Positions 1 to 64,000 of a DNA stretch of 64,000 bases are shown here, piece by piece. The DNA comes from Salinimicrobium sediminis. Lineage in GTDB: Bacteria; Bacteroidota; Bacteroidia; Flavobacteriales; Flavobacteriaceae. Both the position numbers and the translations under genes were made by a program. The notes below the pieces were generated by a model, which worked only from the letters and a program-made list of their open reading frames with translations, did not search any database and was not told the DNA's origin. The DNA lies in NCBI RefSeq assembly GCF_900215295.1, contig NZ_OCMF01000001.1, positions 1,054,001-1,118,000 of the forward strand, given 5' to 3'. The number at the start of each line of letters is the position of its first letter. Positions within the stretch are counted from its first letter, which is position 1.

Positions 1-566
1 CTTTCTCCGGGAATTCCACCGGGTGCATGGTAAGAGATCACTACATGAAGGCGGGTAGCATCACCCATGTCGAAGAATTCTACTTTTCCTGCATTCTCAA
101 TTGAAGAGCCGGGAAGAGATTGCCACCCTAAGAATTCATTGGGTCGTTCTTTTACGATCTCGCTTTTCCACCTTATACTCCCCACATTTCCCGGAAGCCT
201 TGCCTCCCAGACAGAGATGCTGTCATTAAGGCTTTCCACACTTTCCAGGTGTTCCATGAAGAGCGGCAGGTTTTCCAGGTTTCTCCAAAAGGCATAAACT
301 TCCTCCCGTGGTTTATTGACCACCATATTGAGCTGGATATTTACATTGCGGCTGTGGTTATCAGGTTTTGTTTTTCCAATAACATTGTATAAGAGGCAAT
401 TCCCCGAAACACCCCTGTAAAGCAGGTAACCTGCGAGTACGGCTTCTATGGGACTCTTCTTTTGTTTACCTATGGCATCATATAAAAAATAGGCGCCGGC
501 AAGCAGAGAAGCGCCTCTTTCGGCAGGACTAACATTTACATACAAGTGTCGTAATAAATTCCTCAT
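1..566 (-). CDS. SRPBCC family protein with N-terminal YgaP-like membrane segment (partial, C-terminus cut by window edge)
   Basis: I translated this directly from the minus strand: an ATG at 564-566 opens a frame that runs without a stop to the window edge (188 codons seen). The first ~65 residues (MRNLLRHLYVNVSPAERGAS onward) form the short hydrophobic inner-membrane-like segment known from DUF2892/YgaP proteins. From about residue 75 (NVNIQLNMVVNKPREEVYAF) a START/SRPBCC fold begins, with the usual signature for ligand-binding cyclase/dehydrase-like proteins (YAFWRNLENLPLFMEHLESV). The substrate is unknown. These proteins are often stress-associated in Bacteroidota, which is family knowledge only. 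No clear promoter was seen between it and the divergent gene at 742. Confidence 0.8.
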   Translation of the reverse strand, partial: MRNLLRHLYVNVSPAERGASLLAGAYFLYDAIGKQKKSPIEAVLAGYLLYRGVSGNCLLYNVIGKTKPDNHSRNVNIQLNMVVNKPREEVYAFWRNLENLPLFMEHLESVESLNDSISVWEARLPGNVGSIRWKSEIVKERPNEFLGWQSLPGSSIENAGKVEFFDMGDATRLHVVISYHAPGGIPGE

Positions 567-741
567 GGGATCAGGTTTTCTGTTATTTAGCCTAATTTAC
601 TCATATTGAAGCCAAAGCTTAGTTTCAGTTTTGCTTAAATTGGGTTAAATTATTCTTAAATGCTGCGGAAACTGCAGACGCCGCAAAGAGGAGCAATGGC
701 TGAAACCTTGAATTTTATTACTTTCGGTGTAAAACCAACCC

Positions 742-1731
742 ATGAAGAAACGGATCTTGATCACCGGGGCGGCCGGCTTCCTTGGCTCTCACCTCTGCGA
801 TAAATTTATAAAAGAAGGATACCATGTGATAGGCATGGACAATCTTATCACAGGTGATAAACGCAATATTGAACATCTTTTTAAGCTGAAAGATTTTGAA
901 TTCTATCACCACGATGTCACAACTTTTGTGCATGTGCCGGGAGAGCTGGATTATATCCTGCATTTTGCTTCACCCGCCAGTCCCATTGATTATCTTAAGA
1001 TCCCGATTCAAACTTTAAAAGTGGGCTCCCTGGGCACTCATAACCTGCTTGGCCTTGCCATGGTTAAGAATGCGCGTATACTTATTGCTTCTACTTCTGA
1101 AGTGTATGGTGATCCCCTGATACATCCTCAAACTGAAGATTACTACGGAAATGTAAACACCATTGGCCCCCGCGGAGTCTATGATGAAGCAAAACGTTTT
1201 CAGGAATCCATCACTATGGCCTACCACCGCTTTCATGGGCTTGAAACCCGCATTGTGCGCATCTTTAACACCTACGGTCCCAGAATGCGCCTGAATGATG
1301 GAAGGGTGATCCCGGCATTTATCGGGCAGGCCTTACGAGGGGAAGATCTCACTGTTTTTGGAGATGGAACGCAAACAAGGTCTTTCTGTTATGTAGATGA
1401 CCAGGTTGAAGGGATTTATAAATTGTTACTGAGCGATTACGCAGAACCCGTAAACATTGGAAATCCGCATGAGATCACCATTAAGGATTTTGCGGAAGAG
1501 ATCATCAAATTGACCGGGACAGATCAAAAGATTATATATAAGCCCCTGCCGCAGGATGATCCCATGCAACGCCAACCGGACATTACCCGGGCAAAAGAAA
1601 TCCTGGGTTGGGAGCCAAAGGTTTCCCGAAGCGAGGGTATGAAAAAAACCTATGAATATTTCAAAGGTCTTAGCGAAGATGAACTTTACCGCAGTGAACA
1701 CAAGGATTTCTCAAAGCACATTAGAAAATAG
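742..1731 (+). CDS. uxs: UDP-glucuronate decarboxylase (UDP-xylose synthase), extended SDR
   Basis: Converts UDP-glucuronate to UDP-xylose with bound NAD, in the cytosol, to supply sugar donors. The 329-residue length is normal for bacterial UXS. The Rossmann motif TGAAGFLG is at residues 8-15. The catalytic elements STSE (117-120, with E120) and Y147-x3-K151 (GVYDEAKR) are present, as is the family-typical NTYGPRM stretch, and all favour UXS over other epimerases. The next gene on the strand is a GT2 glycosyltransferase, which suggests xylose or a related pentose enters a surface glycan. The start is the only in-frame ATG just before the Rossmann strand. UDP-glucose 4-epimerase activity is the main alternative but fits the motifs less well. 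Confidence 0.88.
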
Positions 1732-1735
1732 CATT

Positions 1736-1755
1736 CCTGCCTGCCGGCAGGCAGG
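1736..1755. repeat. Perfect 20-bp palindrome after the UXS gene
   Basis: CCTGCCTGCCGGCAGGCAGG is its own reverse complement and starts 4 nt after the UXS stop codon; it is followed by TTT and then A/T-rich DNA. It could form a 10-bp stem with essentially no loop, so as a terminator it would be imperfect. GC-rich palindromes of this type recur in Flavobacteriaceae genomes as I remember them, but I cannot confirm copy number here. Confidence 0.6.
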
Positions 1756-1814
1756 TTTGGCACCATATAATTTGGCCGTTTCATAGGATTTTATATAATG
1801 GTCAAAACTTTCAA

Positions 1815-2591
1815 ATGAATAAAAAAGCCCTGGTATCGGTGATCATGCCGGCCTATAATGCTGCCGGATATATTGCTGAAAGTATTCGGTCTGTACAGCA
1901 GCAATCTTTTGAAGATTGGGAGTTGCTGGTGATCGATGATGCCTCCAAAGACGGAACTTCAGAAATTGTGGAAGCACTGAGGGCTGAAGATTCCCGCATA
2001 AAACTTCATGTCCTGCCCACCAATCAGGGTGCAGGATTTTCAAGAAATATTGGGATCAAAGCCGCCACAGGGGATTATATTTCCTTTCTGGATGCCGATG
2101 ATTTGTGGAAGCCTCACAAAATTCAAACGCAGCTGGATCTTATGAAAAATGAGAACGTGCAGGTTTGCTTCAGCAGTTATGAATTGATCGATGAGCGGGG
2201 GAAAAGTCTTCAGAAACAAATAAAAGCACTACAATTCCTCCCTTTTAAGAAGCTTAAAAAAGCCAATTATATCGGCAATCTCACGGGTATGTATAATGCT
2301 TCTGAACTTGGAAAGATCTTTTGTCCGTTGATCCGGAAAAGGCAGGATTGGGGCCTGTGGTTGCTGGCGGTCGAAAAAGCCGGATTTGCCAAAGGTATTC
2401 AGGAACCTCTTGCAGTATACAGGGAGCGTGAGAATTCAATCTCCGGAGATAAAATTGAAATGCTGCAGTACAATTACCGGGTTTACAGGGAAGTGCTGGG
2501 ATATTCTTCTGTAAAAAGCCTTTTTTGGATGCTGTTATTTTTGTGGGAACAGTTGCTGATTAAGCAGCGGCAAAAAGTGGATCTAAAATAA
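1815..2591 (+). CDS. Glycosyltransferase family 2
   Basis: A GT-A fold transferase of 258 residues that would move a sugar from a nucleotide donor to a lipid-linked or glycan acceptor at the inner face of the cytoplasmic membrane. It begins with the GT2 hallmark VSVIMPAYNAAGYIAESIRS. The nucleotide-binding VIDDAS is near residues 39-44 and the metal-binding FLDADD at 91-96. The C-terminal ~60 residues are basic and hydrophobic and may touch the membrane. It follows the UXS gene on the same strand. Its 3' end overlaps the convergent CapK-like gene by 9 bp. Donor and acceptor cannot be read from sequence. Confidence 0.85.
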   Translation: MNKKALVSVIMPAYNAAGYIAESIRSVQQQSFEDWELLVIDDASKDGTSEIVEALRAEDSRIKLHVLPTNQGAGFSRNIGIKAATGDYISFLDADDLWKPHKIQTQLDLMKNENVQVCFSSYELIDERGKSLQKQIKALQFLPFKKLKKANYIGNLTGMYNASELGKIFCPLIRKRQDWGLWLLAVEKAGFAKGIQEPLAVYRERENSISGDKIEMLQYNYRVYREVLGYSSVKSLFWMLLFLWEQLLIKQRQKVDLK

Positions 2592-3890
2592 GGATTCAAA
2601 CTGCTTAAGCTTGCCTCTTTTGCTTCGGTTAAGGGTTTTCTTATGTTCGAATTCCACTTCGAGGCCTTCTTCCAGATAGGTAACCATTGCCTCTTCGATC
2701 TTCTGCTTTTTTTCGGGCTGCAGTTCTTTTTCAGAAACATAGACGATCCTAAAAGCACCGGGTTCTGTCTGCTGCACGATGAATTCCTTAATGAGGCCGT
2801 CGTTTTCAATGATGCTTTTGGTGACATAGTAGAAAGTCAGCCCGGGAACAACTTTACCACTAGGCAACACTGCCACGTCGTTGGTGCGACCTAAAAGGCT
2901 CTTTAAAACAGGATTTTTGGCACTGCTGTTTTCGGTCAAGGCACCGGTATCTCCAATGTCATAGCGAATAAAGGGATGTGCCTTGTTGTAGAGGGAAGTG
3001 ATCACAATCCTGCCTTCTTCTCCCGCCGGCACAGCTTTGCCTTCTTTATTAAGGATCTCTACAAACATGGTTTCGCTGTTTAGGATCCATTCGTCCTGCG
3101 GATTTTGAAATGCCAGAAGACCTAATTCACTGGCGCCGTATTCATTCACTACGGGTACGCCAAAAACCTTTTCCAGCAGGATCTTATCTTCCTCAAAGAA
3201 CATTTCACTGGTAACAATACACAATCGAAGTTTTGGACAGATCTCTTTTAAAACCAGGTTTTTCTTTTGAAGAAACTTCCCGAAAAGCACAATAGAGCTG
3301 GTGTAGCCGTTGATATAATCAAAATTTTTCTTCTTAAACTCCTCCAGGAATTCTTCCATTTTTGCATCGCTGAGGTCAAAGATGGGAAACCTGTATCTAA
3401 ACCCAAACCGGTCTTTGATACGCTCCTTAAAGTACCCGATCTTATCTAACGGAATACCATAAAAACGCGCCTGCACAGAGCGATCTAAATCGATACCATA
3501 CCATTGGTAGCGGTCATTGAACTCGGCCCAGGATAGCGCATGGCAAAAACGATCCTTAGCGAAAATAAAGGGATGTCCGCTACTGCCGGAAGTTTTTCCG
3601 ACGTAACTGTTCTTGGAATCAAATCCTTTGCTGAACCTTTCTTCTAATGGCCGTTGCAGGTCTGCTTTTTGCATTACAGGCACCTCTTCCCAGGATGTAT
3701 ATTTTTTGCTTCCGAAGAAATTGCGGTAAAAAATGTTGTTTTTAAGATGGTAGGTAACTATCTCCTTTTTCTTCTGCTCAACATAACCCGAATACTCCGC
3801 TTCCGGAATATTCTTTATCTCCTCCAGGGCATTTTTTGCCTTTCTAATGGGGAAGCGGTTAAGTTGTAAAGAGAGGCTAAACCAGTTCAA
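2583..3890 (-). CDS. CapK/PaaK-like adenylate-forming enzyme
   Basis: A 435-residue member of the AMP-forming acyl-CoA synthetase superfamily. The phosphate-binding loop TSGSSG is at residues 100-105, the adenine-binding YGASELG at 251-257, and a RYDIGDTG-type motif follows near residue 325. It is closest in character to the phenylacetate-CoA-ligase-like CapK proteins that occur in capsule and exopolysaccharide loci, not to catabolic PaaK, and no phenylacetate genes are nearby. It may activate an acyl or amino-acid group for decorating a glycan; that is inferred from context. It converges on the GT2 gene with a 9-bp tail overlap and diverges from purD. Confidence 0.75.
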   Translation of the reverse strand: MNWFSLSLQLNRFPIRKAKNALEEIKNIPEAEYSGYVEQKKKEIVTYHLKNNIFYRNFFGSKKYTSWEEVPVMQKADLQRPLEERFSKGFDSKNSYVGKTSGSSGHPFIFAKDRFCHALSWAEFNDRYQWYGIDLDRSVQARFYGIPLDKIGYFKERIKDRFGFRYRFPIFDLSDAKMEEFLEEFKKKNFDYINGYTSSIVLFGKFLQKKNLVLKEICPKLRLCIVTSEMFFEEDKILLEKVFGVPVVNEYGASELGLLAFQNPQDEWILNSETMFVEILNKEGKAVPAGEEGRIVITSLYNKAHPFIRYDIGDTGALTENSSAKNPVLKSLLGRTNDVAVLPSGKVVPGLTFYYVTKSIIENDGLIKEFIVQQTEPGAFRIVYVSEKELQPEKKQKIEEAMVTYLEEGLEVEFEHKKTLNRSKRGKLKQFESLF

Positions 3891-3946
3891 GATTTAATTT
3901 AGAAGTTTTTTATACTATTTAGTTAGTGCCTCAATTTACAAACAAT

Positions 3947-3954
3947 TATTTTTG
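3947..3954 (+). promoter_or_regulatory. Bacteroidota -7 box for purD
   Basis: TATTTTTG matches the TAnnTTTG consensus and lies 26 nt before the purD ATG, giving a leader of roughly 20 nt. The -33 region (TTAG near 3923) is weak. Confidence 0.5.
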
Positions 3955-3979
3955 AGGCAAGAAAGAAAACAACCAACAC

Positions 3980-5251
3980 ATGAATATTCTTATCCTTGGC
4001 TCAGGCGGCCGCGAACACACCTTTGCACATCAAATTTCTCAAAGTAGTCACTGTCAAAAATTATTTGTGGCTCCCGGAAACGCCGGTACAGCAAAAATAG
4101 CAACAAATGTCTCCTTAAAGATAACCGATTTTGAGGCCATTAAGGAGCTGGTGATAAAAGAGCAAATTGACATGATGGTGGTGGGTCCCGAGGATCCTTT
4201 GGTGGAAGGAATTGTGGATTTCTTTAGCCGGGATGAGCAATTGAAGCAGGTAGCGGTAATAGGACCTTCAAAAAGGGGAGCTTTACTGGAAGGCAGTAAA
4301 CAAAGAGCTAAGGAATTTATGGGTTTGTACAATATTCCCACGGCTGCTTATGAAAGCTTTAAAGCCGAAAGTCTTGCTGCCGGAAAAGAATTTCTTACTA
4401 CTCTAAAACCTCCATATGTTTTAAAAGCCGACGGGCTTGCTGCCGGAAAAGGGGTTTTGATCCTCAACTCATTGGAAGAAGCTCAAACCGAGCTGGAAAA
4501 CATGCTCACCCAAAATAAATTCGGAAACGCCGGGAATACTGTAGTGATAGAAGAATTCCTTGACGGGATCGAGCTTAGTGTTTTTGTGCTCACTGATGGG
4601 AAGAATTACAAGATCCTTCCTACCGCAAAGGATTATAAACGTATTGGCGAAGGAGACGTTGGATTAAATACCGGCGGAATGGGAGCGATCTCTCCCGTTC
4701 CCTTTGCAGATGAAAGCTTCATGAAAAAAGTGGAGGAAAGGATTGTCAAGCCTACAATTGGAGGTCTTGAAGCCGAAAAAATTGATTATAAAGGATTTGT
4801 GTTCATAGGGCTTATCAAGGTAGGAGAGGAGCCTTACGTTATTGAATACAACGTGAGAATGGGAGATCCCGAAACCGAAGTTGTCCTGCCAAGAATAGAG
4901 ACAGATCTTGTTGAGGTGTTTCAGAAAACTGCCTCAGGAAGGCTGGATGAGGTGGAGCTACAGGTAAAGAAGGAGTCGGCGGCAACCTTGGTGTTGGTTT
5001 CCGGCGGATATCCCGAAGATTACGAAAAAGGAAAAGAAATCTCCGGACTAGAAAATGTTGAAAATTCAATAGTCTTTCATGCCGGCACTAAAGAAGAGCA
5101 GGGAAAAACATTAACCAATGGAGGAAGGGTTCTTGCTATTACTTCTTTTGGAAATGATTTCAGGGAGGCCATAAAAAAATCTTACCAAAATGCCGAAAAA
5201 CTTCATTTTGATAAGATGTATTTTAGGAAGGATATTGGCTTTGACCTCTAG
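3980..5251 (+). CDS. purD: Phosphoribosylamine-glycine ligase (GAR synthetase)
   Basis: Second step of purine synthesis: 5-phosphoribosylamine plus glycine plus ATP gives GAR, in the cytosol. At 423 residues it is full length for monofunctional PurD. The N-terminus MNILILGSGGREHT is diagnostic. The ATP-grasp domain follows (KADGLAAGKGV, then the metal-binding MGDPETE), with the PurD C-terminal domain after that. It stands alone, not with other pur genes, and has its own promoter. Its stop overlaps by 4 bp the end of a small gene on the other strand, an arrangement I remember as common in Flavobacteriaceae. Confidence 0.96.
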   Translation: MNILILGSGGREHTFAHQISQSSHCQKLFVAPGNAGTAKIATNVSLKITDFEAIKELVIKEQIDMMVVGPEDPLVEGIVDFFSRDEQLKQVAVIGPSKRGALLEGSKQRAKEFMGLYNIPTAAYESFKAESLAAGKEFLTTLKPPYVLKADGLAAGKGVLILNSLEEAQTELENMLTQNKFGNAGNTVVIEEFLDGIELSVFVLTDGKNYKILPTAKDYKRIGEGDVGLNTGGMGAISPVPFADESFMKKVEERIVKPTIGGLEAEKIDYKGFVFIGLIKVGEEPYVIEYNVRMGDPETEVVLPRIETDLVEVFQKTASGRLDEVELQVKKESAATLVLVSGGYPEDYEKGKEISGLENVENSIVFHAGTKEEQGKTLTNGGRVLAITSFGNDFREAIKKSYQNAEKLHFDKMYFRKDIGFDL

Positions 5252-5478
5252 CCCAAAAATGAATGTGCGGAGGTTTCCTTTTTTTCTTCGTTACGGTCGT
5301 TGAATTTTTTCAATTGCTTCATCCAGTACACAAATGCAGCCATTGCTATTAAAATAAACAGCCAGTTTACCAGGTTAGCAAACCACCAGCTATCAAGCTC
5401 TGCATCTGCCAGGTAATTGAATGGCGCGAACAGGTAATCTTCAAAAATCGTTTGTATCCCTTCAAAAAAATCCCTCAT
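5248..5478 (-). CDS. Small membrane protein, DUF6341-like
   Basis: A 76-residue protein starting MRDFFEGIQTIFEDYLFAPF. I chose the ATG at 5476-5478 because the longer reading has an atypical extension that would run into the divergent promoter region. A single hydrophobic helix (FANLVNWLFILIAMAAFVYW) is followed by a charged tail. It matches my memory of the Flavobacteriia DUF6341 family, found beside purD and DUF6427. Function is unknown. It is divergent from the DUF6427 gene, with 40 nt between start codons, so the two probably share regulatory DNA. Confidence 0.75.
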   Translation of the reverse strand: MRDFFEGIQTIFEDYLFAPFNYLADAELDSWWFANLVNWLFILIAMAAFVYWMKQLKKFNDRNEEKKETSAHSFLG

Positions 5479-5518
5479 AGTAGTTATCTTTAGCACCACA
5501 AAAATATAAAAAACCCTA

Positions 5519-6442
5519 ATGCTAACAAGCTTTTTTAGCAATTCACGGCCTATTAACTTTATTATAGTAGCCGCTTATATACTTTTTTTTTACCTCGCTG
5601 CAAATTTTAATATTTTTCTTTCCGGTTCATTTTGGACCATACTAAAGGAATCGGGTGTCCTTTTGATCATTGTTTTAAGTGTTTTTCTTCTCAATTTTAT
5701 TTCAGGAAGAAATGAGCTCACCGGCCGCAATGCCTATAAAAGTATTCTTTTTGCCGGTTTTATTTGCATGCTTGCCCCGGCACTGCAAAACAATAACGTT
5801 ATCCTGGCAAATCTTTTTCTTTTGCTTTCCCTGAGACGAATATTATCACTGCGATCTCAAAAGGAAACTGTACAAAAGATCTTTGACGCCACCCTTTGGG
5901 TGGGTGTGGCTTCCCTGTTCCACTTTTGGAGCATTTTGTTCCTGTTTGTGGTATATTTTGGAGTACTAGTGCACGTGGGACACTGGTTTAAGAACTGGCT
6001 GGTACCCCTGGTAGCCATTCTCACTTTGTTTTCTATTGCTACAAGTGCAGACCTGTTGCTTACAGATAGCTTTTACACCTTTGCCGACTGGTTCCAGGCC
6101 AGTAACTTTGATTTCACAGCCTATCGGGAGCCGGCACTGTTGATTCCCACTGCTTTTATCTTTGCACTCAGCCTTTGGTCTTCCTTCTTTTACGTAACGA
6201 TCATTCAAAAAGCAAATGCGAATGCAAAGTCCTCTTTATTCCTAATGCTGCTTTGTGCTTTAACAGCCGTTGTTGTTGCCGTTTTGTCTCCCACTAAAAA
6301 TGGCAGTGAGTTGCTTTTCTTTTTTGCCCCTTTAGCCATTATTGTTACCAATTATTTTCAAAGCATGGATGATAAATGGTTCAAAGAGACGCTGTTTATT
6401 TTGATCCTGCTGCTTCCGGTGCTGCTCCTGGCTGTGTTCTAA
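5519..6442 (+). CDS. Polytopic membrane protein, DUF6427-like
   Basis: A 307-residue integral membrane protein with about eight to ten hydrophobic helices and almost no soluble domain. It begins MLTSFFSNSRPINFIIVAAY and ends in a helix rich in Leu/Ile (LFILILLLPVLLLAVF). It resembles the DUF6427 family of Flavobacteriia, which sits with DUF6341 and purine or pyrimidine salvage genes; that placement is from memory. No catalytic motif is visible and a transport role would be a guess. The next gene starts 107 nt downstream behind its own -7 box. Confidence 0.75.
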   Translation: MLTSFFSNSRPINFIIVAAYILFFYLAANFNIFLSGSFWTILKESGVLLIIVLSVFLLNFISGRNELTGRNAYKSILFAGFICMLAPALQNNNVILANLFLLLSLRRILSLRSQKETVQKIFDATLWVGVASLFHFWSILFLFVVYFGVLVHVGHWFKNWLVPLVAILTLFSIATSADLLLTDSFYTFADWFQASNFDFTAYREPALLIPTAFIFALSLWSSFFYVTIIQKANANAKSSLFLMLLCALTAVVVAVLSPTKNGSELLFFFAPLAIIVTNYFQSMDDKWFKETLFILILLLPVLLLAVF

Positions 6443-6488
6443 GCTTCAGAAGTTTATTCTATATACCTCAAAAAAGTTAAAAATCCGG

Positions 6489-6496
6489 TACCTTTG
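6489..6496 (+). promoter_or_regulatory. -7 box upstream of the DUF4254/GT9 pair
   Basis: TACCTTTG is an exact TAnnTTTG match 53 nt before the ATG at 6550. No convincing TTG is seen 19-21 nt upstream. Confidence 0.5.
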
Positions 6497-6549
6497 CGCC
6501 AAATATGAACCTGTAGTTTTTCTTCAGAAGAACTTTTAAAATTTTAAAA

Positions 6550-7161
6550 ATGTTTTCAGATAAAGCCAATCATATCTTTCAGGAAGTAATTGAAAAGTAC
6601 CACGAGATCAATACTGTGGGGCAGGAATTTCACAACCCTTACGATGAAAAAGACCAACTCATTGAACACCTCCTGTATAGAAAGTGTTGGATAGATACTG
6701 TGCAGTGGCATTATGAAGACATTATTCGCGATCCAAAGATCGATCCAGTTGCAGCTCTAAAGTTGAAACGCCAAATCGACGCTTCCAACCAGGACAGGAC
6801 AGACATGGTGGAGTATATTGACAGCTATTTCCTTGAAAAATACAAGGATGTGGAGCCAAAGGCCAATGCTACTATAAATTCTGAAAGTCCCGCCTGGGCA
6901 ATTGACCGTCTTTCTATCCTCGCCCTAAAGATCTATCATATGAATGAGGAGGCGAATCGTGTGGACGCTGGACAGGAGCACATGATCAAGTGCCAGGCAA
7001 AGCTGGATGTTTTACTGGAGCAACGCGTGGATCTTTCTACCGCGATAAATCAATTACTGGAAGATATTGCCAATGGGGAAAAATACATGAAGGTGTACAA
7101 ACAAATGAAGATGTACAACGATGATGAGCTTAACCCTGTATTAAGAGGAGCCAAAAAATAG
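6550..7161 (+). CDS. DUF4254 domain-containing protein
   Basis: A 203-residue soluble, mostly helical and strongly charged protein that fills a single DUF4254 domain. The conserved block WHYEDIIRDPKIDP near residue 56 and the internal helix with IDRLSILALKIYHMNEEANR are typical. No biochemical role is established for the family that I know of. Its partner is informative: the GT9 heptosyltransferase-like gene starts 9 nt downstream, a pairing I remember from many Bacteroidota, so a role in LPS core assembly is a fair inference. The leader is an A/T run with no Shine-Dalgarno. Confidence 0.82.
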   Translation: MFSDKANHIFQEVIEKYHEINTVGQEFHNPYDEKDQLIEHLLYRKCWIDTVQWHYEDIIRDPKIDPVAALKLKRQIDASNQDRTDMVEYIDSYFLEKYKDVEPKANATINSESPAWAIDRLSILALKIYHMNEEANRVDAGQEHMIKCQAKLDVLLEQRVDLSTAINQLLEDIANGEKYMKVYKQMKMYNDDELNPVLRGAKK

Positions 7162-7170
7162 CATTTTTGA

Positions 7171-8217
7171 ATGGAAAGGCCCGGCCATATTTTAGTTATT
7201 CGTCTCTCTGCCATGGGAGATGTGGCCATGATGGTGCCGGTGCTAAAAGCTTTTTCTGAAAAATATCCCCATGTAAAGATCACCCTGCTCACCCGCGGAT
7301 TTTTTGCCCCGCTCTTTAAAGAGCTGCGGAATGTCGATGTGTTTGCTGCTGAAGTTAAAGGCAGGCACAAAGGAATTGGGGGCTTAAAAAGACTTTCCGG
7401 AGAACTATTGGACCTTAAAATTGATGCCGTAGCCGATCTTCATCACGTGCTACGCTCTAATATTCTGAAGCTTTTTTTTAAGCTGAAGCGGATTCCTGTC
7501 AAACAGCTTGATAAAGGCCGAAAGGAAAAAAAAGCCCTCACCCGAAAGGAAAATAAAGTATTTGTCCAGCTGAAGCCGACTTATGAGCGATATGCTGAGG
7601 TGTTTGGAAAGTTGGGCTACCCTGTTAATCCGGAAGTGGTAGAACTCCTGCCAAAACAGGAACTGACTCAAAAGGTTAAGGAATTAACCGGGGAGCACGC
7701 CGGAAAAAAGTGGCTGGGAATTGCCCCTTTTGCCCAGCATGCTTCTAAATCCTATCCCGAAGATCTTATGAAAGAAGTTCTGCAGGAGCTTCAAATGGAG
7801 GAAAATTTGAAGATCTTTTTGTTTGGCGGTGGCGCAGAAGAAACCGGGAAATTAAGTAGTTGGGCATCTCAATTTCCAAATGCGGTCTCCCTTGCCGGCA
7901 AAATTTCTTTTGCAGATGAATTGGACGTGATCTCTAATTTAGATGCAATGCTATCTATGGACAGCGGTAATGGCCATTTGGCGGCTAACTATGCAGTACC
8001 GGTGATCACGCTTTGGGGCCTCACACATCCCTACACGGGATTCGCCCCTTTCCGCCAGCCTGAAACTAATTTCCTTTTACCTGATCTTCAGAAATATCCT
8101 GCCATTCCAACTTCCATTTATGGCAAGGAAATTCCGCAGGGATATGAAGATGTGATGAGGAGCATCCCGCCGCAGAGTGTGGTCCAGAGAATAAAAGAAG
8201 TGTTGGAGCAGAAATAG
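7171..8217 (+). CDS. Glycosyltransferase family 9 (LPS heptosyltransferase-like)
   Basis: A GT-B transferase of 348 residues that would add a heptose or other sugar to the lipid A-core at the inner membrane. The N-terminal HILVIRLSAMGDVAMMVPVL is the family signature (RxxxxGD). The C-terminal half has GIAPFAQHASKSYP, LFGGGAEE and the donor-site region SMDSGNGHLAANYAVPVITLWG, all GT9 hallmarks. The gene is co-transcribed with DUF4254 and closes at a bidirectional terminator. The exact sugar is unknown; Bacteroidota enzymes of this type often differ from enterobacterial WaaC/WaaF. Confidence 0.88.
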   Translation: MERPGHILVIRLSAMGDVAMMVPVLKAFSEKYPHVKITLLTRGFFAPLFKELRNVDVFAAEVKGRHKGIGGLKRLSGELLDLKIDAVADLHHVLRSNILKLFFKLKRIPVKQLDKGRKEKKALTRKENKVFVQLKPTYERYAEVFGKLGYPVNPEVVELLPKQELTQKVKELTGEHAGKKWLGIAPFAQHASKSYPEDLMKEVLQELQMEENLKIFLFGGGAEETGKLSSWASQFPNAVSLAGKISFADELDVISNLDAMLSMDSGNGHLAANYAVPVITLWGLTHPYTGFAPFRQPETNFLLPDLQKYPAIPTSIYGKEIPQGYEDVMRSIPPQSVVQRIKEVLEQK

Positions 8218-8247
8218 AATTTATAATTCCAATAGGCTAAAATTTAA

Positions 8248-8280
8248 AGAGGCTCCAAAAATGTCATTTTTGAAGCCTCT
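8248..8280. terminator. Bidirectional terminator between the GT9 and reductase genes
   Basis: A 15-bp stem (AGAGGCTCCAAAAAT pairing with ATTTTTGAAGCCTCT, one mismatch) with a GTC loop lies between two convergent genes. It is A-rich upstream and T-rich downstream. Confidence 0.75.
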
Positions 8281-8298
8281 ATTCTTTAGGACAAGAGA

Positions 8299-8333
8299 TC
8301 TCATATCTCAAGTCTCATATCTAATATCTATCT
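8299..8333. repeat. Heptad word array (gene-less)
   Basis: Five consecutive 7-nt words, each starting TCT: TCTCATA, TCTCAAG, TCTCATA, TCTAATA, TCTATCT. The last touches the stop codon of the convergent reductase gene. The layout matches the array downstream of the four-helix gene at 20319-20346, and the first 13 nt recur exactly at 24068-24080. Confidence 0.6.
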
Positions 8334-9384
8334 AAACATCATCATAATTGACCTTAAGTGTAGCAGAGGTAGGATGTGCCTGGCAGGTAAGCACAAGGCC
8401 TTCCTGGATCTCGCTGTCCACGAGGATGGAATTCTTTTCCATTTCGGCGGTACCTTCGGTGATACGGGCAACACAGCTGCTGCAAATTCCGCCCTGGCAG
8501 GAGTAAGGAACATCAAGGCCGTTGTCTAAAGCTGCCTGCAGTACTGTTTGGTTTTTAGGCATGCTAAGTACTATTTCCTCGTCATCTACAGTGATGGTAA
8601 GCTCGGTATCCCCTTCCAGATTTGAAGTTACTTCTCCTTCAACTTCAGTATTGAAAAGTTCAAAAAGGATCTGCTCTTTTCTGATGTTTTGCTTCAGCAG
8701 GATCTCGGTGACTTTGTTGATCATGTCTTCTGGCCCGCATAAGTAGAAACGGGTGAAGCTGGTGTCCTTGAACCTGTTCTTGAGCACATAATTGACGGTA
8801 CTTTCATCGATCCTTCCGTAATGAGAGTCCTCTTCTTTGGTACGGCTATAGACAAATTCAACAAAGAGCCTGTCAGGATGTTTCATCTGCAGCTCCAGTA
8901 GTTCCTTAAAGAAGATTGTTTCATCTGGAGTGCGGTTCCCGTATACCAGCACGAACCTGCTGTGTTTTTCCTGCAGCAGAACACTCTTTATGATCGAAAG
9001 TACAGGAGTGATCCCACTACCGGCAGCAAAAGCCGCATAGGTGTGTGGATGACCATCTTGAACCGGCTCAAAAACAAATTTTCCTTCGGGAGGGTGTACT
9101 TCAAGCACATCTCCGGCCTTCAATTTATTGTTTGCAATAACCGAAAATGTTCCGCCTTCAACCTCCTTTACCGTTACCTTAAAGGTTTCATCTGATGGAG
9201 GGGTGCAAATTGAGTAGGCGCGGCGTACTTCCTTACCTTCAATGTTGGTTTTAACAGTTATATATTGTCCTGCTTTAAAAGAAAATTCAGTTTTTAATTC
9301 CTGCGGTATTTCAAATTCGAGGCTTACTGCCTGCTCGGTTTCCCTGATGATATTTTTGATCTTTAACGGAAAGAATTTGCTCAT
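8332..9384 (-). CDS. Ferredoxin-NADP reductase-like flavoprotein with C-terminal 2Fe-2S domain
   Basis: A 350-residue electron-transfer protein of the PaaE/Hmp-like class. The FAD domain carries RAYSIC (55-60), the NAD(P) domain carries GSGITPVLS, and a plant-type ferredoxin domain has cysteines at about 296, 301, 304 and 334 (C-x4-C-x2-C-x29-C). I place the start at MSKFFPLKIKNI (ATG 9382-9384); the longer reading adds 36 residues that would cover the promoter. PaaE is the best-known relative, but no phenylacetyl-CoA oxygenase genes are here, so the oxygenase or desaturase partner is unknown. A promoter lies immediately upstream, and a strong terminator sits downstream. Confidence 0.85.
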   Translation of the reverse strand: MSKFFPLKIKNIIRETEQAVSLEFEIPQELKTEFSFKAGQYITVKTNIEGKEVRRAYSICTPPSDETFKVTVKEVEGGTFSVIANNKLKAGDVLEVHPPEGKFVFEPVQDGHPHTYAAFAAGSGITPVLSIIKSVLLQEKHSRFVLVYGNRTPDETIFFKELLELQMKHPDRLFVEFVYSRTKEEDSHYGRIDESTVNYVLKNRFKDTSFTRFYLCGPEDMINKVTEILLKQNIRKEQILFELFNTEVEGEVTSNLEGDTELTITVDDEEIVLSMPKNQTVLQAALDNGLDVPYSCQGGICSSCVARITEGTAEMEKNSILVDSEIQEGLVLTCQAHPTSATLKVNYDDV

Positions 9385-9400
9385 TTTTTGGTATTTGGTG

Positions 9401-9408
9401 CAAAAGTA
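9401..9408 (-). promoter_or_regulatory. -7 box for the reductase gene
   Basis: On the minus strand this reads TACTTTTG (exact TAnnTTTG), 16 nt before the chosen ATG, which supports the shorter start. A TTTG lies 26 nt further upstream, slightly too far for an ideal -33. Confidence 0.55.
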
Positions 9409-9475
9409 CGAAGTATAGAAATTTTTTTCTGTAACAAAATTGTAAATTTCCCTACTTGTAGTATAAAGCAAAAGC

Positions 9476-10960
9476 ATGTATAAACGATTCATTTCCCTTC
9501 AGTGGAAAGCTTTTTTCCGGTCCGCCAGTCTTGGCAGAAGTTTGGGGCTAAAGATCTTTATGGCCTTTATTGCCATCTATTTTGCCATAGTGTTTCTCTT
9601 GCTTGGAATTGGACTTTACCCCTTACTGAAGGAGGCCTTACCGGAGGAGGAGCCTTTAAATATTGTCAACAGATGGCTGCTCATTTACCTGGGGCTGGAG
9701 TTGATGATGCGGTTCTTTTTGCAGACGCTGCCCGTAATGACAGTGAAGCCCTTGCTTACTTTTCCAATTCCTAAGAAAAAAGTGGTGAATTACATGTTGC
9801 TGCAGTCGCTGTTCTCATTTTTCAACTTTTTGCCGCTGTTATTGATAGTTCCTTTTGCGGTGTTTACTGCTTATAAAGGAGATGCAGGTGCCGCAGCGAT
9901 GGCAGGATGGGCAGTTGCAGTATACGGCCTGGTGCTTTGTGTGAATTATATGAATTTCCTGCTTAAAAAGAAATTTGCAGATAATCTAAAGGCTTTATTG
10001 CCATATTTGGTTTTAATTCTTGTGCTGTATGCACTGGAACACTTTGAAATTTTCAGTATTACAGAACTTGTAGCCTCGGGAATGGAAGCGGTGCTAGAAA
10101 TGCCATTTTTGGCAGTTATTCCACTGCTTTTGCTGATTGCTTTGTACAAATGGAATCAAAATGTGCTTCTGAAAAGATTTTACCTGGACGAATCTCTAAA
10201 AGGAAAGGTTACTCTAGCTAAATCTCAGGATTTTCAATGGCTTCGGAAGTTTGGGGATATCGCTCCATTCTTGCAGCTCGACCTGAAGCTTATCTGGAGG
10301 AACAAGCGGCCGCGATCTCTAATCTTCATTTCACTGCTCATCATGGGTTATGGAATGATCTTTTATCCTAATGATGCTTACCAGGACATGCAGGCGTTTT
10401 TTGTATTTGTGGGAATCTTCATGACCGGCATCTTCATGATCAACTTTGGACAGTTTATTCCCGCTTGGGATTCTTCCTACTACTCAATGATGATGTCTCA
10501 AAACATTCCTCTTAAGCAATATCTTAATTCTAAAGCAGCATTAATTATTTTCAGCATCGTACTTCTCACTATTCTTACTACTCCCTATGTGTATTTTGGG
10601 TATAATGTTTTGATCATTAATCTTGCCTGTGCCGTTTATAATATCGGGGTCAATGTTCCTGTACTTCTGCTGGCAGGCTCCTATAACCGTAAGCGCATAG
10701 ATCTGGAGAAAAGTCCCTTTATGAACTATCAGGGTACGGGAGCGGCACAATGGCTTATCGCGCTTCCGCTTATGGTGATTCCAATTTTAATATTCTGGCT
10801 CCTTAATAAATTTATTTCCTTTGATGTCGCAGTGATCACCCTGGCGGCTCTGGGCTTTATAGGGATCCTGTTTAGAAGTATCATTATGGACATGATCGCG
10901 CAGTCGTACAAAAAGAATAAATATGCCATGATCAATGGCTTTAAACAAACCGGCGAATAA
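9476..10960 (+). CDS. DUF5687 family ABC-type permease
   Basis: A 494-residue polytopic inner-membrane protein with about ten helices and long Leu/Ile/Phe-rich segments. It starts MYKRFISLQWKAFFRSASLG and carries the conserved cytosolic region KKKVVNYMLLQ. It matches the Bacteroidota DUF5687 family, which I know as the membrane half of a two-gene ABC system. The ATP-binding partner starts 1 nt after its stop, so translation is probably coupled. The substrate is unknown. The gene diverges from the reductase gene, and its leader sits in the shared 90-bp region. Confidence 0.8.
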   Translation: MYKRFISLQWKAFFRSASLGRSLGLKIFMAFIAIYFAIVFLLLGIGLYPLLKEALPEEEPLNIVNRWLLIYLGLELMMRFFLQTLPVMTVKPLLTFPIPKKKVVNYMLLQSLFSFFNFLPLLLIVPFAVFTAYKGDAGAAAMAGWAVAVYGLVLCVNYMNFLLKKKFADNLKALLPYLVLILVLYALEHFEIFSITELVASGMEAVLEMPFLAVIPLLLLIALYKWNQNVLLKRFYLDESLKGKVTLAKSQDFQWLRKFGDIAPFLQLDLKLIWRNKRPRSLIFISLLIMGYGMIFYPNDAYQDMQAFFVFVGIFMTGIFMINFGQFIPAWDSSYYSMMMSQNIPLKQYLNSKAALIIFSIVLLTILTTPYVYFGYNVLIINLACAVYNIGVNVPVLLLAGSYNRKRIDLEKSPFMNYQGTGAAQWLIALPLMVIPILIFWLLNKFISFDVAVITLAALGFIGILFRSIIMDMIAQSYKKNKYAMINGFKQTGE

Positions 10961-10961
10961 G

Positions 10962-11702
10962 ATGATAACAGTTACTAATCTTTCGAAAGTTTACAATGGC
11001 ACCTGTGTGCTTAATATTGAACATCTTGAAATTCCGCGGGGTCAGAGTTTTGGTTTGGTTGGAAATAACGGGGCGGGAAAAACCACATTTTTCAGCTTGC
11101 TGTTAGACCTTATTCAACCCACGACCGGAAATGTTTTCAACAATGAGATCACTGTTAGTCAGAGTGAAGAATGGAAACCTTTTACTTCCTCTTTTATCGA
11201 TGAGAGTTTTTTGATTGGCTATCTCACACCCGAAGAGTACTTCAATTTTGTAGGAGATCTGCGGAACCGTAATAAAGCGGATGTGGCTGCCTTTCTTAAG
11301 AATTTTGAGGACTTCTTCAACGGGGAGATCCTGGGCAGGAATAAATACCTGAGGGATCTTTCAAAGGGGAATCAGAAAAAAGTGGGAATCGTAGCAGCGC
11401 TTATTGGAGAGCCCGAAGTAGTCATTCTTGATGAGCCCTTTGCCAATCTCGATCCCACTACGCAGATCCGCCTGAAGGCACTGATTAGGGACCTTTCTGA
11501 AAAATCAGAAATGACCATTCTAATTTCCAGCCATGACCTTATTCATGTTACCGAGGTTTGTGAACGTATCGTGGTGCTGGATAAAGGCCTGGTGGTAAAT
11601 GATATTAAAACTTCTGAAGCTACCCTTAAAGAACTGGAGCAGTACTTTGCAGGTGGATATGCTAAAGAAGTTAAGGAGTCGTCTGAGGCAGAGAACATCT
11701 AA
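10962..11702 (+). CDS. ABC transporter ATP-binding protein
   Basis: A 246-residue ATPase subunit of an exporter, partner of the DUF5687 permease. Walker A GNNGAGKT is at residues 34-41 and Walker B (VVILDEPFANLDP) near 150-162. The signature loop reads LSKGNQKK instead of LSGGQ, a common variant in ABC-2 type exporters. The H-loop is in SSHDLIHV. I take the ATG at 10962, 1 nt after the permease stop, since it opens the canonical first strand MITVTNLSKVYNG; an upstream in-frame ATG lies inside the permease gene. The C-terminal ~40 residues are acidic. Confidence 0.9.
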   Translation: MITVTNLSKVYNGTCVLNIEHLEIPRGQSFGLVGNNGAGKTTFFSLLLDLIQPTTGNVFNNEITVSQSEEWKPFTSSFIDESFLIGYLTPEEYFNFVGDLRNRNKADVAAFLKNFEDFFNGEILGRNKYLRDLSKGNQKKVGIVAALIGEPEVVILDEPFANLDPTTQIRLKALIRDLSEKSEMTILISSHDLIHVTEVCERIVVLDKGLVVNDIKTSEATLKELEQYFAGGYAKEVKESSEAENI

Positions 11703-11705
11703 ACC

Positions 11706-12000
11706 ATGGTTGTACGCATCTGGCACGGCATTACCAGCAGGGGAAATGCTGCGGCATATGAGAGCTGGTGACGACAAAGATCTTTAGAGATATTGAAGCC
11801 AACACCGGTAGGCTTTGAAGGTGTGCAATTGTTGAAGAGGAAAATGCCTGAAGGAGTATACATTCCCACGATGATCTGGTTTCGGGTTTTGGAAACCCTC
11901 AAAAAACTCGTTGGGGAAGATTACGACACGGCATATGTGCCTTAAGAAGCCAGAAAACTTTTACTATGTGATGTCCCAACAGTTCCCATTCCAGACTTAT
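11706..12000 (+). pseudogene. Decayed antibiotic-biosynthesis-monooxygenase (ABM) family gene
   Basis: Reading from the ATG at 11706 gives MVVRIWHGITSRGNAAAYES, the recognisable start of a small ABM-fold protein. It is followed by an in-frame TGA, then more of the same fold in the same frame (PTPVGFEGVQLLKRKMPEGV and ETLKKLVGEDYDTAYVP), then an in-frame TAA and a poorly matching tail. Intact relatives are about 100 residues, so one fold is spread over this interval with two stops. From ~11990 to 12093 a +1-shifted frame reads SGREADFSKIREYINGLQEK, which may be the tail of another small gene or chance. The rest, to 12189, shows nothing I can name. Confidence 0.6.
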
Positions 12001-12189
12001 CTATTTTTCAAAGAGCTGAGATCAGGTCGTGAAGCAGACTTTTCCAAGATCAGGGAATACATAAATGGATTGCAGGAAAAGTTTCCCTTATAAGCACTCA
12101 AACCAGCCCGAAAAAAATACCTATTTTTACTTTTCCCAATAATAATTGCGACGCATATAAGTTATTGCTAATAAGAAGAATCTGCAGAT

Positions 12190-14721
12190 TTGAGAGTATT
12201 TATAAAAGTTACTGCCATCTTTATCCTGTTGGTTGCCATAACAGGTTGCTCAAGAAAGAAGAACACTTTTCTTAACCGCAACTGGCATGCTGTAACTGCA
12301 GAATATAACACGCTCTATAACGGAAATCTTGCGCTGGACCTTGGAGTTGAGGCGTTAAACGAGAGTTATCTCGATAATTACTGGGGTATATTGCCGGTTG
12401 AGCGAATGGAGATCCGGGAGGAGGTGCTGGCGCCGGGAGAAAGCCTGAACCCTAATTTTGCAGTAGCCGAAGAAAAAGCAGTAAAGGCCATTCAGCGGCA
12501 TTCCATGTTGATTGAAGGTTCCGAGAAGAATCCACAGATCGATGAAGCTTATCTTTTACTGGGAAAGGCGCGATATTATGACCAGCGTTTTGTTCCTGCT
12601 TTAGAAGCTTTCAATTATATACTTCACAAATATCCACTTAGTAATACCATCAATGAGGCAAGGGTATGGCGGGAGAAAACCCACATGCGCCTGGAATTCG
12701 ATGAACTTGCCATTCGAAATCTAAAAAAGATCCTTGAAAGTGAGCGCCTGGAGAAGGAGAATAGGGCAGAGGCTTCTGCTGCTCTTGCGCAGGCATACAT
12801 AAATATTGGTGTACAAGATAGTGCTCTGGCGCATATTAAAACTGCTGCTCAATTGACCCCTGAGAAAAATAAAGAAGGCAGATACTGGTATATCACCGGG
12901 CAGCTTTATGATATACTGGGTAAACCCGATAGTGCTTCCATGGCCTTTAATGAGGTGATCGATCTGAATCGTAAGATCCCAAGGATTTATCTTGTTAATG
13001 CCATGATAAGGCAAATAGAATATATGGATGCCACTGCAGGAGAGAAGGCAATGGTGCTGGAACAACTTAATGATCTCGCCATAGACCGGGAGAACAGGCC
13101 TTACCTTGATAAGATCTATTTTCAGCTTGCAGAGTTCCATTATCAGCAGGATTCTACAGAACTTGCCATAGATTACTACAACCGTTCCCTTCGCACCCCT
13201 TCAAATAATTCCTATTTGCAATCTCTGGATTATGAAACCCTGGGGAATATCAATTTTGATGCTGCACTTTTTGAAGTGGCAGGGGCGTATTATGACAGCA
13301 CCTTGATGAAGCTGCCGGAAAATAGCCGGGAATATAGAATAATCAGTCGTAAGAGAGATAACCTGGATGATGTGATCTATTATGAAAATCTTGCTCAGGA
13401 AGCCGACAGTATTCTTTACCTCGCCTCTCTTTCTGAAGAAGAACAGATAAAATATTTCAATGATTTCACAACCGAATTAAAGGAAAAGGCCACAAGTGAA
13501 GCTGAAAGACCGGCACAACAGGCAGCTGCCCAAAATTTCTTTGAGAACAAACGTCCCGCTATGCCGGGAGTGCCAAATCCAGGTTCATCTTTCTATTTTT
13601 ATAATCCAACGGCGGTGGCTTACGGGAAACAGGAATTCTTCAGGACCTGGGGAGACAGGGAGTTGGTGGATAACTGGCGCACCCAAAGAGCAGGAGGTGC
13701 AGGAGCAGGGCTGGATGTGCAGGGAATTACAGATCTGGTTGAAAATGATCCACGATTTGATCCTAAAACATATATAGCGACAATTCCGAAAGATCAGGTG
13801 ATTTTAGACAGTCTTAAGAGCGATCTCAATTTTGCGAGTTATCAGCTGGGGTTGATCTACAGGGAAAAATTTAACGAAAATGAACTTGCGGCTCAAAGGC
13901 TGGAATTCCTTATCAACAATGATCCTGAAGAAAGATTGCTGCTTCCGGCAAAGTATAATTTGTATAAGATATATTCAGAACTTGAAATGGCCGCTAAAGC
14001 ACAAGCTGTCAAAAATGATATTTTAAGCAGGTATCCCGATTCCCGATATGCTGCTATTCTTCAAAATCCCGAAAGTCTTATGCGGGATGAAAATAATCCC
14101 ACTGCTATATACGAAGAGCTTTATAAAAAATATGAGGCACAGGAATATGAGGTTGTGATCGCTGAAAGTGAGGAATTGATCATTCAATTTACCGGTGATG
14201 AGATCGTTCCGAAGCTGGAGCTTTTAAAGGCTATGGCGGCAGGACGTTTATATGGCTATGAAAAATACAGGGAGAACCTTAGTTATGTTGCCTTGAATTA
14301 CCCGCAAACAGAAGAAGGAAAAAAAGCACAGGAACTGCTGAACACTGCCTTACCTTCCCTTGCGGCTTCTCAGTTTTCTCCGGACTCCATTGGGGAATCC
14401 TTTAAGCTTCTGTTTCCCTTTCAAAAAGCTGAAAAAGAAGCAGCTTTGGATCTAAAGGAAAAAATTTCAGGAATACTGGAGGAGTTAAATTATCCCCAGG
14501 AGATTTCTTTAGATGTCTATAATGAGCAGCAGGATTTTGTGGTGGTGCACGGGTTTACTTCTGCAGCAAGGGCAGAAGGCTTTGCAGAAATGCTCCAAAA
14601 CAATGATAAATTCCGAATTGATAAAAAATCTTTTTATATTTCGACCCCAAATTACCGGATCGCCCAGATCCACAAAAACATAGAAACCTACTTAAATTCA
14701 TTAAACACCCCCTCACAGTAA
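12190..14721 (+). CDS. porW/sprE: PorW/SprE-type lipoprotein of the type IX secretion and gliding system
   Basis: An 843-residue lipoprotein with TPR-like helical repeats. The signal peptide ends in the lipobox AITGC (Cys about residue 20). The block KKNTFLNRNWHAVTAEYNTL, then YNGNLALDLGVEAL, is typical of SprE (Flavobacterium johnsoniae) and PorW (Porphyromonas gingivalis), which are needed for type IX secretion and, in gliders, for surface motility. TPR-like pairs run roughly from residue 110 to 420 and again from 530 to 720. The start is a TTG, since no ATG precedes the signal peptide. The bactofilin start codon overlaps its stop by 1 nt, so it heads the operon that continues into the ATP synthase genes. 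Confidence 0.85.
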   Translation: MRVFIKVTAIFILLVAITGCSRKKNTFLNRNWHAVTAEYNTLYNGNLALDLGVEALNESYLDNYWGILPVERMEIREEVLAPGESLNPNFAVAEEKAVKAIQRHSMLIEGSEKNPQIDEAYLLLGKARYYDQRFVPALEAFNYILHKYPLSNTINEARVWREKTHMRLEFDELAIRNLKKILESERLEKENRAEASAALAQAYINIGVQDSALAHIKTAAQLTPEKNKEGRYWYITGQLYDILGKPDSASMAFNEVIDLNRKIPRIYLVNAMIRQIEYMDATAGEKAMVLEQLNDLAIDRENRPYLDKIYFQLAEFHYQQDSTELAIDYYNRSLRTPSNNSYLQSLDYETLGNINFDAALFEVAGAYYDSTLMKLPENSREYRIISRKRDNLDDVIYYENLAQEADSILYLASLSEEEQIKYFNDFTTELKEKATSEAERPAQQAAAQNFFENKRPAMPGVPNPGSSFYFYNPTAVAYGKQEFFRTWGDRELVDNWRTQRAGGAGAGLDVQGITDLVENDPRFDPKTYIATIPKDQVILDSLKSDLNFASYQLGLIYREKFNENELAAQRLEFLINNDPEERLLLPAKYNLYKIYSELEMAAKAQAVKNDILSRYPDSRYAAILQNPESLMRDENNPTAIYEELYKKYEAQEYEVVIAESEELIIQFTGDEIVPKLELLKAMAAGRLYGYEKYRENLSYVALNYPQTEEGKKAQELLNTALPSLAASQFSPDSIGESFKLLFPFQKAEKEAALDLKEKISGILEELNYPQEISLDVYNEQQDFVVVHGFTSAARAEGFAEMLQNNDKFRIDKKSFYISTPNYRIAQIHKNIETYLNSLNTPSQ

Positions 14722-15137
14722 TGTTTAATCAGGAAAAAAAGGCAAAAGCCCCGGCAGAATTCAGTAAAGAACAAAATAAGATCGCTCCGGGAACAAAGGT
14801 CATTGGCGACATACAGGCAAAAGGCGGTTTCCGCATAGATGGTTGTGTAGAAGGCACTGTTAAGACACCCGGCAAAGTGGTGATAGGAAAGGAAGGTAGT
14901 GTCAAGGGAGAACTGGAGTGTGAAAATGCAGATATTGAAGGAAAGTTTACGGGTAAACTAAACATTTCCGGCACCTTAAGTCTTAGAAGTTCAGCCTTAA
15001 TTGAAGGGGAAGCTACTGTATCAAAGCTGGCGGTGGAACCCGGCGCCACTTTTAATGCAACCTGCGCGATGCGTGGCGGAGTAAAAGCTATTCATCATGA
15101 AAGAGGAGAAGGACAACAACAAGAGAAGTCAGCTTAA
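14721..15137 (+). CDS. Bactofilin family polymer-forming cytoskeletal protein
   Basis: A 138-residue protein that should form a right-handed beta-helix and polymerise without nucleotide, as bactofilins do. The repeats are visible: GTKVIGDIQAKGGFRIDGCV, then VEGTVKTPGKVVIGKEGSVK, then CENADIEGKFTGKLNISGTL. Short unstructured ends flank the core. It starts on the stop codon of porW/sprE (TAATG) and its 3' end overlaps the AtpZ/AtpI-like gene by 41 bp, so all three are translationally linked. Bactofilins usually guide local cell-wall or envelope machinery; the T9SS link here is positional only. Confidence 0.9.
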   Translation: MFNQEKKAKAPAEFSKEQNKIAPGTKVIGDIQAKGGFRIDGCVEGTVKTPGKVVIGKEGSVKGELECENADIEGKFTGKLNISGTLSLRSSALIEGEATVSKLAVEPGATFNATCAMRGGVKAIHHERGEGQQQEKSA

Positions 15138-15327
15138 GAACTGGGCGATCTTTTCGGGGATTGCATTCCAGATGGGTGCCACGATCTTCGTTTGCGCCTG
15201 GATTGGAAGAAAGCTCGACGAGCGATATCCAATGGAAAAGAATTGGTTCACAATTGGATTTGTTCTCTTTGGTTTGGTGGCTTCCGTTTACGTGGTGCTA
15301 AAACAGCTAAAACGTTACAATAATTGA
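15097..15327 (+). CDS. AtpZ/AtpI family small membrane protein
   Basis: A 76-residue protein with two membrane helices (NWAIFSGIAFQMGATIFVCA and WFTIGFVLFGLVASVYVVLK) separated by IGRKLDERYP, the signature of the AtpZ/AtpI group. These proteins precede ATP synthase operons and are linked to c-ring assembly or Mg2+ uptake in some species. The charged N-terminus (KEEKDNNKRSQ) overlaps the bactofilin C-terminus in another frame. The stop TGA shares bases with the next ATG. Confidence 0.88.
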   Translation: MKEEKDNNKRSQLKNWAIFSGIAFQMGATIFVCAWIGRKLDERYPMEKNWFTIGFVLFGLVASVYVVLKQLKRYNN

Positions 15328-15719
15328 TGTTTAACGGCCTCCTGAAGTTTAGCTTCTACCTTTTTCTTACGGCGGGAGCCAGTTATGCTCTGCATTACAC
15401 CGCCCTTCATTTTCTTGAGCTGGATGCACCCCTGGAGCTTGTGAACTTTGCATACAAGTTCAATATAGGCATCAGCTTCTTATTTACAAGCACAACAATC
15501 CTCTTAAGCGAAAAGCTGAAAGATCAACTGGGGTTCATCTTTTTAATAACAGGTGCTGTAAAGATCGGGATCTTTATCTTCCTCATTAAATCCTCCGGAT
15601 TTTCTACAGACAAATCTGTCTTTTTGCATTTTTTTGTTCCTTATCTGGTATGTGTCATGGTTGAAATTATCTACATCATTAAGATCCTCAACCGTACTAA
15701 CTTCTCAAATGACAGGTAA
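15327..15719 (+). CDS. DUF6168 family membrane protein (ATP synthase I-like position)
   Basis: A 130-residue protein with four predicted membrane helices, starting MFNGLLKFSFYLFLTAGASY. It occupies the slot of AtpI between AtpZ and AtpB. I recognise the Flavobacteriia DUF6168 family. The ATG at 15327 overlaps the previous TGA (TGATG); an in-frame TTG one codon earlier is less likely. Probable role: assembly of the Fo sector, inferred only from position. Confidence 0.78.
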   Translation: MFNGLLKFSFYLFLTAGASYALHYTALHFLELDAPLELVNFAYKFNIGISFLFTSTTILLSEKLKDQLGFIFLITGAVKIGIFIFLIKSSGFSTDKSVFLHFFVPYLVCVMVEIIYIIKILNRTNFSNDR

Positions 15720-15784
15720 TTAGGGGGTTTTGAGCTAAAGGAAACAATTAAGAAGCTTAGGCTATTTTTTTTTATATAATTATG

Positions 15785-15792
15785 TACATTTG
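15785..15792 (+). promoter_or_regulatory. -7 box for atpB
   Basis: TACATTTG is an exact TAnnTTTG match, 34 nt before the atpB ATG in the 107-nt gap after the DUF6168 gene. It suggests that the atp genes have an internal promoter besides read-through from porW/sprE. The -33 region is only T-rich. Confidence 0.55.
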
Positions 15793-15826
15793 CAGCCAAA
15801 TTAAAGGACTGTAATTCACCCGGAAA

Positions 15827-16939
15827 ATGCAAAAGAAAAACGTTGCGAAGTTTTTATTAGCCTGTCTTTTAATGTTTGTGAGCTTTAATTCACAGGCATT
15901 TAGTGTAAAAGAGCCTCAGGAAGGTGGCGATGCAAAGGTAAATACCGAAGAGGAAATTAGCGAATATATTGATCATCACCTTGCAGATTCTCATTATGTG
16001 AATTTCTTTTCTGATGGAGAAACAGGTGCGCACTATGGTTTTTCGCTTCCCGTGATCCTTTGGGATAATGGTTTAAAGGTGTTTTCTTCAGGCAAATTTC
16101 ATCATGGAGAAGATCTTGCCGTAATTGACGGTCAACACTATCGTCTTTACCATTCAAAAATATACAAAACTGACGCCGAGGGAACTATTACCTATGGTGA
16201 AAACGGCTTCCCTGCCAATGAGCGTCCTCTGGATTTTTCGATTACCAAAAATGTGCTTTACATGCTGGTTGTGAGTTTGCTAATGCTTCTGGTATTTGGA
16301 GGCCTGGCAAAACAATACAAAAACAGATCTGTTCCAAAAGGTTCGGGAAGAGTGCTGGAGCCGCTTGTGCTTTATGTGCGTGATGAGATCGCAAAGCCGA
16401 ACATTGGAAAGAACTATAGAAAATATACCGGATTCCTTTTGACTGTTTTCTTCTTCATCTGGATCCTGAATTTACTTGGGATGACTCCGCTTGGGGTGAA
16501 CGTGACTGGAAATATTGCCGTAACAATGGCTTTAGCCCTGATTACATTTTTTATAGTTCAGTTTAGCGGAAATAAAGATTACTGGAAACACATTTTCTGG
16601 ATGCCGGGAGTGCCGTGGCCTATGAAAATCGTTCTTGCGCCTATTGAGGTACTTGGAATGTTCACTAAGCCATTTGCACTTATGATCCGACTTTTTGCGA
16701 ACATGACTGCTGGTCACGTGATCATTATGACCCTTCTTGGATTGATCGTGGTGTTCCAGAACTGGATAGCAGGTCCCGCTTTCTTTGGTTTCACAATATT
16801 CATTTCGATAATAGAATTACTGGTAGCTTTTCTACAGGCATATATCTTCACCTTGCTAAGTGCCCTTTATATAGGGATGGCGGTTGAAGAGCATGATCAT
16901 CATCATCCTGCCGATAATGAAGATATTCCGGTATTATAG
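15827..16939 (+). CDS. atpB: F0F1 ATP synthase subunit a
   Basis: The stator channel subunit in the cytoplasmic membrane. The proton-path arginine is in the conserved MIRLFANMTAGHVIIM region. At 370 residues it is about 100 longer than the E. coli protein because of an N-terminal signal-peptide-like segment (MQKKNVAKFLLACLLMFVSF, ending near QAFSV) and a ~110-residue His-rich periplasmic domain, which I remember as usual for Bacteroidota AtpB. Helices begin near residue 142. The C-terminus is also His-rich (EEHDHHHPAD). Confidence 0.95.
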   Translation: MQKKNVAKFLLACLLMFVSFNSQAFSVKEPQEGGDAKVNTEEEISEYIDHHLADSHYVNFFSDGETGAHYGFSLPVILWDNGLKVFSSGKFHHGEDLAVIDGQHYRLYHSKIYKTDAEGTITYGENGFPANERPLDFSITKNVLYMLVVSLLMLLVFGGLAKQYKNRSVPKGSGRVLEPLVLYVRDEIAKPNIGKNYRKYTGFLLTVFFFIWILNLLGMTPLGVNVTGNIAVTMALALITFFIVQFSGNKDYWKHIFWMPGVPWPMKIVLAPIEVLGMFTKPFALMIRLFANMTAGHVIIMTLLGLIVVFQNWIAGPAFFGFTIFISIIELLVAFLQAYIFTLLSALYIGMAVEEHDHHHPADNEDIPVL

Positions 16940-16983
16940 TATAAAACGATTTAAGAGTAAGTTTAATTTTTAATAAATAAGTA

Positions 16984-17184
16984 ATGGAAGAAGCATTGAA
17001 TTTAGACATGATTGGAGCTGGTTTAATTATTATTGGAGCCGGTTTTGGTCTTGGTAAGATCGGTAGCGCTGCTATGGAAGGGATTGCTCGTCAGCCAGAA
17101 GCTGCAGGAAAAATCCAGACTGCGATGATCATCATCGCGGCACTTTTGGAAGGTGTTGCTTTTGCTGCTCTTTTCGCAGTTTAA
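16984..17184 (+). CDS. atpE: F0F1 ATP synthase subunit c
   Basis: A 66-residue hairpin of two helices that builds the rotor ring. Helix 1 has the glycine-rich GAGLIIIGAGFGLGKIG, the polar loop is ARQPEA, and the ion-binding carboxylate is the Glu in AALLEGVAFAALF. The residue after that Glu is Gly rather than Ser/Thr, which points to proton rather than sodium coupling. A perfect 15-bp hairpin follows the stop and may help raise atpE output over the downstream genes. Confidence 0.96.
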   Translation: MEEALNLDMIGAGLIIIGAGFGLGKIGSAAMEGIARQPEAAGKIQTAMIIIAALLEGVAFAALFAV

Positions 17185-17198
17185 TCGATCAAAAAGCT

Positions 17199-17233
17199 TT
17201 CAAACCTTGCAGCGGTTGGCTGCAAGGTTTGAA
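17199..17233 (+). terminator. Perfect hairpin after atpE (attenuator or mRNA stabiliser)
   Basis: TTCAAACCTTGCAGC pairs without mismatch with GCTGCAAGGTTTGAA around a 5-nt loop. No long T-run follows, so it is more likely a processing or partial-termination site within the operon than a full stop. Its right arm contains CTGCAAGGTTT, shared with hairpins at 44842 and 52186. Confidence 0.6.
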
Positions 17234-17271
17234 TTATTAAAAAATTAAACGGTTTAAGAATTAAATAGAAT

Positions 17272-17772
17272 ATGGAAAAGTTAGTCAACGATTTTTCTTT
17301 TGGATTGTTTTTCTGGCAGATCATTATCCTGGTTGTGCTGATCATTTTATTGAAAAAATTTGCATGGAAACCTATTTTAGATGCCCTTAATGCAAGAGAA
17401 CAGGGGATCCAGGATGCCTTAGACGCTGCTGAGAATGCACGCAAGGAAATGCAGAACCTGCAGGCAGATAACGAAAAGTTGTTACAGGAAGCTCGTTTGG
17501 AGCGTGACAGCATGATCAAGGAAGCTAGGCAGATCAAAGACAAAATGATTGCCGAAGCCAAGGAGGATGCCCAGAGAGAAGGAGAGAAAATGATCCAGCA
17601 GGCTAAAGCTACAATCCAGACTGAAAAGAATGCAGCTCTTGCCGATATCAAGAATCAGGTGGCTACCTTATCTGTTCAAATTGCCGAAAAGGTGATAAGA
17701 GAGGAGCTTTCAAGCAAAGCAAAGCAGGAGAAGCTTGTAGAGGACATGCTTGATGATGTTACCTTAAACTAA
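17272..17772 (+). CDS. atpF: F0F1 ATP synthase subunit b
   Basis: A 166-residue peripheral stalk subunit. One N-terminal membrane helix (FGLFFWQIIILVVLIILLKK) is followed by FAWKPILDALNAREQGIQDA and a long alpha-helical coiled coil rich in Ala, Glu, Lys and Gln. It lies 87 nt after atpE, the widest gap in this part of the operon, occupied by the hairpin. It ends 4 nt before atpH. Confidence 0.95.
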   Translation: MEKLVNDFSFGLFFWQIIILVVLIILLKKFAWKPILDALNAREQGIQDALDAAENARKEMQNLQADNEKLLQEARLERDSMIKEARQIKDKMIAEAKEDAQREGEKMIQQAKATIQTEKNAALADIKNQVATLSVQIAEKVIREELSSKAKQEKLVEDMLDDVTLN

Positions 17773-17776
17773 AATT

Positions 17777-18331
17777 ATGCAAGGAAACAGAGCAGCAGCC
17801 AGATATGCAAAAGCTCTTTTGGGCCTGGCAAAAGATAGAAATGTTACCCGTGAGGTGAATGAGGATATGATCCTCATAAGCGAAACCATCAAGAACAGCG
17901 ATGATCTTAGAGTTTTTCTTAAAAGCCCGGTGATCAAAAATGCTATGAAGAAAAATGCCCTTTTAGAGATCTTTAGATCTGTAAACGGCATGACTTCAGG
18001 ATTGTTCCAGATCCTTATTGAGAATAACAGACTCGATATTCTTCCATTGGTCGCCGATAATTATAAAAGGCTTTACAATGAATTGAACGGGGTGCAGGTG
18101 GCAAAGGTTACCACCGCAATTCCACTTACTACAGAGCTGGAGGCGAAAATTCAGCAAAAAGTAAAGGAATTAACAGGGAATGAGGCTAATATCGAGAATA
18201 TTATTGATGAAAGTATCATTGGCGGATTTATCCTTAGAGTGGGAGACATTCAGTACAATGGTAGTGTAGGAGCTCAGCTTAAGAACCTGAAAAGAGAATT
18301 ACAAAACAATACATACGTTTCAAAAATTTAA
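17777..18331 (+). CDS. atpH: F0F1 ATP synthase subunit delta
   Basis: A 184-residue subunit that caps F1 and joins the peripheral stalk. The N-terminus RAAARYAKALLGLAKDRN and the C-terminal ESIIGGFILRVGDIQYNGSV are standard OSCP/delta signatures. It follows atpF by 4 nt and precedes atpA by 43 nt. Confidence 0.95.
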   Translation: MQGNRAAARYAKALLGLAKDRNVTREVNEDMILISETIKNSDDLRVFLKSPVIKNAMKKNALLEIFRSVNGMTSGLFQILIENNRLDILPLVADNYKRLYNELNGVQVAKVTTAIPLTTELEAKIQQKVKELTGNEANIENIIDESIIGGFILRVGDIQYNGSVGAQLKNLKRELQNNTYVSKI

Positions 18332-18341
18332 TTAAAACAGT

Positions 18342-18354
18342 TGCGCCCGGCGCA
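18342..18354. other. Small GC palindrome between atpH and atpA
   Basis: TGCGCCCGGCGCA is self-complementary apart from its single central base, in an otherwise A/T-rich gap of 43 nt. Too short to call a terminator; it may affect mRNA processing. Confidence 0.35.
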
Positions 18355-18374
18355 GCATTTTATTCTAAATAATT

Positions 18375-19955
18375 ATGGCAGAAATTAATCCGGCTGAAGT
18401 ATCAGCAATATTGAAAAAACAGCTTTCCGGGTTTGAAGCTAAGGCTTCACTTGACGAAGTAGGTACTGTACTAAACGTAGGGGATGGTATCGCCAACGTT
18501 TACGGACTTGCGAATGCACAATACGGGGAGTTGGTTGAATTCGAAGGCGGATTGGAAGGAATTGTACTTAACCTTGAGGAAGATAACGTTGGGGTGGTAC
18601 TTTTAGGTCCATACAAACAGGTTAAAGAAGGAGCAACTGTGAAAAGAACACAAAGAATTGCTTCTATTAATGTTGGAGAAGGAATTGTAGGACGTGTGGT
18701 AGACACTCTTGGAGCGCCAATCGACGGAAAAGGACCTATCCAGGGTGAGACTTTCCAGATGCCGCTTGAGCGTAAAGCTCCCGGTGTAATCTACCGTCAG
18801 CCGGTAACTGAGCCGCTTCAAACAGGTATTAAGTCCATCGATGCCATGGTGCCGATTGGCCGTGGCCAGAGGGAGCTTGTAATTGGTGACCGTCAAACAG
18901 GTAAAACTGCCGTGGTTATTGATACTATCCTTAACCAGAAAGAATTTTATGATGCAGGGGAACCTGTATATTGTATATATGTGGCGATAGGCCAAAAAGC
19001 TTCTACCGTTGCAGGTATTGCCAAGACTCTTGAAGATAAGGGAGCTCTTGCCTATACTACTATCGTAGCTGCAAACGCATCAGATCCTGCTCCAATGCAG
19101 GTTTATGCTCCTTTCGCAGGTGCTGCTATCGGTGAGTATTTCCGTGACACGGGACGTCCTGCCTTGATCGTTTATGATGATCTTTCCAAGCAGGCGGTTG
19201 CTTACCGTGAGGTATCCCTGTTACTTCGTCGTCCACCGGGACGTGAGGCATATCCTGGAGACGTTTTCTTCCTTCACTCAAGATTACTTGAGCGTGCTGC
19301 AAAAGTTATCGCAGATGATGATATCGCGAAGAACATGAACGACCTTCCGGATGTATTGAAAGATAAAGTAAAAGGTGGAGGTTCCTTAACTGCACTTCCG
19401 CTTATTGAAACTCAGGCAGGTGACGTATCTGCATATATCCCTACCAACGTAATTTCGATTACCGACGGACAGATATTTTTAACTTCAGACTTGTTCAACT
19501 CAGGGGTTCGTCCTGCGATTAACGTAGGTATTTCTGTATCACGTGTAGGTGGTGCTGCTCAGATCAAGTCGATGAAGAAGGTTGCAGGTACATTGAAACT
19601 TGACCAGGCTCAGTATCGCGAACTTGAAGCTTTCGCTAAGTTTGGATCTGACCTTGATCCTGCTACGCTTAACATCATTGAAAAAGGTAAGCGTAACGTG
19701 GAGATCCTTAAACAGGCAGAGAACAATCCTTATCCTGTGGAGAACCAGATAGCGATCATCTATGCCGGTTCCAAGAACCTGTTAAGAAATGTCCCTGTAG
19801 AGAAAGTAAGAGAGTTCGAAAAAGATTACCTGGAGTTCCTTGATGCCAAGCACAGAGATGTTCTTGATCAGCTTAAGGCAGGTAAGATCAACGATGATAT
19901 CACAGATACCCTTACACAGGTAGCTAAGGAGCTTTCAGCTAAGTATAAAAAGTAG
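18375..19955 (+). CDS. atpA: F0F1 ATP synthase subunit alpha
   Basis: A 526-residue non-catalytic nucleotide-binding F1 subunit. The P-loop GDRQTGKT is at residues 171-178, with Gln in place of the residue typical of beta. The arginine-finger region [18 protein letters not shown] and the [20 protein letters not shown] block are intact. The beta and epsilon genes do not follow; after atpA comes a four-helix-bundle gene, then atpG. Codon use (many GGT/GCT/CGT) looks like that of a highly expressed gene. Confidence 0.97.
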
Positions 19956-19968
19956 TTTTTCAAGTGCT

Positions 19969-19992
19969 GAGTTAAGAGTTATGAGTTATGAA
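19969..19992. repeat. Left heptad array / terminal inverted repeat of the four-helix insert
   Basis: Three tandem words GAGTTAA, GAGTTAT, GAGTTAT, then GAA. Its 24 nt match the reverse complement of 20320-20343 at 20 of 24 positions. The array starts 14 nt after the atpA stop and runs into the start codon of the four-helix gene (ATG at 19988). Confidence 0.8.
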
Positions 19993-20326
19993 CAAACTGG
20001 AAGATAGCCCAATTAGGATTAAAAGTTTTCAGTTTGCTTGTGACATAGTTTTCTTCACCAGGTCTTTGAAAAAACAGAATGAATATGAGCTGGCTTCCCA
20101 GCTTTTAAAAAGCGGAACGAGCATTGGAGCCAATGTAAGAGAAGCACAAAGGGGAGTAAGTACAAAAGATTTCAAGAATAAATTCGGTATTGCTTTAAAG
20201 GAAGCCGATGAAACGAAATACTGGTTGGAGCTTATTGAAGCGACATCAGAAAATGATTGTAAAGTTTTAATTGCTAAGTGTGAAGAGTTAATAAGAATTA
20301 TGGTTTCCATTATAAAAAACTCATAG
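19988..20326 (+). CDS. Four-helix-bundle protein (23S rRNA-intervening-sequence / Avd-like family) inserted in the atp operon
   Basis: A 112-residue all-helical protein. The family core is clear: YELASQLLKSGTSIGANV, then EAQRG, then FKNKFGIALKEADETKYWLE. Such proteins form small oligomeric bundles. They are known as 23S rRNA intervening-sequence proteins and as the accessory Avd of diversity-generating retroelements, but solo copies have no defined role. It lies between atpA and atpG, which are normally adjacent, in the same direction. Start and stop codons both fall inside inverted heptad arrays, as if gene and arrays form one inserted unit. A second copy lies at 43744. No reverse transcriptase is nearby. 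Confidence 0.88.
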   Translation: MNKLEDSPIRIKSFQFACDIVFFTRSLKKQNEYELASQLLKSGTSIGANVREAQRGVSTKDFKNKFGIALKEADETKYWLELIEATSENDCKVLIAKCEELIRIMVSIIKNS

Positions 20327-20346
20327 CTCATAACTCAAAACTCATA
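20319..20346. repeat. Right heptad array / terminal inverted repeat of the four-helix insert
   Basis: Four tandem words ACTCATA, GCTCATA, ACTCAAA, ACTCATA, inverted relative to 19969-19992. The four-helix stop codon TAG (20324-20326) is inside the array, and the atpG ATG follows 10 nt after it. Confidence 0.8.
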
Positions 20347-20356
20347 ACTAAAAAGA

Positions 20357-21217
20357 ATGGCCAATTTAAAAGAATTAAGAAGCAGGATCACCTCGGTTTC
20401 CTCGACTATGCAGATCACCAGTGCCATGAAAATGGTGTCGGCGGCAAAGTTGAGCAAAGCCCAGGATGCTATTACCGCGATGCGGCCTTATGCCGAGAAG
20501 CTTTCAGAATTGTTGCAATCGCTGAGTGCTACTCTTGACAGCGACCAGACCAGTAAATATTCTGAGCAAAGGGAGGTGAATAATGTACTTTTTGTATCCA
20601 TTTCCTCGAATCGTGGTCTGGCCGGAGCTTTTAACTCTAATATCGTTAAGGCTTCAAAATACATAGCCGATCGTGATTACAGCGGGAAGAATGTTGAATT
20701 TTTGACCATAGGAAAGAAAGCTAATGACATTCTTAAGAAGACTCACAAGATCTTTAAGAATGAAACTGCTATCTATGATGATCTAAGCTTTGAAAATGCC
20801 TCAGCTATCGCCGAAGAGCTAATGCAGCTGTTTGTAGAGAAGAAATTCGATAAGATCATCATCGTATACAACCAGTTTGTAAATGCCGCTACCCAGGATG
20901 TGAAAACTGAGCAATTCCTGCCGATAGTTCCTGTGGAAAAGGATGAAAATGTTGTCTTGGATTACATTTTTGAGCCATCCAAAGAAGAGATCGTACTCAA
21001 TTTGATCCCTAAATCTTTAAAGATGCAGATCTTTAAAGCTCTTAGAGATTCTTTCGCTTCAGAACACGGTGCGCGTATGACTGCGATGCATAAAGCTACC
21101 GATAATGCTACTGAATTAAGAGACTCTCTTAAATTATCATACAACAAGGCCCGTCAGGCTTCTATTACCAACGAGATCCTTGAAATTGTTGGTGGAGCTG
21201 AAGCTTTGAATAACTAA
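20357..21217 (+). CDS. atpG: F0F1 ATP synthase subunit gamma
   Basis: The 286-residue central rotor shaft. The N-terminal coiled coil starts MANLKELRSRITSVSSTMQI with the conserved ITSAMKMVSAAKLSKAQ, and the C-terminal helix ends YNKARQASITNEILEIVGGA. It is the last gene of the operon; a fragment of its 3' end is duplicated 73 bp downstream and a GNRA-loop terminator follows. Translation probably depends on read-through across the inserted four-helix gene. Confidence 0.96.
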   Translation: MANLKELRSRITSVSSTMQITSAMKMVSAAKLSKAQDAITAMRPYAEKLSELLQSLSATLDSDQTSKYSEQREVNNVLFVSISSNRGLAGAFNSNIVKASKYIADRDYSGKNVEFLTIGKKANDILKKTHKIFKNETAIYDDLSFENASAIAEELMQLFVEKKFDKIIIVYNQFVNAATQDVKTEQFLPIVPVEKDENVVLDYIFEPSKEEIVLNLIPKSLKMQIFKALRDSFASEHGARMTAMHKATDNATELRDSLKLSYNKARQASITNEILEIVGGAEALNN

Positions 21218-21269
21218 AGGTTCAGCTGGAAACAATTGGACGGAGCGATAGCGAGGTCAAATTTCCATT

Positions 21270-21290
21270 GCTGAAGCTTTGAATAATTAA
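21270..21290 (+). repeat. Duplicate of the atpG 3' end
   Basis: GCTGAAGCTTTGAATAATTAA repeats the last codons and stop of atpG (21197-21217) with 20 of 21 bases the same. The 52 nt between the copies start TTCAGCTGGAAA and end TTTCCATTGCTGAA, a loose inverted pair. Confidence 0.65.
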
Positions 21291-21316
21291 AATTCTTGCT
21301 GAAATTTCAGCTTTTT

Positions 21317-21353
21317 GAAACTCCGCATCGAAAGATGCGGAGTTTCTTTTTTT
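21317..21353 (+). terminator. Intrinsic terminator of the atp operon
   Basis: GAAACTCCGCATC pairs perfectly with GATGCGGAGTTTC around a GAAA tetraloop and is followed by seven T. It is one of the strongest terminators in the window. Confidence 0.9.
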
Positions 21354-21507
21354 ATACCGTATTATGGCCTACATCAGGCAAGTTCACCAATGAGGTTTAA
21401 ATATGTCCCGACGCTAGATTCTGGCATTGGAGCTGTCTTACTGTTTTAAAATTAAATTGGTATCAAAATTGAAGTAACCTTACCTTGAACCCTTAATCCT
21501 TTACGTG

Positions 21508-22014
21508 ATGAAATCATTATTACTTTCTTTTTCGGCTCTTTTGGTGTTGATAAGCTTCAGCAGTTGCGCCAATGGCAAACAACTTCAGGAGGATCCACCA
21601 AAATCAGTGCAACAGGCATATTATACGACATGGATAGGTGGAGTAAAAGGAGCGGGTTCGGGATATAATCTTTTTATACCGGTGGACAAGGATTCAAAGA
21701 TTGTGATGGATACAGTTTACTTCCGCGGAAAAAAAGGGGTTTTGGAAAAAGTAGCTTCCGAAGAGGGATTATATGTAGCCCGGTTTAAATCTCCTGCAGA
21801 ACCCCGGGATATGGTTATGCATGCCGATCCTAAAATGGAATATGGCAACAGACCGCCGGAGATCATTGAAGATCTTCCTTTTGAACTTGCCGAAGGAGAA
21901 GCGGTAGTTCGCTACACCAAAAATGGCAAAGAAAAATACTTCAGGATAAAAAATATTCAGAAAAAGGATTCCGGGGAAGTGAAACTAAAAAACCCCGAAA
22001 ACATTCGCCATTAA
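21508..22014 (+). CDS. Predicted lipoprotein, unknown family
   Basis: A 168-residue secreted lipoprotein: a hydrophobic signal (MKSLLLSFSALLVLISFSSC) with its lipobox Cys at residue 20. The mature part contains AYYTTWIGGVKGAGSGYNLF and ends in Lys/Glu-rich sequence with KYFRIKNIQKK. I take the ATG at 21508 rather than the preceding GTG. I recall similar short lipoproteins in Flavobacteriaceae without a named function. It precedes the flippase gene, which has its own -7 box. Confidence 0.75.
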   Translation: MKSLLLSFSALLVLISFSSCANGKQLQEDPPKSVQQAYYTTWIGGVKGAGSGYNLFIPVDKDSKIVMDTVYFRGKKGVLEKVASEEGLYVARFKSPAEPRDMVMHADPKMEYGNRPPEIIEDLPFELAEGEAVVRYTKNGKEKYFRIKNIQKKDSGEVKLKNPENIRH

Positions 22015-22017
22015 TAG

Positions 22018-22025
22018 TACATTTG
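22018..22025 (+). promoter_or_regulatory. -7 box for the flippase gene
   Basis: TACATTTG, an exact TAnnTTTG match, begins 4 nt after the lipoprotein stop and 35 nt before the chosen flippase start. No clear -33 is seen. Confidence 0.5.
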
Positions 22026-22052
22026 TGAGGTAATCTCAAGTAAAACCTATTG

Positions 22053-23504
22053 GTGCTTTTTCAGAAGCTATTTAAACAAACCTTTGTTTACGGTGTTGCC
22101 ACAGTGGTCCCCAGGATGTTGACCTTCCTGCTGTTGCCGCTTTACACCGATTATCTTCCTACCGAAGGCTTTGGAGAGGTTGCCATAGTGTTTTCCTGGA
22201 TGGCAGTCTTCAATGTGGTGCTGGCTTACGGAATGGAAACCTCATTTTTCAGGTTTTTTCATCAGGAAAAATTCTCAAAAGAGGTAACGGCCACCTCGGC
22301 TATTTCTTTAATTGGTACCACAGCACTTTTCCTGGTACTTGCCCTGTCCTTTAGGAATAATATTGCACAGGCACTCCAAATTGAACCGCATTACATCCTG
22401 TATGTTATCCTTATCCTGGCGCTCGATGCTTTGTCTACGATTCCGTTTGCGTGGCTGCGGGCAAAAGAAAAACCTATGGTCTTTGCCGGGATCAAGATCG
22501 GGAATGTGGCAGTAAACCTTGGGCTGAATATTTCCTTTATTGTCTTTCTTCCGGAACTGGCATCCAAAAATGCCTTTTTTGAGAGCATTTATATTCCCGA
22601 TTTTGAGATAGCCTATATCTTCATCGCAAATCTTGTTGCCAGTGCGCTCACCTTGCTGGTAATGCTGCCTTTTTATATCAAATTGCCCTACAGTTTCAAC
22701 AGCTACTTATGGAAAAAGATGCTCAATTATGGCTTTCCTATTTTGATCGCCGGGATTGGTTTTGTGATCAATGAAGTTTTTGACAAGATCCTGCTGGACA
22801 GGCTGCTTCCCGAAGATATTGCAAAGAGCGAAGTTGGAGCTTATGCGGCCTGTTACCGGCTCGCTCTTTTTATGACCCTTTTTGCCACGGCCTTTCGCAT
22901 GGGAATAGAACCTTTCTTCTTTAGTCATGCTAAGGAAAAGGAGGCAACTAAAACTTATGCCTTAATTACACGATATTTTGTTGTTTTTGGATCGGTGATC
23001 CTGGTGACCATTACTGTTTTTGCAGATCTTTTAAAACTGATACTCATCCGGGATTCTTCCTATTGGGAAGCCATGATCGTGGTGCCAATGATCCTCATCG
23101 CAAACCTGTTCCTGGGGGTCTATCATAACCTTTCAGTTTGGTATAAGGTGAGTGACCGCACCAGGTTTGCAGGATATATTTCCATTTTTGGAGCGGTAGT
23201 GACGCTGGTCCTTAACTTTTGGCTTATTCCCTACTACAGCTATGTGGGTTCGGCCATTGCTACCATGGCGGCCTACGGTAGTATGATGCTGCTGTCTCTT
23301 TACTTCGGAAGAAAATATTATCCCATTCCCTATGACCTGAAGCGAATAGGCGGGTATCTCCTGATTTCCATTGGATTTTCTACCGTTTACTTCTACCTTT
23401 TTAGGGAAAATTATTACCTCGGAAGTATATTAATCCTTATCTTTTTTGCCCTTATTTATTACGCTGAAAAAGATCAGTTAAAACAACTTCTGAAGCGGTC
23501 TTAA
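22053..23504 (+). CDS. Oligosaccharide flippase / polysaccharide biosynthesis membrane protein (MOP superfamily)
   Basis: A 483-residue protein with 12-14 predicted helices that would flip lipid-linked sugar units across the inner membrane. The N-terminus LFQKLFKQTFVYGVATVVPR, then MLTFLLLPLYTDYLPTEGFG, is the typical RfbX/Wzx-like start. There is no ATG near this point. I choose GTG at 22053 over the TTG one codon earlier; either is possible. In Flavobacteriaceae the order flippase-dut-nucleotidyltransferase-TPR-DUF4292-EnvC is familiar, so a MurJ-like or envelope-growth role is as likely as O-antigen export. Confidence 0.85.
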   Translation: MLFQKLFKQTFVYGVATVVPRMLTFLLLPLYTDYLPTEGFGEVAIVFSWMAVFNVVLAYGMETSFFRFFHQEKFSKEVTATSAISLIGTTALFLVLALSFRNNIAQALQIEPHYILYVILILALDALSTIPFAWLRAKEKPMVFAGIKIGNVAVNLGLNISFIVFLPELASKNAFFESIYIPDFEIAYIFIANLVASALTLLVMLPFYIKLPYSFNSYLWKKMLNYGFPILIAGIGFVINEVFDKILLDRLLPEDIAKSEVGAYAACYRLALFMTLFATAFRMGIEPFFFSHAKEKEATKTYALITRYFVVFGSVILVTITVFADLLKLILIRDSSYWEAMIVVPMILIANLFLGVYHNLSVWYKVSDRTRFAGYISIFGAVVTLVLNFWLIPYYSYVGSAIATMAAYGSMMLLSLYFGRKYYPIPYDLKRIGGYLLISIGFSTVYFYLFRENYYLGSILILIFFALIYYAEKDQLKQLLKRS

Positions 23505-23534
23505 TCCCATTGCTTCCGAAGAAATATAACAAGT

Positions 23535-23969
23535 ATGAACGTAAAGATAATCAACAAATCTAGTCATGAATTACCGGCTTACGAGACCGGATCTTCCGCC
23601 GGAATGGACCTGCGGGCAAATATTACCGAACCCGTTACCCTGAAGCCTCTCGAAAGGGCGATCATTAAAACGGGTCTTTTTATTGAACTTCCTGTAGGGT
23701 ACGAAGCTCAGGTACGCCCACGCAGCGGGCTGGCTGCGAAAAAAGGTATAACCGTACTTAATTCTCCCGGCACCATCGATGCCGATTATCGCGGTGAAAT
23801 TGGAGTGATCCTTGTGAATCTGTCAAACGAAGAATTTACTATTCAGAATGGAGAGCGTATCGCGCAAATGGTAATTTCCCGACATGAACATATCACCTGG
23901 AAAGAAGTCGAGAATCTCGAAGAGACCTCCCGCGGTGCGGGCGGCTTCGGAAGCACTGGCGTTCAATGA
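23535..23969 (+). CDS. dut: dUTP diphosphatase
   Basis: Hydrolyses dUTP to dUMP and PPi, keeping uracil out of DNA and feeding dTMP synthesis. The 144-residue length suits the homotrimeric enzyme. All five motifs are seen: [46 protein letters not shown] and the C-terminal [10 protein letters not shown] that closes over the active site. It follows the flippase by 30 nt. The next gene is separated by 142 nt holding two word arrays. Confidence 0.96.
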
Positions 23970-23973
23970 TCAT

Positions 23974-24001
23974 TTATCAATGAACAATTAACAGTTACAA
24001 A
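23974..24001. repeat. Heptad word array after dut (gene-less)
   Basis: Four 7-nt words TTATCAA, TGAACAA, TTAACAG, TTACAAA (approximate consensus TTAACAA) start 4 nt after the dut stop. The words are unlike those of the neighbouring 24031-24107 array. Confidence 0.45.
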
Positions 24002-24030
24002 ACATCAAAAATTAATAATCGGTTAGAGGA

Positions 24031-24107
24031 GAATTGAGATATTCAGAAAGTTGTACATCCAATCAATTCTCATATCTCAATACTCAATACTAAAATCTCA
24101 ATACTAA
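24031..24107. repeat. Paired inverted word arrays without a gene (possible empty footprint of the four-helix element)
   Basis: The left arm ATTGAGATAT (24033-24042) is the exact reverse complement of ATATCTCAAT (24072-24081). The right side continues as 7- and 8-nt words TCTCATA, TCTCAATA, CTCAATA and TCTCAATA up to the next ATG. Only 29 nt lie between the arms. The layout equals that of the four-helix inserts minus the gene. Confidence 0.55.
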
Positions 24108-24111
24108 AAAA

Positions 24112-25122
24112 ATGAAAATCATAGTTCCCATGGCGGGTCGCGGATCCCGGCTTCGTCCACATACTTTAACAACACCAAAACCTTTAATTCCCATTGCGGG
24201 GAAACCCATAGTGCACCGGCTGGTAGAGGACATTGCCAAAGTGCTCGATGAAAAGGTCGACGAGATCGCATTTATTATCGGTGAGGATTTTGGTGAAAAA
24301 GTAGAGACAGATCTTAAGAATATTGCGCAGACATTGGGTGCAAAAGGAACGATCTACTACCAAGATAAGCCTCTGGGAACAGGACACGCCATTATGTGCG
24401 CCAAGGATTCTCTTAAAGGCCCTGCAGTGATTGCTTATGCCGACACACTTTTTAAAGCCGATTTTACGTTAGATAAAGAAGCAGATGGGGTGATATGGGT
24501 AAAACAGGTAGAAAATCCTTCAGCTTATGGCGTAGTGCAGTTGAATGAGAAGCGGGAGATCGTTGACCTGGTAGAAAAACCTGCCGAATTTGTTTCTGAT
24601 CTTGCAGTCATTGGAATCTATTACTTCAGGGATGTTGCCGTGCTTAAAAAAGAGCTTCAGGGAGTATTGGATAACAACATCATTCGCGGCGGAGAATACC
24701 AGATCAATGACGGGATCGAAGCTATGAAGAGCAAAGGAGCCAGATTTGTTCCCGGAAAGGTAGATGAATGGATGGACTGCGGAAATAAGCAGGTAACTGT
24801 GGAAACAAATACCCGTATGTTGGGTTTTCTTAAGAATGATGGGGAAGAGTTAGTGGCGTCGAATGTGGAAATGGAAAATTCAGAAATTATAGAGCCCTGC
24901 TTTATCGGGGAAAATGTAGTACTGAAAAATGCCAAAATTGGGCCCAATGTTTCTATCGGGAACGGAACAAAAATTATTAATTCTTCAGTGAGGAACAGTC
25001 TCATTCAGACTTTTGCCGAAGTAGAAAATGCAGATCTCAATAACGCCATGATCGGAAATTTTGCGAAATTTAATGGGGAGTTTACCGAGATAAGCATTGG
25101 AGACTATTCGGTGCTGGAGTAA
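24112..25122 (+). CDS. Sugar-phosphate nucleotidyltransferase with left-handed beta-helix tail
   Basis: A 336-residue enzyme making an NDP-sugar from a sugar 1-phosphate. The N-terminal signature IVPMAGRGSRLRPHTLTTPK, then PLIPIAGKPI, is the GlmU/RmlA-type pyrophosphorylase motif. A Rossmann-like domain runs to about residue 235, and hexapeptide-like repeats (ENVVLKNAKIGPNVSIGNGT) fill the C-terminus. It is likely a glucose-1-phosphate uridylyl- or thymidylyltransferase, but the base is not readable here. The start lies directly after a word array, with an A-run as the leader. Confidence 0.86.
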   Translation: MKIIVPMAGRGSRLRPHTLTTPKPLIPIAGKPIVHRLVEDIAKVLDEKVDEIAFIIGEDFGEKVETDLKNIAQTLGAKGTIYYQDKPLGTGHAIMCAKDSLKGPAVIAYADTLFKADFTLDKEADGVIWVKQVENPSAYGVVQLNEKREIVDLVEKPAEFVSDLAVIGIYYFRDVAVLKKELQGVLDNNIIRGGEYQINDGIEAMKSKGARFVPGKVDEWMDCGNKQVTVETNTRMLGFLKNDGEELVASNVEMENSEIIEPCFIGENVVLKNAKIGPNVSIGNGTKIINSSVRNSLIQTFAEVENADLNNAMIGNFAKFNGEFTEISIGDYSVLE

Positions 25123-25140
25123 ATTTTCAGTAAAAAACCT

Positions 25141-26505
25141 GTGAAAAAAAGTCTGCTCATAATCCCGTTTTTGACCCTGCTCCAGTTGGGACAACCTGCT
25201 AATGCCCAGGTGCCGGAAAAGCCGGTAGTGGAAATGGCGCAGGATGATCTTGGGAACGTGACAGATGCTTTTCAGGAACATTTTTTTGAGGCTTTAAAGC
25301 AAAAGGCCATAGAGAATTATGACAAGGCAATAGATGCCCTGGTGCAGGCACTGGCGTTAAAGCCAGATGAGCCAGTAGTGTATCTTGAACTAGGGAAGAA
25401 CTTTAATGCTCTGCGTCAATATTCCCAGGCATCGGTATATCTCGAAAAAGGAAGAAAAGCAGCACCGCAAAACCAGGGTATGCTGGAAGAACTTTACACA
25501 ACATACTATCAAAACAAGGAATTTGACAGGGCACTGCCGGTAGTAAAGGACCTTGCGAAACTTAATTCTGCTTTTGCTGAAGATCTGGTGAACCTGTACA
25601 TCGAAAATGAAAAATTTGATGAAGCTTTGGCGCTACTGGACTCCCTGGATCAAACCAAAGGTTCCAGCACCTACAGGGAAAGCCTGCGCAGGCAGGTCTA
25701 TGCCCGCACCAATAATGTCGAAGCCCAGATAAGTGACCTGCAGGAGAATATTGATGATAATCCGCAGGATGAAAAGGATTATTTGAATCTCATTTTTGTT
25801 TACAGTGAAAATGGGCAGATAAAAGAGGCATATGCGACGGCAAAGGAGCTGCTAAAAGTAAATCCTGAATCTCAATTGGTGCATCTGGCCCTTTACAAAT
25901 TCTATATTGCCGATAAAGAGCCTGAAAAAGCCGTGAATTCAATGGAAATTTTATTGGGCAGCGACCAGATCGATGAAGTAACAAAATACCAGGCCCTTAA
26001 TGATTTTTTAATTTATGTGACCGAAACTCCATCTTTGGAAGAAGATTTGATAAGACTGGTAGAAGTCTTTTCTGAAAAGGAGAATAACCGGAAAGTTTTC
26101 AAACAGCTGGGTACTTTCTTTCTTGAGAAAGGAAATAAAGAACTGGCTTTAGATTATTTTACTACAGCTCTGGAAAATGAAAAGGATGATTTTGGCCTTT
26201 TTAAGGAAGTAATTAATCTTATGGCAGAGGCCGGAAATTATGAGCAGGTAAAATCCCTTAGCCAACAGGCTCTGGAAATCTTTCCCACTCAGGCATGGCT
26301 TTTCCTGATGACAGGAACTGCTGAAATCCGGCTGAAAGAATTTAAAAAAGCTGAAACAAGTTTACAGGAAGGTCTCGATTATTTAATAGATGACCCTGAA
26401 ACTGAAAAACAATTTTACCGGCAGCTGGCCGAGGCTTACAAAGGAATGAATGAAATGCAGAAAGCTTCAGAAGCCCTGAAGAAAGCTGAAAACCTTGAAA
26501 AATAA
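25141..26505 (+). CDS. Secreted tetratricopeptide-repeat protein
   Basis: A 454-residue protein with a GTG start and signal peptide (MKKSLLIIPFLTLLQLGQPA, cleavage near ANAQ). Ten or more TPR-like helical pairs follow, for example NYDKAIDALVQALALKPDEP and FKKAETSLQEGLDYLIDDPE. Such proteins are scaffolds, probably periplasmic here. It sits 18 nt after the nucleotidyltransferase and 8 nt before the DUF4292 lipoprotein, in a gene order I remember as conserved in Flavobacteriaceae. A specific partner is unknown. Confidence 0.86.
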   Translation: MKKSLLIIPFLTLLQLGQPANAQVPEKPVVEMAQDDLGNVTDAFQEHFFEALKQKAIENYDKAIDALVQALALKPDEPVVYLELGKNFNALRQYSQASVYLEKGRKAAPQNQGMLEELYTTYYQNKEFDRALPVVKDLAKLNSAFAEDLVNLYIENEKFDEALALLDSLDQTKGSSTYRESLRRQVYARTNNVEAQISDLQENIDDNPQDEKDYLNLIFVYSENGQIKEAYATAKELLKVNPESQLVHLALYKFYIADKEPEKAVNSMEILLGSDQIDEVTKYQALNDFLIYVTETPSLEEDLIRLVEVFSEKENNRKVFKQLGTFFLEKGNKELALDYFTTALENEKDDFGLFKEVINLMAEAGNYEQVKSLSQQALEIFPTQAWLFLMTGTAEIRLKEFKKAETSLQEGLDYLIDDPETEKQFYRQLAEAYKGMNEMQKASEALKKAENLEK

Positions 26506-26513
26506 ACTACTTA

Positions 26514-27296
26514 ATGATCAATAATCGCATATTCCCCCTATTGCTTTTAACTTTAATCTTCCTCACCTCTTGTGGAGGTGCCCGAAAGGCTAAGATGGGC
26601 ACCACCGCTCCCGAAGATGCTGCAGTGGCTGCGGTAGTCGCCAGTCACTATGAAAATGAGGTAGATGTAAACACCATGCAGGGTAAACTATCTCTCAACT
26701 ATCAAACTGAGGAGCGTAATCAAAGTGTTACCGTTAATTTCAGGATGAAAAAAGATGAGACCATCTGGATGAGCGGTCAGTTGCTTGGAATTCCTTTAGC
26801 GAAGGTGATGATCACTCCAAATTCTGTTCAATTTTATGAAAAGATCACCGGGACCTATTTTGACGGGGACTTCAGTTTGTTGAGCGATCTGTTAGGGACT
26901 CCTCTCGACTTTCAAAAGGTTCAGAATCTCCTGCTCGGTCAGGCCATTTATGATTTGAGAGATGAAAGATATAAACTCACCGAATCTACGCGTGGCTATC
27001 AATTAGAAGCTGTAAACAATGAATTTCTAAAACGGATGTTCCTTTTAGACGCCGGAAATTTTAAAGCCCTGGCTCAACAACTGGGACAGCCCCGGGAAAA
27101 CAGAAGTGTAACCGTTACCTATCCGCAGTACCAAAAGGTGGAAGGGCAGTTATTTCCGGGACAGATCCAGATCCTGGCTAATGATGGCGCAGAAAATACC
27201 CGTATAGATATGACCTTTAGAGGAATTGAATTTAATGTTCCCGTGTCTTTTCCTTTTTCAATACCTTCGGGCTACGAAGAAATTACTATTGAATGA
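26514..27296 (+). CDS. DUF4292 family lipoprotein
   Basis: A 260-residue lipoprotein; the signal MINNRIFPLLLLTLIFLTSC gives a lipid-modified Cys at residue 20. The mature part resembles the LolA/LolB-like fold assigned to DUF4292: DVNTMQGKLSLNYQTEERNQ and MKKDETIWMSGQLLGIPLAK. A role in handling lipid or lipoprotein at the outer membrane is therefore plausible but only inferred. Its stop overlaps the EnvC-like gene by 4 bp (ATGA), a sign of translational coupling. Confidence 0.86.
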   Translation: MINNRIFPLLLLTLIFLTSCGGARKAKMGTTAPEDAAVAAVVASHYENEVDVNTMQGKLSLNYQTEERNQSVTVNFRMKKDETIWMSGQLLGIPLAKVMITPNSVQFYEKITGTYFDGDFSLLSDLLGTPLDFQKVQNLLLGQAIYDLRDERYKLTESTRGYQLEAVNNEFLKRMFLLDAGNFKALAQQLGQPRENRSVTVTYPQYQKVEGQLFPGQIQILANDGAENTRIDMTFRGIEFNVPVSFPFSIPSGYEEITIE

Positions 27297-28516
27297 GAAT
27301 AAATATTCTTTTTAAGCAGTGCCTTTTGGCAGGCCTTTTTTTCATTAGCCTCAATTCATTTGCTCAACAGGATAAACGTGAAGAACTTGAGGAGCGCAGG
27401 CAACAGTTACAGCAGGAGATCCAGAGGATCAATAACATGCGTACCACGAATCTGAAAAAGGAGAAATCTATTCTTACACAGGTGGAGGATTTAGATCAAC
27501 AGATTCGTACGACCGAAAATCTTATCAGGGTTACCAATCAACAGGCTAATCTTTTAACACGGGAAATCACGACCAATCAGAACAAGATCGGAGAGCTGCG
27601 AAAGGAGCTGGAACAGCTAAAAGAAGACTATAGTAAGATGATCAACAAGTCGTATAAAAGCAAATCCCAGCAAAGCAGGATCATGTTCCTTTTGTCCTCA
27701 GAAAATTTTCTACAGGCCTATAAGCGCCTGCAGTACATGAAGCAGTATGCTAATTACAGGCATCAGCAAGGGGAGGAGATAAAGACCAGAACCCTTGAAC
27801 TGCAGCAATTGAACAATAGTCTTGCCGAACAGAAGAAGGCTAAGGACAGGTTGATTTCAGAAAACAGAAAAACCCGGGCAGAACTCGAAAAGAACAGGAA
27901 AGCTCAGGCGGGATTAATTGCTGAAGTGCGGAAAAAAGAAGGCCAGTTTGTGGCTCAGATAAAGCAAAAGCAGCGGGAGGTAGACGAAATTGACCGGGAG
28001 ATCGAAAGGATCATTGCTGAAGCTATTGCTGCCAGTAACAAAGCTGAAGGTTCTACTTCCCGAACAGTCTTTAAACTTACTCCTGAAGCCGCAGCCCTTG
28101 CTGCCGACTTTGAGAAGAATAAAGGTAAGCTGCCATGGCCGGTTAGAACAGGAACAGTGGTACTAAGATTCGGTACTCAGCCTCACCCTATCGTGAAAAC
28201 CGCCACCATGAACAGTAACGGGGTACGAATAGCGACAGATCCGGGTTCTAAAGCGCGGGCAGTGTTTGGAGGTACCGTGAGTGAGATCATTGCAGTAAAA
28301 GGCTCCAGCCTTATGGTAATGGTGCGGCATGGAGACTATATCACTATTTATAACCATTTGGCTTCTGTAGATGTAAGAAAAGGGCAGGAGGTAGCTTTAG
28401 GGCAGGAGCTGGGAACAGTAGCGATCAATAAGACCGATGGCAGAACAACCCTCTATTTTGTGATGTACAAGAACAACCAGAAGCTCAATCCGGAGCACTG
28501 GATCTATCAGATGTAG
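27293..28516 (+). CDS. EnvC-like murein hydrolase activator (coiled coil plus LytM/M23 domain)
   Basis: A 407-residue exported protein. After the signal peptide (cleavage near NSFAQQ) comes a ~230-residue coiled coil (EELEERRQQLQQEIQRINNM onward). The C-terminal M23/LytM domain starts about residue 280 (KLPWPVRTGTVVLRFGTQPH). The metal-site residues look degenerate: the usual H-x3-D motif reads NGVRIATDPG, and the later HxH motif is absent. It is thus likely an amidase activator like EnvC and not itself an endopeptidase. It is the last gene of the flippase-dut cluster; a run of eight T follows the stop. Confidence 0.88.
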   Translation: MRINILFKQCLLAGLFFISLNSFAQQDKREELEERRQQLQQEIQRINNMRTTNLKKEKSILTQVEDLDQQIRTTENLIRVTNQQANLLTREITTNQNKIGELRKELEQLKEDYSKMINKSYKSKSQQSRIMFLLSSENFLQAYKRLQYMKQYANYRHQQGEEIKTRTLELQQLNNSLAEQKKAKDRLISENRKTRAELEKNRKAQAGLIAEVRKKEGQFVAQIKQKQREVDEIDREIERIIAEAIAASNKAEGSTSRTVFKLTPEAAALAADFEKNKGKLPWPVRTGTVVLRFGTQPHPIVKTATMNSNGVRIATDPGSKARAVFGGTVSEIIAVKGSSLMVMVRHGDYITIYNHLASVDVRKGQEVALGQELGTVAINKTDGRTTLYFVMYKNNQKLNPEHWIYQM

Positions 28517-28526
28517 TTTTTTTTAA

Positions 28527-28547
28527 AGCCAAGAACCAAGAGCCAAG
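28527..28547. repeat. Heptad word array after the EnvC-like gene (gene-less)
   Basis: Three 7-nt words AGCCAAG, AACCAAG, AGCCAAG begin 10 nt after the stop codon. Same period and position type as the other arrays, but different words. Confidence 0.45.
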
Positions 28548-28587
28548 ACATTGAAATGAGCTAAAGCTTGATTGGAACAACCCTGAG

Positions 28588-28886
28588 CTCCGGAGGAGTG
28601 AAATGTTTCTAGAGAAATTAACGATCTTAAAAGAAGCTCCGGAGGTATATATATCGTAGTTATGAGCAAGGGTTAAAAGATAACCGCCGGGTCGGCAGTT
28701 AATCGATCCGCGTCATCTGGTTTCCTTTTTAAAAAGCTTTTTTTTTCAGGTAATTGTCCCGAAGGGAATAAATATCGGTAGCCGAATAGTTGGTTTAAGA
28801 CGTAGTGTCCTGCAGGGGCAACGACATCCATGATATTCGCTATAGAAATGAAAAAGAAACGTGGGCACGGATTGAAAATCCGCGCC
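28588..28886. repeat. Cluster of palindromic-core repeats in a 375-bp gene-free stretch
   Basis: The stretch 28517-28891 has no gene I believe. It holds four short palindromic cores, each followed by an A/T-rich tail containing ATATCGTAG- or TCTAGAGA-like sequence: CTCCGGAG at 28588 and 28637, TCCCGAAGGGA at 28757, CCTGCAGG at 28809. It ends with an inverted repeat GGCACGGATT...AATCCGCGCC (28864-28886, one mismatch). The last resembles REP-type sequences associated with RAYT transposases, from memory. I read the stretch as a graveyard of small dispersed repeats. Confidence 0.5.
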
Positions 28887-28891
28887 ATCCT

Positions 28892-29407
28892 CTAAGAATT
28901 CACAAACAATGCCTTTAATTCTGTAGCATCTCCGGGTTTCATTTTTCCGGCAAGCACAAGGCTTAGCTGCTTCCGGCGAAGGGCAGCTTCATATCGTTTT
29001 TTCTCCAGCTCTGTTTCCGGTTCAATAGGCGGTACATTAACAGGGGTTCCTGTTTCATCTACAGCTACAAAGGTGTAGATAGCTTCATTGGCTTTACTAC
29101 GTTCTCCGCTTTCCCGATCCTCCACCCATACATCAATATAGATCTCCATAGAAGATTTAAAGGCCCTGGAAACTTTGGCTTCAACGGTCACTACACTTCC
29201 TAAAGGAACAGCTTTATTAAATGCAACATGATTTACCGAAGCAGTTACAACGATCCTGCGGCTGTGACGTCTTGCGGCGATGCTGGCAGCACGATCCATA
29301 CGCGCAAGTAATTCCCCTCCAAAAAGGTTATTTAAAGGGTTGGTTTCGCTGGGAAGTACAAGATCGGTTAAAATAGTTTTTGACTCTTCGGGAGTTTTCG
29401 CTTGCAT
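28892..29407 (-). CDS. Acyl-CoA thioesterase, hotdog fold (YciA/BACH-like)
   Basis: A 171-residue enzyme hydrolysing acyl-CoA in the cytosol. The motif NPLNNLFGGELLARMDRAAS contains the Asn-x-x-Gly-Gly hotdog signature, followed by SVNHVAFNKAVPLGSVVTVE and the Glu/Lys-rich tail helix common in this group. Acyl length is not readable. It has a good -7 box 16 nt upstream and no operon partner. Confidence 0.88.
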   Translation of the reverse strand: MQAKTPEESKTILTDLVLPSETNPLNNLFGGELLARMDRAASIAARRHSRRIVVTASVNHVAFNKAVPLGSVVTVEAKVSRAFKSSMEIYIDVWVEDRESGERSKANEAIYTFVAVDETGTPVNVPPIEPETELEKKRYEAALRRKQLSLVLAGKMKPGDATELKALFVNS

Positions 29408-29422
29408 TTTTTAAATTTTTGG

Positions 29423-29430
29423 CAAAGATA
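29423..29430 (-). promoter_or_regulatory. -7 box for the thioesterase gene
   Basis: Reads TATCTTTG on the minus strand, an exact TAnnTTTG match, 16 nt before the ATG. No TTG is seen at -33. Confidence 0.55.
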
Positions 29431-29473
29431 AGTCGCTTTAACATAAAAAAGCCGTTAAGGCAGTATTAAAATA

Positions 29474-29508
29474 AGTATACAGTATGCAGTGCAAAGTTGG
29501 CAGTCAAT
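29474..29508. repeat. Heptad-phased word array (gene-less)
   Basis: Five 7-nt words, each beginning AGT: AGTATAC, AGTATGC, AGTGCAA, AGTTGGC, AGTCAAT. It lies in the 273-bp gap between two minus-strand genes, which otherwise holds only the thioesterase promoter and the HU/SPOR terminator. Confidence 0.5.
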
Positions 29509-29636
29509 TTTGTAGAAAGTGGAGAGAGGTCAGAATTACTACTATCCAAATAGCAAATCCCTATTCCAAACTTGTTAGCGCATATTTGCAATCGGTGCCA
29601 ATTCTTTACTCTTCAGGTTGAACTGCTTCCAAAGAA

Positions 29637-29659
29637 AAAATCCCCTAAAAGGGGATTTT
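29637..29659 (-). terminator. Terminator of the HU/SPOR gene
   Basis: AAAATCCCC and GGGGATTTT pair perfectly around TAAAA, 22 nt past the stop at 29681 on the minus strand, with A-rich sequence on the distal side (U-run in RNA). Confidence 0.8.
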
Positions 29660-29680
29660 ATATATAAGAATTTGCGCATT

Positions 29681-30610
29681 CTAAAGTTCTTCTACCAATA
29701 ACCAGGCGCCGGGATAAGTTCTTTTTACCCTGTACAGTTCGTTTATGGCGTCTCTGCGGCTTTCATGGCTGCTGGAAAGCACCTGATGCAATCCAAACCT
29801 GTTTTCACCTATTTGACGGGCTTTAAATCCCTCAGCTTTTAATTCTTCTACAGCTTTAGCAGCGTTTTCAGCTTCTCTAAAAGCTCCGGTAACGATATGA
29901 TAGTTTCCGGTTTGTTTAGATACTTTAAGGGTTACTGCAGGCAGCGGATTGTCAATGATAAAAGTTGCCTGCTGTATTTGGTTTTCAAGTTGGGACACGG
30001 CTTTTTGCTGTTCAGCAATGTTATGCTCGTTCACCTGATCACTGTAAATATTTAATCCGGCAGCTCCGCTTAGACCAAAGGCAACCAGCCCAACGGCCGC
30101 ATATTTTAACCATCGGTTAGCTCTTCTTTCCGGAGTAAAGGCAACAGGAGCTTTTTCTTCTATAGCTTCAGCCTGTTTCTTGTAAATTTCTCTGGAAACA
30201 GCGGTTGCTGCAAAGCCGTCAAGTCCAAAAGCTTCCTTAAGAAAATTGTTTTTCTCAGCAGGTTCGAACTGAAGTTTCTCTCCTTCGGTAATCTTAAAAG
30301 AGCCAATATTGGGAAGATCTATCCTTCTGTTCTCTTCCAGTACCATCTCAAGGTCCTGCACGAATTGAGAGATGATCTCAAGTGCTTCCTGGTAAGAAAC
30401 CTTCTCTGCCTCTATGAGATAATTAGCCAAAAGACCGTCATTTTTGATCAACTGTCGGTTAAAAGAAACTGTCTTTTTAGGAGGAAAAAACTCGTTCGAG
30501 GAATGGTCAATTTGGGCCGAATGCTGCTGTGTGATAAAGGCCCCAAATCCCGGTAGGATCACACATTCGTACCGGTAAAGAAGATCGTGGATGTAATTTG
30601 CTACTGCCAT
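29681..30610 (-). CDS. HU-like domain plus SPOR domain protein
   Basis: A 309-residue single-pass membrane protein. The N-terminus MAVANYIHDLLYRYECVILP, with GFGAFI after it, is the CCDC81/HU-like domain of Bacteroidota SPOR proteins. A membrane helix follows near residue 170-190 (YAAVGLVAFGLSGAAGLNIY), and the C-terminal ~80 residues form a SPOR domain (GNYHIVTGAFREAENAAKAV) that binds denuded peptidoglycan at division sites. The HU part is thus cytoplasmic and the SPOR part periplasmic. The start chosen is the ATG at 30608-30610; a longer reading would cross the promoter. Confidence 0.85.
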   Translation of the reverse strand: MAVANYIHDLLYRYECVILPGFGAFITQQHSAQIDHSSNEFFPPKKTVSFNRQLIKNDGLLANYLIEAEKVSYQEALEIISQFVQDLEMVLEENRRIDLPNIGSFKITEGEKLQFEPAEKNNFLKEAFGLDGFAATAVSREIYKKQAEAIEEKAPVAFTPERRANRWLKYAAVGLVAFGLSGAAGLNIYSDQVNEHNIAEQQKAVSQLENQIQQATFIIDNPLPAVTLKVSKQTGNYHIVTGAFREAENAAKAVEELKAEGFKARQIGENRFGLHQVLSSSHESRRDAINELYRVKRTYPGAWLLVEEL

Positions 30611-30615
30611 GTAAA

Positions 30616-30623
30616 CAAATGTA
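30616..30623 (-). promoter_or_regulatory. -7 box very close to the HU/SPOR start
   Basis: Reads TACATTTG on the minus strand, with only 5 nt to the ATG, so the transcript would be leaderless or nearly so if this box is used. A TTG lies 16 nt upstream of it. Confidence 0.4.
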
Positions 30624-30702
30624 GAACAAAAAATATTTTCAAAAAACCGCTGCAGCATATTTTATTAACAAATTTTTGGATTAATTTTCATGCTTTGTTT
30701 TA

Positions 30703-31806
30703 ATGATGAAAGATTCTGATCTTCAGTATGTTTTGGCCCTACAGCACGTTCCCAATTTAGGAGATGCTTCAGCAAAAAAACTTATTCGCCATGCAGGTTC
30801 TGCCGAGGCGGTTTTCAAAGAAAAAAAGACCGCTCTTTTAAAGATAGACGGGATAGGCAGTACTAAACTGGCAGATCTCTTTTCAGCCGAAAACTTAAAA
30901 GCAGCAGAAAAGGAAGTAGATTTCATTCGGCAGCATGGAATTGAAACGCTGTACTATCTGGATGCTAATTATCCCGAAAGGCTGAAACATTGCTTTGATG
31001 GACCCATCCTGCTTTTTCAACGTGGAAATGTTGATCTTGTTAATAAAAAGATCCTTAGTGTAGTAGGAACACGTAAGGTCACTCCTCACGGTATAAGGTT
31101 TTGTGAGCAGCTTATCGAAGAACTTGCGCCTCTTGATCCGGTAATAGTTTCGGGCTTCGCCTATGGAGTAGATATTACTGCACAGAATGCTGCACTCAAG
31201 CACGGTTTACAAACTATTGGCTGCCTTGCCCATGGCTTGAACCAGATCTATCCCGGGGTGCATCAAAAATATGTGAGAGGTGTAGAAGCCAATGGCGGCT
31301 TTTTAACCGATTTTTGGAGTACAGATGTTTTCGACCGGAATAATTTTTTAAAGCGAAACCGTATTATCGCCGGCCTCAGCGAGGCTACGGTAGTCATAGA
31401 GAGCGCCGAAAAAGGAGGATCTTTGGTGACTGCAGATATTGCCAATTCCTATAACCGGGAAGTCTTTGCTGTGCCGGGCCGGCCTACCGACTCTCAAAGC
31501 AGGGGATGCAATATGCTAATAAAGTCTCAACAGGCGCATGTTTTGACAAGTGCCGCCGATGTGGTTTACATCCTTAACTGGCATTCACAAACCGCTGTAA
31601 ATGCTGTTCAGAAACAACTTTTTGTAGAGCTGGAAGATGAAGAGGAAGCGGTTTATGGCTACCTTAAAGAAAACGGAAAGGAACAGCTCGATCTAATTGC
31701 CCTCAACTGCCGTATCCCCACCTTCAAGGCCGCAAGCCTGCTCTTAAATATGGAGCTTAAAGGTGTAGTAAGGCCATTGCCTGGAAAAATATTCGAAATT
31801 ATTTAA
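30703..31806 (+). CDS. dprA: DNA-processing protein DprA
   Basis: A 367-residue protein that loads RecA on incoming single-stranded DNA during transformation. There is an N-terminal helix-hairpin-helix region (VPNLGDASAKKLIRHAG, KIDGIGSTKLADLF). The Rossmann-like core carries SVVGTRKVTPHGIRFCEQLI, VSGFAYGVDITAQNAALKHG and KGGSLVTADIANSYNREVFA. A winged-helix-like C-terminus ends the protein. Two ATGs stand in tandem at 30703 and 30706. It diverges from the HU/SPOR gene across 92 nt. No other competence gene is in the window. Confidence 0.94.
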   Translation: MMKDSDLQYVLALQHVPNLGDASAKKLIRHAGSAEAVFKEKKTALLKIDGIGSTKLADLFSAENLKAAEKEVDFIRQHGIETLYYLDANYPERLKHCFDGPILLFQRGNVDLVNKKILSVVGTRKVTPHGIRFCEQLIEELAPLDPVIVSGFAYGVDITAQNAALKHGLQTIGCLAHGLNQIYPGVHQKYVRGVEANGGFLTDFWSTDVFDRNNFLKRNRIIAGLSEATVVIESAEKGGSLVTADIANSYNREVFAVPGRPTDSQSRGCNMLIKSQQAHVLTSAADVVYILNWHSQTAVNAVQKQLFVELEDEEEAVYGYLKENGKEQLDLIALNCRIPTFKAASLLLNMELKGVVRPLPGKIFEII

Positions 31807-31875
31807 CAATCCGGGTAATATTTGGATTCTTTAATTTCCGACTTTTAGTAGTATCAACCTAAAAATCAGAAAATT

Positions 31876-32304
31876 ATGAAAACACTTAAATTATTACTTG
31901 CCCTTTTTATGCTGGTAGGATTAGGAGCCTGCAGTGACGACGATGATGGAGGTAATGGGACTGCAGAAGCTAACAGAATTGTGGGGGAATGGAAAATGCA
32001 AAGCATGTCAATTGATGGAGAAGCAGTGCCTATTTCAGATTGTGAGGCTCAATCAAGAGTTATCTTTAAAACAAATGGCAATTTAACTTCTACCGATTTC
32101 TTTGAAGAGATTGATTCTGAAGAATGTATCTCTGAAGTTACAAATGAATCCTGGCAATACAGGGGGAATAATGTCTACAGGTTTTCCGACGGCACCGATA
32201 CATATGATGTTGAGGTACTTTTTTCGAACAACAACAACCGGTTTTCTATTACTGAAATAGATGATGATTTTGGCACCTTTACAGTGGTCTGGGTACGGGT
32301 TTAA
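31876..32304 (+). CDS. Lipocalin-like lipoprotein
   Basis: A 142-residue surface or periplasmic lipoprotein. The signal MKTLKLLLALFMLVGLGACS has its lipobox Cys at residue 19, followed by an Asp-rich linker (SDDDDGGNG) of the type that often sends lipoproteins to the cell surface in Bacteroidota. The domain starts IVGEWKMQSMSIDGEAVPIS and ends GTFTVVWVRV, like many Bacteroidota lipocalin-like (DUF4923/5004-type) domains. Ligand unknown. It stands alone and closes at a strong bidirectional terminator. Confidence 0.78.
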   Translation: MKTLKLLLALFMLVGLGACSDDDDGGNGTAEANRIVGEWKMQSMSIDGEAVPISDCEAQSRVIFKTNGNLTSTDFFEEIDSEECISEVTNESWQYRGNNVYRFSDGTDTYDVEVLFSNNNNRFSITEIDDDFGTFTVVWVRV

Positions 32305-32312
32305 ATGAATAA

Positions 32313-32351
32313 AAAGGAAAGCGGGAACTCTCCTGACTCCCGCTTTCCTTT
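32313..32351. terminator. Bidirectional terminator between the lipocalin gene and trpS
   Basis: AAAGGAAAGCGGGA pairs perfectly with TCCCGCTTTCCTTT around an 11-nt loop between convergent genes. A-rich before and T-rich within the arm, so it can serve both strands. Confidence 0.88.
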
Positions 32352-32364
32352 AATATTTAATTCT

Positions 32365-33333
32365 TTAGTATCCCAGTTTCTCCCTCACCCGCGCCAAAAC
32401 TTTATCAGCCACTTTTCGGGCTTTTTCGGCACCTAAGGCTAAAGCTTCTTCCACTTTTTCCGGGTTTTCCATGTAATGATGATACTGTTTCCGTTCCTTT
32501 TCAAAACGTGTGATCAACAACTCATATAAGGCCTGTTTTGCATGACCGTAACCGTAGCCGCCCGATTCATAGTTGCGGCGCATTTCGGCAGTTTGCTCTT
32601 TAGAGGCAAGCAATTTATAGATGTTGAAGACATTATCGGTATCAGGATCTTTTGGGTCTTCTAATGGAGTACTATCGGTCTGTATCGCCATGATCTGCTT
32701 CCTCAGCTGCTTATCTGGCAAAAAGAGGTTAATGATATTGCCTTTTGATTTGCTCATTTTCTCGCCATCTGTACCCGGTACATACATCGTCTCTTCAGAA
32801 GCTTTTGCTTCAGGAAGTACAAAGGTTTCCCCTAATTTTGCATGAAATCTTGATGCCACATCCCTGGTAATCTCAAGATGCTGTAGCTGGTCCTTCCCAA
32901 CAGGAACTATTTCGGCATCATAAAGAAGAATATCTGCAGCCATGAGCATAGGATAATCAAAAAGCCCTGCGTTCACATCTTCCAGCCTGTCTGCCTTGTC
33001 TTTAAAAGAGTGGGCAAGGGTGAGGCGCTGAAATGGAAAAAAGCAGTTCAAATACCAGGTAAGTTCAGTTGTTTGGGGAACATCGCTTTGCCTGTAAAAA
33101 ACTGTTTTTTCAATGTCCAGTCCAAATGCCAGCCAGGTCGCTGCAGTAGAAAGCGTGTTTTCCCTTAGGATCCCTGGATCTTTTATCTGTGTTAGTGTAT
33201 GTAAATTGGCTATAAAAAGGAAAGATTCGTTCTTTGGGTCATTTGCCATTTCAATGGCCGGAATGATAGCCCCTAAAATGTTCCCCAGGTGCGGAGTACC
33301 TGTACTTTGTACCCCCGTAAGAATTCTGGACAT
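32365..33333 (-). CDS. trpS: Tryptophan-tRNA ligase
   Basis: A 322-residue class I aminoacyl-tRNA synthetase charging tRNA-Trp. The HIGH-type motif is TGTPHLGNILGA near residue 11, and KMSKSKGN is near 195. The tryptophan-pocket region MAADILLYDAEIVPVGKDQL is conserved. Length and motifs are normal. A well-formed promoter with both -33 and -7 elements lies upstream. Confidence 0.96.
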   Translation of the reverse strand: MSRILTGVQSTGTPHLGNILGAIIPAIEMANDPKNESFLFIANLHTLTQIKDPGILRENTLSTAATWLAFGLDIEKTVFYRQSDVPQTTELTWYLNCFFPFQRLTLAHSFKDKADRLEDVNAGLFDYPMLMAADILLYDAEIVPVGKDQLQHLEITRDVASRFHAKLGETFVLPEAKASEETMYVPGTDGEKMSKSKGNIINLFLPDKQLRKQIMAIQTDSTPLEDPKDPDTDNVFNIYKLLASKEQTAEMRRNYESGGYGYGHAKQALYELLITRFEKERKQYHHYMENPEKVEEALALGAEKARKVADKVLARVREKLGY

Positions 33334-33343
33334 TAGCTTTTCG

Positions 33344-33351
33344 TATTTTTG
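33344..33351 (+). promoter_or_regulatory. -7 box for plsC
   Basis: TATTTTTG, an exact TAnnTTTG match, lies 57 nt before the ATG at 33408 and 1 nt from the opposing trpS -7 box. A second match, TACTTTTG at 33394-33401, is probably too close to the start codon. Confidence 0.45.
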
Positions 33352-33352
33352 A

Positions 33353-33383
33353 CAAAGGTAAATTTTTTACAGAAGACCTTCAA
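33353..33383 (-). promoter_or_regulatory. Complete Bacteroidota promoter for trpS
   Basis: On the minus strand: TTG (33381-33383), 20-nt spacer, TACCTTTG (33353-33360), then 19 nt to the trpS ATG. This is the best -33/-7 pair in the window. Confidence 0.7.
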
Positions 33384-33407
33384 TCCATTTCACTACTTTT
33401 GGCAGGT

Positions 33408-34166
33408 ATGCAAATACTTAGATCTTTCCTTGTGGTCTTGTGGCGAATTTGGTTCTATATCCTTATGGCCATTCCCATCCTTGTACTTTTTCCTTTCCTG
33501 TTGCTTTTTACTTCCCGAACAAAGTATTACCCGCAGTTCTTTATGATCGCCCGCTGGTGGGCTCTTTTTATTCTCTACGGAATGGGTTTCTATCCTGTGA
33601 TCAAAAGAGAACAGAGGCTGGTGAAGGGGGAAAGCTATATGCTTGTCGCTAATCACACCTCGATGACAGACATTATGCTCATGCTGGCTACCGTTAAAAA
33701 CCCCTTTGTCTTCGTCGGAAAAAAAGAGCTGGTCAAAATTCCCCTTTTTGGATACTTCTACAAGCGTACCTGTATCTTGGTTGACCGCGGAAATCAGCGC
33801 AGCCGGAAAGAAGTTTTTGACAGGGCCCAGCGCAGGTTGAACAACGGGACCAGTATTTGTATCTTTCCTGAAGGAGGAGTTCCCGAAGATGAATCCCTTC
33901 TTCTTGACTCTTTTAAAGACGGGGCTTTTAGATTAGCTATAGATCACCAGATCAAAATTGTTCCCATTGTTTTTTATGACAATAAAAAGCGTTTTCCTTA
34001 TATCTTCACAAAAGGCAGCCCGGGAAGAATGCGGGTGAAGATCAAAGAATTCATTCCCACTGCAGGAATGACGCAGGATGACAAGAAGACCGTGAGGGAA
34101 CATACCCGGGAGGTGATCTTAAATGAACTTCGGAGTAAAGAACCGGTTGTTAAAACTTATAGCTAA
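33408..34166 (+). CDS. plsC: 1-acylglycerol-3-phosphate O-acyltransferase
   Basis: A 252-residue membrane-bound enzyme making phosphatidic acid in phospholipid synthesis. An N-terminal hydrophobic helix (FLVVLWRIWFYILMAIPILV) is followed by the catalytic NHTSMTD (H-x4-D) near residue 76, then FVGKKELVKIPLFG and the acyl-acceptor motif FPEGGVPEDES. I use the ATG at 33408; an in-frame TTG three codons earlier overlaps a promoter-like box. Its 3' end overlaps the convergent beta-barrel gene by 17 bp. Confidence 0.9.
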   Translation: MQILRSFLVVLWRIWFYILMAIPILVLFPFLLLFTSRTKYYPQFFMIARWWALFILYGMGFYPVIKREQRLVKGESYMLVANHTSMTDIMLMLATVKNPFVFVGKKELVKIPLFGYFYKRTCILVDRGNQRSRKEVFDRAQRRLNNGTSICIFPEGGVPEDESLLLDSFKDGAFRLAIDHQIKIVPIVFYDNKKRFPYIFTKGSPGRMRVKIKEFIPTAGMTQDDKKTVREHTREVILNELRSKEPVVKTYS

Positions 34167-35439
34167 ATCCGGAATAGATCCCAAAGTAGTAAGGACGCGT
34201 ATCTGATGACGCATTTTCAAAGGTGTTAAGCTGGTATTTGAGCATAGGCTCCAGGTTAAGCTTGAATTTATCTGAAAGGTTATAATCCAGCCCCAATCCA
34301 ATGTTGGTGCTGAAGCTAACATTTTGCAGGTTATTGGCTCTGCCTTCCAAAGAAACGGTTTCGGCATTAAGAAGGATCTCATTTTCTGCAAGGAACAAAG
34401 TACTGGCCCCTCCAATAAGATTTAACTCAAATTTATCTGCAAAAAGATTGTACTCCAATTCCAGAGGTATTTCGAGGTATCCGGTTTTTTGATTGAGTTC
34501 TCCGGGTCGAATATATGCTGCGTCTGTTCGGTTTGTACTACCCGTAGGAGTTCTTCCGCCGTTCTTTCCTCCCAGTGTAGAGGTCACTGTAGAGCTGTTG
34601 TCAAGGGAAATATTTTTGACGGGTGATTTGCCCGCTACCGCCTGGAATGCGACTCCTCCGGTGTTATAGCTCATATTAACCTTATTGATCCCGGAGCGGA
34701 TTTTAAACTTCTCGTTCAGGTTGTATGCAATCTTTACTCCGTAGGAATAAGTCATTTCCCCTTCGCTGTTATTGTTGTTAAAGCGTGGATCTATGAAATT
34801 GCCTTTCCCCATATTTCCGTAGTAAATAGGGGCGGCGTGAGTGGATATTTCAAAACCCTTTTTAGAAGTAGAGGCGGCGACTTCTGTTTCGTCTTCCCTT
34901 AAAGCCTCCAGCAGAAGATCTTCTTTTTCCTCCGGGAGTTTATTTTCGATTTTTACAAGCCCTTCTTCGGACGCGACCGGATCATAGCTGTCAAAAATGA
35001 CATTTTTAGAAGCTATCTCTACGGCAGATACTTCAGCAACTCTTTTGCCTTTCCCTTCCTCCTGAAGTGGAGTAGAAGGAAGTGTGGTTTCTGAAACGGC
35101 TTCGGCAATAGGTTCTGCTTCAGCTTCAATTTCAGAAGGAATTACGCTTAAGCGGCTATTTTGTGGTTGGGTATTTGGAGAATTTGCAGGTAACTGCGTT
35201 TCCTCGTTAGCAACTGCTGTACCGGACTGTTTAGGCAGAATCCAATCTCCAATAAGAAGCAGGAATGCCAGTATTGCTGCAACCCCCGCAATTCTTGACC
35301 AAAGAGGAACCACTGCCGGTTTTTTCTCTTCTTCCTTAAGTTTTGCCGCAATAGATCGCCAGACCACATCTCTTGGAGCTGCTTCAAAATCGCGAAACTT
35401 CTCCTGGTAAAGTCTGTCTATGTACTTCTTCTCTTTCAT
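34150..35439 (-). CDS. Anti-sigma-like/outer-membrane beta-barrel protein paired with an ECF sigma factor
   Basis: A 429-residue protein with an unusual layout. Residues 1-45 are cytosolic and charged (KKYIDRLYQEKFRDFEAAPR). One hydrophobic helix lies at about 49-66 (IAGVAAILAFLLLIGDWILP). A long, low-complexity, Glu/Pro/Ser-rich linker runs to about 190. The last ~240 residues look like a PorT/OmpW-type barrel with alternating hydrophobics and a C-terminal Phe (YFGIYSGFSYKF). The gene starts at the last base of the sigma gene stop. The N-terminal region resembles anti-sigma factors only in position and charge, so sensing from the outer membrane to sigma is an inference. Confidence 0.72.
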   Translation of the reverse strand: MKEKKYIDRLYQEKFRDFEAAPRDVVWRSIAAKLKEEEKKPAVVPLWSRIAGVAAILAFLLLIGDWILPKQSGTAVANEETQLPANSPNTQPQNSRLSVIPSEIEAEAEPIAEAVSETTLPSTPLQEEGKGKRVAEVSAVEIASKNVIFDSYDPVASEEGLVKIENKLPEEKEDLLLEALREDETEVAASTSKKGFEISTHAAPIYYGNMGKGNFIDPRFNNNNSEGEMTYSYGVKIAYNLNEKFKIRSGINKVNMSYNTGGVAFQAVAGKSPVKNISLDNSSTVTSTLGGKNGGRTPTGSTNRTDAAYIRPGELNQKTGYLEIPLELEYNLFADKFELNLIGGASTLFLAENEILLNAETVSLEGRANNLQNVSFSTNIGLGLDYNLSDKFKLNLEPMLKYQLNTFENASSDTRPYYFGIYSGFSYKF

Positions 35440-35981
35440 TAAATGGACCGGGCGGCAGATTTATAAAGACTTGACTCTATTTTTTCTTTGAGGATCATGC
35501 GGGCTCTCGCAAGATTTGATTTTGATGTTCCTGTGGAGATGTTCATGATCTCGGCAATTTCTTTGTGAGAGTGTCCATCGAGCACATAGAGGTTGAAAAC
35601 CTGCCGGTACCTTGCAGGCAGCTTTTGGATGATCTCCAGCAAATAATCCACAGATACTTCATCTTCATCAATTTCAATTTCCGGCTCCTTATAATGGTCT
35701 TCCCTTATTATTTCAAAAACTGTTTGTGTTCTATATTTTTGAAGGCACGTGTTGATAACGATTCGTTTCATCCAACCTTCGAACGATCCTTTGTTCCGGT
35801 ATTGAGACATACTTTTAAAGATCATCAAAAATGCATCCTGCATGTTGTCTTCTGCCTGCTGATAGCTGGCGGAATACTTGAGGCAAACAGGAAATAATCT
35901 ATGCGCAAACATCTTGTAAAGCTCTTCCTGAGCTTTTATGTCCTGCTTTTTGCATTTTCGTATGAGTTGTTTGATGCTCAA
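35439..35981 (-). CDS. RNA polymerase ECF-type sigma-70 factor
   Basis: A 180-residue sigma factor with only regions 2 and 4. Region 2 is in KCKKQDIKAQEELYKMFAHR to SFEGWMKRIVINTCLQKYR. Region 4 is in IIQKLPARYRQVFNLYVLDG, with the helix-turn-helix HSHKEIAEIMNISTGTSKSN. It probably directs its own operon, as ECF factors commonly do. The downstream membrane-plus-barrel gene overlaps it by 1 nt and is the likely regulator. A hairpin with a U-run 186 nt upstream may attenuate its transcription. Confidence 0.92.
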   Translation of the reverse strand: MSIKQLIRKCKKQDIKAQEELYKMFAHRLFPVCLKYSASYQQAEDNMQDAFLMIFKSMSQYRNKGSFEGWMKRIVINTCLQKYRTQTVFEIIREDHYKEPEIEIDEDEVSVDYLLEIIQKLPARYRQVFNLYVLDGHSHKEIAEIMNISTGTSKSNLARARMILKEKIESSLYKSAARSI

Positions 35982-35992
35982 TCTTAAAATAT

Positions 35993-36295
35993 TTAGGTGC
36001 TGTTGAAAAACTGTGGCTCTAAAGCCGGTTTTCTGAAGCGCTCCATCTGCCGGGGAGCAGCTTCAGGAGTTCTAAATATAGGAATTTCAGCCGGTTCTGC
36101 AACAAAAATCACTCTGGCTTGCAGGGATTTATAAGGTTGCAAAAGGTGTAGGGGTAGTATTGTTGTAAAAAAGGAAGGGCGGGATCCATTGGAGGATCCC
36201 GATCTTCCGGGGGAATTAGCCTTTAAATTATCCCTCTTTTTTATGCCGTTGTCATAGTAGGTATTGGAGTCAAAAAAACTACATCGATCATCCAT
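35993..36295 (-). CDS. Hypothetical small protein or leader frame upstream of the ECF sigma gene (doubtful)
   Basis: A 100-codon frame starting MDDRCSFFDSNTYYDNGIKK, Pro-rich near its end (FRTPEAAPRQMERFRKPALE), with no family I recognise. It lies 11 nt before the sigma gene in the 418-bp gap 35982-36399. That gap otherwise holds only the recA terminator and an internal hairpin (36166-36208) that falls within this frame. The hairpin argues that the stretch may be a regulatory leader, not a gene. The box TATTTCTG upstream deviates from consensus by one base. Confidence 0.3.
   Translation of the reverse strand: MDDRCSFFDSNTYYDNGIKKRDNLKANSPGRSGSSNGSRPSFFTTILPLHLLQPYKSLQARVIFVAEPAEIPIFRTPEAAPRQMERFRKPALEPQFFNST
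36166..36208 (-). terminator. Possible attenuator upstream of the ECF sigma gene
   Basis: CGGGATCC (36180-36187) pairs perfectly with GGATCCCG (36194-36201) around six bases, with a further GGAA/TTCC pair outside. On the minus strand it is followed at once by six U. Confidence 0.45.
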
Positions 36296-36365
36296 AACAG
36301 CATTGGTGGTTGGGGTCTGTATTAAACAGATGCAGAAATACTAAAATGGTTGCGCCTAAAATCAA

Positions 36366-36393
36366 AAAATCCCGAAAAATTTTTCGGGATTTT
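36366..36393 (-). terminator. recA terminator
   Basis: A 28-bp perfect palindrome, arms AAAATCCCGAAAAA and TTTTTCGGGATTTT, begins 7 nt past the recA stop on the minus strand. Confidence 0.85.
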
Positions 36394-36399
36394 AAAGTT

Positions 36400-37413
36400 T
36401 TATGATTTTGCGACGCTCATGGCTTCCTTGATCCTGGTCTCCAGTTCTTCCATAAGGTCCGGATTATCCTTGAGCAGCATCTTAACTGCATCACGTCCCT
36501 GGCCAAGTTTGGTGTCTTCATAACTAAACCATGATCCGCTCTTTTTGATGATCTCGTAATCAACTCCTATGTCGATGATCTCTCCAATCTTAGAAACACC
36601 CTCTCCATACATGATGTCAAATTCGGCAGTTTTAAATGGCGGTGCCACTTTGTTCTTTACAACCTTAACTCTTGTTTTATTCCCCTGTACCTCGCTATTG
36701 CTGTCTTTGATCTGGGTAGAGCGACGAATATCCAGCCTTATGGAAGCATAGAACTTCAGCGCGTTACCACCGGTGGTGGTTTCAGGGTTTCCGAACATAA
36801 CACCAATCTTCTCCCTCAACTGGTTGATAAAGATCACTGTACAATGAGTTTTGCTGATAGAAGCGGTAAGCTTCCGAAGCGCCTGAGACATAAGACGGGC
36901 ATGTAATCCCATTTTTGAATCCCCCATTTCTCCTTCGATCTCACTCTTTGGAGTCAAAGCCGCAACAGAGTCAATTACAATAATATCAATAGCTCCAGAA
37001 CGTATAAGGTTATCTGCGATCTCAAGAGCCTGCTCCCCGTTATCGGGCTGTGAGATGATAAGGTTCTCAAGGTCGATCCCTAACTTTTCAGCATAAAACC
37101 TGTCAAAAGCGTGTTCTGCATCAATAAAGGCTGCAATTCCTCCTGCTTTTTGAGCTTCGGCAATAGCGTGTAAAGTAAGGGTGGTTTTTCCCGAAGATTC
37201 GGGTCCATATATTTCAATTACCCTTCCCCTTGGATATCCTCCCACTCCCAACGCAAGATCAAGTCCTAACGATCCGCTTGGTATTACATCAACATCAATG
37301 ACACTCTGGTCACTCATCTTCATTACGGTACCCTTGCCGTAGGTTTTATCCATCTTATCAAGGGTGAGTTTAAGGGCTTTTAATTTTGCTTCTTTTTCTT
37401 TCTCTGTGCTCAT
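36400..37413 (-). CDS. recA: Recombinase RecA
   Basis: The 337-residue strand-exchange recombinase for repair and recombination. Walker [14 protein letters not shown] near residue 69, the MAW-like loop [14 protein letters not shown] and [20 protein letters not shown] are all intact. The C-terminal tail is short and only moderately acidic ([17 protein letters not shown]). It is monocistronic with its own terminator. A 16-bp perfect palindrome lies 117 nt upstream of the ATG. Confidence 0.98.
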
Positions 37414-37529
37414 TTACTTCGGCTTCTTTTAATATGATAGTGCTGCTAAAATACTATAAGTTTTTATATCCAATAAATTTAATACGCAACCTTTTTCTCT
37501 TTTCCGCATCTATTAGATAAACCAACTAT

Positions 37530-37545
37530 AAACTTCATGAAGTTT
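37530..37545. promoter_or_regulatory. 16-bp palindrome in the recA-trhO intergenic region
   Basis: AAACTTCATGAAGTTT is fully self-complementary and lies between the divergent recA and trhO genes. The form suits a dimeric repressor site, but no cognate regulator is in the window. Confidence 0.35.
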
Positions 37546-37559
37546 TTAAAACGAAATAT

Positions 37560-37723
37560 TATTTTAAATATCTCCGGCAGTTCTGCAGTCGTTAACCTGA
37601 GCTGCACCTGCCGTATGGACGGCGGCTAACGTTATTCTTATTTTTAGTTGAAGAATTAAAAGTATTAATAACGAATTAGCCGTTCGAAAAAAAATGCCCC
37701 GATAACACATCCGGGCATTTTTT
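37560..37723 (+). ncRNA. Candidate structured small RNA between recA and trhO
   Basis: The 366-bp gap 37414-37779 contains several stems that all end at an intrinsic terminator with no gene in front of it on this strand. They are TGCAG/CTGCA (37584-37606), GCCGT-ATGG-ACGGC (37610-37623), and a 14-bp stem CGGCTAA+CGTTATT pairing with AATAACG+TTAGCCG (37623-37682, with a 2-nt AA bulge). A terminator needs a transcript, so a short RNA is the simplest reading. The 5' end is a guess and I recognise no known family. Confidence 0.4.
37689..37723 (+). terminator. Intrinsic terminator upstream of trhO
   Basis: AAAAAATGCCC pairs perfectly with GGGCATTTTTT around a 13-nt loop. It lies 13 nt before the trhO -7 box, so it ends a separate upstream transcript. 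Confidence 0.8.
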
Positions 37724-37735
37724 CATTTAAACCCT

Positions 37736-37743
37736 TATCTTTG
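37736..37743 (+). promoter_or_regulatory. -7 box for trhO
   Basis: TATCTTTG, an exact TAnnTTTG match, 37 nt before the ATG at 37780. Confidence 0.55.
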
Positions 37744-37779
37744 CACAAAATTTCTTTAACCTTATATCATTAGTATAGC

Positions 37780-38811
37780 ATGCAACTGTACAATAAATTA
37801 AGCGCTAAAGAAAGGGAAGCACTACTTGAAGAAGCCGGGGAAGACCGGCTCACGCTCTCTTTCTATCAATATGCCAAAATTGGGAACCCCGATCTTTTTC
37901 GGAACCATCTTTTTATCGCCTGGGACCAAATGGAAGTCCTTGGAAGAATTTATGTAGCTCACGAAGGGATTAATGCCCAGCTTTCTGTTCCTGCCAAAAA
38001 CTTCGGAAAATTTAAGGAGTTCCTTGACGGAATCTATTTCCTGGAGAACGTTCGCCTTAATATCGCCATTGAACACGATATTAAATCCTTCCTGAAGCTG
38101 AAGGTCAAGGTTCGCGACAAGATCCTGGCTGACGGACTTAATGACGAGACTTTTGATGTTACAAATAAAGGAGTTCATGTAGACGCCAAAGCTTTTAATG
38201 AATTGCTTGAGGATCCCAATACGATTCTGGTAGACATGCGCAATCATTACGAGAGCGAAATTGGTCATTTTAAAGGCGCTATGACGCCTGATGTAGATAC
38301 TTTTAGGGATAGTCTTGACCTTATCGAAAAGGATATTCAGGATCATAAGGAAGACAAGAACCTGGTGATGTATTGCACCGGCGGAATTCGTTGTGAAAAG
38401 GCCAGTGCTTACTACAAGCATAAAGGTTTTCAAAAGGTATATCAGCTTGAAGGCGGGATCATTGAATATGCCCGGCAGGTTCAAAACCTCAAACTGGAGA
38501 ACAAGTTCCTTGGTAAGAACTTCGTTTTTGACCATCGCAGGGGAGAACGCATCAGCGAAGATGTGATTTCAAATTGCCACCAGTGCGGGAAACCTTGTGA
38601 TACTCATGTAAATTGTGCCAATGAAGCCTGTCACCTGCTGTTCATTCAATGTGAGGAATGTGCAGAGCAAATGAGCAACTGCTGTTCTGCCGAATGTCAG
38701 GATATTGCAGCCCTGCCTTATGAGGAGCAAAAGGCATTGAGAAAGGGAAAAGGGAACAGCAATAAGATCTTCAAAAAAGGCAGATCTGAGGTGCTTAAGT
38801 ACAAACGCTGA
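37780..38811 (+). CDS. trhO: tRNA U34 hydroxylase, rhodanese-related (YceA/TrhO)
   Basis: A 343-residue oxygen-dependent enzyme that hydroxylates uridine 34 in tRNA anticodons (5-hydroxyuridine). The N-terminal acylphosphatase-like domain is followed by a rhodanese domain with catalytic CTGGIRCEKASAYYKHKGF near residue 205. The C-terminus is Cys-rich (CHQCGKPCDTHVNCANEACH, then CEECAEQMSNCCSAEC), typical of the longer members and perhaps metal-binding. The gene is monocistronic. Confidence 0.93.
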   Translation: MQLYNKLSAKEREALLEEAGEDRLTLSFYQYAKIGNPDLFRNHLFIAWDQMEVLGRIYVAHEGINAQLSVPAKNFGKFKEFLDGIYFLENVRLNIAIEHDIKSFLKLKVKVRDKILADGLNDETFDVTNKGVHVDAKAFNELLEDPNTILVDMRNHYESEIGHFKGAMTPDVDTFRDSLDLIEKDIQDHKEDKNLVMYCTGGIRCEKASAYYKHKGFQKVYQLEGGIIEYARQVQNLKLENKFLGKNFVFDHRRGERISEDVISNCHQCGKPCDTHVNCANEACHLLFIQCEECAEQMSNCCSAECQDIAALPYEEQKALRKGKGNSNKIFKKGRSEVLKYKR

Positions 38812-38930
38812 CAATTAGTTTCTCAGGAGTGCGTTCCATAAATAATGGTATATTTACCTCATTAGTTTTTAAATAAGACACAATCCGGAGGGAGCAAATT
38901 GGCTCTTTCCAGGATTTCAATATATAGATT

Positions 38931-40088
38931 ATGGGATGTAACAGTTGCTCGACCGGCAAAGACGGTCAGCCTAAAGGATGTAAGAATAATGGGACCTGCG
39001 GAACCGATGGCTGTAACAAGCTTTCGGTATTCGACTGGTTATCAAATATGGCGCTTCCGCAGGGAATGGAGCCATTCGATATAGTAGAAGTCCGGTTCAA
39101 GAACGGGCGGAAACACTTTTTTAAGAATACAGAAAATTTAAGCCTTAGCATAGGCGATGTTGTAGCTACAGAGGCTGCACCGGGTCACGATGTGGGCGTG
39201 GTTTCCCTGGTGGGGGAACTTGTGCGCGTACAGATGAAAAAGAAAAAAGTGCGGCAGGATAGCCCTGAGGTGCTTAAGATCTATAGAAAAGCTACTCAAC
39301 GTGATATTGATATTTGGCAGGAGGCCAGGGAGCGCGAGGATAAAATGAAAGTACGGGCCCGGGAGATCGCTATTCGGCTGAATCTTCAAATGAAGATAAG
39401 CGATATCGAATTCCAGGGAGATGCTTCAAAAGCCACTTTTTACTATACTGCTGAAGAAAGGGTTGATTTCAGGCAGCTTATCAAGGAGTTTGCGAGGGAA
39501 TTCAACACCCGCATCGAAATGCGGCAAATAGGCTTCAGGCAGGAAGCAGCTCGTCTTGGTGGGATTGGTTCCTGCGGAAGGGAACTGTGCTGTTCTACCT
39601 GGTTAACCGACTTCAGGAGCGTAAATACTTCCGCAGCAAGATATCAGCAACTTTCTTTGAATCCTCAGAAACTTGCAGGACAATGCGGAAAGCTTAAATG
39701 CTGCCTCAACTATGAATTAGATACTTATCTTGATGCACTTAAGGATTTTCCGAAGTCTGAAACCAAGCTATACACCAAAAAAGGTACAGCGGTGTGTCAA
39801 AAAACTGATATTTTTAAAGGATTATTGTGGTACGCCTATGAAGGGGACTGGAGCAACTGGCACACCCTAACGGTAGAACAGGCGAACAAGATCATTAAGG
39901 CGAATTCAAAGAAAGAGCCGGTAGGCAGCCTGGAAGAATTTGCAGTACAGCTGGAACAGGAATCCAAACCGGATTATCACAATGTTGTGGGGCAGGATAG
40001 TCTTACAAGATTTGATTCCAAGGGAACATCCGGAAAGAAAAAACGCAAGAACAAACGCAAAAAGAAAAGACCGCAAAACAATGGGTAA
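38931..40088 (+). CDS. ricT: PSP1 domain protein, RicT-like
   Basis: A 385-residue protein. It opens with a Cys-rich N-terminus (MGCNSCSTGKDGQPKGCKNN), then the PSP1 core DIVEVRFKNGRKHFFKNTEN, and the Cys motif region RLGGIGSCGRELCCSTWLTD plus GKLKCCLNYELD. In Bacillus RicT is part of the iron-sulfur RicAFT complex acting on RNA processing. In Bacteroidota the role is not settled, and RicA/RicF are not here. The C-terminal ~25 residues are almost all Lys/Arg, suggesting nucleic-acid contact. Its end overlaps gldH by 8 bp. Confidence 0.88.
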   Translation: MGCNSCSTGKDGQPKGCKNNGTCGTDGCNKLSVFDWLSNMALPQGMEPFDIVEVRFKNGRKHFFKNTENLSLSIGDVVATEAAPGHDVGVVSLVGELVRVQMKKKKVRQDSPEVLKIYRKATQRDIDIWQEAREREDKMKVRAREIAIRLNLQMKISDIEFQGDASKATFYYTAEERVDFRQLIKEFAREFNTRIEMRQIGFRQEAARLGGIGSCGRELCCSTWLTDFRSVNTSAARYQQLSLNPQKLAGQCGKLKCCLNYELDTYLDALKDFPKSETKLYTKKGTAVCQKTDIFKGLLWYAYEGDWSNWHTLTVEQANKIIKANSKKEPVGSLEEFAVQLEQESKPDYHNVVGQDSLTRFDSKGTSGKKKRKNKRKKKRPQNNG

Positions 40089-40569
40089 AGGAGTTGTGTT
40101 TTTCCTCTTTTTGGGACTTCTGCTTTTTGCTTCCTGTGATCAAACGAGAGTTTATGATGATTACGCATCGGTTCCCGGGGAATGGCACCGGGATTCGGTA
40201 GTGCAGTTCCGTTTTCAGGCGCCGGATACTGTGAAGAACTACAACCTGTTTATCAATTTACGGAACAATTCAGATTATCCTTTCAGCAACCTGTACCTTA
40301 TTACAGAACTCAACTTTCCAAACGGGAAGGTGATAAGTGACACCCTTCAATATGAAATGGCTGCGCCTACAGGGGAGTGGCTTGGCACAGGCTTTGGTGA
40401 TGTAAAGGAAAGCAAGCTTTGGTATAAGGAGAATATAAAATTCACCGAAAGCGGGGAATATTTAGTGACCATTCAGCATGCGATGAGAAAGCGGGATAGC
40501 GTTAAGGGAATTGAGAATCTTGATGGTATCACCGAAGTTGGATTTAGAATAGAAGACATAAAACAATAA
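40081..40569 (+). CDS. gldH: Gliding motility lipoprotein GldH
   Basis: A 162-residue lipoprotein needed, in Flavobacterium, for gliding and chitin use together with type IX secretion. The signal MGKGVVFFLFLGLLLFASCD has its lipobox Cys at residue 19. The mature part includes NLFINLRNNSDYPFSNLYLI and LGTGFGDVKESKLWYKENI, as in GldH. The ATG at 40081 gives the normal signal peptide; a longer in-frame extension lies wholly within ricT and is unlikely. ricT-gldH-PBP1A is a gene order I remember from other flavobacteria. Confidence 0.9.
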   Translation: MGKGVVFFLFLGLLLFASCDQTRVYDDYASVPGEWHRDSVVQFRFQAPDTVKNYNLFINLRNNSDYPFSNLYLITELNFPNGKVISDTLQYEMAAPTGEWLGTGFGDVKESKLWYKENIKFTESGEYLVTIQHAMRKRDSVKGIENLDGITEVGFRIEDIKQ

Positions 40570-40577
40570 ATTATTAG

Positions 40578-42908
40578 ATGGCAAAAACATCTGGAAAAGC
40601 AAAAAAAGAGGCGGCCAAGAGAAATGAATACGGTCGTTATAAGTCCTGGTTCTGGACAATTTTTGCAATAGGAATTTCAGCAATTGTTCTTTTGTTCCTG
40701 CTTGCGAGCTGGGGCGTCTTTGGAACCATGCCCACCTTTGAAGAACTCGAAAACCCCGAAACCAACCTGGCCACCGAAATTATTTCGTCTGATGGGAAGT
40801 CGTTGGGTAAATACTACAATGAAAACCGCACACCGGTTAAATTCGAGGAACTGCCAGATCACCTTGTAAACGCCCTTGTAGCTACCGAAGATGAAAGATT
40901 TTATGATCATGCCGGGATAGATGCAAAAGGTACCATGCGTGCTGCTGTTTATTTGGGAAAAAGAGGAGGGGCAAGTACAATTACACAGCAGTTGGCCAAG
41001 CAACTATTTACCCAGGATGTTTCGCAAAATTTTGTGGGCAGGGTGTTACAGAAGTTCAAGGAATGGATTATTGCCACGAGGCTTGAACGCCAGTACACAA
41101 AGGAGGAGATCATTACCATGTACTTTAATCAGTACGATTTCCTTTACCAGGCTGTGGGAATAAAATCTGCATCAAAGATCTATTTCGACAAGGAACCCAT
41201 GGAGCTAAAACCCGAAGAATCTGCTGTTTTGGTCGGGATGCTGGTAAACTCAGCTTATTATAATCCTGTACGAAGACCGGAACTGGTAGAGCAGAGGAGA
41301 AATACCGTTCTCGGGCAAATGGCCAAAAATGATTACATCACCGAAGAGGAGAGAGATTCCCTGCAGCAGATCCCAATGGAGATCAAATTTACACCTCAGG
41401 GTCATGATGAAGGAGTAGCTACGTATTTTAGGGTTTACCTGCAGGGCTTCATGAAAGATTGGATTGAAGAAAATCCTAAACCAGATGGCACTAAATATAA
41501 CATTTACCGCGATGGGTTGAAGATCTACACCAGCATTGACAGCAGGATGCAAAAATATGCCGAAGAAGCTGTCCATGCACACCTGGCCAACCTTCAGAAA
41601 GAATTCGACAAGCAGAACAGGAATAATAAAACAGCACCTTTCAGGGATATTTCAGGAGAGGAAAGAGAAAAGATCATTCGTGATGCCATGCGTCGCAGCG
41701 AGCGTTGGAGAATTCTTAAGGAACAGGGGAAATCCAATGAGGAAATAGCAGCTTCTTTTGAGAAAAAGACGCAAATGCAGGTATTTACCTGGAAGGGTAA
41801 CAAGGACACTGTAATGACCCCCAAAGACTCTATTCTTTACTATAAGTCATTTTTTAACGCAGGTATGATGTCCATGACTCCGCAAACCGGGGAAGTAAAA
41901 GCCTGGGTGGGAGGAATCAATTTCAAGCACTTCAAATATGACCACGTTAAACAGGGGAAAAGACAGGTAGGTTCTACCTTTAAGCCCTTCGTTTATGCTA
42001 CCGCTATTGACCAGTTACATCTGTCACCCTGCGATACCTTACCAAGAAGTTTGCATACGATCGAAGCAGGAAAACATAACAATCAAAACGACTGGACACC
42101 TAAGAACAGTGATGGTAAGTATGACGGGATGTTAAGCCTTAAGAGAGGTTTGGCAGAATCTGTAAACACGGTAACTGCCAGGCTCATCGACCGCACGGGC
42201 CCAAAACCTGTGATTGACCTGGTCGAAAAACTTGGAGTTGACACCCGCGAAATTCCTGAAGTACCTGCAATCGCCCTTGGGGCGGCAGAAATCAGTGTTT
42301 TCGAGATGGTTTCCGCCTACAGCACCTTTGTAAATGAAGGGGTTTACGTAAAACCTATGATCGTTAGCAGGATCGAAGATAAGAATGGAACTATCCTTTA
42401 TCAGCACGTGCCTGAAACCCGGGATGTACTGAGCAAAGAGGCTGCTTATGTAACGGTGAATCTGCTGGAAGGTGTAACTCAGTTTGGTTCAGGAACCCGC
42501 CTTAGAGGAGACTGGGGTGTGAATGATCCTTACTATAAAGCTATCATGACAGGTTATCCATATAATTTCTCAAATTCCGAAATTCCTATTGCAGGAAAGA
42601 CCGGGACCACCCAAAATCAAAGTGATGGCTGGTTCATGGGTATGGTGCCTACTCTGGCAACCGGAGTATGGGTTGGAGCCGAAGACAGGGCGGTGCATTT
42701 TGGCTCTATTAGGTATGGTCAGGGGGCCGCTATGGCTCTGCCTATCTGGGGTCTCTATATGAAAAAGGTTTATGCAGATCCACAGATCAATGTGCCCAAG
42801 GGACCTTTCCCCAGACCTGAAGTTGTAACCATTCAAACCGATTGTAGCAGCTACGGAAAAGCTGCTTCAGAGAATGAAGACAGTCTGCCCGATGAGCTGG
42901 ATTTTTAA
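40578..42908 (+). CDS. Penicillin-binding protein 1A (bifunctional transglycosylase/transpeptidase)
   Basis: A 776-residue class A PBP anchored by one N-terminal helix (WTIFAIGISAIVLLFLLASW). The GT51 domain shows EDERFYDHAGID and GGASTITQQLAKQLF. The transpeptidase domain shows the serine motif GSTFKPFVYA, SVNTV and KTGTTQNQSDGWFMG. It polymerises and cross-links peptidoglycan in the periplasm. It lies 8 nt after gldH and ends at a terminator that overlaps the scoA promoter. Confidence 0.95.
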   Translation: MAKTSGKAKKEAAKRNEYGRYKSWFWTIFAIGISAIVLLFLLASWGVFGTMPTFEELENPETNLATEIISSDGKSLGKYYNENRTPVKFEELPDHLVNALVATEDERFYDHAGIDAKGTMRAAVYLGKRGGASTITQQLAKQLFTQDVSQNFVGRVLQKFKEWIIATRLERQYTKEEIITMYFNQYDFLYQAVGIKSASKIYFDKEPMELKPEESAVLVGMLVNSAYYNPVRRPELVEQRRNTVLGQMAKNDYITEEERDSLQQIPMEIKFTPQGHDEGVATYFRVYLQGFMKDWIEENPKPDGTKYNIYRDGLKIYTSIDSRMQKYAEEAVHAHLANLQKEFDKQNRNNKTAPFRDISGEEREKIIRDAMRRSERWRILKEQGKSNEEIAASFEKKTQMQVFTWKGNKDTVMTPKDSILYYKSFFNAGMMSMTPQTGEVKAWVGGINFKHFKYDHVKQGKRQVGSTFKPFVYATAIDQLHLSPCDTLPRSLHTIEAGKHNNQNDWTPKNSDGKYDGMLSLKRGLAESVNTVTARLIDRTGPKPVIDLVEKLGVDTREIPEVPAIALGAAEISVFEMVSAYSTFVNEGVYVKPMIVSRIEDKNGTILYQHVPETRDVLSKEAAYVTVNLLEGVTQFGSGTRLRGDWGVNDPYYKAIMTGYPYNFSNSEIPIAGKTGTTQNQSDGWFMGMVPTLATGVWVGAEDRAVHFGSIRYGQGAAMALPIWGLYMKKVYADPQINVPKGPFPRPEVVTIQTDCSSYGKAASENEDSLPDELDF

Positions 42909-42939
42909 GCTGTTATAGTTTAATTGCAGAATAATTATT

Positions 42940-42976
42940 AATGGGTCTGAAGCATTGCTACAGGCCCATTATTTTT
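42940..42976 (+). terminator. Terminator of the ricT-gldH-PBP1A operon
   Basis: AATGGGTCTG pairs with CAGGCCCATT (one G-U pair) around an 11-nt loop and is followed by A then five T. The tail is shared with the scoA -7 box. Confidence 0.75.
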
Positions 42977-42977
42977 G
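42970..42977 (+). promoter_or_regulatory. -7 box for scoA
   Basis: TATTTTTG (exact TAnnTTTG) lies 26 nt before the ATG at 43004 and uses the U-tract of the preceding terminator. Confidence 0.5.
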
Positions 42978-43003
42978 TATTTTTCCGAATAAAACCACCA
43001 ATA

Positions 43004-43702
43004 ATGATCAATAAAACTGTAGAGAATGTTTCTGAAGCTCTTAAAGGAGTCCATGACGGAATGACCTTTATGCTCGGCGGCTTTGGGCTCAGCGGGATTC
43101 CTGAAAATGCCATTTCTGAACTCGTTCGTCTCAACCTGAAGAATCTTACCTGTATCTCAAATAATGCCGGAGTAGATGACTTTGGTTTAGGCCTGTTACT
43201 TCAAAAGAAACAAATAGATAAAATGATCTCCTCTTACGTTGGAGAAAATGCTGAATTTGAGCGGCAAATGCTTAGCGGGGAACTCGATGTGGAATTGACA
43301 CCTCAGGGCACTCTTGCAGCTAAATGTCAGGCGGCGCAACAGGGTTTTCCCGCAATTTATACTCCGGCAGGTTATGGAACTGAAGTAGCCGAAGGAAAAG
43401 AAACCCGCGAATTCAACGGGAAGATGTATGTGCTGGAAGAAGCTTATAAAGCCGATTTTGCCTTTGTGAAAGCCTGGAAGGGAGACAAAGCCGGAAATCT
43501 CATTTTTAAAGGTACAGCAAGAAATTTCAATCCGGTGATGTGCGGTGCAGCGACTATCACAGTAGCCGAGGTAGAGGAGCTGGTGGAACCCGGAGAACTC
43601 GACCCCAACCAAATCCACATTCCGGGAATTTTCGTTCAACGAATCTTCGAAGGAAAGAATTATGAAAAACGGATTGAACAACGAACTGTGAGGAAAAAAT
43701 AA
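43004..43702 (+). CDS. scoA: 3-oxoacid CoA-transferase subunit A
   Basis: A 232-residue subunit that with ScoB moves CoA from succinyl-CoA to acetoacetate, in ketone-body or fatty-acid use. The CoA-binding [19 protein letters not shown] is near residue 24, followed by [18 protein letters not shown] and [21 protein letters not shown] start at the ATG at 43004 because the upstream in-frame ATG precedes the promoter. The partner subunit is not adjacent as usual: a four-helix-bundle gene sits between them. Confidence 0.94.
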
Positions 43703-43735
43703 TTTGAAAATAAGGTAATTTAAAAATTTGAAAAT
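43701..43735. repeat. Left word array of the second four-helix insert
   Basis: AATTTGAAAAT at 43701-43711 and again at 43725-43735, with AATTTAAA between. These words are inverted relative to the TTTTCAAA/TTCTCAAA words at 44128-44159. The array begins on the stop codon of scoA. Confidence 0.72.
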
Positions 43736-43743
43736 CAGCCGAT

Positions 43744-44106
43744 ATGAGAGACGATAAGGAAAATATAATAGTTCGTAAGACCTTTGATTTTGCACTTGAC
43801 GCTATAGACTATTCAGAGAAATTACGATCCCTTCACAAATATGAAATGGCCTCTCAATTATTTCGCAGCGGTACCTCAATAGGTGCAAACGTCTGGGAAG
43901 CACAAAATGCAGAAAGTAATGCAGATTTTATTCATAAATTTAAAATCGCGGCAAAAGAAGGAGATGAAACCAGTTATTGGCTCCGTTTGTGTAAAGCTTC
44001 GCCACATTACCCAGATCCGGAGATGAAATATTTTTCTGATCTTAAAGACATTACACGAATTATTTCAAAGATTATTAGTTCAAGTAAAAGGAAAAAAGAG
44101 TTATGA
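43744..44106 (+). CDS. Four-helix-bundle protein (23S rRNA-intervening-sequence / Avd-like family) inserted between scoA and scoB
   Basis: A 120-residue helical protein and clear paralogue of the gene at 19988. The shared core reads YEMASQLFRSGTSIGANV, EAQ, then FKIAAKEGDETSYWLRL; outside it the two differ widely. A basic tail (SSSKRKKEL) ends the protein. It separates two genes that are normally adjacent and lies in their direction, 41 nt after scoA and 58 nt before scoB. Both gaps are filled by inverted word arrays. Function of solo family members is unknown; no retroelement is near. Confidence 0.87.
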   Translation: MRDDKENIIVRKTFDFALDAIDYSEKLRSLHKYEMASQLFRSGTSIGANVWEAQNAESNADFIHKFKIAAKEGDETSYWLRLCKASPHYPDPEMKYFSDLKDITRIISKIISSSKRKKEL

Positions 44107-44127
44107 GAAAATTAAAACATTCAGGAA

Positions 44128-44159
44128 TTCTCAAATTTTCAAATTCTCAAATTCTCAAA
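44128..44159. repeat. Right word array of the second four-helix insert
   Basis: Four tandem 8-nt words TTCTCAAA, TTTTCAAA, TTCTCAAA, TTCTCAAA, inverted relative to 43701-43735. The array ends 5 nt before the scoB ATG, so it occupies the scoB leader. Confidence 0.78.
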
Positions 44160-44164
44160 TTGAT

Positions 44165-44818
44165 ATGTTAGACAAAAATGGAATCGCAAAACGCATAGCA
44201 AAAGAAGTTAAAGACGGATATTACGTCAACCTGGGGATTGGTATTCCCACCCTGGTAGCGAATTTTGTACGCGATGATATAGAGGTAGAATTCCAGAGTG
44301 AAAACGGAATTCTAGGAATGGGGCCTTTTCCGTTTGAAGGCGAGGAAGACCCGGATCTTATCAACGCCGGGAAACAAACCATCACGGCCTTACCGGGGGC
44401 AAGTTATTTTGATTCGGCTATGAGCTTTGGGATGATACGGGGACAACATGTGGATCTCACTATTCTGGGTGCCATGGAAGTGGCCGAGAACGGGGACATC
44501 GCTAACTGGAAAATACCGGGAAAAATGGTCAAAGGAATGGGCGGAGCAATGGACCTTGTTGCCAGCGCCGAAAATATTATTGTGGCTATGATGCACACCA
44601 ACCGCGAAGGAGAGTCAAAACTTTTAAAGCGCTGTACTCTTCCGCTCACAGGCGTAGGTTGTGTGAAAAAGGTGGTAACTAACCTTGCTGTGCTGGAAGT
44701 GACAGATAAGGGGTTTAAATTGCTTGAAAGAGCCCCTGGAATAAGCGTAGAGGAAATTCAAAAAGCCACCGAAGGTACTCTGATTGTAGAAGGAGAAGTT
44801 CCTGAAATGGAGATATAA
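44165..44818 (+). CDS. scoB: 3-oxoacid CoA-transferase subunit B
   Basis: A 217-residue subunit carrying the catalytic glutamate, in the SENGILGMGP motif near residue 43 (covalent glutamyl-CoA intermediate). YVNLGIGIPTLVANFV and DLTILGAMEVAENGDIANWK are conserved. Its leader is replaced by the word array of the insert, so expression may rest on coupling with the four-helix gene. A strong terminator follows. Confidence 0.94.
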   Translation: MLDKNGIAKRIAKEVKDGYYVNLGIGIPTLVANFVRDDIEVEFQSENGILGMGPFPFEGEEDPDLINAGKQTITALPGASYFDSAMSFGMIRGQHVDLTILGAMEVAENGDIANWKIPGKMVKGMGGAMDLVASAENIIVAMMHTNREGESKLLKRCTLPLTGVGCVKKVVTNLAVLEVTDKGFKLLERAPGISVEEIQKATEGTLIVEGEVPEMEI

Positions 44819-44841
44819 TTAATTCTGGAAATCAATTATTC

Positions 44842-44883
44842 CAGACCTGCAAGGTTTCCAAAACCTTGTAGGTCTGTTTTTTT
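44842..44883 (+). terminator. scoB terminator built from the CTGCAAGGTTT hairpin repeat
   Basis: CAGACCTGCAAGGTTT pairs with AAACCTTGTAGGTCTG (one G-U) around a 3-nt loop and is followed by seven T. Nearly the same hairpin is at 52186-52215. Confidence 0.85.
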
Positions 44884-44888
44884 GAATA

Positions 44889-44922
44889 AGACCTACAAGG
44901 TCAAAAAAAACCTTGCAGGTCT
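44889..44922 (-). repeat. Second hairpin of the same repeat family, facing the DUF6616 gene
   Basis: AGACCTACAAGG and CCTTGCAGGTCT pair with one mismatch around ten bases, using the same words as the preceding terminator. It may terminate the minus-strand gene ending at 44967. Confidence 0.55.
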
Positions 44923-44966
44923 GCTACAAGGTTTTTATTCTCATTTGTTGTCTCTATTCAAAATTC

Positions 44967-45329
44967 TTATTCTAAAATCGAAGTGGAATTTTTTTCCAGA
45001 TTCACAAGAAAATCCAGCGCCTCATTCAGCGGCATCAATTTTCCGCGGGAATTCACCTGAGAGAAGTAATCATGCCATCCCGCTTCGTCAATTCCTTTTT
45101 CAAACTGCTCTACGGCCTCCAGAGAAGGCAGTTTCCATAGTGCCATATATCTGTAATCACTGCGGTATGGAGTATGTTCATCATTCATTGCCCAGCCAAG
45201 GTTTTCAATGCCGCCGCGACTCATTTCTGTGATGGCATTATTCACCTGGTTCATATAAGAACGACGTTCCTCTTTAGAAAGGTCCATCCATTTATCGGTT
45301 ACATTCCACTGTTCTACGTATAAATACAT
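44967..45329 (-). CDS. DUF6616-like small protein
   Basis: A 120-residue soluble protein that starts MYLYVEQWNVTDKWMDLSKE and contains GGIENLGWAMNDEHTPYRSD and YRYMALWKLPSLEAVEQFEK. The layout suggests a ferredoxin-like (dimeric alpha/beta barrel) fold. I recall similar proteins as DUF6616; function unknown. It stands alone, with a T/A-rich promoter region upstream (TTATTTTTTG, one T more than the -7 consensus). Confidence 0.68.
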   Translation of the reverse strand: MYLYVEQWNVTDKWMDLSKEERRSYMNQVNNAITEMSRGGIENLGWAMNDEHTPYRSDYRYMALWKLPSLEAVEQFEKGIDEAGWHDYFSQVNSRGKLMPLNEALDFLVNLEKNSTSILE

Positions 45330-45460
45330 ATTGTGCTTTTTTAATTAAACATTCAAGGCTTCAAAAAATAACATCTAAAAATGCAATTTTTGCCAACCTT
45401 TCAATAAATATAATAAAAACTTGAGAAGCAGCAGGATAAATAACAAATCCTTAAGGTATG

Positions 45461-46174
45461 CTAGACCGAAAGCACTTCATCTTCTTCCAGAAGTGGTTCC
45501 TGCCGCAGTTTAAGTATTACCTGTGCAATCGCTACAACATCCCTTTCACAGTACCGAATGATGCGGTCCAGATCATTCTCAATATAATAGACATTTCGAA
45601 CTTCACTGCCATCGATATCTTCCTTGGGAGAGGGAATTCCCAGTACATTACAAAGCAATTTGAGTGAGGTGAAATGTTTGTAATCGCCAAACTTCCATAG
45701 CTCCAGGGTGTCCAGGTGTGGTACTTCCCAGGGTTTTTTTCCGAAAAGGTTCAGTTTGTTCGGAAGCTCGAGGTTATGAATAAGCATACGGCGGGCTATA
45801 TATGGGAAGTCAAATTCTTTTCCGTTGTGCGCACAAAGTAAATGTTGAGGCCTGGCAAAATGCCCGTCTAGCAGATTTCTGAAATCCTGTAAAAGCTGTT
45901 TTTCTTCCCCGTGAAAAGTAGTAGTTCTAAAGGTTCTTTTCTCACCCTGAAAAGCAAAATGACCTACAGAGATACAAACGATCTTTCCGAATTCTGCCCA
46001 GATGCCTGCCCGGTCATAAAATTCGGCAGGAGTGAATTCTTCCTTTCGCTGATATTGGGATTTATGTTCCCATAGCTTTTGCTTTTCTTCTGAAAGTTCA
46101 CTGAAATCAGCATTTTCTGGTACTGTTTCAATATCCAGGAACAGCAGGTTCTTTAAGGCTACTTTTTTGATCAT
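45461..46174 (-). CDS. 3'-5' exonuclease (RNase H-like, DnaQ/PolB type)
   Basis: A 237-residue exonuclease-fold protein. The DEDD-type residues are visible: FLDIETVPE (D14, E16), LLCAHNGKEFDFPYIARRML and YCERDVVAIAQVI. It resembles the 'predicted 3'-5' exonuclease related to the exonuclease domain of PolB' group. It is the last gene of a four-gene minus-strand operon, and its start overlaps the upstream beta-lactamase-like gene by 47 bp. Substrate unknown. Confidence 0.88.
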   Translation of the reverse strand: MIKKVALKNLLFLDIETVPENADFSELSEEKQKLWEHKSQYQRKEEFTPAEFYDRAGIWAEFGKIVCISVGHFAFQGEKRTFRTTTFHGEEKQLLQDFRNLLDGHFARPQHLLCAHNGKEFDFPYIARRMLIHNLELPNKLNLFGKKPWEVPHLDTLELWKFGDYKHFTSLKLLCNVLGIPSPKEDIDGSEVRNVYYIENDLDRIIRYCERDVVAIAQVILKLRQEPLLEEDEVLSV

Positions 46175-47312
46175 TACGGGAAAGCATTTTTAACACCTCC
46201 TCAAGATAAAAATAAAAATCATCGGGATGTTCTTCCTCATCGGGAACTTTTCCGCCTTTCTGACCCAGCCTCACAATGATCACATTTTCCTGCGGCAGCA
46301 CAATGACATATTGTCCCAAAATTCCGCGGAAATAAAACACATCTGTAGATAAATTAGGCTCCAGCCAGATTCCTAACCCGTAATGCGGATAATCCTCCAG
46401 CTGCGGCCTAATTGATTCCGCTACATAAGTTGAGTCCAGCAGTTGTTTTCCGTTCCACCTTCCGTAGTCCTTATAGAGCTTTCCCAGTTTGGCAAAATCC
46501 CGTGCATTTGAAGCAATGCAACAAAAGGCTTTTTCCATGCCGCTTTCGTAACTGTCCAGCTGCCAAAGCGCATTATTTTCCATCCCTAATGGTTTCCAGA
46601 AGCTTTGGCTGAGGTAATCTGAAACTGTCATTCCGGTGGCTTTTTCAAGGACCATGGCAAGCAGCTGAGTATTCCCGCTGAGGTATTTAAATTCTTCTCC
46701 CGGAGGTTCCACCACTTCCAGATCCAGCACCAGTTCCCGAATATTCTCATCGAGATAAGCCCGTATGGTCATGGAAAAAGGATTATAATAATTCTCATCC
46801 CAATTTAGCCCCGACGACATGGAGACCAGGTGCCGTAAAGTTAGTCGATGATCAAACTGCGGAAAGAAATCTGCAACCGGTTGATCCAGATCTTTTATAT
46901 ACCCGTCAAAAATGGCTTTTCCAAGTAGTGCTGCAACCACGCTTTTGGCCATAGAAAAGGAATTGGTGTGAGAATCGGGACCATAACCTTCATTATAGTT
47001 TTCATACCAGATGCTGTCATTCTTAATGATAAGAAAAGCAATCGTTCCCGCCTCTTCGTTCTTCTTCTGAAGGTCTTCGGATAGCGCCCTTTCATTGTAA
47101 TCCGAATGTTTAAGCCAGGGCTGTACAGATCCGGCCTCGATCCTGCGATTATCGAAATCAACATGATCATCAATGTATGCCGTAACATATCCCTGGAGAT
47201 AAGTGGTTTGAATGCCTTTGAAAATATAATCGAAGTTGAACAGATAAATCAACGCTACGGCCAAAGCCAAAAAAAGAAGTGTACCTAAAATGCCTTTTTT
47301 GAGACCTTTCAT
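46128..47312 (-). CDS. Serine beta-lactamase-like hydrolase
   Basis: A 394-residue exported serine hydrolase of the class C/PBP4-like fold (COG1680). One N-terminal helix anchors it (GTLLFLALAVALIYLFNF). The catalytic SMAK is at residues 120-123, and the Tyr motif is in FKYLSGNTQ near 210. These are usually esterases or peptidases, not antibiotic-resistance enzymes. It starts at the last base of ogt (1-nt overlap), so it belongs to the CNNM-ogt operon. Confidence 0.88.
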   Translation of the reverse strand: MKGLKKGILGTLLFLALAVALIYLFNFDYIFKGIQTTYLQGYVTAYIDDHVDFDNRRIEAGSVQPWLKHSDYNERALSEDLQKKNEEAGTIAFLIIKNDSIWYENYNEGYGPDSHTNSFSMAKSVVAALLGKAIFDGYIKDLDQPVADFFPQFDHRLTLRHLVSMSSGLNWDENYYNPFSMTIRAYLDENIRELVLDLEVVEPPGEEFKYLSGNTQLLAMVLEKATGMTVSDYLSQSFWKPLGMENNALWQLDSYESGMEKAFCCIASNARDFAKLGKLYKDYGRWNGKQLLDSTYVAESIRPQLEDYPHYGLGIWLEPNLSTDVFYFRGILGQYVIVLPQENVIIVRLGQKGGKVPDEEEHPDDFYFYLEEVLKMLSRNDQKSSLKEPAVPGY

Positions 47313-47785
47313 TAAAACAGGCTTTGTTGCTTTTCCTGCTGCTCATGTTCCAGCAGCCATTTCTTTCGCCAAAGACCGCCGGCATATCCTGTTAAAGATC
47401 CGTCGCTGCCAATTACCCGGTGGCAAGGCAGGATGATCCACAGTGGGTTCTTTCCGTTTGCTGCGGCGACAGCACGAATAGCCAAAGGATCTCCCAAAGT
47501 TTTTGAAAGCTCCATATAGGAGGTTGTTTTGCCGTAAGGGATAGTCAGCAAAGCCTGCCATACTTTTTTCTGAAATTCTGTTCCCTGCGGATTCAGCTTA
47601 AGCGTAAATATTTTTCGGTGACCTGCAAAATATTCTTCCAGTTGTTCGATGGCTTCGCAAAATTCGGGAGCAGGTGTGGGAGAGATAGAAACTTCCTCAT
47701 CCATAAGTTGGAATCTGACAATTCCTTCCTCATCCCCTTCTAAAATGGCATTCCCCAGCGGTGTTTTAATGACCGCGCTATTCAT
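47312..47785 (-). CDS. ogt: Methylated-DNA-protein-cysteine methyltransferase
   Basis: A 157-residue suicide enzyme removing alkyl groups from O6-guanine. The active-site IILPCHRVIG has Cys at residue 121, and the DNA-binding helix is in GKTTSYMELSKTLGDPLAIR. No AraC-type regulatory domain is fused, so it is Ogt-type and not Ada. It overlaps the CNNM gene by 8 bp and the next gene by 1 nt. Confidence 0.95.
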   Translation of the reverse strand: MNSAVIKTPLGNAILEGDEEGIVRFQLMDEEVSISPTPAPEFCEAIEQLEEYFAGHRKIFTLKLNPQGTEFQKKVWQALLTIPYGKTTSYMELSKTLGDPLAIRAVAAANGKNPLWIILPCHRVIGSDGSLTGYAGGLWRKKWLLEHEQQEKQQSLF

Positions 47786-48866
47786 TATTATTTTTAAGAT
47801 CGTCAGAATCCTGTTTTAAGAGTCCGAGCTTTTTTGCTCTTTTTTCCCAGTTCTCCCTTGCCAGCACCTGCATGTCGAGCACGCTGTCACTTTCATCCAT
47901 GATCTCCAGCCCCATAAGGGTTTCTATGATGTCTTCCATAGTGACCAATCCAATGGTGTTACCGTAGTGGTCCACTACCATGGCAAGGTGGGTTCTTTCC
48001 TTTATAAAACGGTCAAAAAGCTGGGGAATAGGGGTATCTTCCGAAGTCATAGGAATATCTCTTTTTAAGATACTCAAGGGTTCGGGTCCTTTTTGATCCA
48101 GCATCTCTTCCAAAATATCATCTTTAAGCACAAAGCCGGTGATGTTGTTTTGTCTTTTATGGTATACCGGAATTCGGGAAAATCTAAGATTTCGATGCTC
48201 CCGGTGAAATTCTTCTATGGTTTTGTTCTCATCTTCGGTCACCGCCACAGAAAATGGAGTCATCACATCTTTGGCCTTTACTTTTTTAAAGATGAGCATG
48301 TTTTTGATAACCGTGGTTTCCTGTTCCTCAAAAACGCCTTCTTCTTCAGCAACATCTGTGATAGCGAGAAATTCTTCCCTGCTCATGGAATTAACGTGTG
48401 CCGATTTCCCTATGAGGCGGGTAGTGAGCAACATGAGCCATAAAATTCCGGTGTATTTTAAAGGTAGAACAAATATGGTGAGCGTCTTTGCTGTAAAACT
48501 TCCCAAAGATTTCCAGTAGGTAGCACCTATGGTCTTTGGGATTATTTCAGAAAGAATTAGAATGGCCAGCGTCATTATAGCAGAAACTATTCCCACTGCA
48601 TTTCCGCCGTCTCCATAAACTTTTTCGGCCTGCACCCCTACCAGGATTGCGCCAACCGTATGGGCAATGGTATTAATGGTAAGAATGGCAATTAGCGGTT
48701 TATCTACATCCTGCTTTAATTTGGTCAAAGTGGTTGCATAGGCCTTGCCCTCCCGTGCTTTAATGCGAAGAAAGGAGGGAGTGTAACTCAAAAATGCCGC
48801 CTCCAGAATCGAACATAAAAAGGAGAAGAAAATTGAAATTGCAGCGTAAAATATGAGTAACTCCAT
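47778..48866 (-). CDS. CNNM (DUF21) and CBS domain membrane protein
   Basis: A 362-residue protein with a DUF21/CNNM membrane domain of about three to four helices (residues 1-140: YAAISIFFSFLCSILEAAFL, then IIPKTIGATYWKSLG). A pair of CBS domains follows (VMTPFSVAVTEDENKTIEEF and DRFIKERTHLAMVVDHYGNT). The CorC_HlyC C-terminal domain of longer relatives is missing. Relatives act in Mg2+ or Co2+ efflux. It heads the operon, with ogt overlapping its end. No clear -7 box is seen in the 23 nt before it. Confidence 0.88.
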   Translation of the reverse strand: MELLIFYAAISIFFSFLCSILEAAFLSYTPSFLRIKAREGKAYATTLTKLKQDVDKPLIAILTINTIAHTVGAILVGVQAEKVYGDGGNAVGIVSAIMTLAILILSEIIPKTIGATYWKSLGSFTAKTLTIFVLPLKYTGILWLMLLTTRLIGKSAHVNSMSREEFLAITDVAEEEGVFEEQETTVIKNMLIFKKVKAKDVMTPFSVAVTEDENKTIEEFHREHRNLRFSRIPVYHKRQNNITGFVLKDDILEEMLDQKGPEPLSILKRDIPMTSEDTPIPQLFDRFIKERTHLAMVVDHYGNTIGLVTMEDIIETLMGLEIMDESDSVLDMQVLARENWEKRAKKLGLLKQDSDDLKNNNE

Positions 48867-48889
48867 AAGGTTAAGTTAGTTGATTATTA

Positions 48890-49870
48890 TTAGAACATGA
48901 TTGCGACAAGATCATCTTCAGTGACTTTGTTGAAATATTCTTTTAGGTCGAATTGGCTTAGTTTTTCGCGAATTTCCTTTTCGTCGTGTCTTATATTCTC
49001 CAGGGCTTTTTCAATGGGAGAAATGTCTTTAATGTGGAAAAAATCTCCTGTGATCCTTACGTCTTTTATGATGCCTTGTGAGACGTTCATGTTCATTTCA
49101 ACCGTTCCTCCCGGTGTCCTCGCACCCTGTTTGAAGTTATAGTCGGGAGAATAGCCGTAATTCCAATCCCAGGTAGCATATTTCTCATCTCTTATTTCTT
49201 GAATGGCAGCAAGATCTTCTTCTGTGAATTCATAAAGCCGCGCGTCCCTGAAACTGTTGGTGATATGGGCCATAACTTTATTTGTAAACTCATCAAGAGA
49301 GATTTTTTCAGGAAGATGGTCACTAATATTCGTCACCCTGTTGGGAACAGATTTTACACCGCGGTCTTTATACTTTAGGGGGTTGATCTTTAATGCACCG
49401 CTAATATCTTTCATTTCCGAAGAAAATAGCAGCGTCCCATGATGCAACACTTTGTTCTTAAAAACATGCTCTGCATTACCCGAAAACTTTTTACCCTCGA
49501 TAGTGAGATCATTCCGTCCCTCAAATTTGGCATTCACCCCAAGCTCCTTCAGCACTTCGATTATTGGCAAGGTATAACGTTCGAAATCTATCATTTCATA
49601 GCTGTCGCCGGTGCGGGTAAAGGAAAAATTAAGATTACCCAGGTCATGGTATACAGCGCCACCTCCCGAAAGTCGCCTTACAACCTTGATGTTTTTTTCT
49701 TTCACATACTCGTGGTTGATCTCGGCTAAAGTATTTTGATGTTTACCTACAATAATTGCGTTATCATTGCGCCACAGCATAAAACAATCTTCTTTAATAT
49801 GCTTAAAAATATATTCATCTGTCGCAATATTAAAGTAAGGATCTGTGGAATGATGTTTAATGCAAAGCAT
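48890..49870 (-). CDS. lplA: Lipoate-protein ligase
   Basis: A 326-residue enzyme attaching lipoate to E2 and GcvH proteins through lipoyl-AMP. The N-terminal catalytic domain has VVRRLSGGGAVYHDLGNLNF and KFSGNAEHVFKNKVLHHGTL, with the accessory domain after about residue 245. It diverges from the S9 peptidase across 144 bp. The upstream -7 box is an exact match. Confidence 0.93.
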   Translation of the reverse strand: MLCIKHHSTDPYFNIATDEYIFKHIKEDCFMLWRNDNAIIVGKHQNTLAEINHEYVKEKNIKVVRRLSGGGAVYHDLGNLNFSFTRTGDSYEMIDFERYTLPIIEVLKELGVNAKFEGRNDLTIEGKKFSGNAEHVFKNKVLHHGTLLFSSEMKDISGALKINPLKYKDRGVKSVPNRVTNISDHLPEKISLDEFTNKVMAHITNSFRDARLYEFTEEDLAAIQEIRDEKYATWDWNYGYSPDYNFKQGARTPGGTVEMNMNVSQGIIKDVRITGDFFHIKDISPIEKALENIRHDEKEIREKLSQFDLKEYFNKVTEDDLVAIMF

Positions 49871-49890
49871 TTTGCTGAATTTTATTCTTT

Positions 49891-49898
49891 CAAAAATA
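49891..49898 (-). promoter_or_regulatory. -7 box for lplA
   Basis: Reads TATTTTTG on the minus strand (exact TAnnTTTG), 20 nt before the ATG. On the plus strand toward the peptidase, a near-match TATCTTG lies around 49983. Confidence 0.5.
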
Positions 49899-50014
49899 AG
49901 AAAGCAAACACGGAAAGTTCATAAAAGAGCATTAATTCTGAAGCCCTTAAATCAATTAATTCTTACAAAACCGCATTTGTGTATCTTGTAGGCACAAGAA
50001 ATTACTGAAGCCAC

Positions 50015-52180
50015 ATGAAAAAATTACCTTTTTTAACAACCGCTTTTCTGCTGTTTTTCCTTTCCTCCCGAGCCCAGGACAGCACAACACAAATTACTGC
50101 AGAAGATTATGAACGCGCGACAAAATTTTTAAATTTCAACACCAATTCCCTGGTCGACCGGGCAAATGTAAGACCGGTTTGGCTGGAAGATGGACGCTTC
50201 TGGTATCAGGTAAACACCGCTGAAGGCACAGAATACGTGCTGGTAGATGCAAAAACCGGAAAAAAGAAAACCGGTTCCTCCAGGGAGGAAATCTTATCCC
50301 AAGAAAAAAAGAAATCTCCTGAAGTTTCCCGCAATGAGATCATTTCTCCTGATGGAAAGAAGGTGGTCTATATAAAGGATTGGAATCTCTGGCTGCGCAA
50401 TTTAGAAACCGGAGAAGAAAAACAGCTCACTACAGACGGGGAAGAGTACTTTGGCTATGCCACAGATAATGCCGGCTGGAGAAAAAGCGACCGTCCAATC
50501 GTCTTGTGGTCTCCCGATTCGAAAAAATTAGCTACTTACAAACAGGATCAGCGGCATATTAGTGATATGTACCTGGTGGAGACCAAAGTAGGAGCGCCAA
50601 AATTGCAGAAATGGAAGTATCCTTTGCCCGAAGACGAAAAAGTGATCCAGATTCAGCGGGTGATCGTGGAAGTGGATGAACCAAAAGTTATCGAACTGCA
50701 GGTGGAAGCAGATCCACGCCGTGGAACATTATGTGATGACATCTCCTGTAGTGGCGCTTTTGACGATAATTACTGGAATGAAGATGCCACAAAACTGGCT
50801 TTTGTTTCTACTTCAAGAGACCATAAGGAAGCCAAACTTCGCGTTGCCGATGCACAAACAGGAGAAGTAAGAGAAGTTTTTGAAGAAGTAGTAGAAACAC
50901 AATATGAATCGGGCCAGGGGAGTATCAACTGGAAATACCTTCCTAAAAGCAACGAGATCATTTGGTATTCCGAGAGAGATGGCTGGGGCCATTTATACCT
51001 GTATGATCTGAATTCAGGAAAATTAAAGCACCAGATCACTAAGGGAGAATTTGTAGTGACTGAATTGCTTCATGTGGATGAGAAAAACCGAAAGCTGTAC
51101 TTCGAAGCCAACGGCATGGAAAAGAGCAGGGACCCCTATTTTTCGCACTTATACAAGGTGGATTTCAGCGGAAAAAACCTGAAAGTTTTAACTCCCGAAA
51201 ATGCTAATCACAACATCTATTTTTCTCCCGATCATGAGTATTTTATAGACAGCTATTCCACGCCCACCACACCTCCTGTGGCTGTACTGCGTAACAACAA
51301 TGGCAAGGAAATCGCTGTTTTAGAAAGGGCTGACATTTCCCGGCTGCAGGCAGCCGGCTGGAAAGCTCCGGAATCCATTACCGTAAAGTCGGCAGACGGG
51401 CAGTGGGATCTTAAAGGCCTTATGTTTACCACTACACATCTTGATAAAACCAAGAAATATCCGGTGGTGAATTATGTATATCCGGGGCCACAGGGGGGAA
51501 GTGTGGGCAGCAGGAATTTCTCGGCAGCCCGTAGCGATCATCAGGCTGTGGCCGAACTCGGATTCGTAGTTATTTTAATCGATGGTTCCTGTAACCCCGG
51601 TCGGTCCAAAGCTTTTCATGATGCCTGTTATGGAGATATTTCCGGAAACACTTTAGAGGATCAAAAGGCAGGAATTCGTCAGCTGGCTGAAAAATATCCT
51701 TACATCGACGCTGAAAAGGTAGGGATCTGGGGACATTCCGGTGGTGGTTTTGCCGCAGCCGCGGCTATGTTCCGTCATCCGGAATTTTATTCGGTCGGAA
51801 TTTCTGAATCCGGAAATCATGACAATCGCAACTACGAAGATGACTGGGGAGAAAGATACATTGGACTTATGACCGTGGGTGCAGATGGAGTGGATAATTA
51901 CAACGCACAGGCGAACCAGCTGTACGCTGAAAACCTGAAAGGGAAATTACTCCTTGCCCACGGCGGACTCGACGATAACGTACCGCCTTACAACACTTAC
52001 CTTGTTGTAGACGCTTTAATTAATGCGAATAAAGATTTTGACCTTATCATTTTTCCTAACGCACGGCATGGGTTTGGCGAGGACTCTTATTACATGATGC
52101 GGCGTCGCTGGGATTATTTTGTAGAGCACCTGCTGGGTGCTTCTCCGCCGGAGAATTTTGTGATTGAACCTGTAAAATAG
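50015..52180 (+). CDS. S9 family peptidase (dipeptidyl-peptidase IV type)
   Basis: A 721-residue exported prolyl peptidase. The signal peptide ends near SSRAQ. An eight-bladed propeller domain covers about residues 50-480, and the alpha/beta-hydrolase domain follows with GHSGGG (Ser575), GGLDDNVP (Asp653/654) and ARHGFG (His685). It would cleave dipeptides from peptides in the periplasm or at the cell surface. No type IX C-terminal sorting domain is visible. Two hairpins follow; the second is the likely terminator. Confidence 0.93.
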   Translation: MKKLPFLTTAFLLFFLSSRAQDSTTQITAEDYERATKFLNFNTNSLVDRANVRPVWLEDGRFWYQVNTAEGTEYVLVDAKTGKKKTGSSREEILSQEKKKSPEVSRNEIISPDGKKVVYIKDWNLWLRNLETGEEKQLTTDGEEYFGYATDNAGWRKSDRPIVLWSPDSKKLATYKQDQRHISDMYLVETKVGAPKLQKWKYPLPEDEKVIQIQRVIVEVDEPKVIELQVEADPRRGTLCDDISCSGAFDDNYWNEDATKLAFVSTSRDHKEAKLRVADAQTGEVREVFEEVVETQYESGQGSINWKYLPKSNEIIWYSERDGWGHLYLYDLNSGKLKHQITKGEFVVTELLHVDEKNRKLYFEANGMEKSRDPYFSHLYKVDFSGKNLKVLTPENANHNIYFSPDHEYFIDSYSTPTTPPVAVLRNNNGKEIAVLERADISRLQAAGWKAPESITVKSADGQWDLKGLMFTTTHLDKTKKYPVVNYVYPGPQGGSVGSRNFSAARSDHQAVAELGFVVILIDGSCNPGRSKAFHDACYGDISGNTLEDQKAGIRQLAEKYPYIDAEKVGIWGHSGGGFAAAAAMFRHPEFYSVGISESGNHDNRNYEDDWGERYIGLMTVGADGVDNYNAQANQLYAENLKGKLLLAHGGLDDNVPPYNTYLVVDALINANKDFDLIIFPNARHGFGEDSYYMMRRRWDYFVEHLLGASPPENFVIEPVK

Positions 52181-52185
52181 TACAG

Positions 52186-52215
52186 GACCTGCAAGGTTTC
52201 AAAACCTTGTAGGTC
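52186..52215. repeat. CTGCAAGGTTT hairpin repeat after the S9 peptidase
   Basis: GACCTGCAAGGTTT pairs with AAACCTTGTAGGTC (one G-U) around CA, 5 nt after the stop. No T-run follows. A half copy (AACCTCGCAGGTTT) lies at about 52242-52256. Confidence 0.7.
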
Positions 52216-52266
52216 TTACTATAAAATACTCAGGTTATAAAAAACCTCGCAGGTTTAGGAAATAAT

Positions 52267-52300
52267 AGAGGCGCGATTGAACGCGCCTCTTCTTTTGTTT
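52267..52300 (+). terminator. Terminator of the S9 peptidase gene
   Basis: AGAGGCGCG pairs perfectly with CGCGCCTCT around ATTGAA, followed by TCTTTTGTTT. Confidence 0.8.
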
Positions 52301-52304
52301 CGTC

Positions 52305-52325
52305 ATCCTGAACTTGTTTCAGGAT
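52305..52325. repeat. Dispersed short inverted repeat (TCATCCTGAAC type)
   Basis: TCCTGAA and TTTCAGGA form a stem around CTTG within CATCCTGAACTTGTTTCAGG. I remember this sequence as a common interspersed repeat in diverse bacteria; copy number cannot be checked here. It sits 3' of the 11-gene minus-strand operon. Confidence 0.5.
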
Positions 52326-52364
52326 CCTTAGGTACTTGTATCTGAGACGCGATGAATCGCAGCT

Positions 52365-53162
52365 CTAATCCTTCCGGGTTTTCTTGTCCACCTCTTCCTT
52401 CCAGTCCTTCCCGACGGCCGACAAATATTCTGAGTAGTTCCAGGTATCAAGGCTGGATTGTAACCCGGGATCTTTATGGGCAACGTAAGTTTCATCTTCG
52501 GGCATGGAAGTTACTTTAAGTCCGCAGCTGCGCAGCATGGACAGAATTCCCTGGTGATTTGGCGCCCACCAGTTCGTAGGATCTCCGGCAAGTTTATGCT
52601 CAATAAATGCCATTTTTGGCCAGGCTTTTTCCTGCATGATCTCCCGCTTGTGAAATTCCACATCTTCAGGAATACCCATCTCCTCCTGTCCCGGAAGAGA
52701 AAGCGTCTGGAAGACCATCATTTTTTTCACTTTTTGTGAGAGGATGTCCATTGCCAGCATGGGATAACGTAAATGGTAGAAAACTCCCATGAACCAGATA
52801 AGATCGAACTGCTCTTCGGTGTGAGCCAGGTCATACACCTGCATTTGCTCGAATCGGATCTTATCATCCAGTCCAAACTGTTTTGCTGTCCATTTGGCCT
52901 GTTTCAAATAGTGCTCATCCAAATCAATAGCTAGGACATCTGCACCGCGTTTGGCCAGCTCCAGGGAATAGAATCCGGCGTTGCAGCCAATGTCCAGCAC
53001 TTTCCAACCTTCCAGATCTTCCGGAATATCATTTTTGATCTTATCCCATTTAAATTTTGGGAAATCTCCCAGGAAATGATCGGGAGCTGTTGTGTTTCCG
53101 TCGGGGAGATGAATATTGTGGAACCAGGGAGCTAATTTTTTAATTTCTGCTTCGGTGGACAT
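52365..53162 (-). CDS. TIGR04290-like class I SAM-dependent methyltransferase
   Basis: A 265-residue methyltransferase. The SAM-binding motif I is WKVLDIGCNAGFYSLELAKR; DLDEHYLKQAKW and FDLIWFMGVFYHLRYPMLAM follow. It fits the TIGR04290 family as I remember it, a group found in glycosyltransferase-rich cassettes across several phyla. It is the last gene of the operon, 3 nt after the first CgeB-like transferase, so it may methylate the finished sugar product. Acceptor unknown. Confidence 0.82.
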   Translation of the reverse strand: MSTEAEIKKLAPWFHNIHLPDGNTTAPDHFLGDFPKFKWDKIKNDIPEDLEGWKVLDIGCNAGFYSLELAKRGADVLAIDLDEHYLKQAKWTAKQFGLDDKIRFEQMQVYDLAHTEEQFDLIWFMGVFYHLRYPMLAMDILSQKVKKMMVFQTLSLPGQEEMGIPEDVEFHKREIMQEKAWPKMAFIEHKLAGDPTNWWAPNHQGILSMLRSCGLKVTSMPEDETYVAHKDPGLQSSLDTWNYSEYLSAVGKDWKEEVDKKTRKD

Positions 53163-53165
53163 ATT

Positions 53166-54242
53166 TTATACTTTTTCTGAAGGCTGCCGCACTTCTTTAA
53201 CGTAATTGACCAATTCTTTTGCTCTTGCTTTCGCAGTGTGTGATTTCATTACCTTTTGCCGGGCAGTTTCTCCAATTTGCTTTCTTTCTTTTTCAGAAAT
53301 ATTTCTGAAGTATTTCTCAACGTCTTCGCTGCTTTCGGCGATTAGGATCTCTGTTCCCTGTTCGAAAATACTGTAGATGCCATCCCAGTAATCTGAAATG
53401 ATCGGCACTCCGCATGCGGCTGCTTCAAATAATCTCACGCTGGGTGAGTAACCTGCCTTGATCATATCCTGCCGCGTCACATTCAGGGTAAACTCCTGGG
53501 AGTTGTAGAATTTTCTGTGTTCAGCCGGAGGCAAATGGTTGATGCGTTCCACATTAGAAGTCCACTTATAATCTTCAGGGTATTGCGGACCTGCCACAAC
53601 AAATCTATCTGAAGTGAATTGAGCCGCGGGTTTATTCAGCAGTTCTTCCACAGTAGGTTGGCGGTCATCACTGTAGGTTCCCAGGTAACCCATTTTCCAT
53701 TTCTTTTCACGGTCTTCAGGAAAATATAAATCGGGATCAACAGAACAGTATAAAGCTCTCGCCAGAGGAGATCCATAATGCTCCTCCAGGTGCTTTAAAA
53801 TGGGACCTCCCGAAAATGACAGATACAGATCATATTTTGAGATGATCTCAGGGTCAAGATATTCGTAATCCTCCCGCTCCAGTTTTGCCAAAGTGACCGG
53901 AGTATCTATATCGTAAAAAGCTGTAACTCCGGTGGCAGTTTCAATAGCCCAATTTCCCACTTCCACGCCCTGCTGCACATAAGAACCAACAATTACAACA
54001 TCTGCTTCAGCAATCTGTTTTGCGTAATCTGTTTTTAGTTCTTCATTGTTCTTGTAGAGGCCAAGACTGCAGAAATCGGGTGCAGGCATGTCGCGGTGAG
54101 GCGAATACCATGGCACATCCTTTTCCAGGAACAGGATGTCATGGCCAAGTGCATTAAGTTCTTTAAGAAGCGCCCTGTAGGTAGTCGCATGGCCGTTTCC
54201 CCAGGAAGAAGTTACCGAAAGTCCTATGATCACAAATTTCAT
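53166..54242 (-). CDS. CgeB-like glycosyltransferase (copy 1 of 3)
   Basis: A 358-residue GT-B protein. The N-terminal FVIIGLSVTSSWGNGHATTY motif and C-terminal GYSPSVRLFEAAACGVPIIS are typical of the CgeB/glycosyl-transferase-group-1_2 family. Soluble; acts on a nucleotide-sugar donor. It overlaps the next upstream gene by 4 bp, and two paralogues follow that arrangement, suggesting stepwise addition of several sugars by related enzymes. Confidence 0.82.
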   Translation of the reverse strand: MKFVIIGLSVTSSWGNGHATTYRALLKELNALGHDILFLEKDVPWYSPHRDMPAPDFCSLGLYKNNEELKTDYAKQIAEADVVIVGSYVQQGVEVGNWAIETATGVTAFYDIDTPVTLAKLEREDYEYLDPEIISKYDLYLSFSGGPILKHLEEHYGSPLARALYCSVDPDLYFPEDREKKWKMGYLGTYSDDRQPTVEELLNKPAAQFTSDRFVVAGPQYPEDYKWTSNVERINHLPPAEHRKFYNSQEFTLNVTRQDMIKAGYSPSVRLFEAAACGVPIISDYWDGIYSIFEQGTEILIAESSEDVEKYFRNISEKERKQIGETARQKVMKSHTAKARAKELVNYVKEVRQPSEKV

Positions 54243-55357
54243 AAGCTACTATTTTGTTCAACGGGTTTATCTTCAGGTTCAAGTTTTTCAGAAATCACCG
54301 ACTCCAGCAGCTCTGCCCGGTGATTATAAGTGTGTTCAGCAAGCACTTTTTTATATGCCGCCTGGCCTATTTTCTTTGCTTTCTCAGGAGTGAGGTTGGC
54401 GATAATTTCTTCTACTTCTTTACCGTCTTTTGCAACTAAAATCTCTTTCCCGGGTTCAAAGAAAGTTTCAATGCCTTCCCAGTAATCTGTAATAAGGCAG
54501 GCACCGGCTCCCACAGCCTCAAACACCCTTGTAGCAGGTGAAAAACCATATTTGGCCATACTGTCCCGGCTAATGTTTAAAACGGCCTTAGGAGTGCAGT
54601 TAAAGGCGTTGTGATCTTTGGTGTAGACATGGCCTATATAATCGATATTCTGCGGCATGTTCTTATCTCCCCAACCGCTTCCGCCGAGAATAAACTTTTC
54701 CCCCGGAAGGTTTTCCGCAGGCTTAATGAAAAATTCCTCCACCCGCTTCTCACGATCGGGCAGGCGGTTCCCCAAAAAGGCCAAAGTACCTTCAAATTTT
54801 TCCTGTGGTTCAACAGGAAAATGGGTGTCAGTATCTAAGGCATTATAAATCGGGATGCATCTTTTTGCACCGTTGCGTTCATAGGCATCTATTACCGGCT
54901 GTCCGCCGCCATAGGTGAGCACAAAATCGTACTTTGGAACAAGGGCATTAAAAGGATCTGAAGGATCGTTTTCAATCCTGTCAAGGGTAGCCGGCGCGTC
55001 CACATCCCAAAAAATGATGAGGTTGTCATCTTTTTTTAGCTGTACCACGGCATCTTCTAGAAATTCGTCAAAAGCACCAACCCCGCTGGCTTTGATGATC
55101 ACATCGGCTTCCGAAGCTTCTCTGAGCAGCGCCCTTAAAGTCACCTGATCTTCAGGATAGACTTTTACCGTACACCATTCCGGGTCTTCAATATCCCGGT
55201 GTTTTTGCCGCTCGTAAATATCGGGTTCATAAAATGTGACTTCATGCCCCATTTTGTGGAGCGCCTTCACAATTCCGCGGTAATAGGTGGCAGCCCCGTT
55301 CCAGTAAGCCGAAACTATACTTGATCCAAAAAAGGCAATTTTCAGGTTCTTTTTCAT
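54239..55357 (-). CDS. CgeB-like glycosyltransferase (copy 2 of 3)
   Basis: A 372-residue paralogue of its neighbours: KIAFFGSSIVSAYWNGAATY at the start and GFSPATRVFEAVGAGACLIT, then DYWEGIETFFEPGKEILVAK, at the C-terminal donor site. It overlaps both neighbours by 4 bp. It looks closer to copy 1 (shared SDYWxGI and GxSPxxR motifs) than to copy 3, so a local duplication is likely. Confidence 0.82.
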   Translation of the reverse strand: MKKNLKIAFFGSSIVSAYWNGAATYYRGIVKALHKMGHEVTFYEPDIYERQKHRDIEDPEWCTVKVYPEDQVTLRALLREASEADVIIKASGVGAFDEFLEDAVVQLKKDDNLIIFWDVDAPATLDRIENDPSDPFNALVPKYDFVLTYGGGQPVIDAYERNGAKRCIPIYNALDTDTHFPVEPQEKFEGTLAFLGNRLPDREKRVEEFFIKPAENLPGEKFILGGSGWGDKNMPQNIDYIGHVYTKDHNAFNCTPKAVLNISRDSMAKYGFSPATRVFEAVGAGACLITDYWEGIETFFEPGKEILVAKDGKEVEEIIANLTPEKAKKIGQAAYKKVLAEHTYNHRAELLESVISEKLEPEDKPVEQNSSL

Positions 55358-56490
55358 GCTTCCAGGGTTTTGTGATGAATAGGGAAGATCTTTTCTTCTG
55401 CCAGTCCCAGCTCCCTTAAAATATTTTCCAAAGCATCTATTCTGTGGGCACAGGTATGTTTTTCCAGGATCGTTTGGCGGCCATTTTCGGAAAGACTTTT
55501 GGCGAGTTGAGCGCTTTTAAGTACTTCTGCGAGCTTGTATTCCATATCATTTCCGTCCTTGGCGATAAGGTAATCTTTGCCCGGAGTGAAAAGGTTTTCT
55601 GCATCATCCCAGGGAGAGCAGATTAAAGGAATGCCGCAGGATAACGCTTCAAAAGGCCGGATAGTAGGGATCCCCGGCAACATTTGAACATAAGGCCTTC
55701 GTGGCACATGAACGGTGACTTTATAGTTTGCAAAAACTTCGGGCACCTTGTAGTTGGGCAACCAGTCGCCGTATTCTATTCCCGCATCTGCAAGGGCTTG
55801 TTTGGCTTTTTCGGGATAACGTACGCCATAAACTTTGGCTTTTATCCCCAGCTCCTTCACCGGATTGATGAGAAATTCCATCAACTCTTCGGTCCTTTCG
55901 CCGTCACCCCAGTTGCCAATCCATACCAGGTCGCCTTCCTTTTCCTCATCGCGGTTTGGACTGAAGAAATCGGCATCTGCGGCTTCATGCCAGGTCCAGA
56001 CGTTTTGCACCCAGTTTTTCTCCTGATAGATCTTTTTTATCACCTCTCCAAAAACCAATGCTCCGTCATAGTTCGAAAAATTGAATTTTTTCATGTCTTC
56101 TTCAGCGGAAACAGCGCGGTGATGGGTGTCGTGAAATAGCAATTTGTAGCCGAATTTTTCCTTTTGCTCCCCTATTTCGGCTATGAGTTCAGGATCATTC
56201 CATTCGTGTACGATCACCAGGTCGGCTTCTCCAAGTATATTGTGATAGTTCAGTTTTTTCCCGGGATTGTAGAACTGCGGATTTAGTGAAGGGTAATACT
56301 GCCGGAATTCATCCAACCGCTCTGCCCCGTGGTCCTTCAGCAAATTCTGAAGGCTCCAGCCGCCTTCGGGTTCATAAACGTCCACGTCATGTCCCCTTTT
56401 TTGAAGCTCTTTTACAATACCTCTTAAGAAATGCGCATTCCCATGGTTCCAGTCGGAATAGAGGGAATGGTAAAACATCACTATTTTCAT
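55354..56490 (-). CDS. CgeB-like glycosyltransferase (copy 3 of 3)
   Basis: A 378-residue GT-B protein beginning MKIVMFYHSLYSDWNHGNAH, with the donor-site region TIRPFEALSCGIPLICSPWD. It keeps the WNxGNA pattern of the CgeB group but is the most diverged of the three; the usual GxSPxxR before the FEA motif is replaced by GIPTIRP. Overlaps of 4 bp on both sides tie it into the operon. Confidence 0.8.
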   Translation of the reverse strand: MKIVMFYHSLYSDWNHGNAHFLRGIVKELQKRGHDVDVYEPEGGWSLQNLLKDHGAERLDEFRQYYPSLNPQFYNPGKKLNYHNILGEADLVIVHEWNDPELIAEIGEQKEKFGYKLLFHDTHHRAVSAEEDMKKFNFSNYDGALVFGEVIKKIYQEKNWVQNVWTWHEAADADFFSPNRDEEKEGDLVWIGNWGDGERTEELMEFLINPVKELGIKAKVYGVRYPEKAKQALADAGIEYGDWLPNYKVPEVFANYKVTVHVPRRPYVQMLPGIPTIRPFEALSCGIPLICSPWDDAENLFTPGKDYLIAKDGNDMEYKLAEVLKSAQLAKSLSENGRQTILEKHTCAHRIDALENILRELGLAEEKIFPIHHKTLEA

Positions 56491-57605
56491 ATACTCATTA
56501 ATTTTTGTTCTTTTTCCATTATTTCATGGTACAGCCTGTGATATGCGGCTCCCATTTTGTCTATGGAATAGGTTGCGGCTCTTTCTTTTGCTTTTTCTGA
56601 AAGCTCCTGTAAAAACTGAGGGCTTTCCAACAAGCGTAAGACCGTTTTTTCGGCTTCAACTTCGTCTTCCGGATCGAAGAACAAAGCTACATCCTGCCAC
56701 AGTTCCTTTAGAGTTTCAAGATTGCTTAGCACAAGAGCACACCCATTGCCTGCGGCTTCCAAAATTGCAAGACCAAAAGGTTCATACCGGGTGGGACTGA
56801 CGAATATGCTGGCTCTTTGCATCCAGTGCTGCACTTCTTCGGCAGACAATTTGCCCAGAAATTTTACATTTTCAAGCCTGCATTTTACTCCTGTATCAGG
56901 ATTTACGGCTTCTCCGGCAACATATACAGGCCAGGGAAGTTTTGCGGCTATTTTAGAAAGCAGCGGCAGGTTTTTGGCTTCATCCCACATCCTGCCCATA
57001 CAAAGGATCATTTCCTCTTTAGGCTTTGCTTCAGCAGGATTAATGCTTCTACCATTGTGTATCACTTTTATTTCTGAAGTAAAACCATGAGCCTGCTGCG
57101 CTTTATTGAGAATAGCCTGAGTTGGCCCTACAACTATATCTGAAGCCTGCAGTGATTCCTTTACAGTGCGGGTATATTGGTCCCATTCCTGCGGGGCAGC
57201 TTTTCCTTTAACAGCCTGCCACCAGGTTTGTACACAGGAGTGAAAAACAGTAACCACGGGTGCAGTCCAGTCTTCCTCCACATGTGCATAATTATTAAAA
57301 TGAACTATATCCGGTTGAACAGTAGTATAGATGCAGTTGATCCATTTTCTGGATTGCTCCACGTCTTTCCATGGATTTTTCATCCACTCCAGCTTGTAAT
57401 CGCTCTTGTAAAAGGTGACATTGGGAATTTCTTCCGCTTCTACCTGTTGGGCAGGGGAGGGCCAGCCGCCCATTGCAACCAAATGCACCTGTACGCCATA
57501 CTGCTCCAGCGCTCTGCAGAGCTCAAGGGAATACACCCAAACTCCGCCTACCGTATCGGTAGTCATCAAAACTTTCATCTTCTTATCTTCCATAGATGCG
57601 GTCAA
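56487..57605 (-). CDS. Glycosyltransferase family 4
   Basis: A 372-residue GT-B transferase with retaining-type motifs: KVLMTTDTVGGVWVYSLELC at the N-terminus, CMGRMWDEAKNLPLL, and the donor-site SPTRYEPFGLAILEAAGNGC (E-x7-E). Three in-frame ATGs (57605, 57593, 57578) are possible. The first two overlap the upstream oxidoreductase gene; the last starts just past its stop. Its own end overlaps the CgeB-like copy 3 by 4 bp. Confidence 0.86.
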   Translation of the reverse strand: MTASMEDKKMKVLMTTDTVGGVWVYSLELCRALEQYGVQVHLVAMGGWPSPAQQVEAEEIPNVTFYKSDYKLEWMKNPWKDVEQSRKWINCIYTTVQPDIVHFNNYAHVEEDWTAPVVTVFHSCVQTWWQAVKGKAAPQEWDQYTRTVKESLQASDIVVGPTQAILNKAQQAHGFTSEIKVIHNGRSINPAEAKPKEEMILCMGRMWDEAKNLPLLSKIAAKLPWPVYVAGEAVNPDTGVKCRLENVKFLGKLSAEEVQHWMQRASIFVSPTRYEPFGLAILEAAGNGCALVLSNLETLKELWQDVALFFDPEDEVEAEKTVLRLLESPQFLQELSEKAKERAATYSIDKMGAAYHRLYHEIMEKEQKLMSI

Positions 57606-58596
57606 TTACTTCTGCTGTTTTTATAAATTCGGTTGCCGATTGTTCGTCGAATCCGTTGTTTTTGATCATGTTCTCTACCCAAACCACTCCGGCGCGGCCG
57701 CTCCATTCATCCGGTGGAGTTACAAGTGTTTCGGTTTGAGTACCGTGATATTTTTCTGCCTGAAAATCGTAAAAGGAGCCATTGATATTCCTGAAAGAAG
57801 CACCGCCTTTTGTGCCGTAAAAAGTAGCTTCTATTATGGCGTCTTTCCCCGCGGAAACATGCCAGGAACACTCAAGATTAATAGTCTGGTCTTTTCCTGA
57901 AGTCATCGCGACACTTGCGAAATCTTCCACGTGTTCTTCAAAGGATGTCAGTTTTTGACCTTTGTGGTAAAGCTGACTTTTCACTTCTGAAATTTCAGGA
58001 AAGTTGAGGCTCCAAAGGGCGAGATCCACGAGGTGGATGCCCAGATCCATAACACAACCTCCGCCGGAGCAGTTGATGTCGTAAAACCATTCCTTATCGG
58101 GCCCGTAAGCGTTGTGGAACTTGAGGTCAACGGCAAAGATGTCTCCAATTTCTCCTTTTTGAATGGTATTATAAATTGCTTTAAAAGCTTCTGTGTAGCG
58201 GTAAGACAGGTCTACAGCCAAAAGTTTATCGGCTTTTCGGGAAGCTTCCACCACCTGTTTCACCTCTTCGGCAGTACGGCCCAGCGGCTTCTGGCAAAAA
58301 ACTGCTTTTCCGCTTTTCAGGGCATGCATGCTTTGTTCGGCATGCATGGCGCTGGGGGTGGCTATGACGATTCCGTCCAGATTTTCTTCAGCAAAAAGTG
58401 CTTCAGGAGAGGTCTTTAAAACGGCATTTTTGGCACTCTTTAATGCTTCGTCTGAATTTTCAGAATTGGGTTCGGTGAGCGCTGTGGCTTCCGCCGTCGT
58501 ATGGTTAAGAATAGCTTCCATGCGGTTACGGCCTATCCAGCCTACGCCGAGGAAACCCAGAGACAATGATTTTGTGGTTGGTCGTGTTGCGATCAT
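57583..58596 (-). CDS. Gfo/Idh/MocA family oxidoreductase
   Basis: A 337-residue NAD(P)-dependent sugar oxidoreductase. The Rossmann start is LGFLGVGWIGRNRMEAIL, with the catalytic-lysine motif FCQKPLGRTAEEV and GGGCVMDLGIHLVDLALW in the C-terminal domain. In nucleotide-sugar clusters such enzymes oxidise or epimerise a ring carbon. It begins 1 nt past the end of the alcohol dehydrogenase gene, so the two are tightly coupled. Confidence 0.88.
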   Translation of the reverse strand: MIATRPTTKSLSLGFLGVGWIGRNRMEAILNHTTAEATALTEPNSENSDEALKSAKNAVLKTSPEALFAEENLDGIVIATPSAMHAEQSMHALKSGKAVFCQKPLGRTAEEVKQVVEASRKADKLLAVDLSYRYTEAFKAIYNTIQKGEIGDIFAVDLKFHNAYGPDKEWFYDINCSGGGCVMDLGIHLVDLALWSLNFPEISEVKSQLYHKGQKLTSFEEHVEDFASVAMTSGKDQTINLECSWHVSAGKDAIIEATFYGTKGGASFRNINGSFYDFQAEKYHGTQTETLVTPPDEWSGRAGVVWVENMIKNNGFDEQSATEFIKTAEVIDRIYGR

Positions 58597-59607
58597 TTAG
58601 TTGATGATTAATGCTTTTATAAATCCGTCGGGACGTTCGGTGAGATGCTGGTATGCCTGCTCCATTTCTTCAAGTGAGAATTTATGGGTGAACAGGGGAT
58701 AAGGATCCATTTTTCCTTCTTCAACAGCCTTAATTGCCGCTCTAATTCCTTTGATATATTGCTGCGGATCTCTTTCGTGGGCACTGATCATGTCAATGCC
58801 TCGCCAGTTGAGCATTTGCACGTTCACACTGCGCATCCCGTCCTGGTGAAAGCCGGCAACGATCAGTTTCCCTCTGGTGCCTGTAAGCTCAATGGACAGG
58901 TTTAAAGGCCATTCTTTACCCGTGCATTCTATAACACGTTCGCAGAAGTCACCATTAGTTAACTCCTTCACTTTCTCAATGATCTTGTGATGATCATCCA
59001 TTTCCACAAGATGATCTGCCCCGGCTTGTTTAGCGGTGTCCAATGAGAATTCCCGCCTTGAAACGGCAATAACTTCGGCACCGGCAGATTTCGCTAATTG
59101 AACGAGTAGCGTTCCTAAGAATCCGCTACCCACGATGGCTACTTTTTGCCCTTGTTGAATATCGCTGCGCTCAAAAATATTTACCGCACAACCCAAAGGT
59201 TCTCCGGGAAAAGCTTTTCCTGCAAGGCTATCAGGCAATTTCACCACGCTCTCTTCTTTTGAGATATCATGAGTGGCGTAAGCATTATAAGTTAGGGCGG
59301 TAACTCGGTCTCCTTCTTTTAGATTTTCTACTCCATCGCCAACTGCATCAATTACGCCCCAGCCTTCATGACCTGGTTCACCGGGAGTCACCGGATAATT
59401 GAACCAGTCGCGACCTTCCCACACCGGAATGTTAGATGCGCATACGCCACTGCCCTCCATTTTTATACGGACTTCTCCTTTACCGGGCTGCGGAAGATTG
59501 ATTTCTTTTACAGTAACCTTTTTTGGGGCTGATAAAACTGCTGCTTTTGCTACAGTAGTTTTGTCTGAAACAGGAGATTTCTCCCTGACTGCTTCCGTTG
59601 ATCTCAT
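58597..59607 (-). CDS. Zinc-dependent medium-chain alcohol/sugar dehydrogenase
   Basis: A 336-residue MDR protein. The catalytic-zinc ligands are in GSGVCASNIP and EPGHEGWG. The Rossmann motif is VAIVGSGFLGTLLVQLAKSA. The four-cysteine structural-zinc lobe of classical ADHs is absent. The likely substrate is a polyol or sugar of the same pathway, inferred from the Gfo/Idh neighbour. The first ~25 residues are an extra charged leader (VREKSPVSDKTTVAKAAVLS); a later start is possible. It overlaps the fusion gene by 4 bp. Confidence 0.86.
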   Translation of the reverse strand: MRSTEAVREKSPVSDKTTVAKAAVLSAPKKVTVKEINLPQPGKGEVRIKMEGSGVCASNIPVWEGRDWFNYPVTPGEPGHEGWGVIDAVGDGVENLKEGDRVTALTYNAYATHDISKEESVVKLPDSLAGKAFPGEPLGCAVNIFERSDIQQGQKVAIVGSGFLGTLLVQLAKSAGAEVIAVSRREFSLDTAKQAGADHLVEMDDHHKIIEKVKELTNGDFCERVIECTGKEWPLNLSIELTGTRGKLIVAGFHQDGMRSVNVQMLNWRGIDMISAHERDPQQYIKGIRAAIKAVEEGKMDPYPLFTHKFSLEEMEQAYQHLTERPDGFIKALIIN

Positions 59608-61634
59608 ATGGCGACTTTCTTATTGGGCGTTAGGTTTTCAGGAAGTTCAATGTTGCGGTTCACGCAAAGCCACTTCAGCAGGTTTTCTACTCCTTCTTCG
59701 ACGCTGTACCTTGGTTTCCAGCCTGTAGCTTCCTTAAATTTATTGGTGTTTGATACATAATAAAATTGATCCCCGGTTCGCCAGTCTTCAAAGCTTATAT
59801 CCATTTCCTTTCCGGCTTTGTCTCTTATGATCTCAAGGATCTCCAGGAGACTTACGGTATTTTCGGGTCCGCCACCTATATTGAAAACCTGTCCGGCAAG
59901 TTTGTCGATGTTCTTGTGAGCAAGCATAAAAGCATCGATAAGATCCTCAACGAAGAGAATATCTCTTACCTGTTTTCCATTTCCGTAGATGGTCACCGGC
60001 TTGTCTTCAAGAGCGCTGATAAGGAAGTGTGCCACCCAGCCCTGATCTTCGGTACCAAACTGGTGTGGCCCGTAAATGCAACTCATTCTAAAAACTGCAG
60101 TTTTAAGGCCATAGGTTCTTGAGTAATCAAGTATATACTGGTCTGCCGCACCTTTTGAACATCCGTATGGGCTGTGGAAATCGAGAGGGATCTTTTCATT
60201 GATCCCGTATTTTTTCATCTGGGCATCTGCAGGGTGGTATCTGGTTTCGTTCTCTACCATTTCTACGTCCTGAAGGTTTCCGTAAACCTTGTTAGTTGAG
60301 GTAAATACCAGCGGGGGCTGATGTTTTGATTTTCTAATTGCCTCAAGAAGATGGAATGTCCCGCTGAGGTTCACATTGAAATCATGAATAGGATTGCTAA
60401 CTGAAGATGTTACAGCTACCTGTGCACAGAGATGAAAAACTTCGGAAGCATTATTTACACACTGCTGCAGGATGCGGGTTTCATTAATATCTGATATCTG
60501 GACGAGAAGGCGCTCTCCGTATTTCTTTCGCAGCCATTGAAGATTTTCTTCCACTCCATCTCTGAACAAGCTGTCGTAGATCATTACTTTTTTTCCTTCT
60601 GAAAGGAAGCGGGAGGCAAGGTTGGTGCCAATGAATCCGGCGCCTCCGGTAATCAAGGTATATTTTTCTCCCTCCTGAATCTTGTATTGCTTGTTGATGT
60701 AATCCTGTTGATGGATCTTTTCAACCCCGTCTTTTTCAAGCAGCTTGTAAAGGAGTTTTTTGGTGCCATCCGTTTTCTTAAGTCCGAAAAAATATTCACG
60801 TTCATCGAGATGATAACCTCCAACCGTGGAATTTTTTGGATCAAGATCTTTTAGGGAATACCAATAAATCCTTCCGGCATTTGCATTCAGAACATTCTTG
60901 AATTCCTGATATTGTTTTACTTCATCATTCTGCCAGGTGGAAAAACCGGCTTCAGAGATCCATATCTCCTGCTTATACCCAAACTTGTCAAGAACTTCCC
61001 TTATACTTTGAATATTTACTTTCCAACCTCTCCATTGCTGATCAAAAACATGAGGGAACCCGTGTATCCCAATAGCATCTATACAATCCAGCACGTTTTG
61101 CTCGATCATCATTTGCAGCCAGTTAGGGTCAATAGGACTCATTCCGCCAAGCAAAGTCTTTTTCCCTCTTTTTTGCGCCCAATGTGCTGCCATTCCTATC
61201 ATGGTAGAGAACTTGTTCCAGGAATAGTCAAGAGTAAAGTCATACTCTACCTTGTTATTCGGCTCATTCCACAATTCTACCCATTCAAAATACTGCCCGT
61301 ACCGGGTGATCATCTCATCTATAAAATCTGCATAGGCCTTGAGGTCTTTTGGAGGTGCCGAAGTTTTAGCCATTTCTCCAATAGAAGGAGGGGTATATAG
61401 AAAACAGGGCAGGATCTCAACATGAGGATCCAGCTCTGCAAACAACCAGTCATACCATTCCTTCGTTCCTTCCACATACCAGTCTGCCCAGGAAATACCT
61501 GTTCGCAGATGTTTTATTCCGAGTTTATTAAAATCTTCAATAGCATTTCTTACCTCATCATATTCACCGGGTCTAAACCATTCAAGAATGCCAAGAGCCG
61601 GGGAATTTTCATTTATATTCTTTAATTCGTTCAT
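59604..61634 (-). CDS. Glycoside-hydrolase-like domain fused to an NAD-dependent epimerase (CDP-paratose-2-epimerase-like)
   Basis: A 676-residue two-domain protein. Residues ~10-300 are a TIM-barrel glycosidase-like domain with both acid residues in place: LWNEPNN (E124) and WISEAGFST (E228), as in clan GH-A (GH5/GH39-like). Residues ~325-665 are an extended SDR: ITGGAGFIG (329-336), FTSTNKVYG (444-452), Y490-GCS-K494. The SDR half resembles CDP-paratose/tyvelose 2-epimerases. No signal peptide, so the glycosidase half is cytosolic. No frameshift is visible at the junction. It overlaps the next gene by 4 bp. Confidence 0.85.
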   Translation of the reverse strand: MNELKNINENSPALGILEWFRPGEYDEVRNAIEDFNKLGIKHLRTGISWADWYVEGTKEWYDWLFAELDPHVEILPCFLYTPPSIGEMAKTSAPPKDLKAYADFIDEMITRYGQYFEWVELWNEPNNKVEYDFTLDYSWNKFSTMIGMAAHWAQKRGKKTLLGGMSPIDPNWLQMMIEQNVLDCIDAIGIHGFPHVFDQQWRGWKVNIQSIREVLDKFGYKQEIWISEAGFSTWQNDEVKQYQEFKNVLNANAGRIYWYSLKDLDPKNSTVGGYHLDEREYFFGLKKTDGTKKLLYKLLEKDGVEKIHQQDYINKQYKIQEGEKYTLITGGAGFIGTNLASRFLSEGKKVMIYDSLFRDGVEENLQWLRKKYGERLLVQISDINETRILQQCVNNASEVFHLCAQVAVTSSVSNPIHDFNVNLSGTFHLLEAIRKSKHQPPLVFTSTNKVYGNLQDVEMVENETRYHPADAQMKKYGINEKIPLDFHSPYGCSKGAADQYILDYSRTYGLKTAVFRMSCIYGPHQFGTEDQGWVAHFLISALEDKPVTIYGNGKQVRDILFVEDLIDAFMLAHKNIDKLAGQVFNIGGGPENTVSLLEILEIIRDKAGKEMDISFEDWRTGDQFYYVSNTNKFKEATGWKPRYSVEEGVENLLKWLCVNRNIELPENLTPNKKVAI

Positions 61635-61644
61635 TGCTGTTCTT

Positions 61645-62766
61645 TTATACGGTTAGACCTCTGGAAGAAAGTTCACTACTGGCTTTGCTCACATTATCTG
61701 TAGCGATCTGTGTCTTAAGCCATTCTGCCAGTTCAAATAAGCCATCTTCAAATTTCACCTGGGGGGTAAAGCCAAGAAGTTTTTCTGTTTTGGAGGTGTC
61801 TGCAAAACAATGGCGGATATCTCCAACCCTGTATTTTCCGGTGACTTCTGCTTTTAAATCTTCTTTACCCATCACTCCTGCCAGCTTATCGGCGATTTCA
61901 AGGATGCTGTATTTATTTCCGCTTCCCACATTAAATACTTCGCCATCGGCTTCCGGTTTTTCCATGGCAAGCCTAATAGCGCGCGCCACATCTTTTACAT
62001 GAATAAAATCTCTTTTCTGATTTCCGTCTTCGAAGATCATCGGCGGATTGTTATTCAGCAGTCTTGACGCAAAAATTGCAAGCACTCCCGTGTAGGGATT
62101 GGAGAGTGCCTGCCGGGTCCCATAAACATTAAAGAACCTCAATGCGGTTGTAGAGATATTATAGGCTTTTCCTGTTATAAGGCTCAGCCGCTCCTGGTCA
62201 TATTTTGAAAGCGCATAAACCGAAGAAAGATTGGGTGTTTTGGTTTCGGGAGTTGGAACAGGTCTTAGTTCTTTTCTATTTTCATCATACATCTCCCATT
62301 CGCCTTTTTTTAAATCGGATAGCTTTCTTTCGCAATCCATTCTTTTTTCGCCTTTTTCATCAAGATAAAGTCCTTCCCCATAGATGCTCATACTGGACGC
62401 AGTAACCAGTTTTTCCACGGGTTTGTCTATTAAAGCTTCCATGAGCACTGCTGTTCCCACATTGTTGACCTCTGTATAATCCTTTATTTGATACATACTT
62501 TGTCCTACCCCCACCATTGCAGCGAGGTGGATCACAGCGTCAACCCCTTCAAGGGCTTTGATTACAGCTTCCTTATCACGAACATCGCCAATTTGTAGTT
62601 CCACATCGGGATTGAGATAATCTGGACGGGAGGCATTTTCCCCGTGCACCTGTTCAGAAAGATTATCCAGGGCCCGCACCTGATATCCTTTGTTCAAAAG
62701 TTCATCTGCGAGATGGGATCCTATAAATCCTGCTCCTCCTGTTATCAAGACTCTTTTCTGCATCAA
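61645..62766 (-). CDS. NAD-dependent nucleotide-sugar epimerase/dehydratase
   Basis: A 373-residue extended SDR. It has ITGGAGFIGSHLADELLNKG at the N-terminus, TASSMSIYGEG, and the catalytic YALSK (Tyr/Lys). The insert between the SSMS and YALSK blocks (about residues 130-185) matches dTDP-L-rhamnose 4-epimerase-like proteins. It lies 16 nt after the SDR gene and 10 nt before the fusion gene, the only non-overlapping joints in this operon apart from the methyltransferase end and the ADH/oxidoreductase joint. Confidence 0.86.
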   Translation of the reverse strand: MMQKRVLITGGAGFIGSHLADELLNKGYQVRALDNLSEQVHGENASRPDYLNPDVELQIGDVRDKEAVIKALEGVDAVIHLAAMVGVGQSMYQIKDYTEVNNVGTAVLMEALIDKPVEKLVTASSMSIYGEGLYLDEKGEKRMDCERKLSDLKKGEWEMYDENRKELRPVPTPETKTPNLSSVYALSKYDQERLSLITGKAYNISTTALRFFNVYGTRQALSNPYTGVLAIFASRLLNNNPPMIFEDGNQKRDFIHVKDVARAIRLAMEKPEADGEVFNVGSGNKYSILEIADKLAGVMGKEDLKAEVTGKYRVGDIRHCFADTSKTEKLLGFTPQVKFEDGLFELAEWLKTQIATDNVSKASSELSSRGLTV

Positions 62767-62782
62767 TTTAAGTTTTGGTTAG

Positions 62783-63490
62783 TTAGAATTGTTGTAAGGT
62801 TGGTCTGGTTATAATTTTATTTATACAGGTTCCTTTTTTTTTGTTGAGGGCATACCATACATCTTCGGCAATCTCTTCGGGAGCTATTGCACCCATACCC
62901 ATTTTTTCTACAGAATTGTCTCCGGATACCTGGGCTTCATAAAAGTTTGTGTCTACAATACCCGGGCTTACCACTGTGACGCTGATATGTGGGAGCGTTT
63001 CCAATCTTAAAGTTTCTGCTATGACTTCAAGGGCTGTTTTTGAGGCCGCGTAAATTCCACCATAGGGATGTGGTTGATTAGCAGATACTGAAGAAATAAA
63101 AACTACATTTCCCTTTTCTTCGGAAAGCATGTTAGGGGTAAAGGCCCGAATACATCTTAAGGCTCCCATAACATTGATATCAAGGATCTCTTTCCATTTT
63201 TCAGGATCTCCCTCTGTTAGCTTTTCAGATATTCCGCGTCCCGCATTGAGGATGAGGTAGTCGGGATGACCAAAATTTTCTGTTGTCCAGGCGTAGAGTT
63301 CATCAACGTCCTTTCCTTTGGCCACATTACATTTTCGGAAATATATTTCGGTATCATCATCCCCGTTCTCTGCAACATCTGCAATGATCACCTTAATCCC
63401 CTCGCGACTTAATTTTTTGGCTATTGCTTTCCCTATTCCGCTGCTTCCGCCGGTGATCAGTGCAAGTTTAGAATAAGTGTTTTCCTTCAT
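62783..63490 (-). CDS. SDR family oxidoreductase
   Basis: A 235-residue classical short-chain dehydrogenase: LITGGSSGIGKAIAKKLSRE near residue 11, the LNAGRG motif, ISSVSANQPHPYGGIYAASK with catalytic Ser, Tyr and Lys, and SPGIVDTNFY. It is the first gene of the 11-gene operon, with a leader of about 110 nt behind a good -7 box. Substrate unknown; probably a sugar or polyol in the same route. Confidence 0.88.
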   Translation of the reverse strand: MKENTYSKLALITGGSSGIGKAIAKKLSREGIKVIIADVAENGDDDTEIYFRKCNVAKGKDVDELYAWTTENFGHPDYLILNAGRGISEKLTEGDPEKWKEILDINVMGALRCIRAFTPNMLSEEKGNVVFISSVSANQPHPYGGIYAASKTALEVIAETLRLETLPHISVTVVSPGIVDTNFYEAQVSGDNSVEKMGMGAIAPEEIAEDVWYALNKKKGTCINKIITRPTLQQF

Positions 63491-63609
63491 AATCGTGTAA
63501 TACGTTTAGAGCCATTTTACGCCGCATTTTTCGGCAGGAAGGTCGGGTAGGGGGGATGTTAAAAACCTGCGGAAAAAAAAACGGCAAAGTTTGCCTGCCG
63601 CTTCATTTT

Positions 63610-63617
63610 CAAAGGTA
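63610..63617 (-). promoter_or_regulatory. -7 box for the 11-gene glycan operon
   Basis: Reads TACCTTTG on the minus strand, an exact TAnnTTTG match, about 120 nt before the SDR start. It is the only exact match in the leader region. Confidence 0.5.
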
Positions 63618-63786
63618 TATAAGGAGCTTGTGAAATTGTATTAAAGCAAGCCTAAAACATTCTTAAACACCGCGACTTTACTAAGGGTTTCAGAGAGGAT
63701 CAACAGCAAAAAAATTTATGGTGTTTCGGTGTAATTTCAATTAATGATAGCAGCAACATCAATGGATGCTGCTGCTGCTAAAAAAT

Positions 63787-63812
63787 AAAACAGGAGCAAT
63801 TGCTCCTGTTTT
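63787..63812. terminator. Bidirectional terminator downstream of the last, partial gene
   Basis: CAGGAGCAATTGCTCCTG is a perfect 18-bp palindrome flanked by AAAA and TTTT, lying 25 nt past the stop of the minus-strand gene ending at 63837. Confidence 0.8.
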
Positions 63813-63836
63813 TGTAATAATCCAATTAAGATAACT

Positions 63837-64000
63837 TTAAGATCGGGAATATTTCTGAAGATTTTTTTGCCATTTTATCGCATTATCAAGCCGCTCTGTC
63901 TTTTGAGTAACCGGGTCTTCTTCTTCGGCATAAAATATTAACTTTTTGACACCTCCATCGGTGTTTTTCATTTGAAGTGAAATTTCACGAACCTCATCAA
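63837..64000 (-). CDS. C-terminal fragment of an unknown protein (gene continues past the window)
   Basis: An open frame runs from the window edge to a TAA at 63837-63839. Fifty-odd residues are seen, ending with KKLIFYAEEEDPVTQKTERL and a basic helix finishing KNLQKYSRS. A terminator follows, as expected of a real gene end. No family recognised from this fragment. Confidence 0.6.
   Translation of the reverse strand, partial: DEVREISLQMKNTDGGVKKLIFYAEEEDPVTQKTERLDNAIKWQKNLQKYSRS

Follow-up and report, generated by a model that had tools for sequence, protein, structure and literature searches.

The window analysed here is a stretch of 64,000 nucleotides of the Salinimicrobium sediminis genome. 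Between atpA (18375-19955, + strand) and atpG (20357-21217, + strand) of the ATP-synthase operon, both named by reading their translations, it carries an ORF of 112 amino acids on the same strand (19988-20326), which was assigned to the S23p / four-helix-bundle family by its PF05635 and TIGR02436 profile scores. The ORF is enclosed by two arms on the + strand. The 34 nt left arm (19958-19991) includes a GAGTTA(T/A) heptad array at 19968-19991, resolved by TRF as 3.4 copies of TGAGTTA. The right arm (20318-20354) includes an array at 20318-20349 with 4.6 copies of AACTCAT. The start codon (ATG, 19988-19990) lies within the left array and the stop codon (TAG, 20324-20326) within the right one. 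Compared without gaps, the arms match in inverted orientation at 20 of 22, 21 of 24 and 27 of 34 positions. An earlier note on this DNA had described the same gene, its direction, the heptamers at both ends and the enclosed start and stop codons, all of which are borne out here, and its inverted match of 20 of 24 positions is about right. Between the arms, the S23p gene is the sole sense ORF of at least 80 amino acids and there is no transposase of the unit's own; a mechanical antisense frame (20029-20331) overlaps the gene. The arm score of this copy is 20, and the background obtained from 231 random 320-nt 'inserts' placed in the flanks of the genus loci showed a mean of 9.0, a 99th percentile of 13 and a maximum of 15. 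When the whole window was scanned for a 7-nt period, requiring 14 or more of 16 matches and skipping low-complexity stretches, just two places emerged, and both are the arms of the atp copy. Chance repeats as the source of the arms were ruled out by the background scores, the window scan and the genus permutations given below.

The 112-residue protein scored 78.7 bits against PF05635 (cut-off 33.8) and 96.9 bits against TIGR02436 (cut-off 24). With scores above the curated cut-offs and a four-helix fold in the model, it belongs to the S23p / 23S_rRNA_IVP family. The AlphaFold2 model (pLDDT 94.2) is composed of four helices. In Foldseek comparisons, it matched the solved S23-family protein 2rld with a TM of 0.84-0.91 and Xcc0516 (2gsc) with a TM of 0.79-0.84. 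The retroelement protein Avd (4dwl) gave a TM of 0.65-0.72 with E of 1.2-1.6, and 8ub7 a TM of 0.75 with E above 1. The protein also matched two solved structures by sequence. Residues Q38, A48, E52, D61, F62, K65, K71, E72 and E75 were found to be invariant in an alignment of 62 sequences. Xcc0516 has been described as a homopentamer of four-helix bundles, and the function of the S23p family has been called unknown in print (PMC4990558).

The arrays are not special to the atp site; they were found to be common ends of S23p family genes. The S. sediminis genome possesses 10 PF05635 genes, and arrays of 7- or 8-nt units are present at most of their ends. The arm score exceeded 13, the 99th percentile of the background, in eight of these ten copies, and two were not above background. 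By eye, the heptads vary between copies (CTAGAGT, AATTCAG, CAGTGCT, GGTTGCG and others), yet the right array still mirrors the left. A second S23p element of the window lies at a scoA-like/scoB-like junction (43703-44164, + strand) and has an arm score of 21. Its left arm spans about 43702-43737, its ORF 43744-44106 and its 8-nt right array 44126-44161, the 8-nt arrays being mirrored.

TRF, which is laxer than the periodicity scan, listed further 7-nt arrays in the window. One of them is an ORF-less heptad array of the CTCAATACT type (24063-24109); a short stretch at 24029-24042 mirrors it, at an arm score of only 12. The region 24029-24109 precedes a nucleotidyltransferase-like gene, and the gap folds with a z of -3.3. 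Two lone heptad arrays, at 8298-8329 (ATCTCAT) and 28529-28548 (CCAAGAA), showed by eye neither a mirrored partner nor an S23p gene. Elsewhere in the genus, a locus before folD (L162, genome G002) looks by eye like what is left of a decayed S23p gene, with a short tail that resembles heptads.

Among 12 genomes of the genus, copies are present in 11, and the twelfth (G008) is 74% complete. In total, 117 copies were placed in 28 sites on the basis of flank similarity, with a maximum of 16 copies in one genome. These derive from 119 matches after two half-hits had been joined and G001:C25, close to the edge of a contig, had been set aside. A stop codon was found inside the match in 16 of the 117 copies. 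As named from translations, the sites include fadJ/fadI, iscA/sufB, ffh/folD, hisH/hisA, scoA/scoB, a gene before def, and atpA/atpG. The units lie mostly between co-directional genes and are read with them: at 27 scored sites, they were co-directional with both neighbours at 21, opposed to both at none and mixed at 6.

The heptads differ between lineages, yet both arms of an element match. The left-right arm match of 113 elements (four broken copies omitted) showed a mean of 15.9 within the element versus 9.4 across sites. Averaged over the 28 sites it was 14.7, and the maximum reached in 2000 permutations of right arms among sites was 11.4. For 76 of the 113, the own partner arm fitted as well as the best 5% of partners taken from other sites. 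Autocorrelation at lags 7, 14 and 21 was observed in both arms and was absent from the ORF and far flanks, the lag-7 values being 0.43 and 0.41 in the arms versus 0.24-0.26 in the ORF and far flanks. The arm score exceeded the 99th percentile of the background in 91 of 112 genus copies and did not in the other 21; five broken copies were omitted here and in the swap and wobble tests. In a tree of 112 ORF rows, which has few columns and some forks unresolved, the ORFs cluster mostly by site, site 0 holding several types and L070 of site 13 grouping with site 18. The G009 copy at site 13 has a left arm that reaches scores of 18-24 with the arms of site 18, and by eye it is nearer to those than to the other site-13 copies.

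Gene and arms belong together over long times. When arms were swapped between same-site pairs with ORF identity below 60%, own arms beat swapped ones in 55 of 56 pairs, with one tie. At 60-80% identity (84 pairs), own arms were favoured in 57, disfavoured in 20 and tied in 7. Unrelated gene types at one site thus each have their own matching arms, and so gene and arms form a unit. At higher identity, the preference is gone: there were 33 pairs for own arms and 44 against at 80-90%, and 13 for and 20 against above 90%, so that own arms were favoured in 46 of the 131 pairs with at least 80% identity and disfavoured in 64. For groups of at least 70% identity, 2019 of 5000 permutations reached the observed value, which leaves ongoing concerted change of the arms unsupported. 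Fast concerted change among close relatives was likewise not supported by the swap tests at high ORF identity.

In the wider phylum, the S23p family was found in 157 of 198 sampled genomes at E 0.001, with 153 exceeding the cut-off. For the arms, 40 genomes of the phylum were sampled, each by a single high-scoring copy, which biases the sample to good copies; the arms exceeded the 99th percentile of the genus background in 34 of the 40 and the 95th percentile of cross pairs in 26. A scan with a Nostoc plasmid protein gave 397 relatives (best 80 kept) in cyanobacteria, Clostridia, Bacteroidota, Fibrobacter-like, Verrucomicrobia and other bins. S23p units also occur on plasmids and viral contigs. 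From these other collections, 87 loci were scored, comprising 78 of the best 80 of the 397, 7 plasmid loci from 25 records and 2 viral-contig loci; the partial matches L223 and L234 were excluded, and L312-L314 were inspected and left uncounted. Their arms exceeded the 99th percentile of the genus background in 74 of the 87 and, outside cyanobacteria, in 30 of 39. Against cross pairs among the same 87, just 34 exceed the 95th percentile, which is low because many Nostoc copies share AATTCGT / AATTCGC and fit one another; base composition varies between the phyla in this comparison. Nostoc arms are often perfect, for example (AATTCGT)n against (ACGAATT)n. In L208 and L209, the inverted repeat extends about 12 nt past the heptads (GTGCATCAAAAC type), as if the arm had been copied along with its flank. 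Several plasmid units are situated in defence loci, with drmD/pglX in L180, cas2/cas1 in L181, helicase/N-6 DNA methylase in L184 and csx2/cas1 in L186. S23p (23S_rRNA_IVP) genes inside cas loci have been reported (PMC3936711), and L181 and L186 are like them; the passages on them there make no mention of flanking arrays.

At the atp site itself, the ORF is present in 6 of the 12 genus genomes, intact in five and broken in one (G010). G006, which is 75% complete, has a 49-nt remnant with similar heptads at this junction, in G005, G007 and G009 the junction has no ORF and a hairpin built of a different heptad, and G002 and G008 have other hairpins. A joined query found the ORF adjoining atpG in at least 12 further genera among 199 genomes of the family. 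Among the matches listed, the other-genus copies are full-length in 8 of 12 and broken in G373, G017, G327 and G335; overall, 13 of the 18 atp-site copies listed are intact and 5 are broken. The atp copy did not arrive recently, as same-site relatives occur in half of the genus genomes and in these other genera; it is old, patchy and often lost. The earlier note had pictured a compact unit inserted into an essential operon. Its unit stands, as the arms recur with the gene, and so does the direction of reading in the operon; a young insertion is not supported, same-site relatives being spread over genus and family. The normal adjacency of atpA and atpG, also claimed there, was confirmed by the absence of an ORF from 27 of 28 other-genus junctions sampled from the best AtpG matches of 120 genomes. 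The proposed comparison with empty junctions gave no clean answer at atpA-atpG, where ORF-less relatives bear other hairpins or a remnant; two plasmid pairs, considered below, show replacement of target DNA.

The atp copy resembles the 23S rRNA IVS in its protein family and in an ORF enclosed by complementary ends. It also shares tandem heptamers by the S23p start, a feature of one published IVS, that of Coxiella, in which three GACAGAT and one GACAGAA stand just before the S23p start in a number that varies by strain, the ends form a 28-bp stem, and an RNase III site lies at the first heptamer (PMC4990558); the passages on this IVS are silent on heptamers in the 3' arm. Unlike the 23S rRNA IVS, the atp element is situated not within a 23S rRNA gene but between two protein genes, and the elements described here reach 16 copies per genome, with heptad arrays on both sides and lineage-specific heptads. 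The atp element is an IVS-like heptad-hairpin element outside rRNA, having the layout of an IVS and not its location. The four-helix fold is also a likeness to Avd of diversity-generating retroelements, at Foldseek E above 1, and the likeness of the S23p and Avd families is already in print (PMC10053308). Unlike those retroelements, which require a genomic reverse transcriptase, the element occurs in a genome (G000, S. sediminis) without an RVT_1 match. Tandem intergenic repeats of 7 nt (STRR, e.g. TAACTGA) are described from cyanobacteria and Bacteroidetes, with polymerase slippage as an idea for the 7-nt unit; the STRR arrays described there are direct repeats before start codons, with one inverted case, whereas the arrays here are mirrored pairs around one gene family (PMC4679880). 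No prior description of mirrored heptad arrays around S23p genes was found by title or abstract start in the open-licence PMC literature, and nothing useful was found there on Avd as a nucleic-acid-binding pentamer.

The atp copy and its relatives are probably heptad-hairpin S23p elements, cassettes roughly 0.4 kb long in which two mirrored heptad arrays enclose one S23p-type gene, with an upkeep and spread proposed as follows. The gene would be expressed by read-through of the host operon. The likeness of the arms may be maintained at the DNA level, rather than through selection on RNA pairing. Template switching is known in quasi-palindromes. Slippage of 7-nt units within an array, together with copying between arms through a foldback by such template switching, could keep the arms alike. 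The protein, by family a presumptive ring of helical bundles, may bind the hairpin as DNA or RNA and in this way help to maintain the element or, rarely, to spread it. On this view, the 23S rRNA IVS would be one branch of this kind of element that landed in rRNA. At atpA-atpG, the element is long established, at a junction that almost invariably has a hairpin of some sort. The movement of the element, the function of its protein and the upkeep of its arms are what we infer. We know of no moving machinery for S23p elements, and movement was not seen directly; these points, and the existence of ORF-less heptad hairpins, count against this reading.

The hairpin at the junction also suggests a rival explanation at the RNA level, which we consider rather unlikely. 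It holds that the junction needs a hairpin in the mRNA, for processing, stability or uneven expression of atpA and atpG, and that heptad arms are one way to form it; the gene in the loop would be a passenger or a regulator of the hairpin, and the stem might be cleaved by RNase III in the manner of the 23S IVS, where its site at the first heptamer of Coxiella is a point in favour (PMC4990558). Among 34 junctions (28 from other genera and 6 from the genus), 32 ORF-less ones were folded, the ORF-bearing L135 and the 15-nt L144 being left aside, and 30 of the 32 showed z < -2, with a median of -4.8. Same-strand gaps in the window served as control: 6 of 18 showed z < -2, with a median of -0.05, and 6 of 14 when the four gaps that are halves around the two S23p genes were removed. 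By eye, the junction hairpins are unrelated in sequence, some being heptad arrays and some not. The whole atp insert also folds (z -3.4), with the arms pairing and the start codon within the pairing. A hairpin is nearly always present at atpA-atpG, and no other observation speaks as strongly for a role of the site at the RNA level. However, the junction of L144 is too short for a hairpin, and the RNA explanation accounts neither for the 7-nt period nor for such ends on S23p genes elsewhere. In elements with an arm score above 13, G.U versus A.C mismatches numbered 152 versus 177 in the genus, 93 versus 80 in the other collections and 38 versus 57 in the phylum, and, with no clear G.U excess, selection on sense-RNA pairing as the cause of the matched arms was not supported. 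Some junction hairpins resemble dispersed repeats, such as gtcattcccgcgaaagcgggaatc in G002 and a similar one in L130.

It is improbable that the gene is an ordinary old operon gene of useful function with heptads as incidental intergenic repeats. This explanation draws on the presence of the gene at the same place in half of the genus genomes and in at least 12 other genera, on the known intergenic heptad repeats of Bacteroidetes and cyanobacteria (PMC4679880) and on strong purifying selection. The dN/dS of the five intact genus atp copies is 0.03-0.09 at dS 0.2-1.2; the protein is under purifying selection in the copies measured, and such selection at a fixed site fits a useful host gene equally. 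It is opposed by the mirrored arms around the S23p family in several phyla, by arms that change with the gene type at one site, by the breakage in 5 of 18 atp-site genomes among the matches listed, and by the lack of an atp-site ORF among the matches listed for most of the 199 family genomes. In addition, ORF distances track AtpG distances weakly, with a Mantel value of 0.12 (p 0.24) for one copy per genus (n=12) and of 0.24 (p 0.025) for n=16, so that vertical descent at the site, judged by AtpG distances, found weak support. The arms at the atp site speak for the heptad-hairpin element: they fall in two heptad classes, in which GAGTT on the left is paired with AACTC on the right, or GAATT with AATTC. 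In 17 genomes examined, the dominant word agreed between left and right in all 16 genomes (12 genera) with either word in the left arm; the left arm of G357 has neither, and the other word turns up as a lone copy in G084, G001, G373, G120 and G048. For the 12 other genera, own arms scored 16.1 on average versus 13.8 for swapped arms (p 0.016), although, as a point against the element, the own right arm was best or equal best for just 2 of the 12.

Spread of heptad-hairpin elements was approached through filled and empty loci. The unit is present in the Nostoc C052 plasmid locus L185 and absent from the homologous L267 (another plasmid of the same strain), L268, L269 and L270, which are four of the five empty-flank hits (H37-H41). 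At L185, a stretch of about 422 bp occupies the position of about 188 bp in the empty loci, with alignments ending at nearly identical points; the left limit is accurate only to about 10 nt because the last aligned bases are poorly conserved. The TAA end of the upstream gene falls inside the array. N. flagelliforme L187 carries a unit at the equivalent place, with 99% ORF identity to L185; outside the heptads, the two differ by eye in one matched A-T / C-G pair and an adjacent unmatched change. The second comparison concerns a cas2/cas1 locus: L181 and L315 carry the unit, L316 and L317 lack it. Here 586 nt at the cas1 3' end of L181 replace 61 nt (L316) or 60 nt (L317), and the S23p gene is antisense to the cas genes, an exception to the co-directional trend. 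A 72-nt difference in cas1 length between L181 and L316 was discarded as the replaced target: the annotated starts differ, cas1 of L315 has 1053 nt, and the alignment gives 61. The unit thus stands in place of target DNA in these two plasmid cases. A classical transposon, or a miniature element moved in trans by a transposase or reverse transcriptase, would agree with the inverted ends, the several copies per genome, the presence on plasmids and viral contigs and the 6-nt direct repeat ACAGGA at both unit ends in L181, but is very improbable, as L185 and L315 have no direct repeat of at least 5 nt at the unit ends, both kinds of site have lost target DNA, and copies occur in genomes without RVT_1 (G000, G001, G005, G007 and the 75%-complete G006) or without Y1_Tnp (G002, G009). 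These two families were the ones sought, and since copy-bearing genomes lack a match to one or the other, neither is necessary for persistence, which refutes an RT-dependent or Y1-dependent persistence; with 11 copies and no Y1_Tnp match, G009 also departs from the REP/REPIN pattern of a Y1 transposase.

In a broader form, the heptad-hairpin element may belong to a widespread undescribed class, in which an S23p/Avd-like gene and the two concertedly rewritten heptad arrays around it spread together into operon junctions, taking the place of target DNA and lacking their own transposase; the 23S IVSs would be its rRNA branch and ORF-less heptad hairpins its remains. We offer this wider view tentatively, at slightly short of even confidence. 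The findings suggest that what is known as an oddity of rRNA genes represents one branch within a far broader category of genetic elements. The mirror-matched arrays predict a candidate binding site for the S23p protein and link the 23S rRNA IVSs to orphan 'four helix bundle' genes. Reading these genes as elements would fit their occurrence inside cas, DISARM/BREX, suf, his and atp clusters, and the origin of IVSs becomes testable in culturable flavobacteria or Nostoc.
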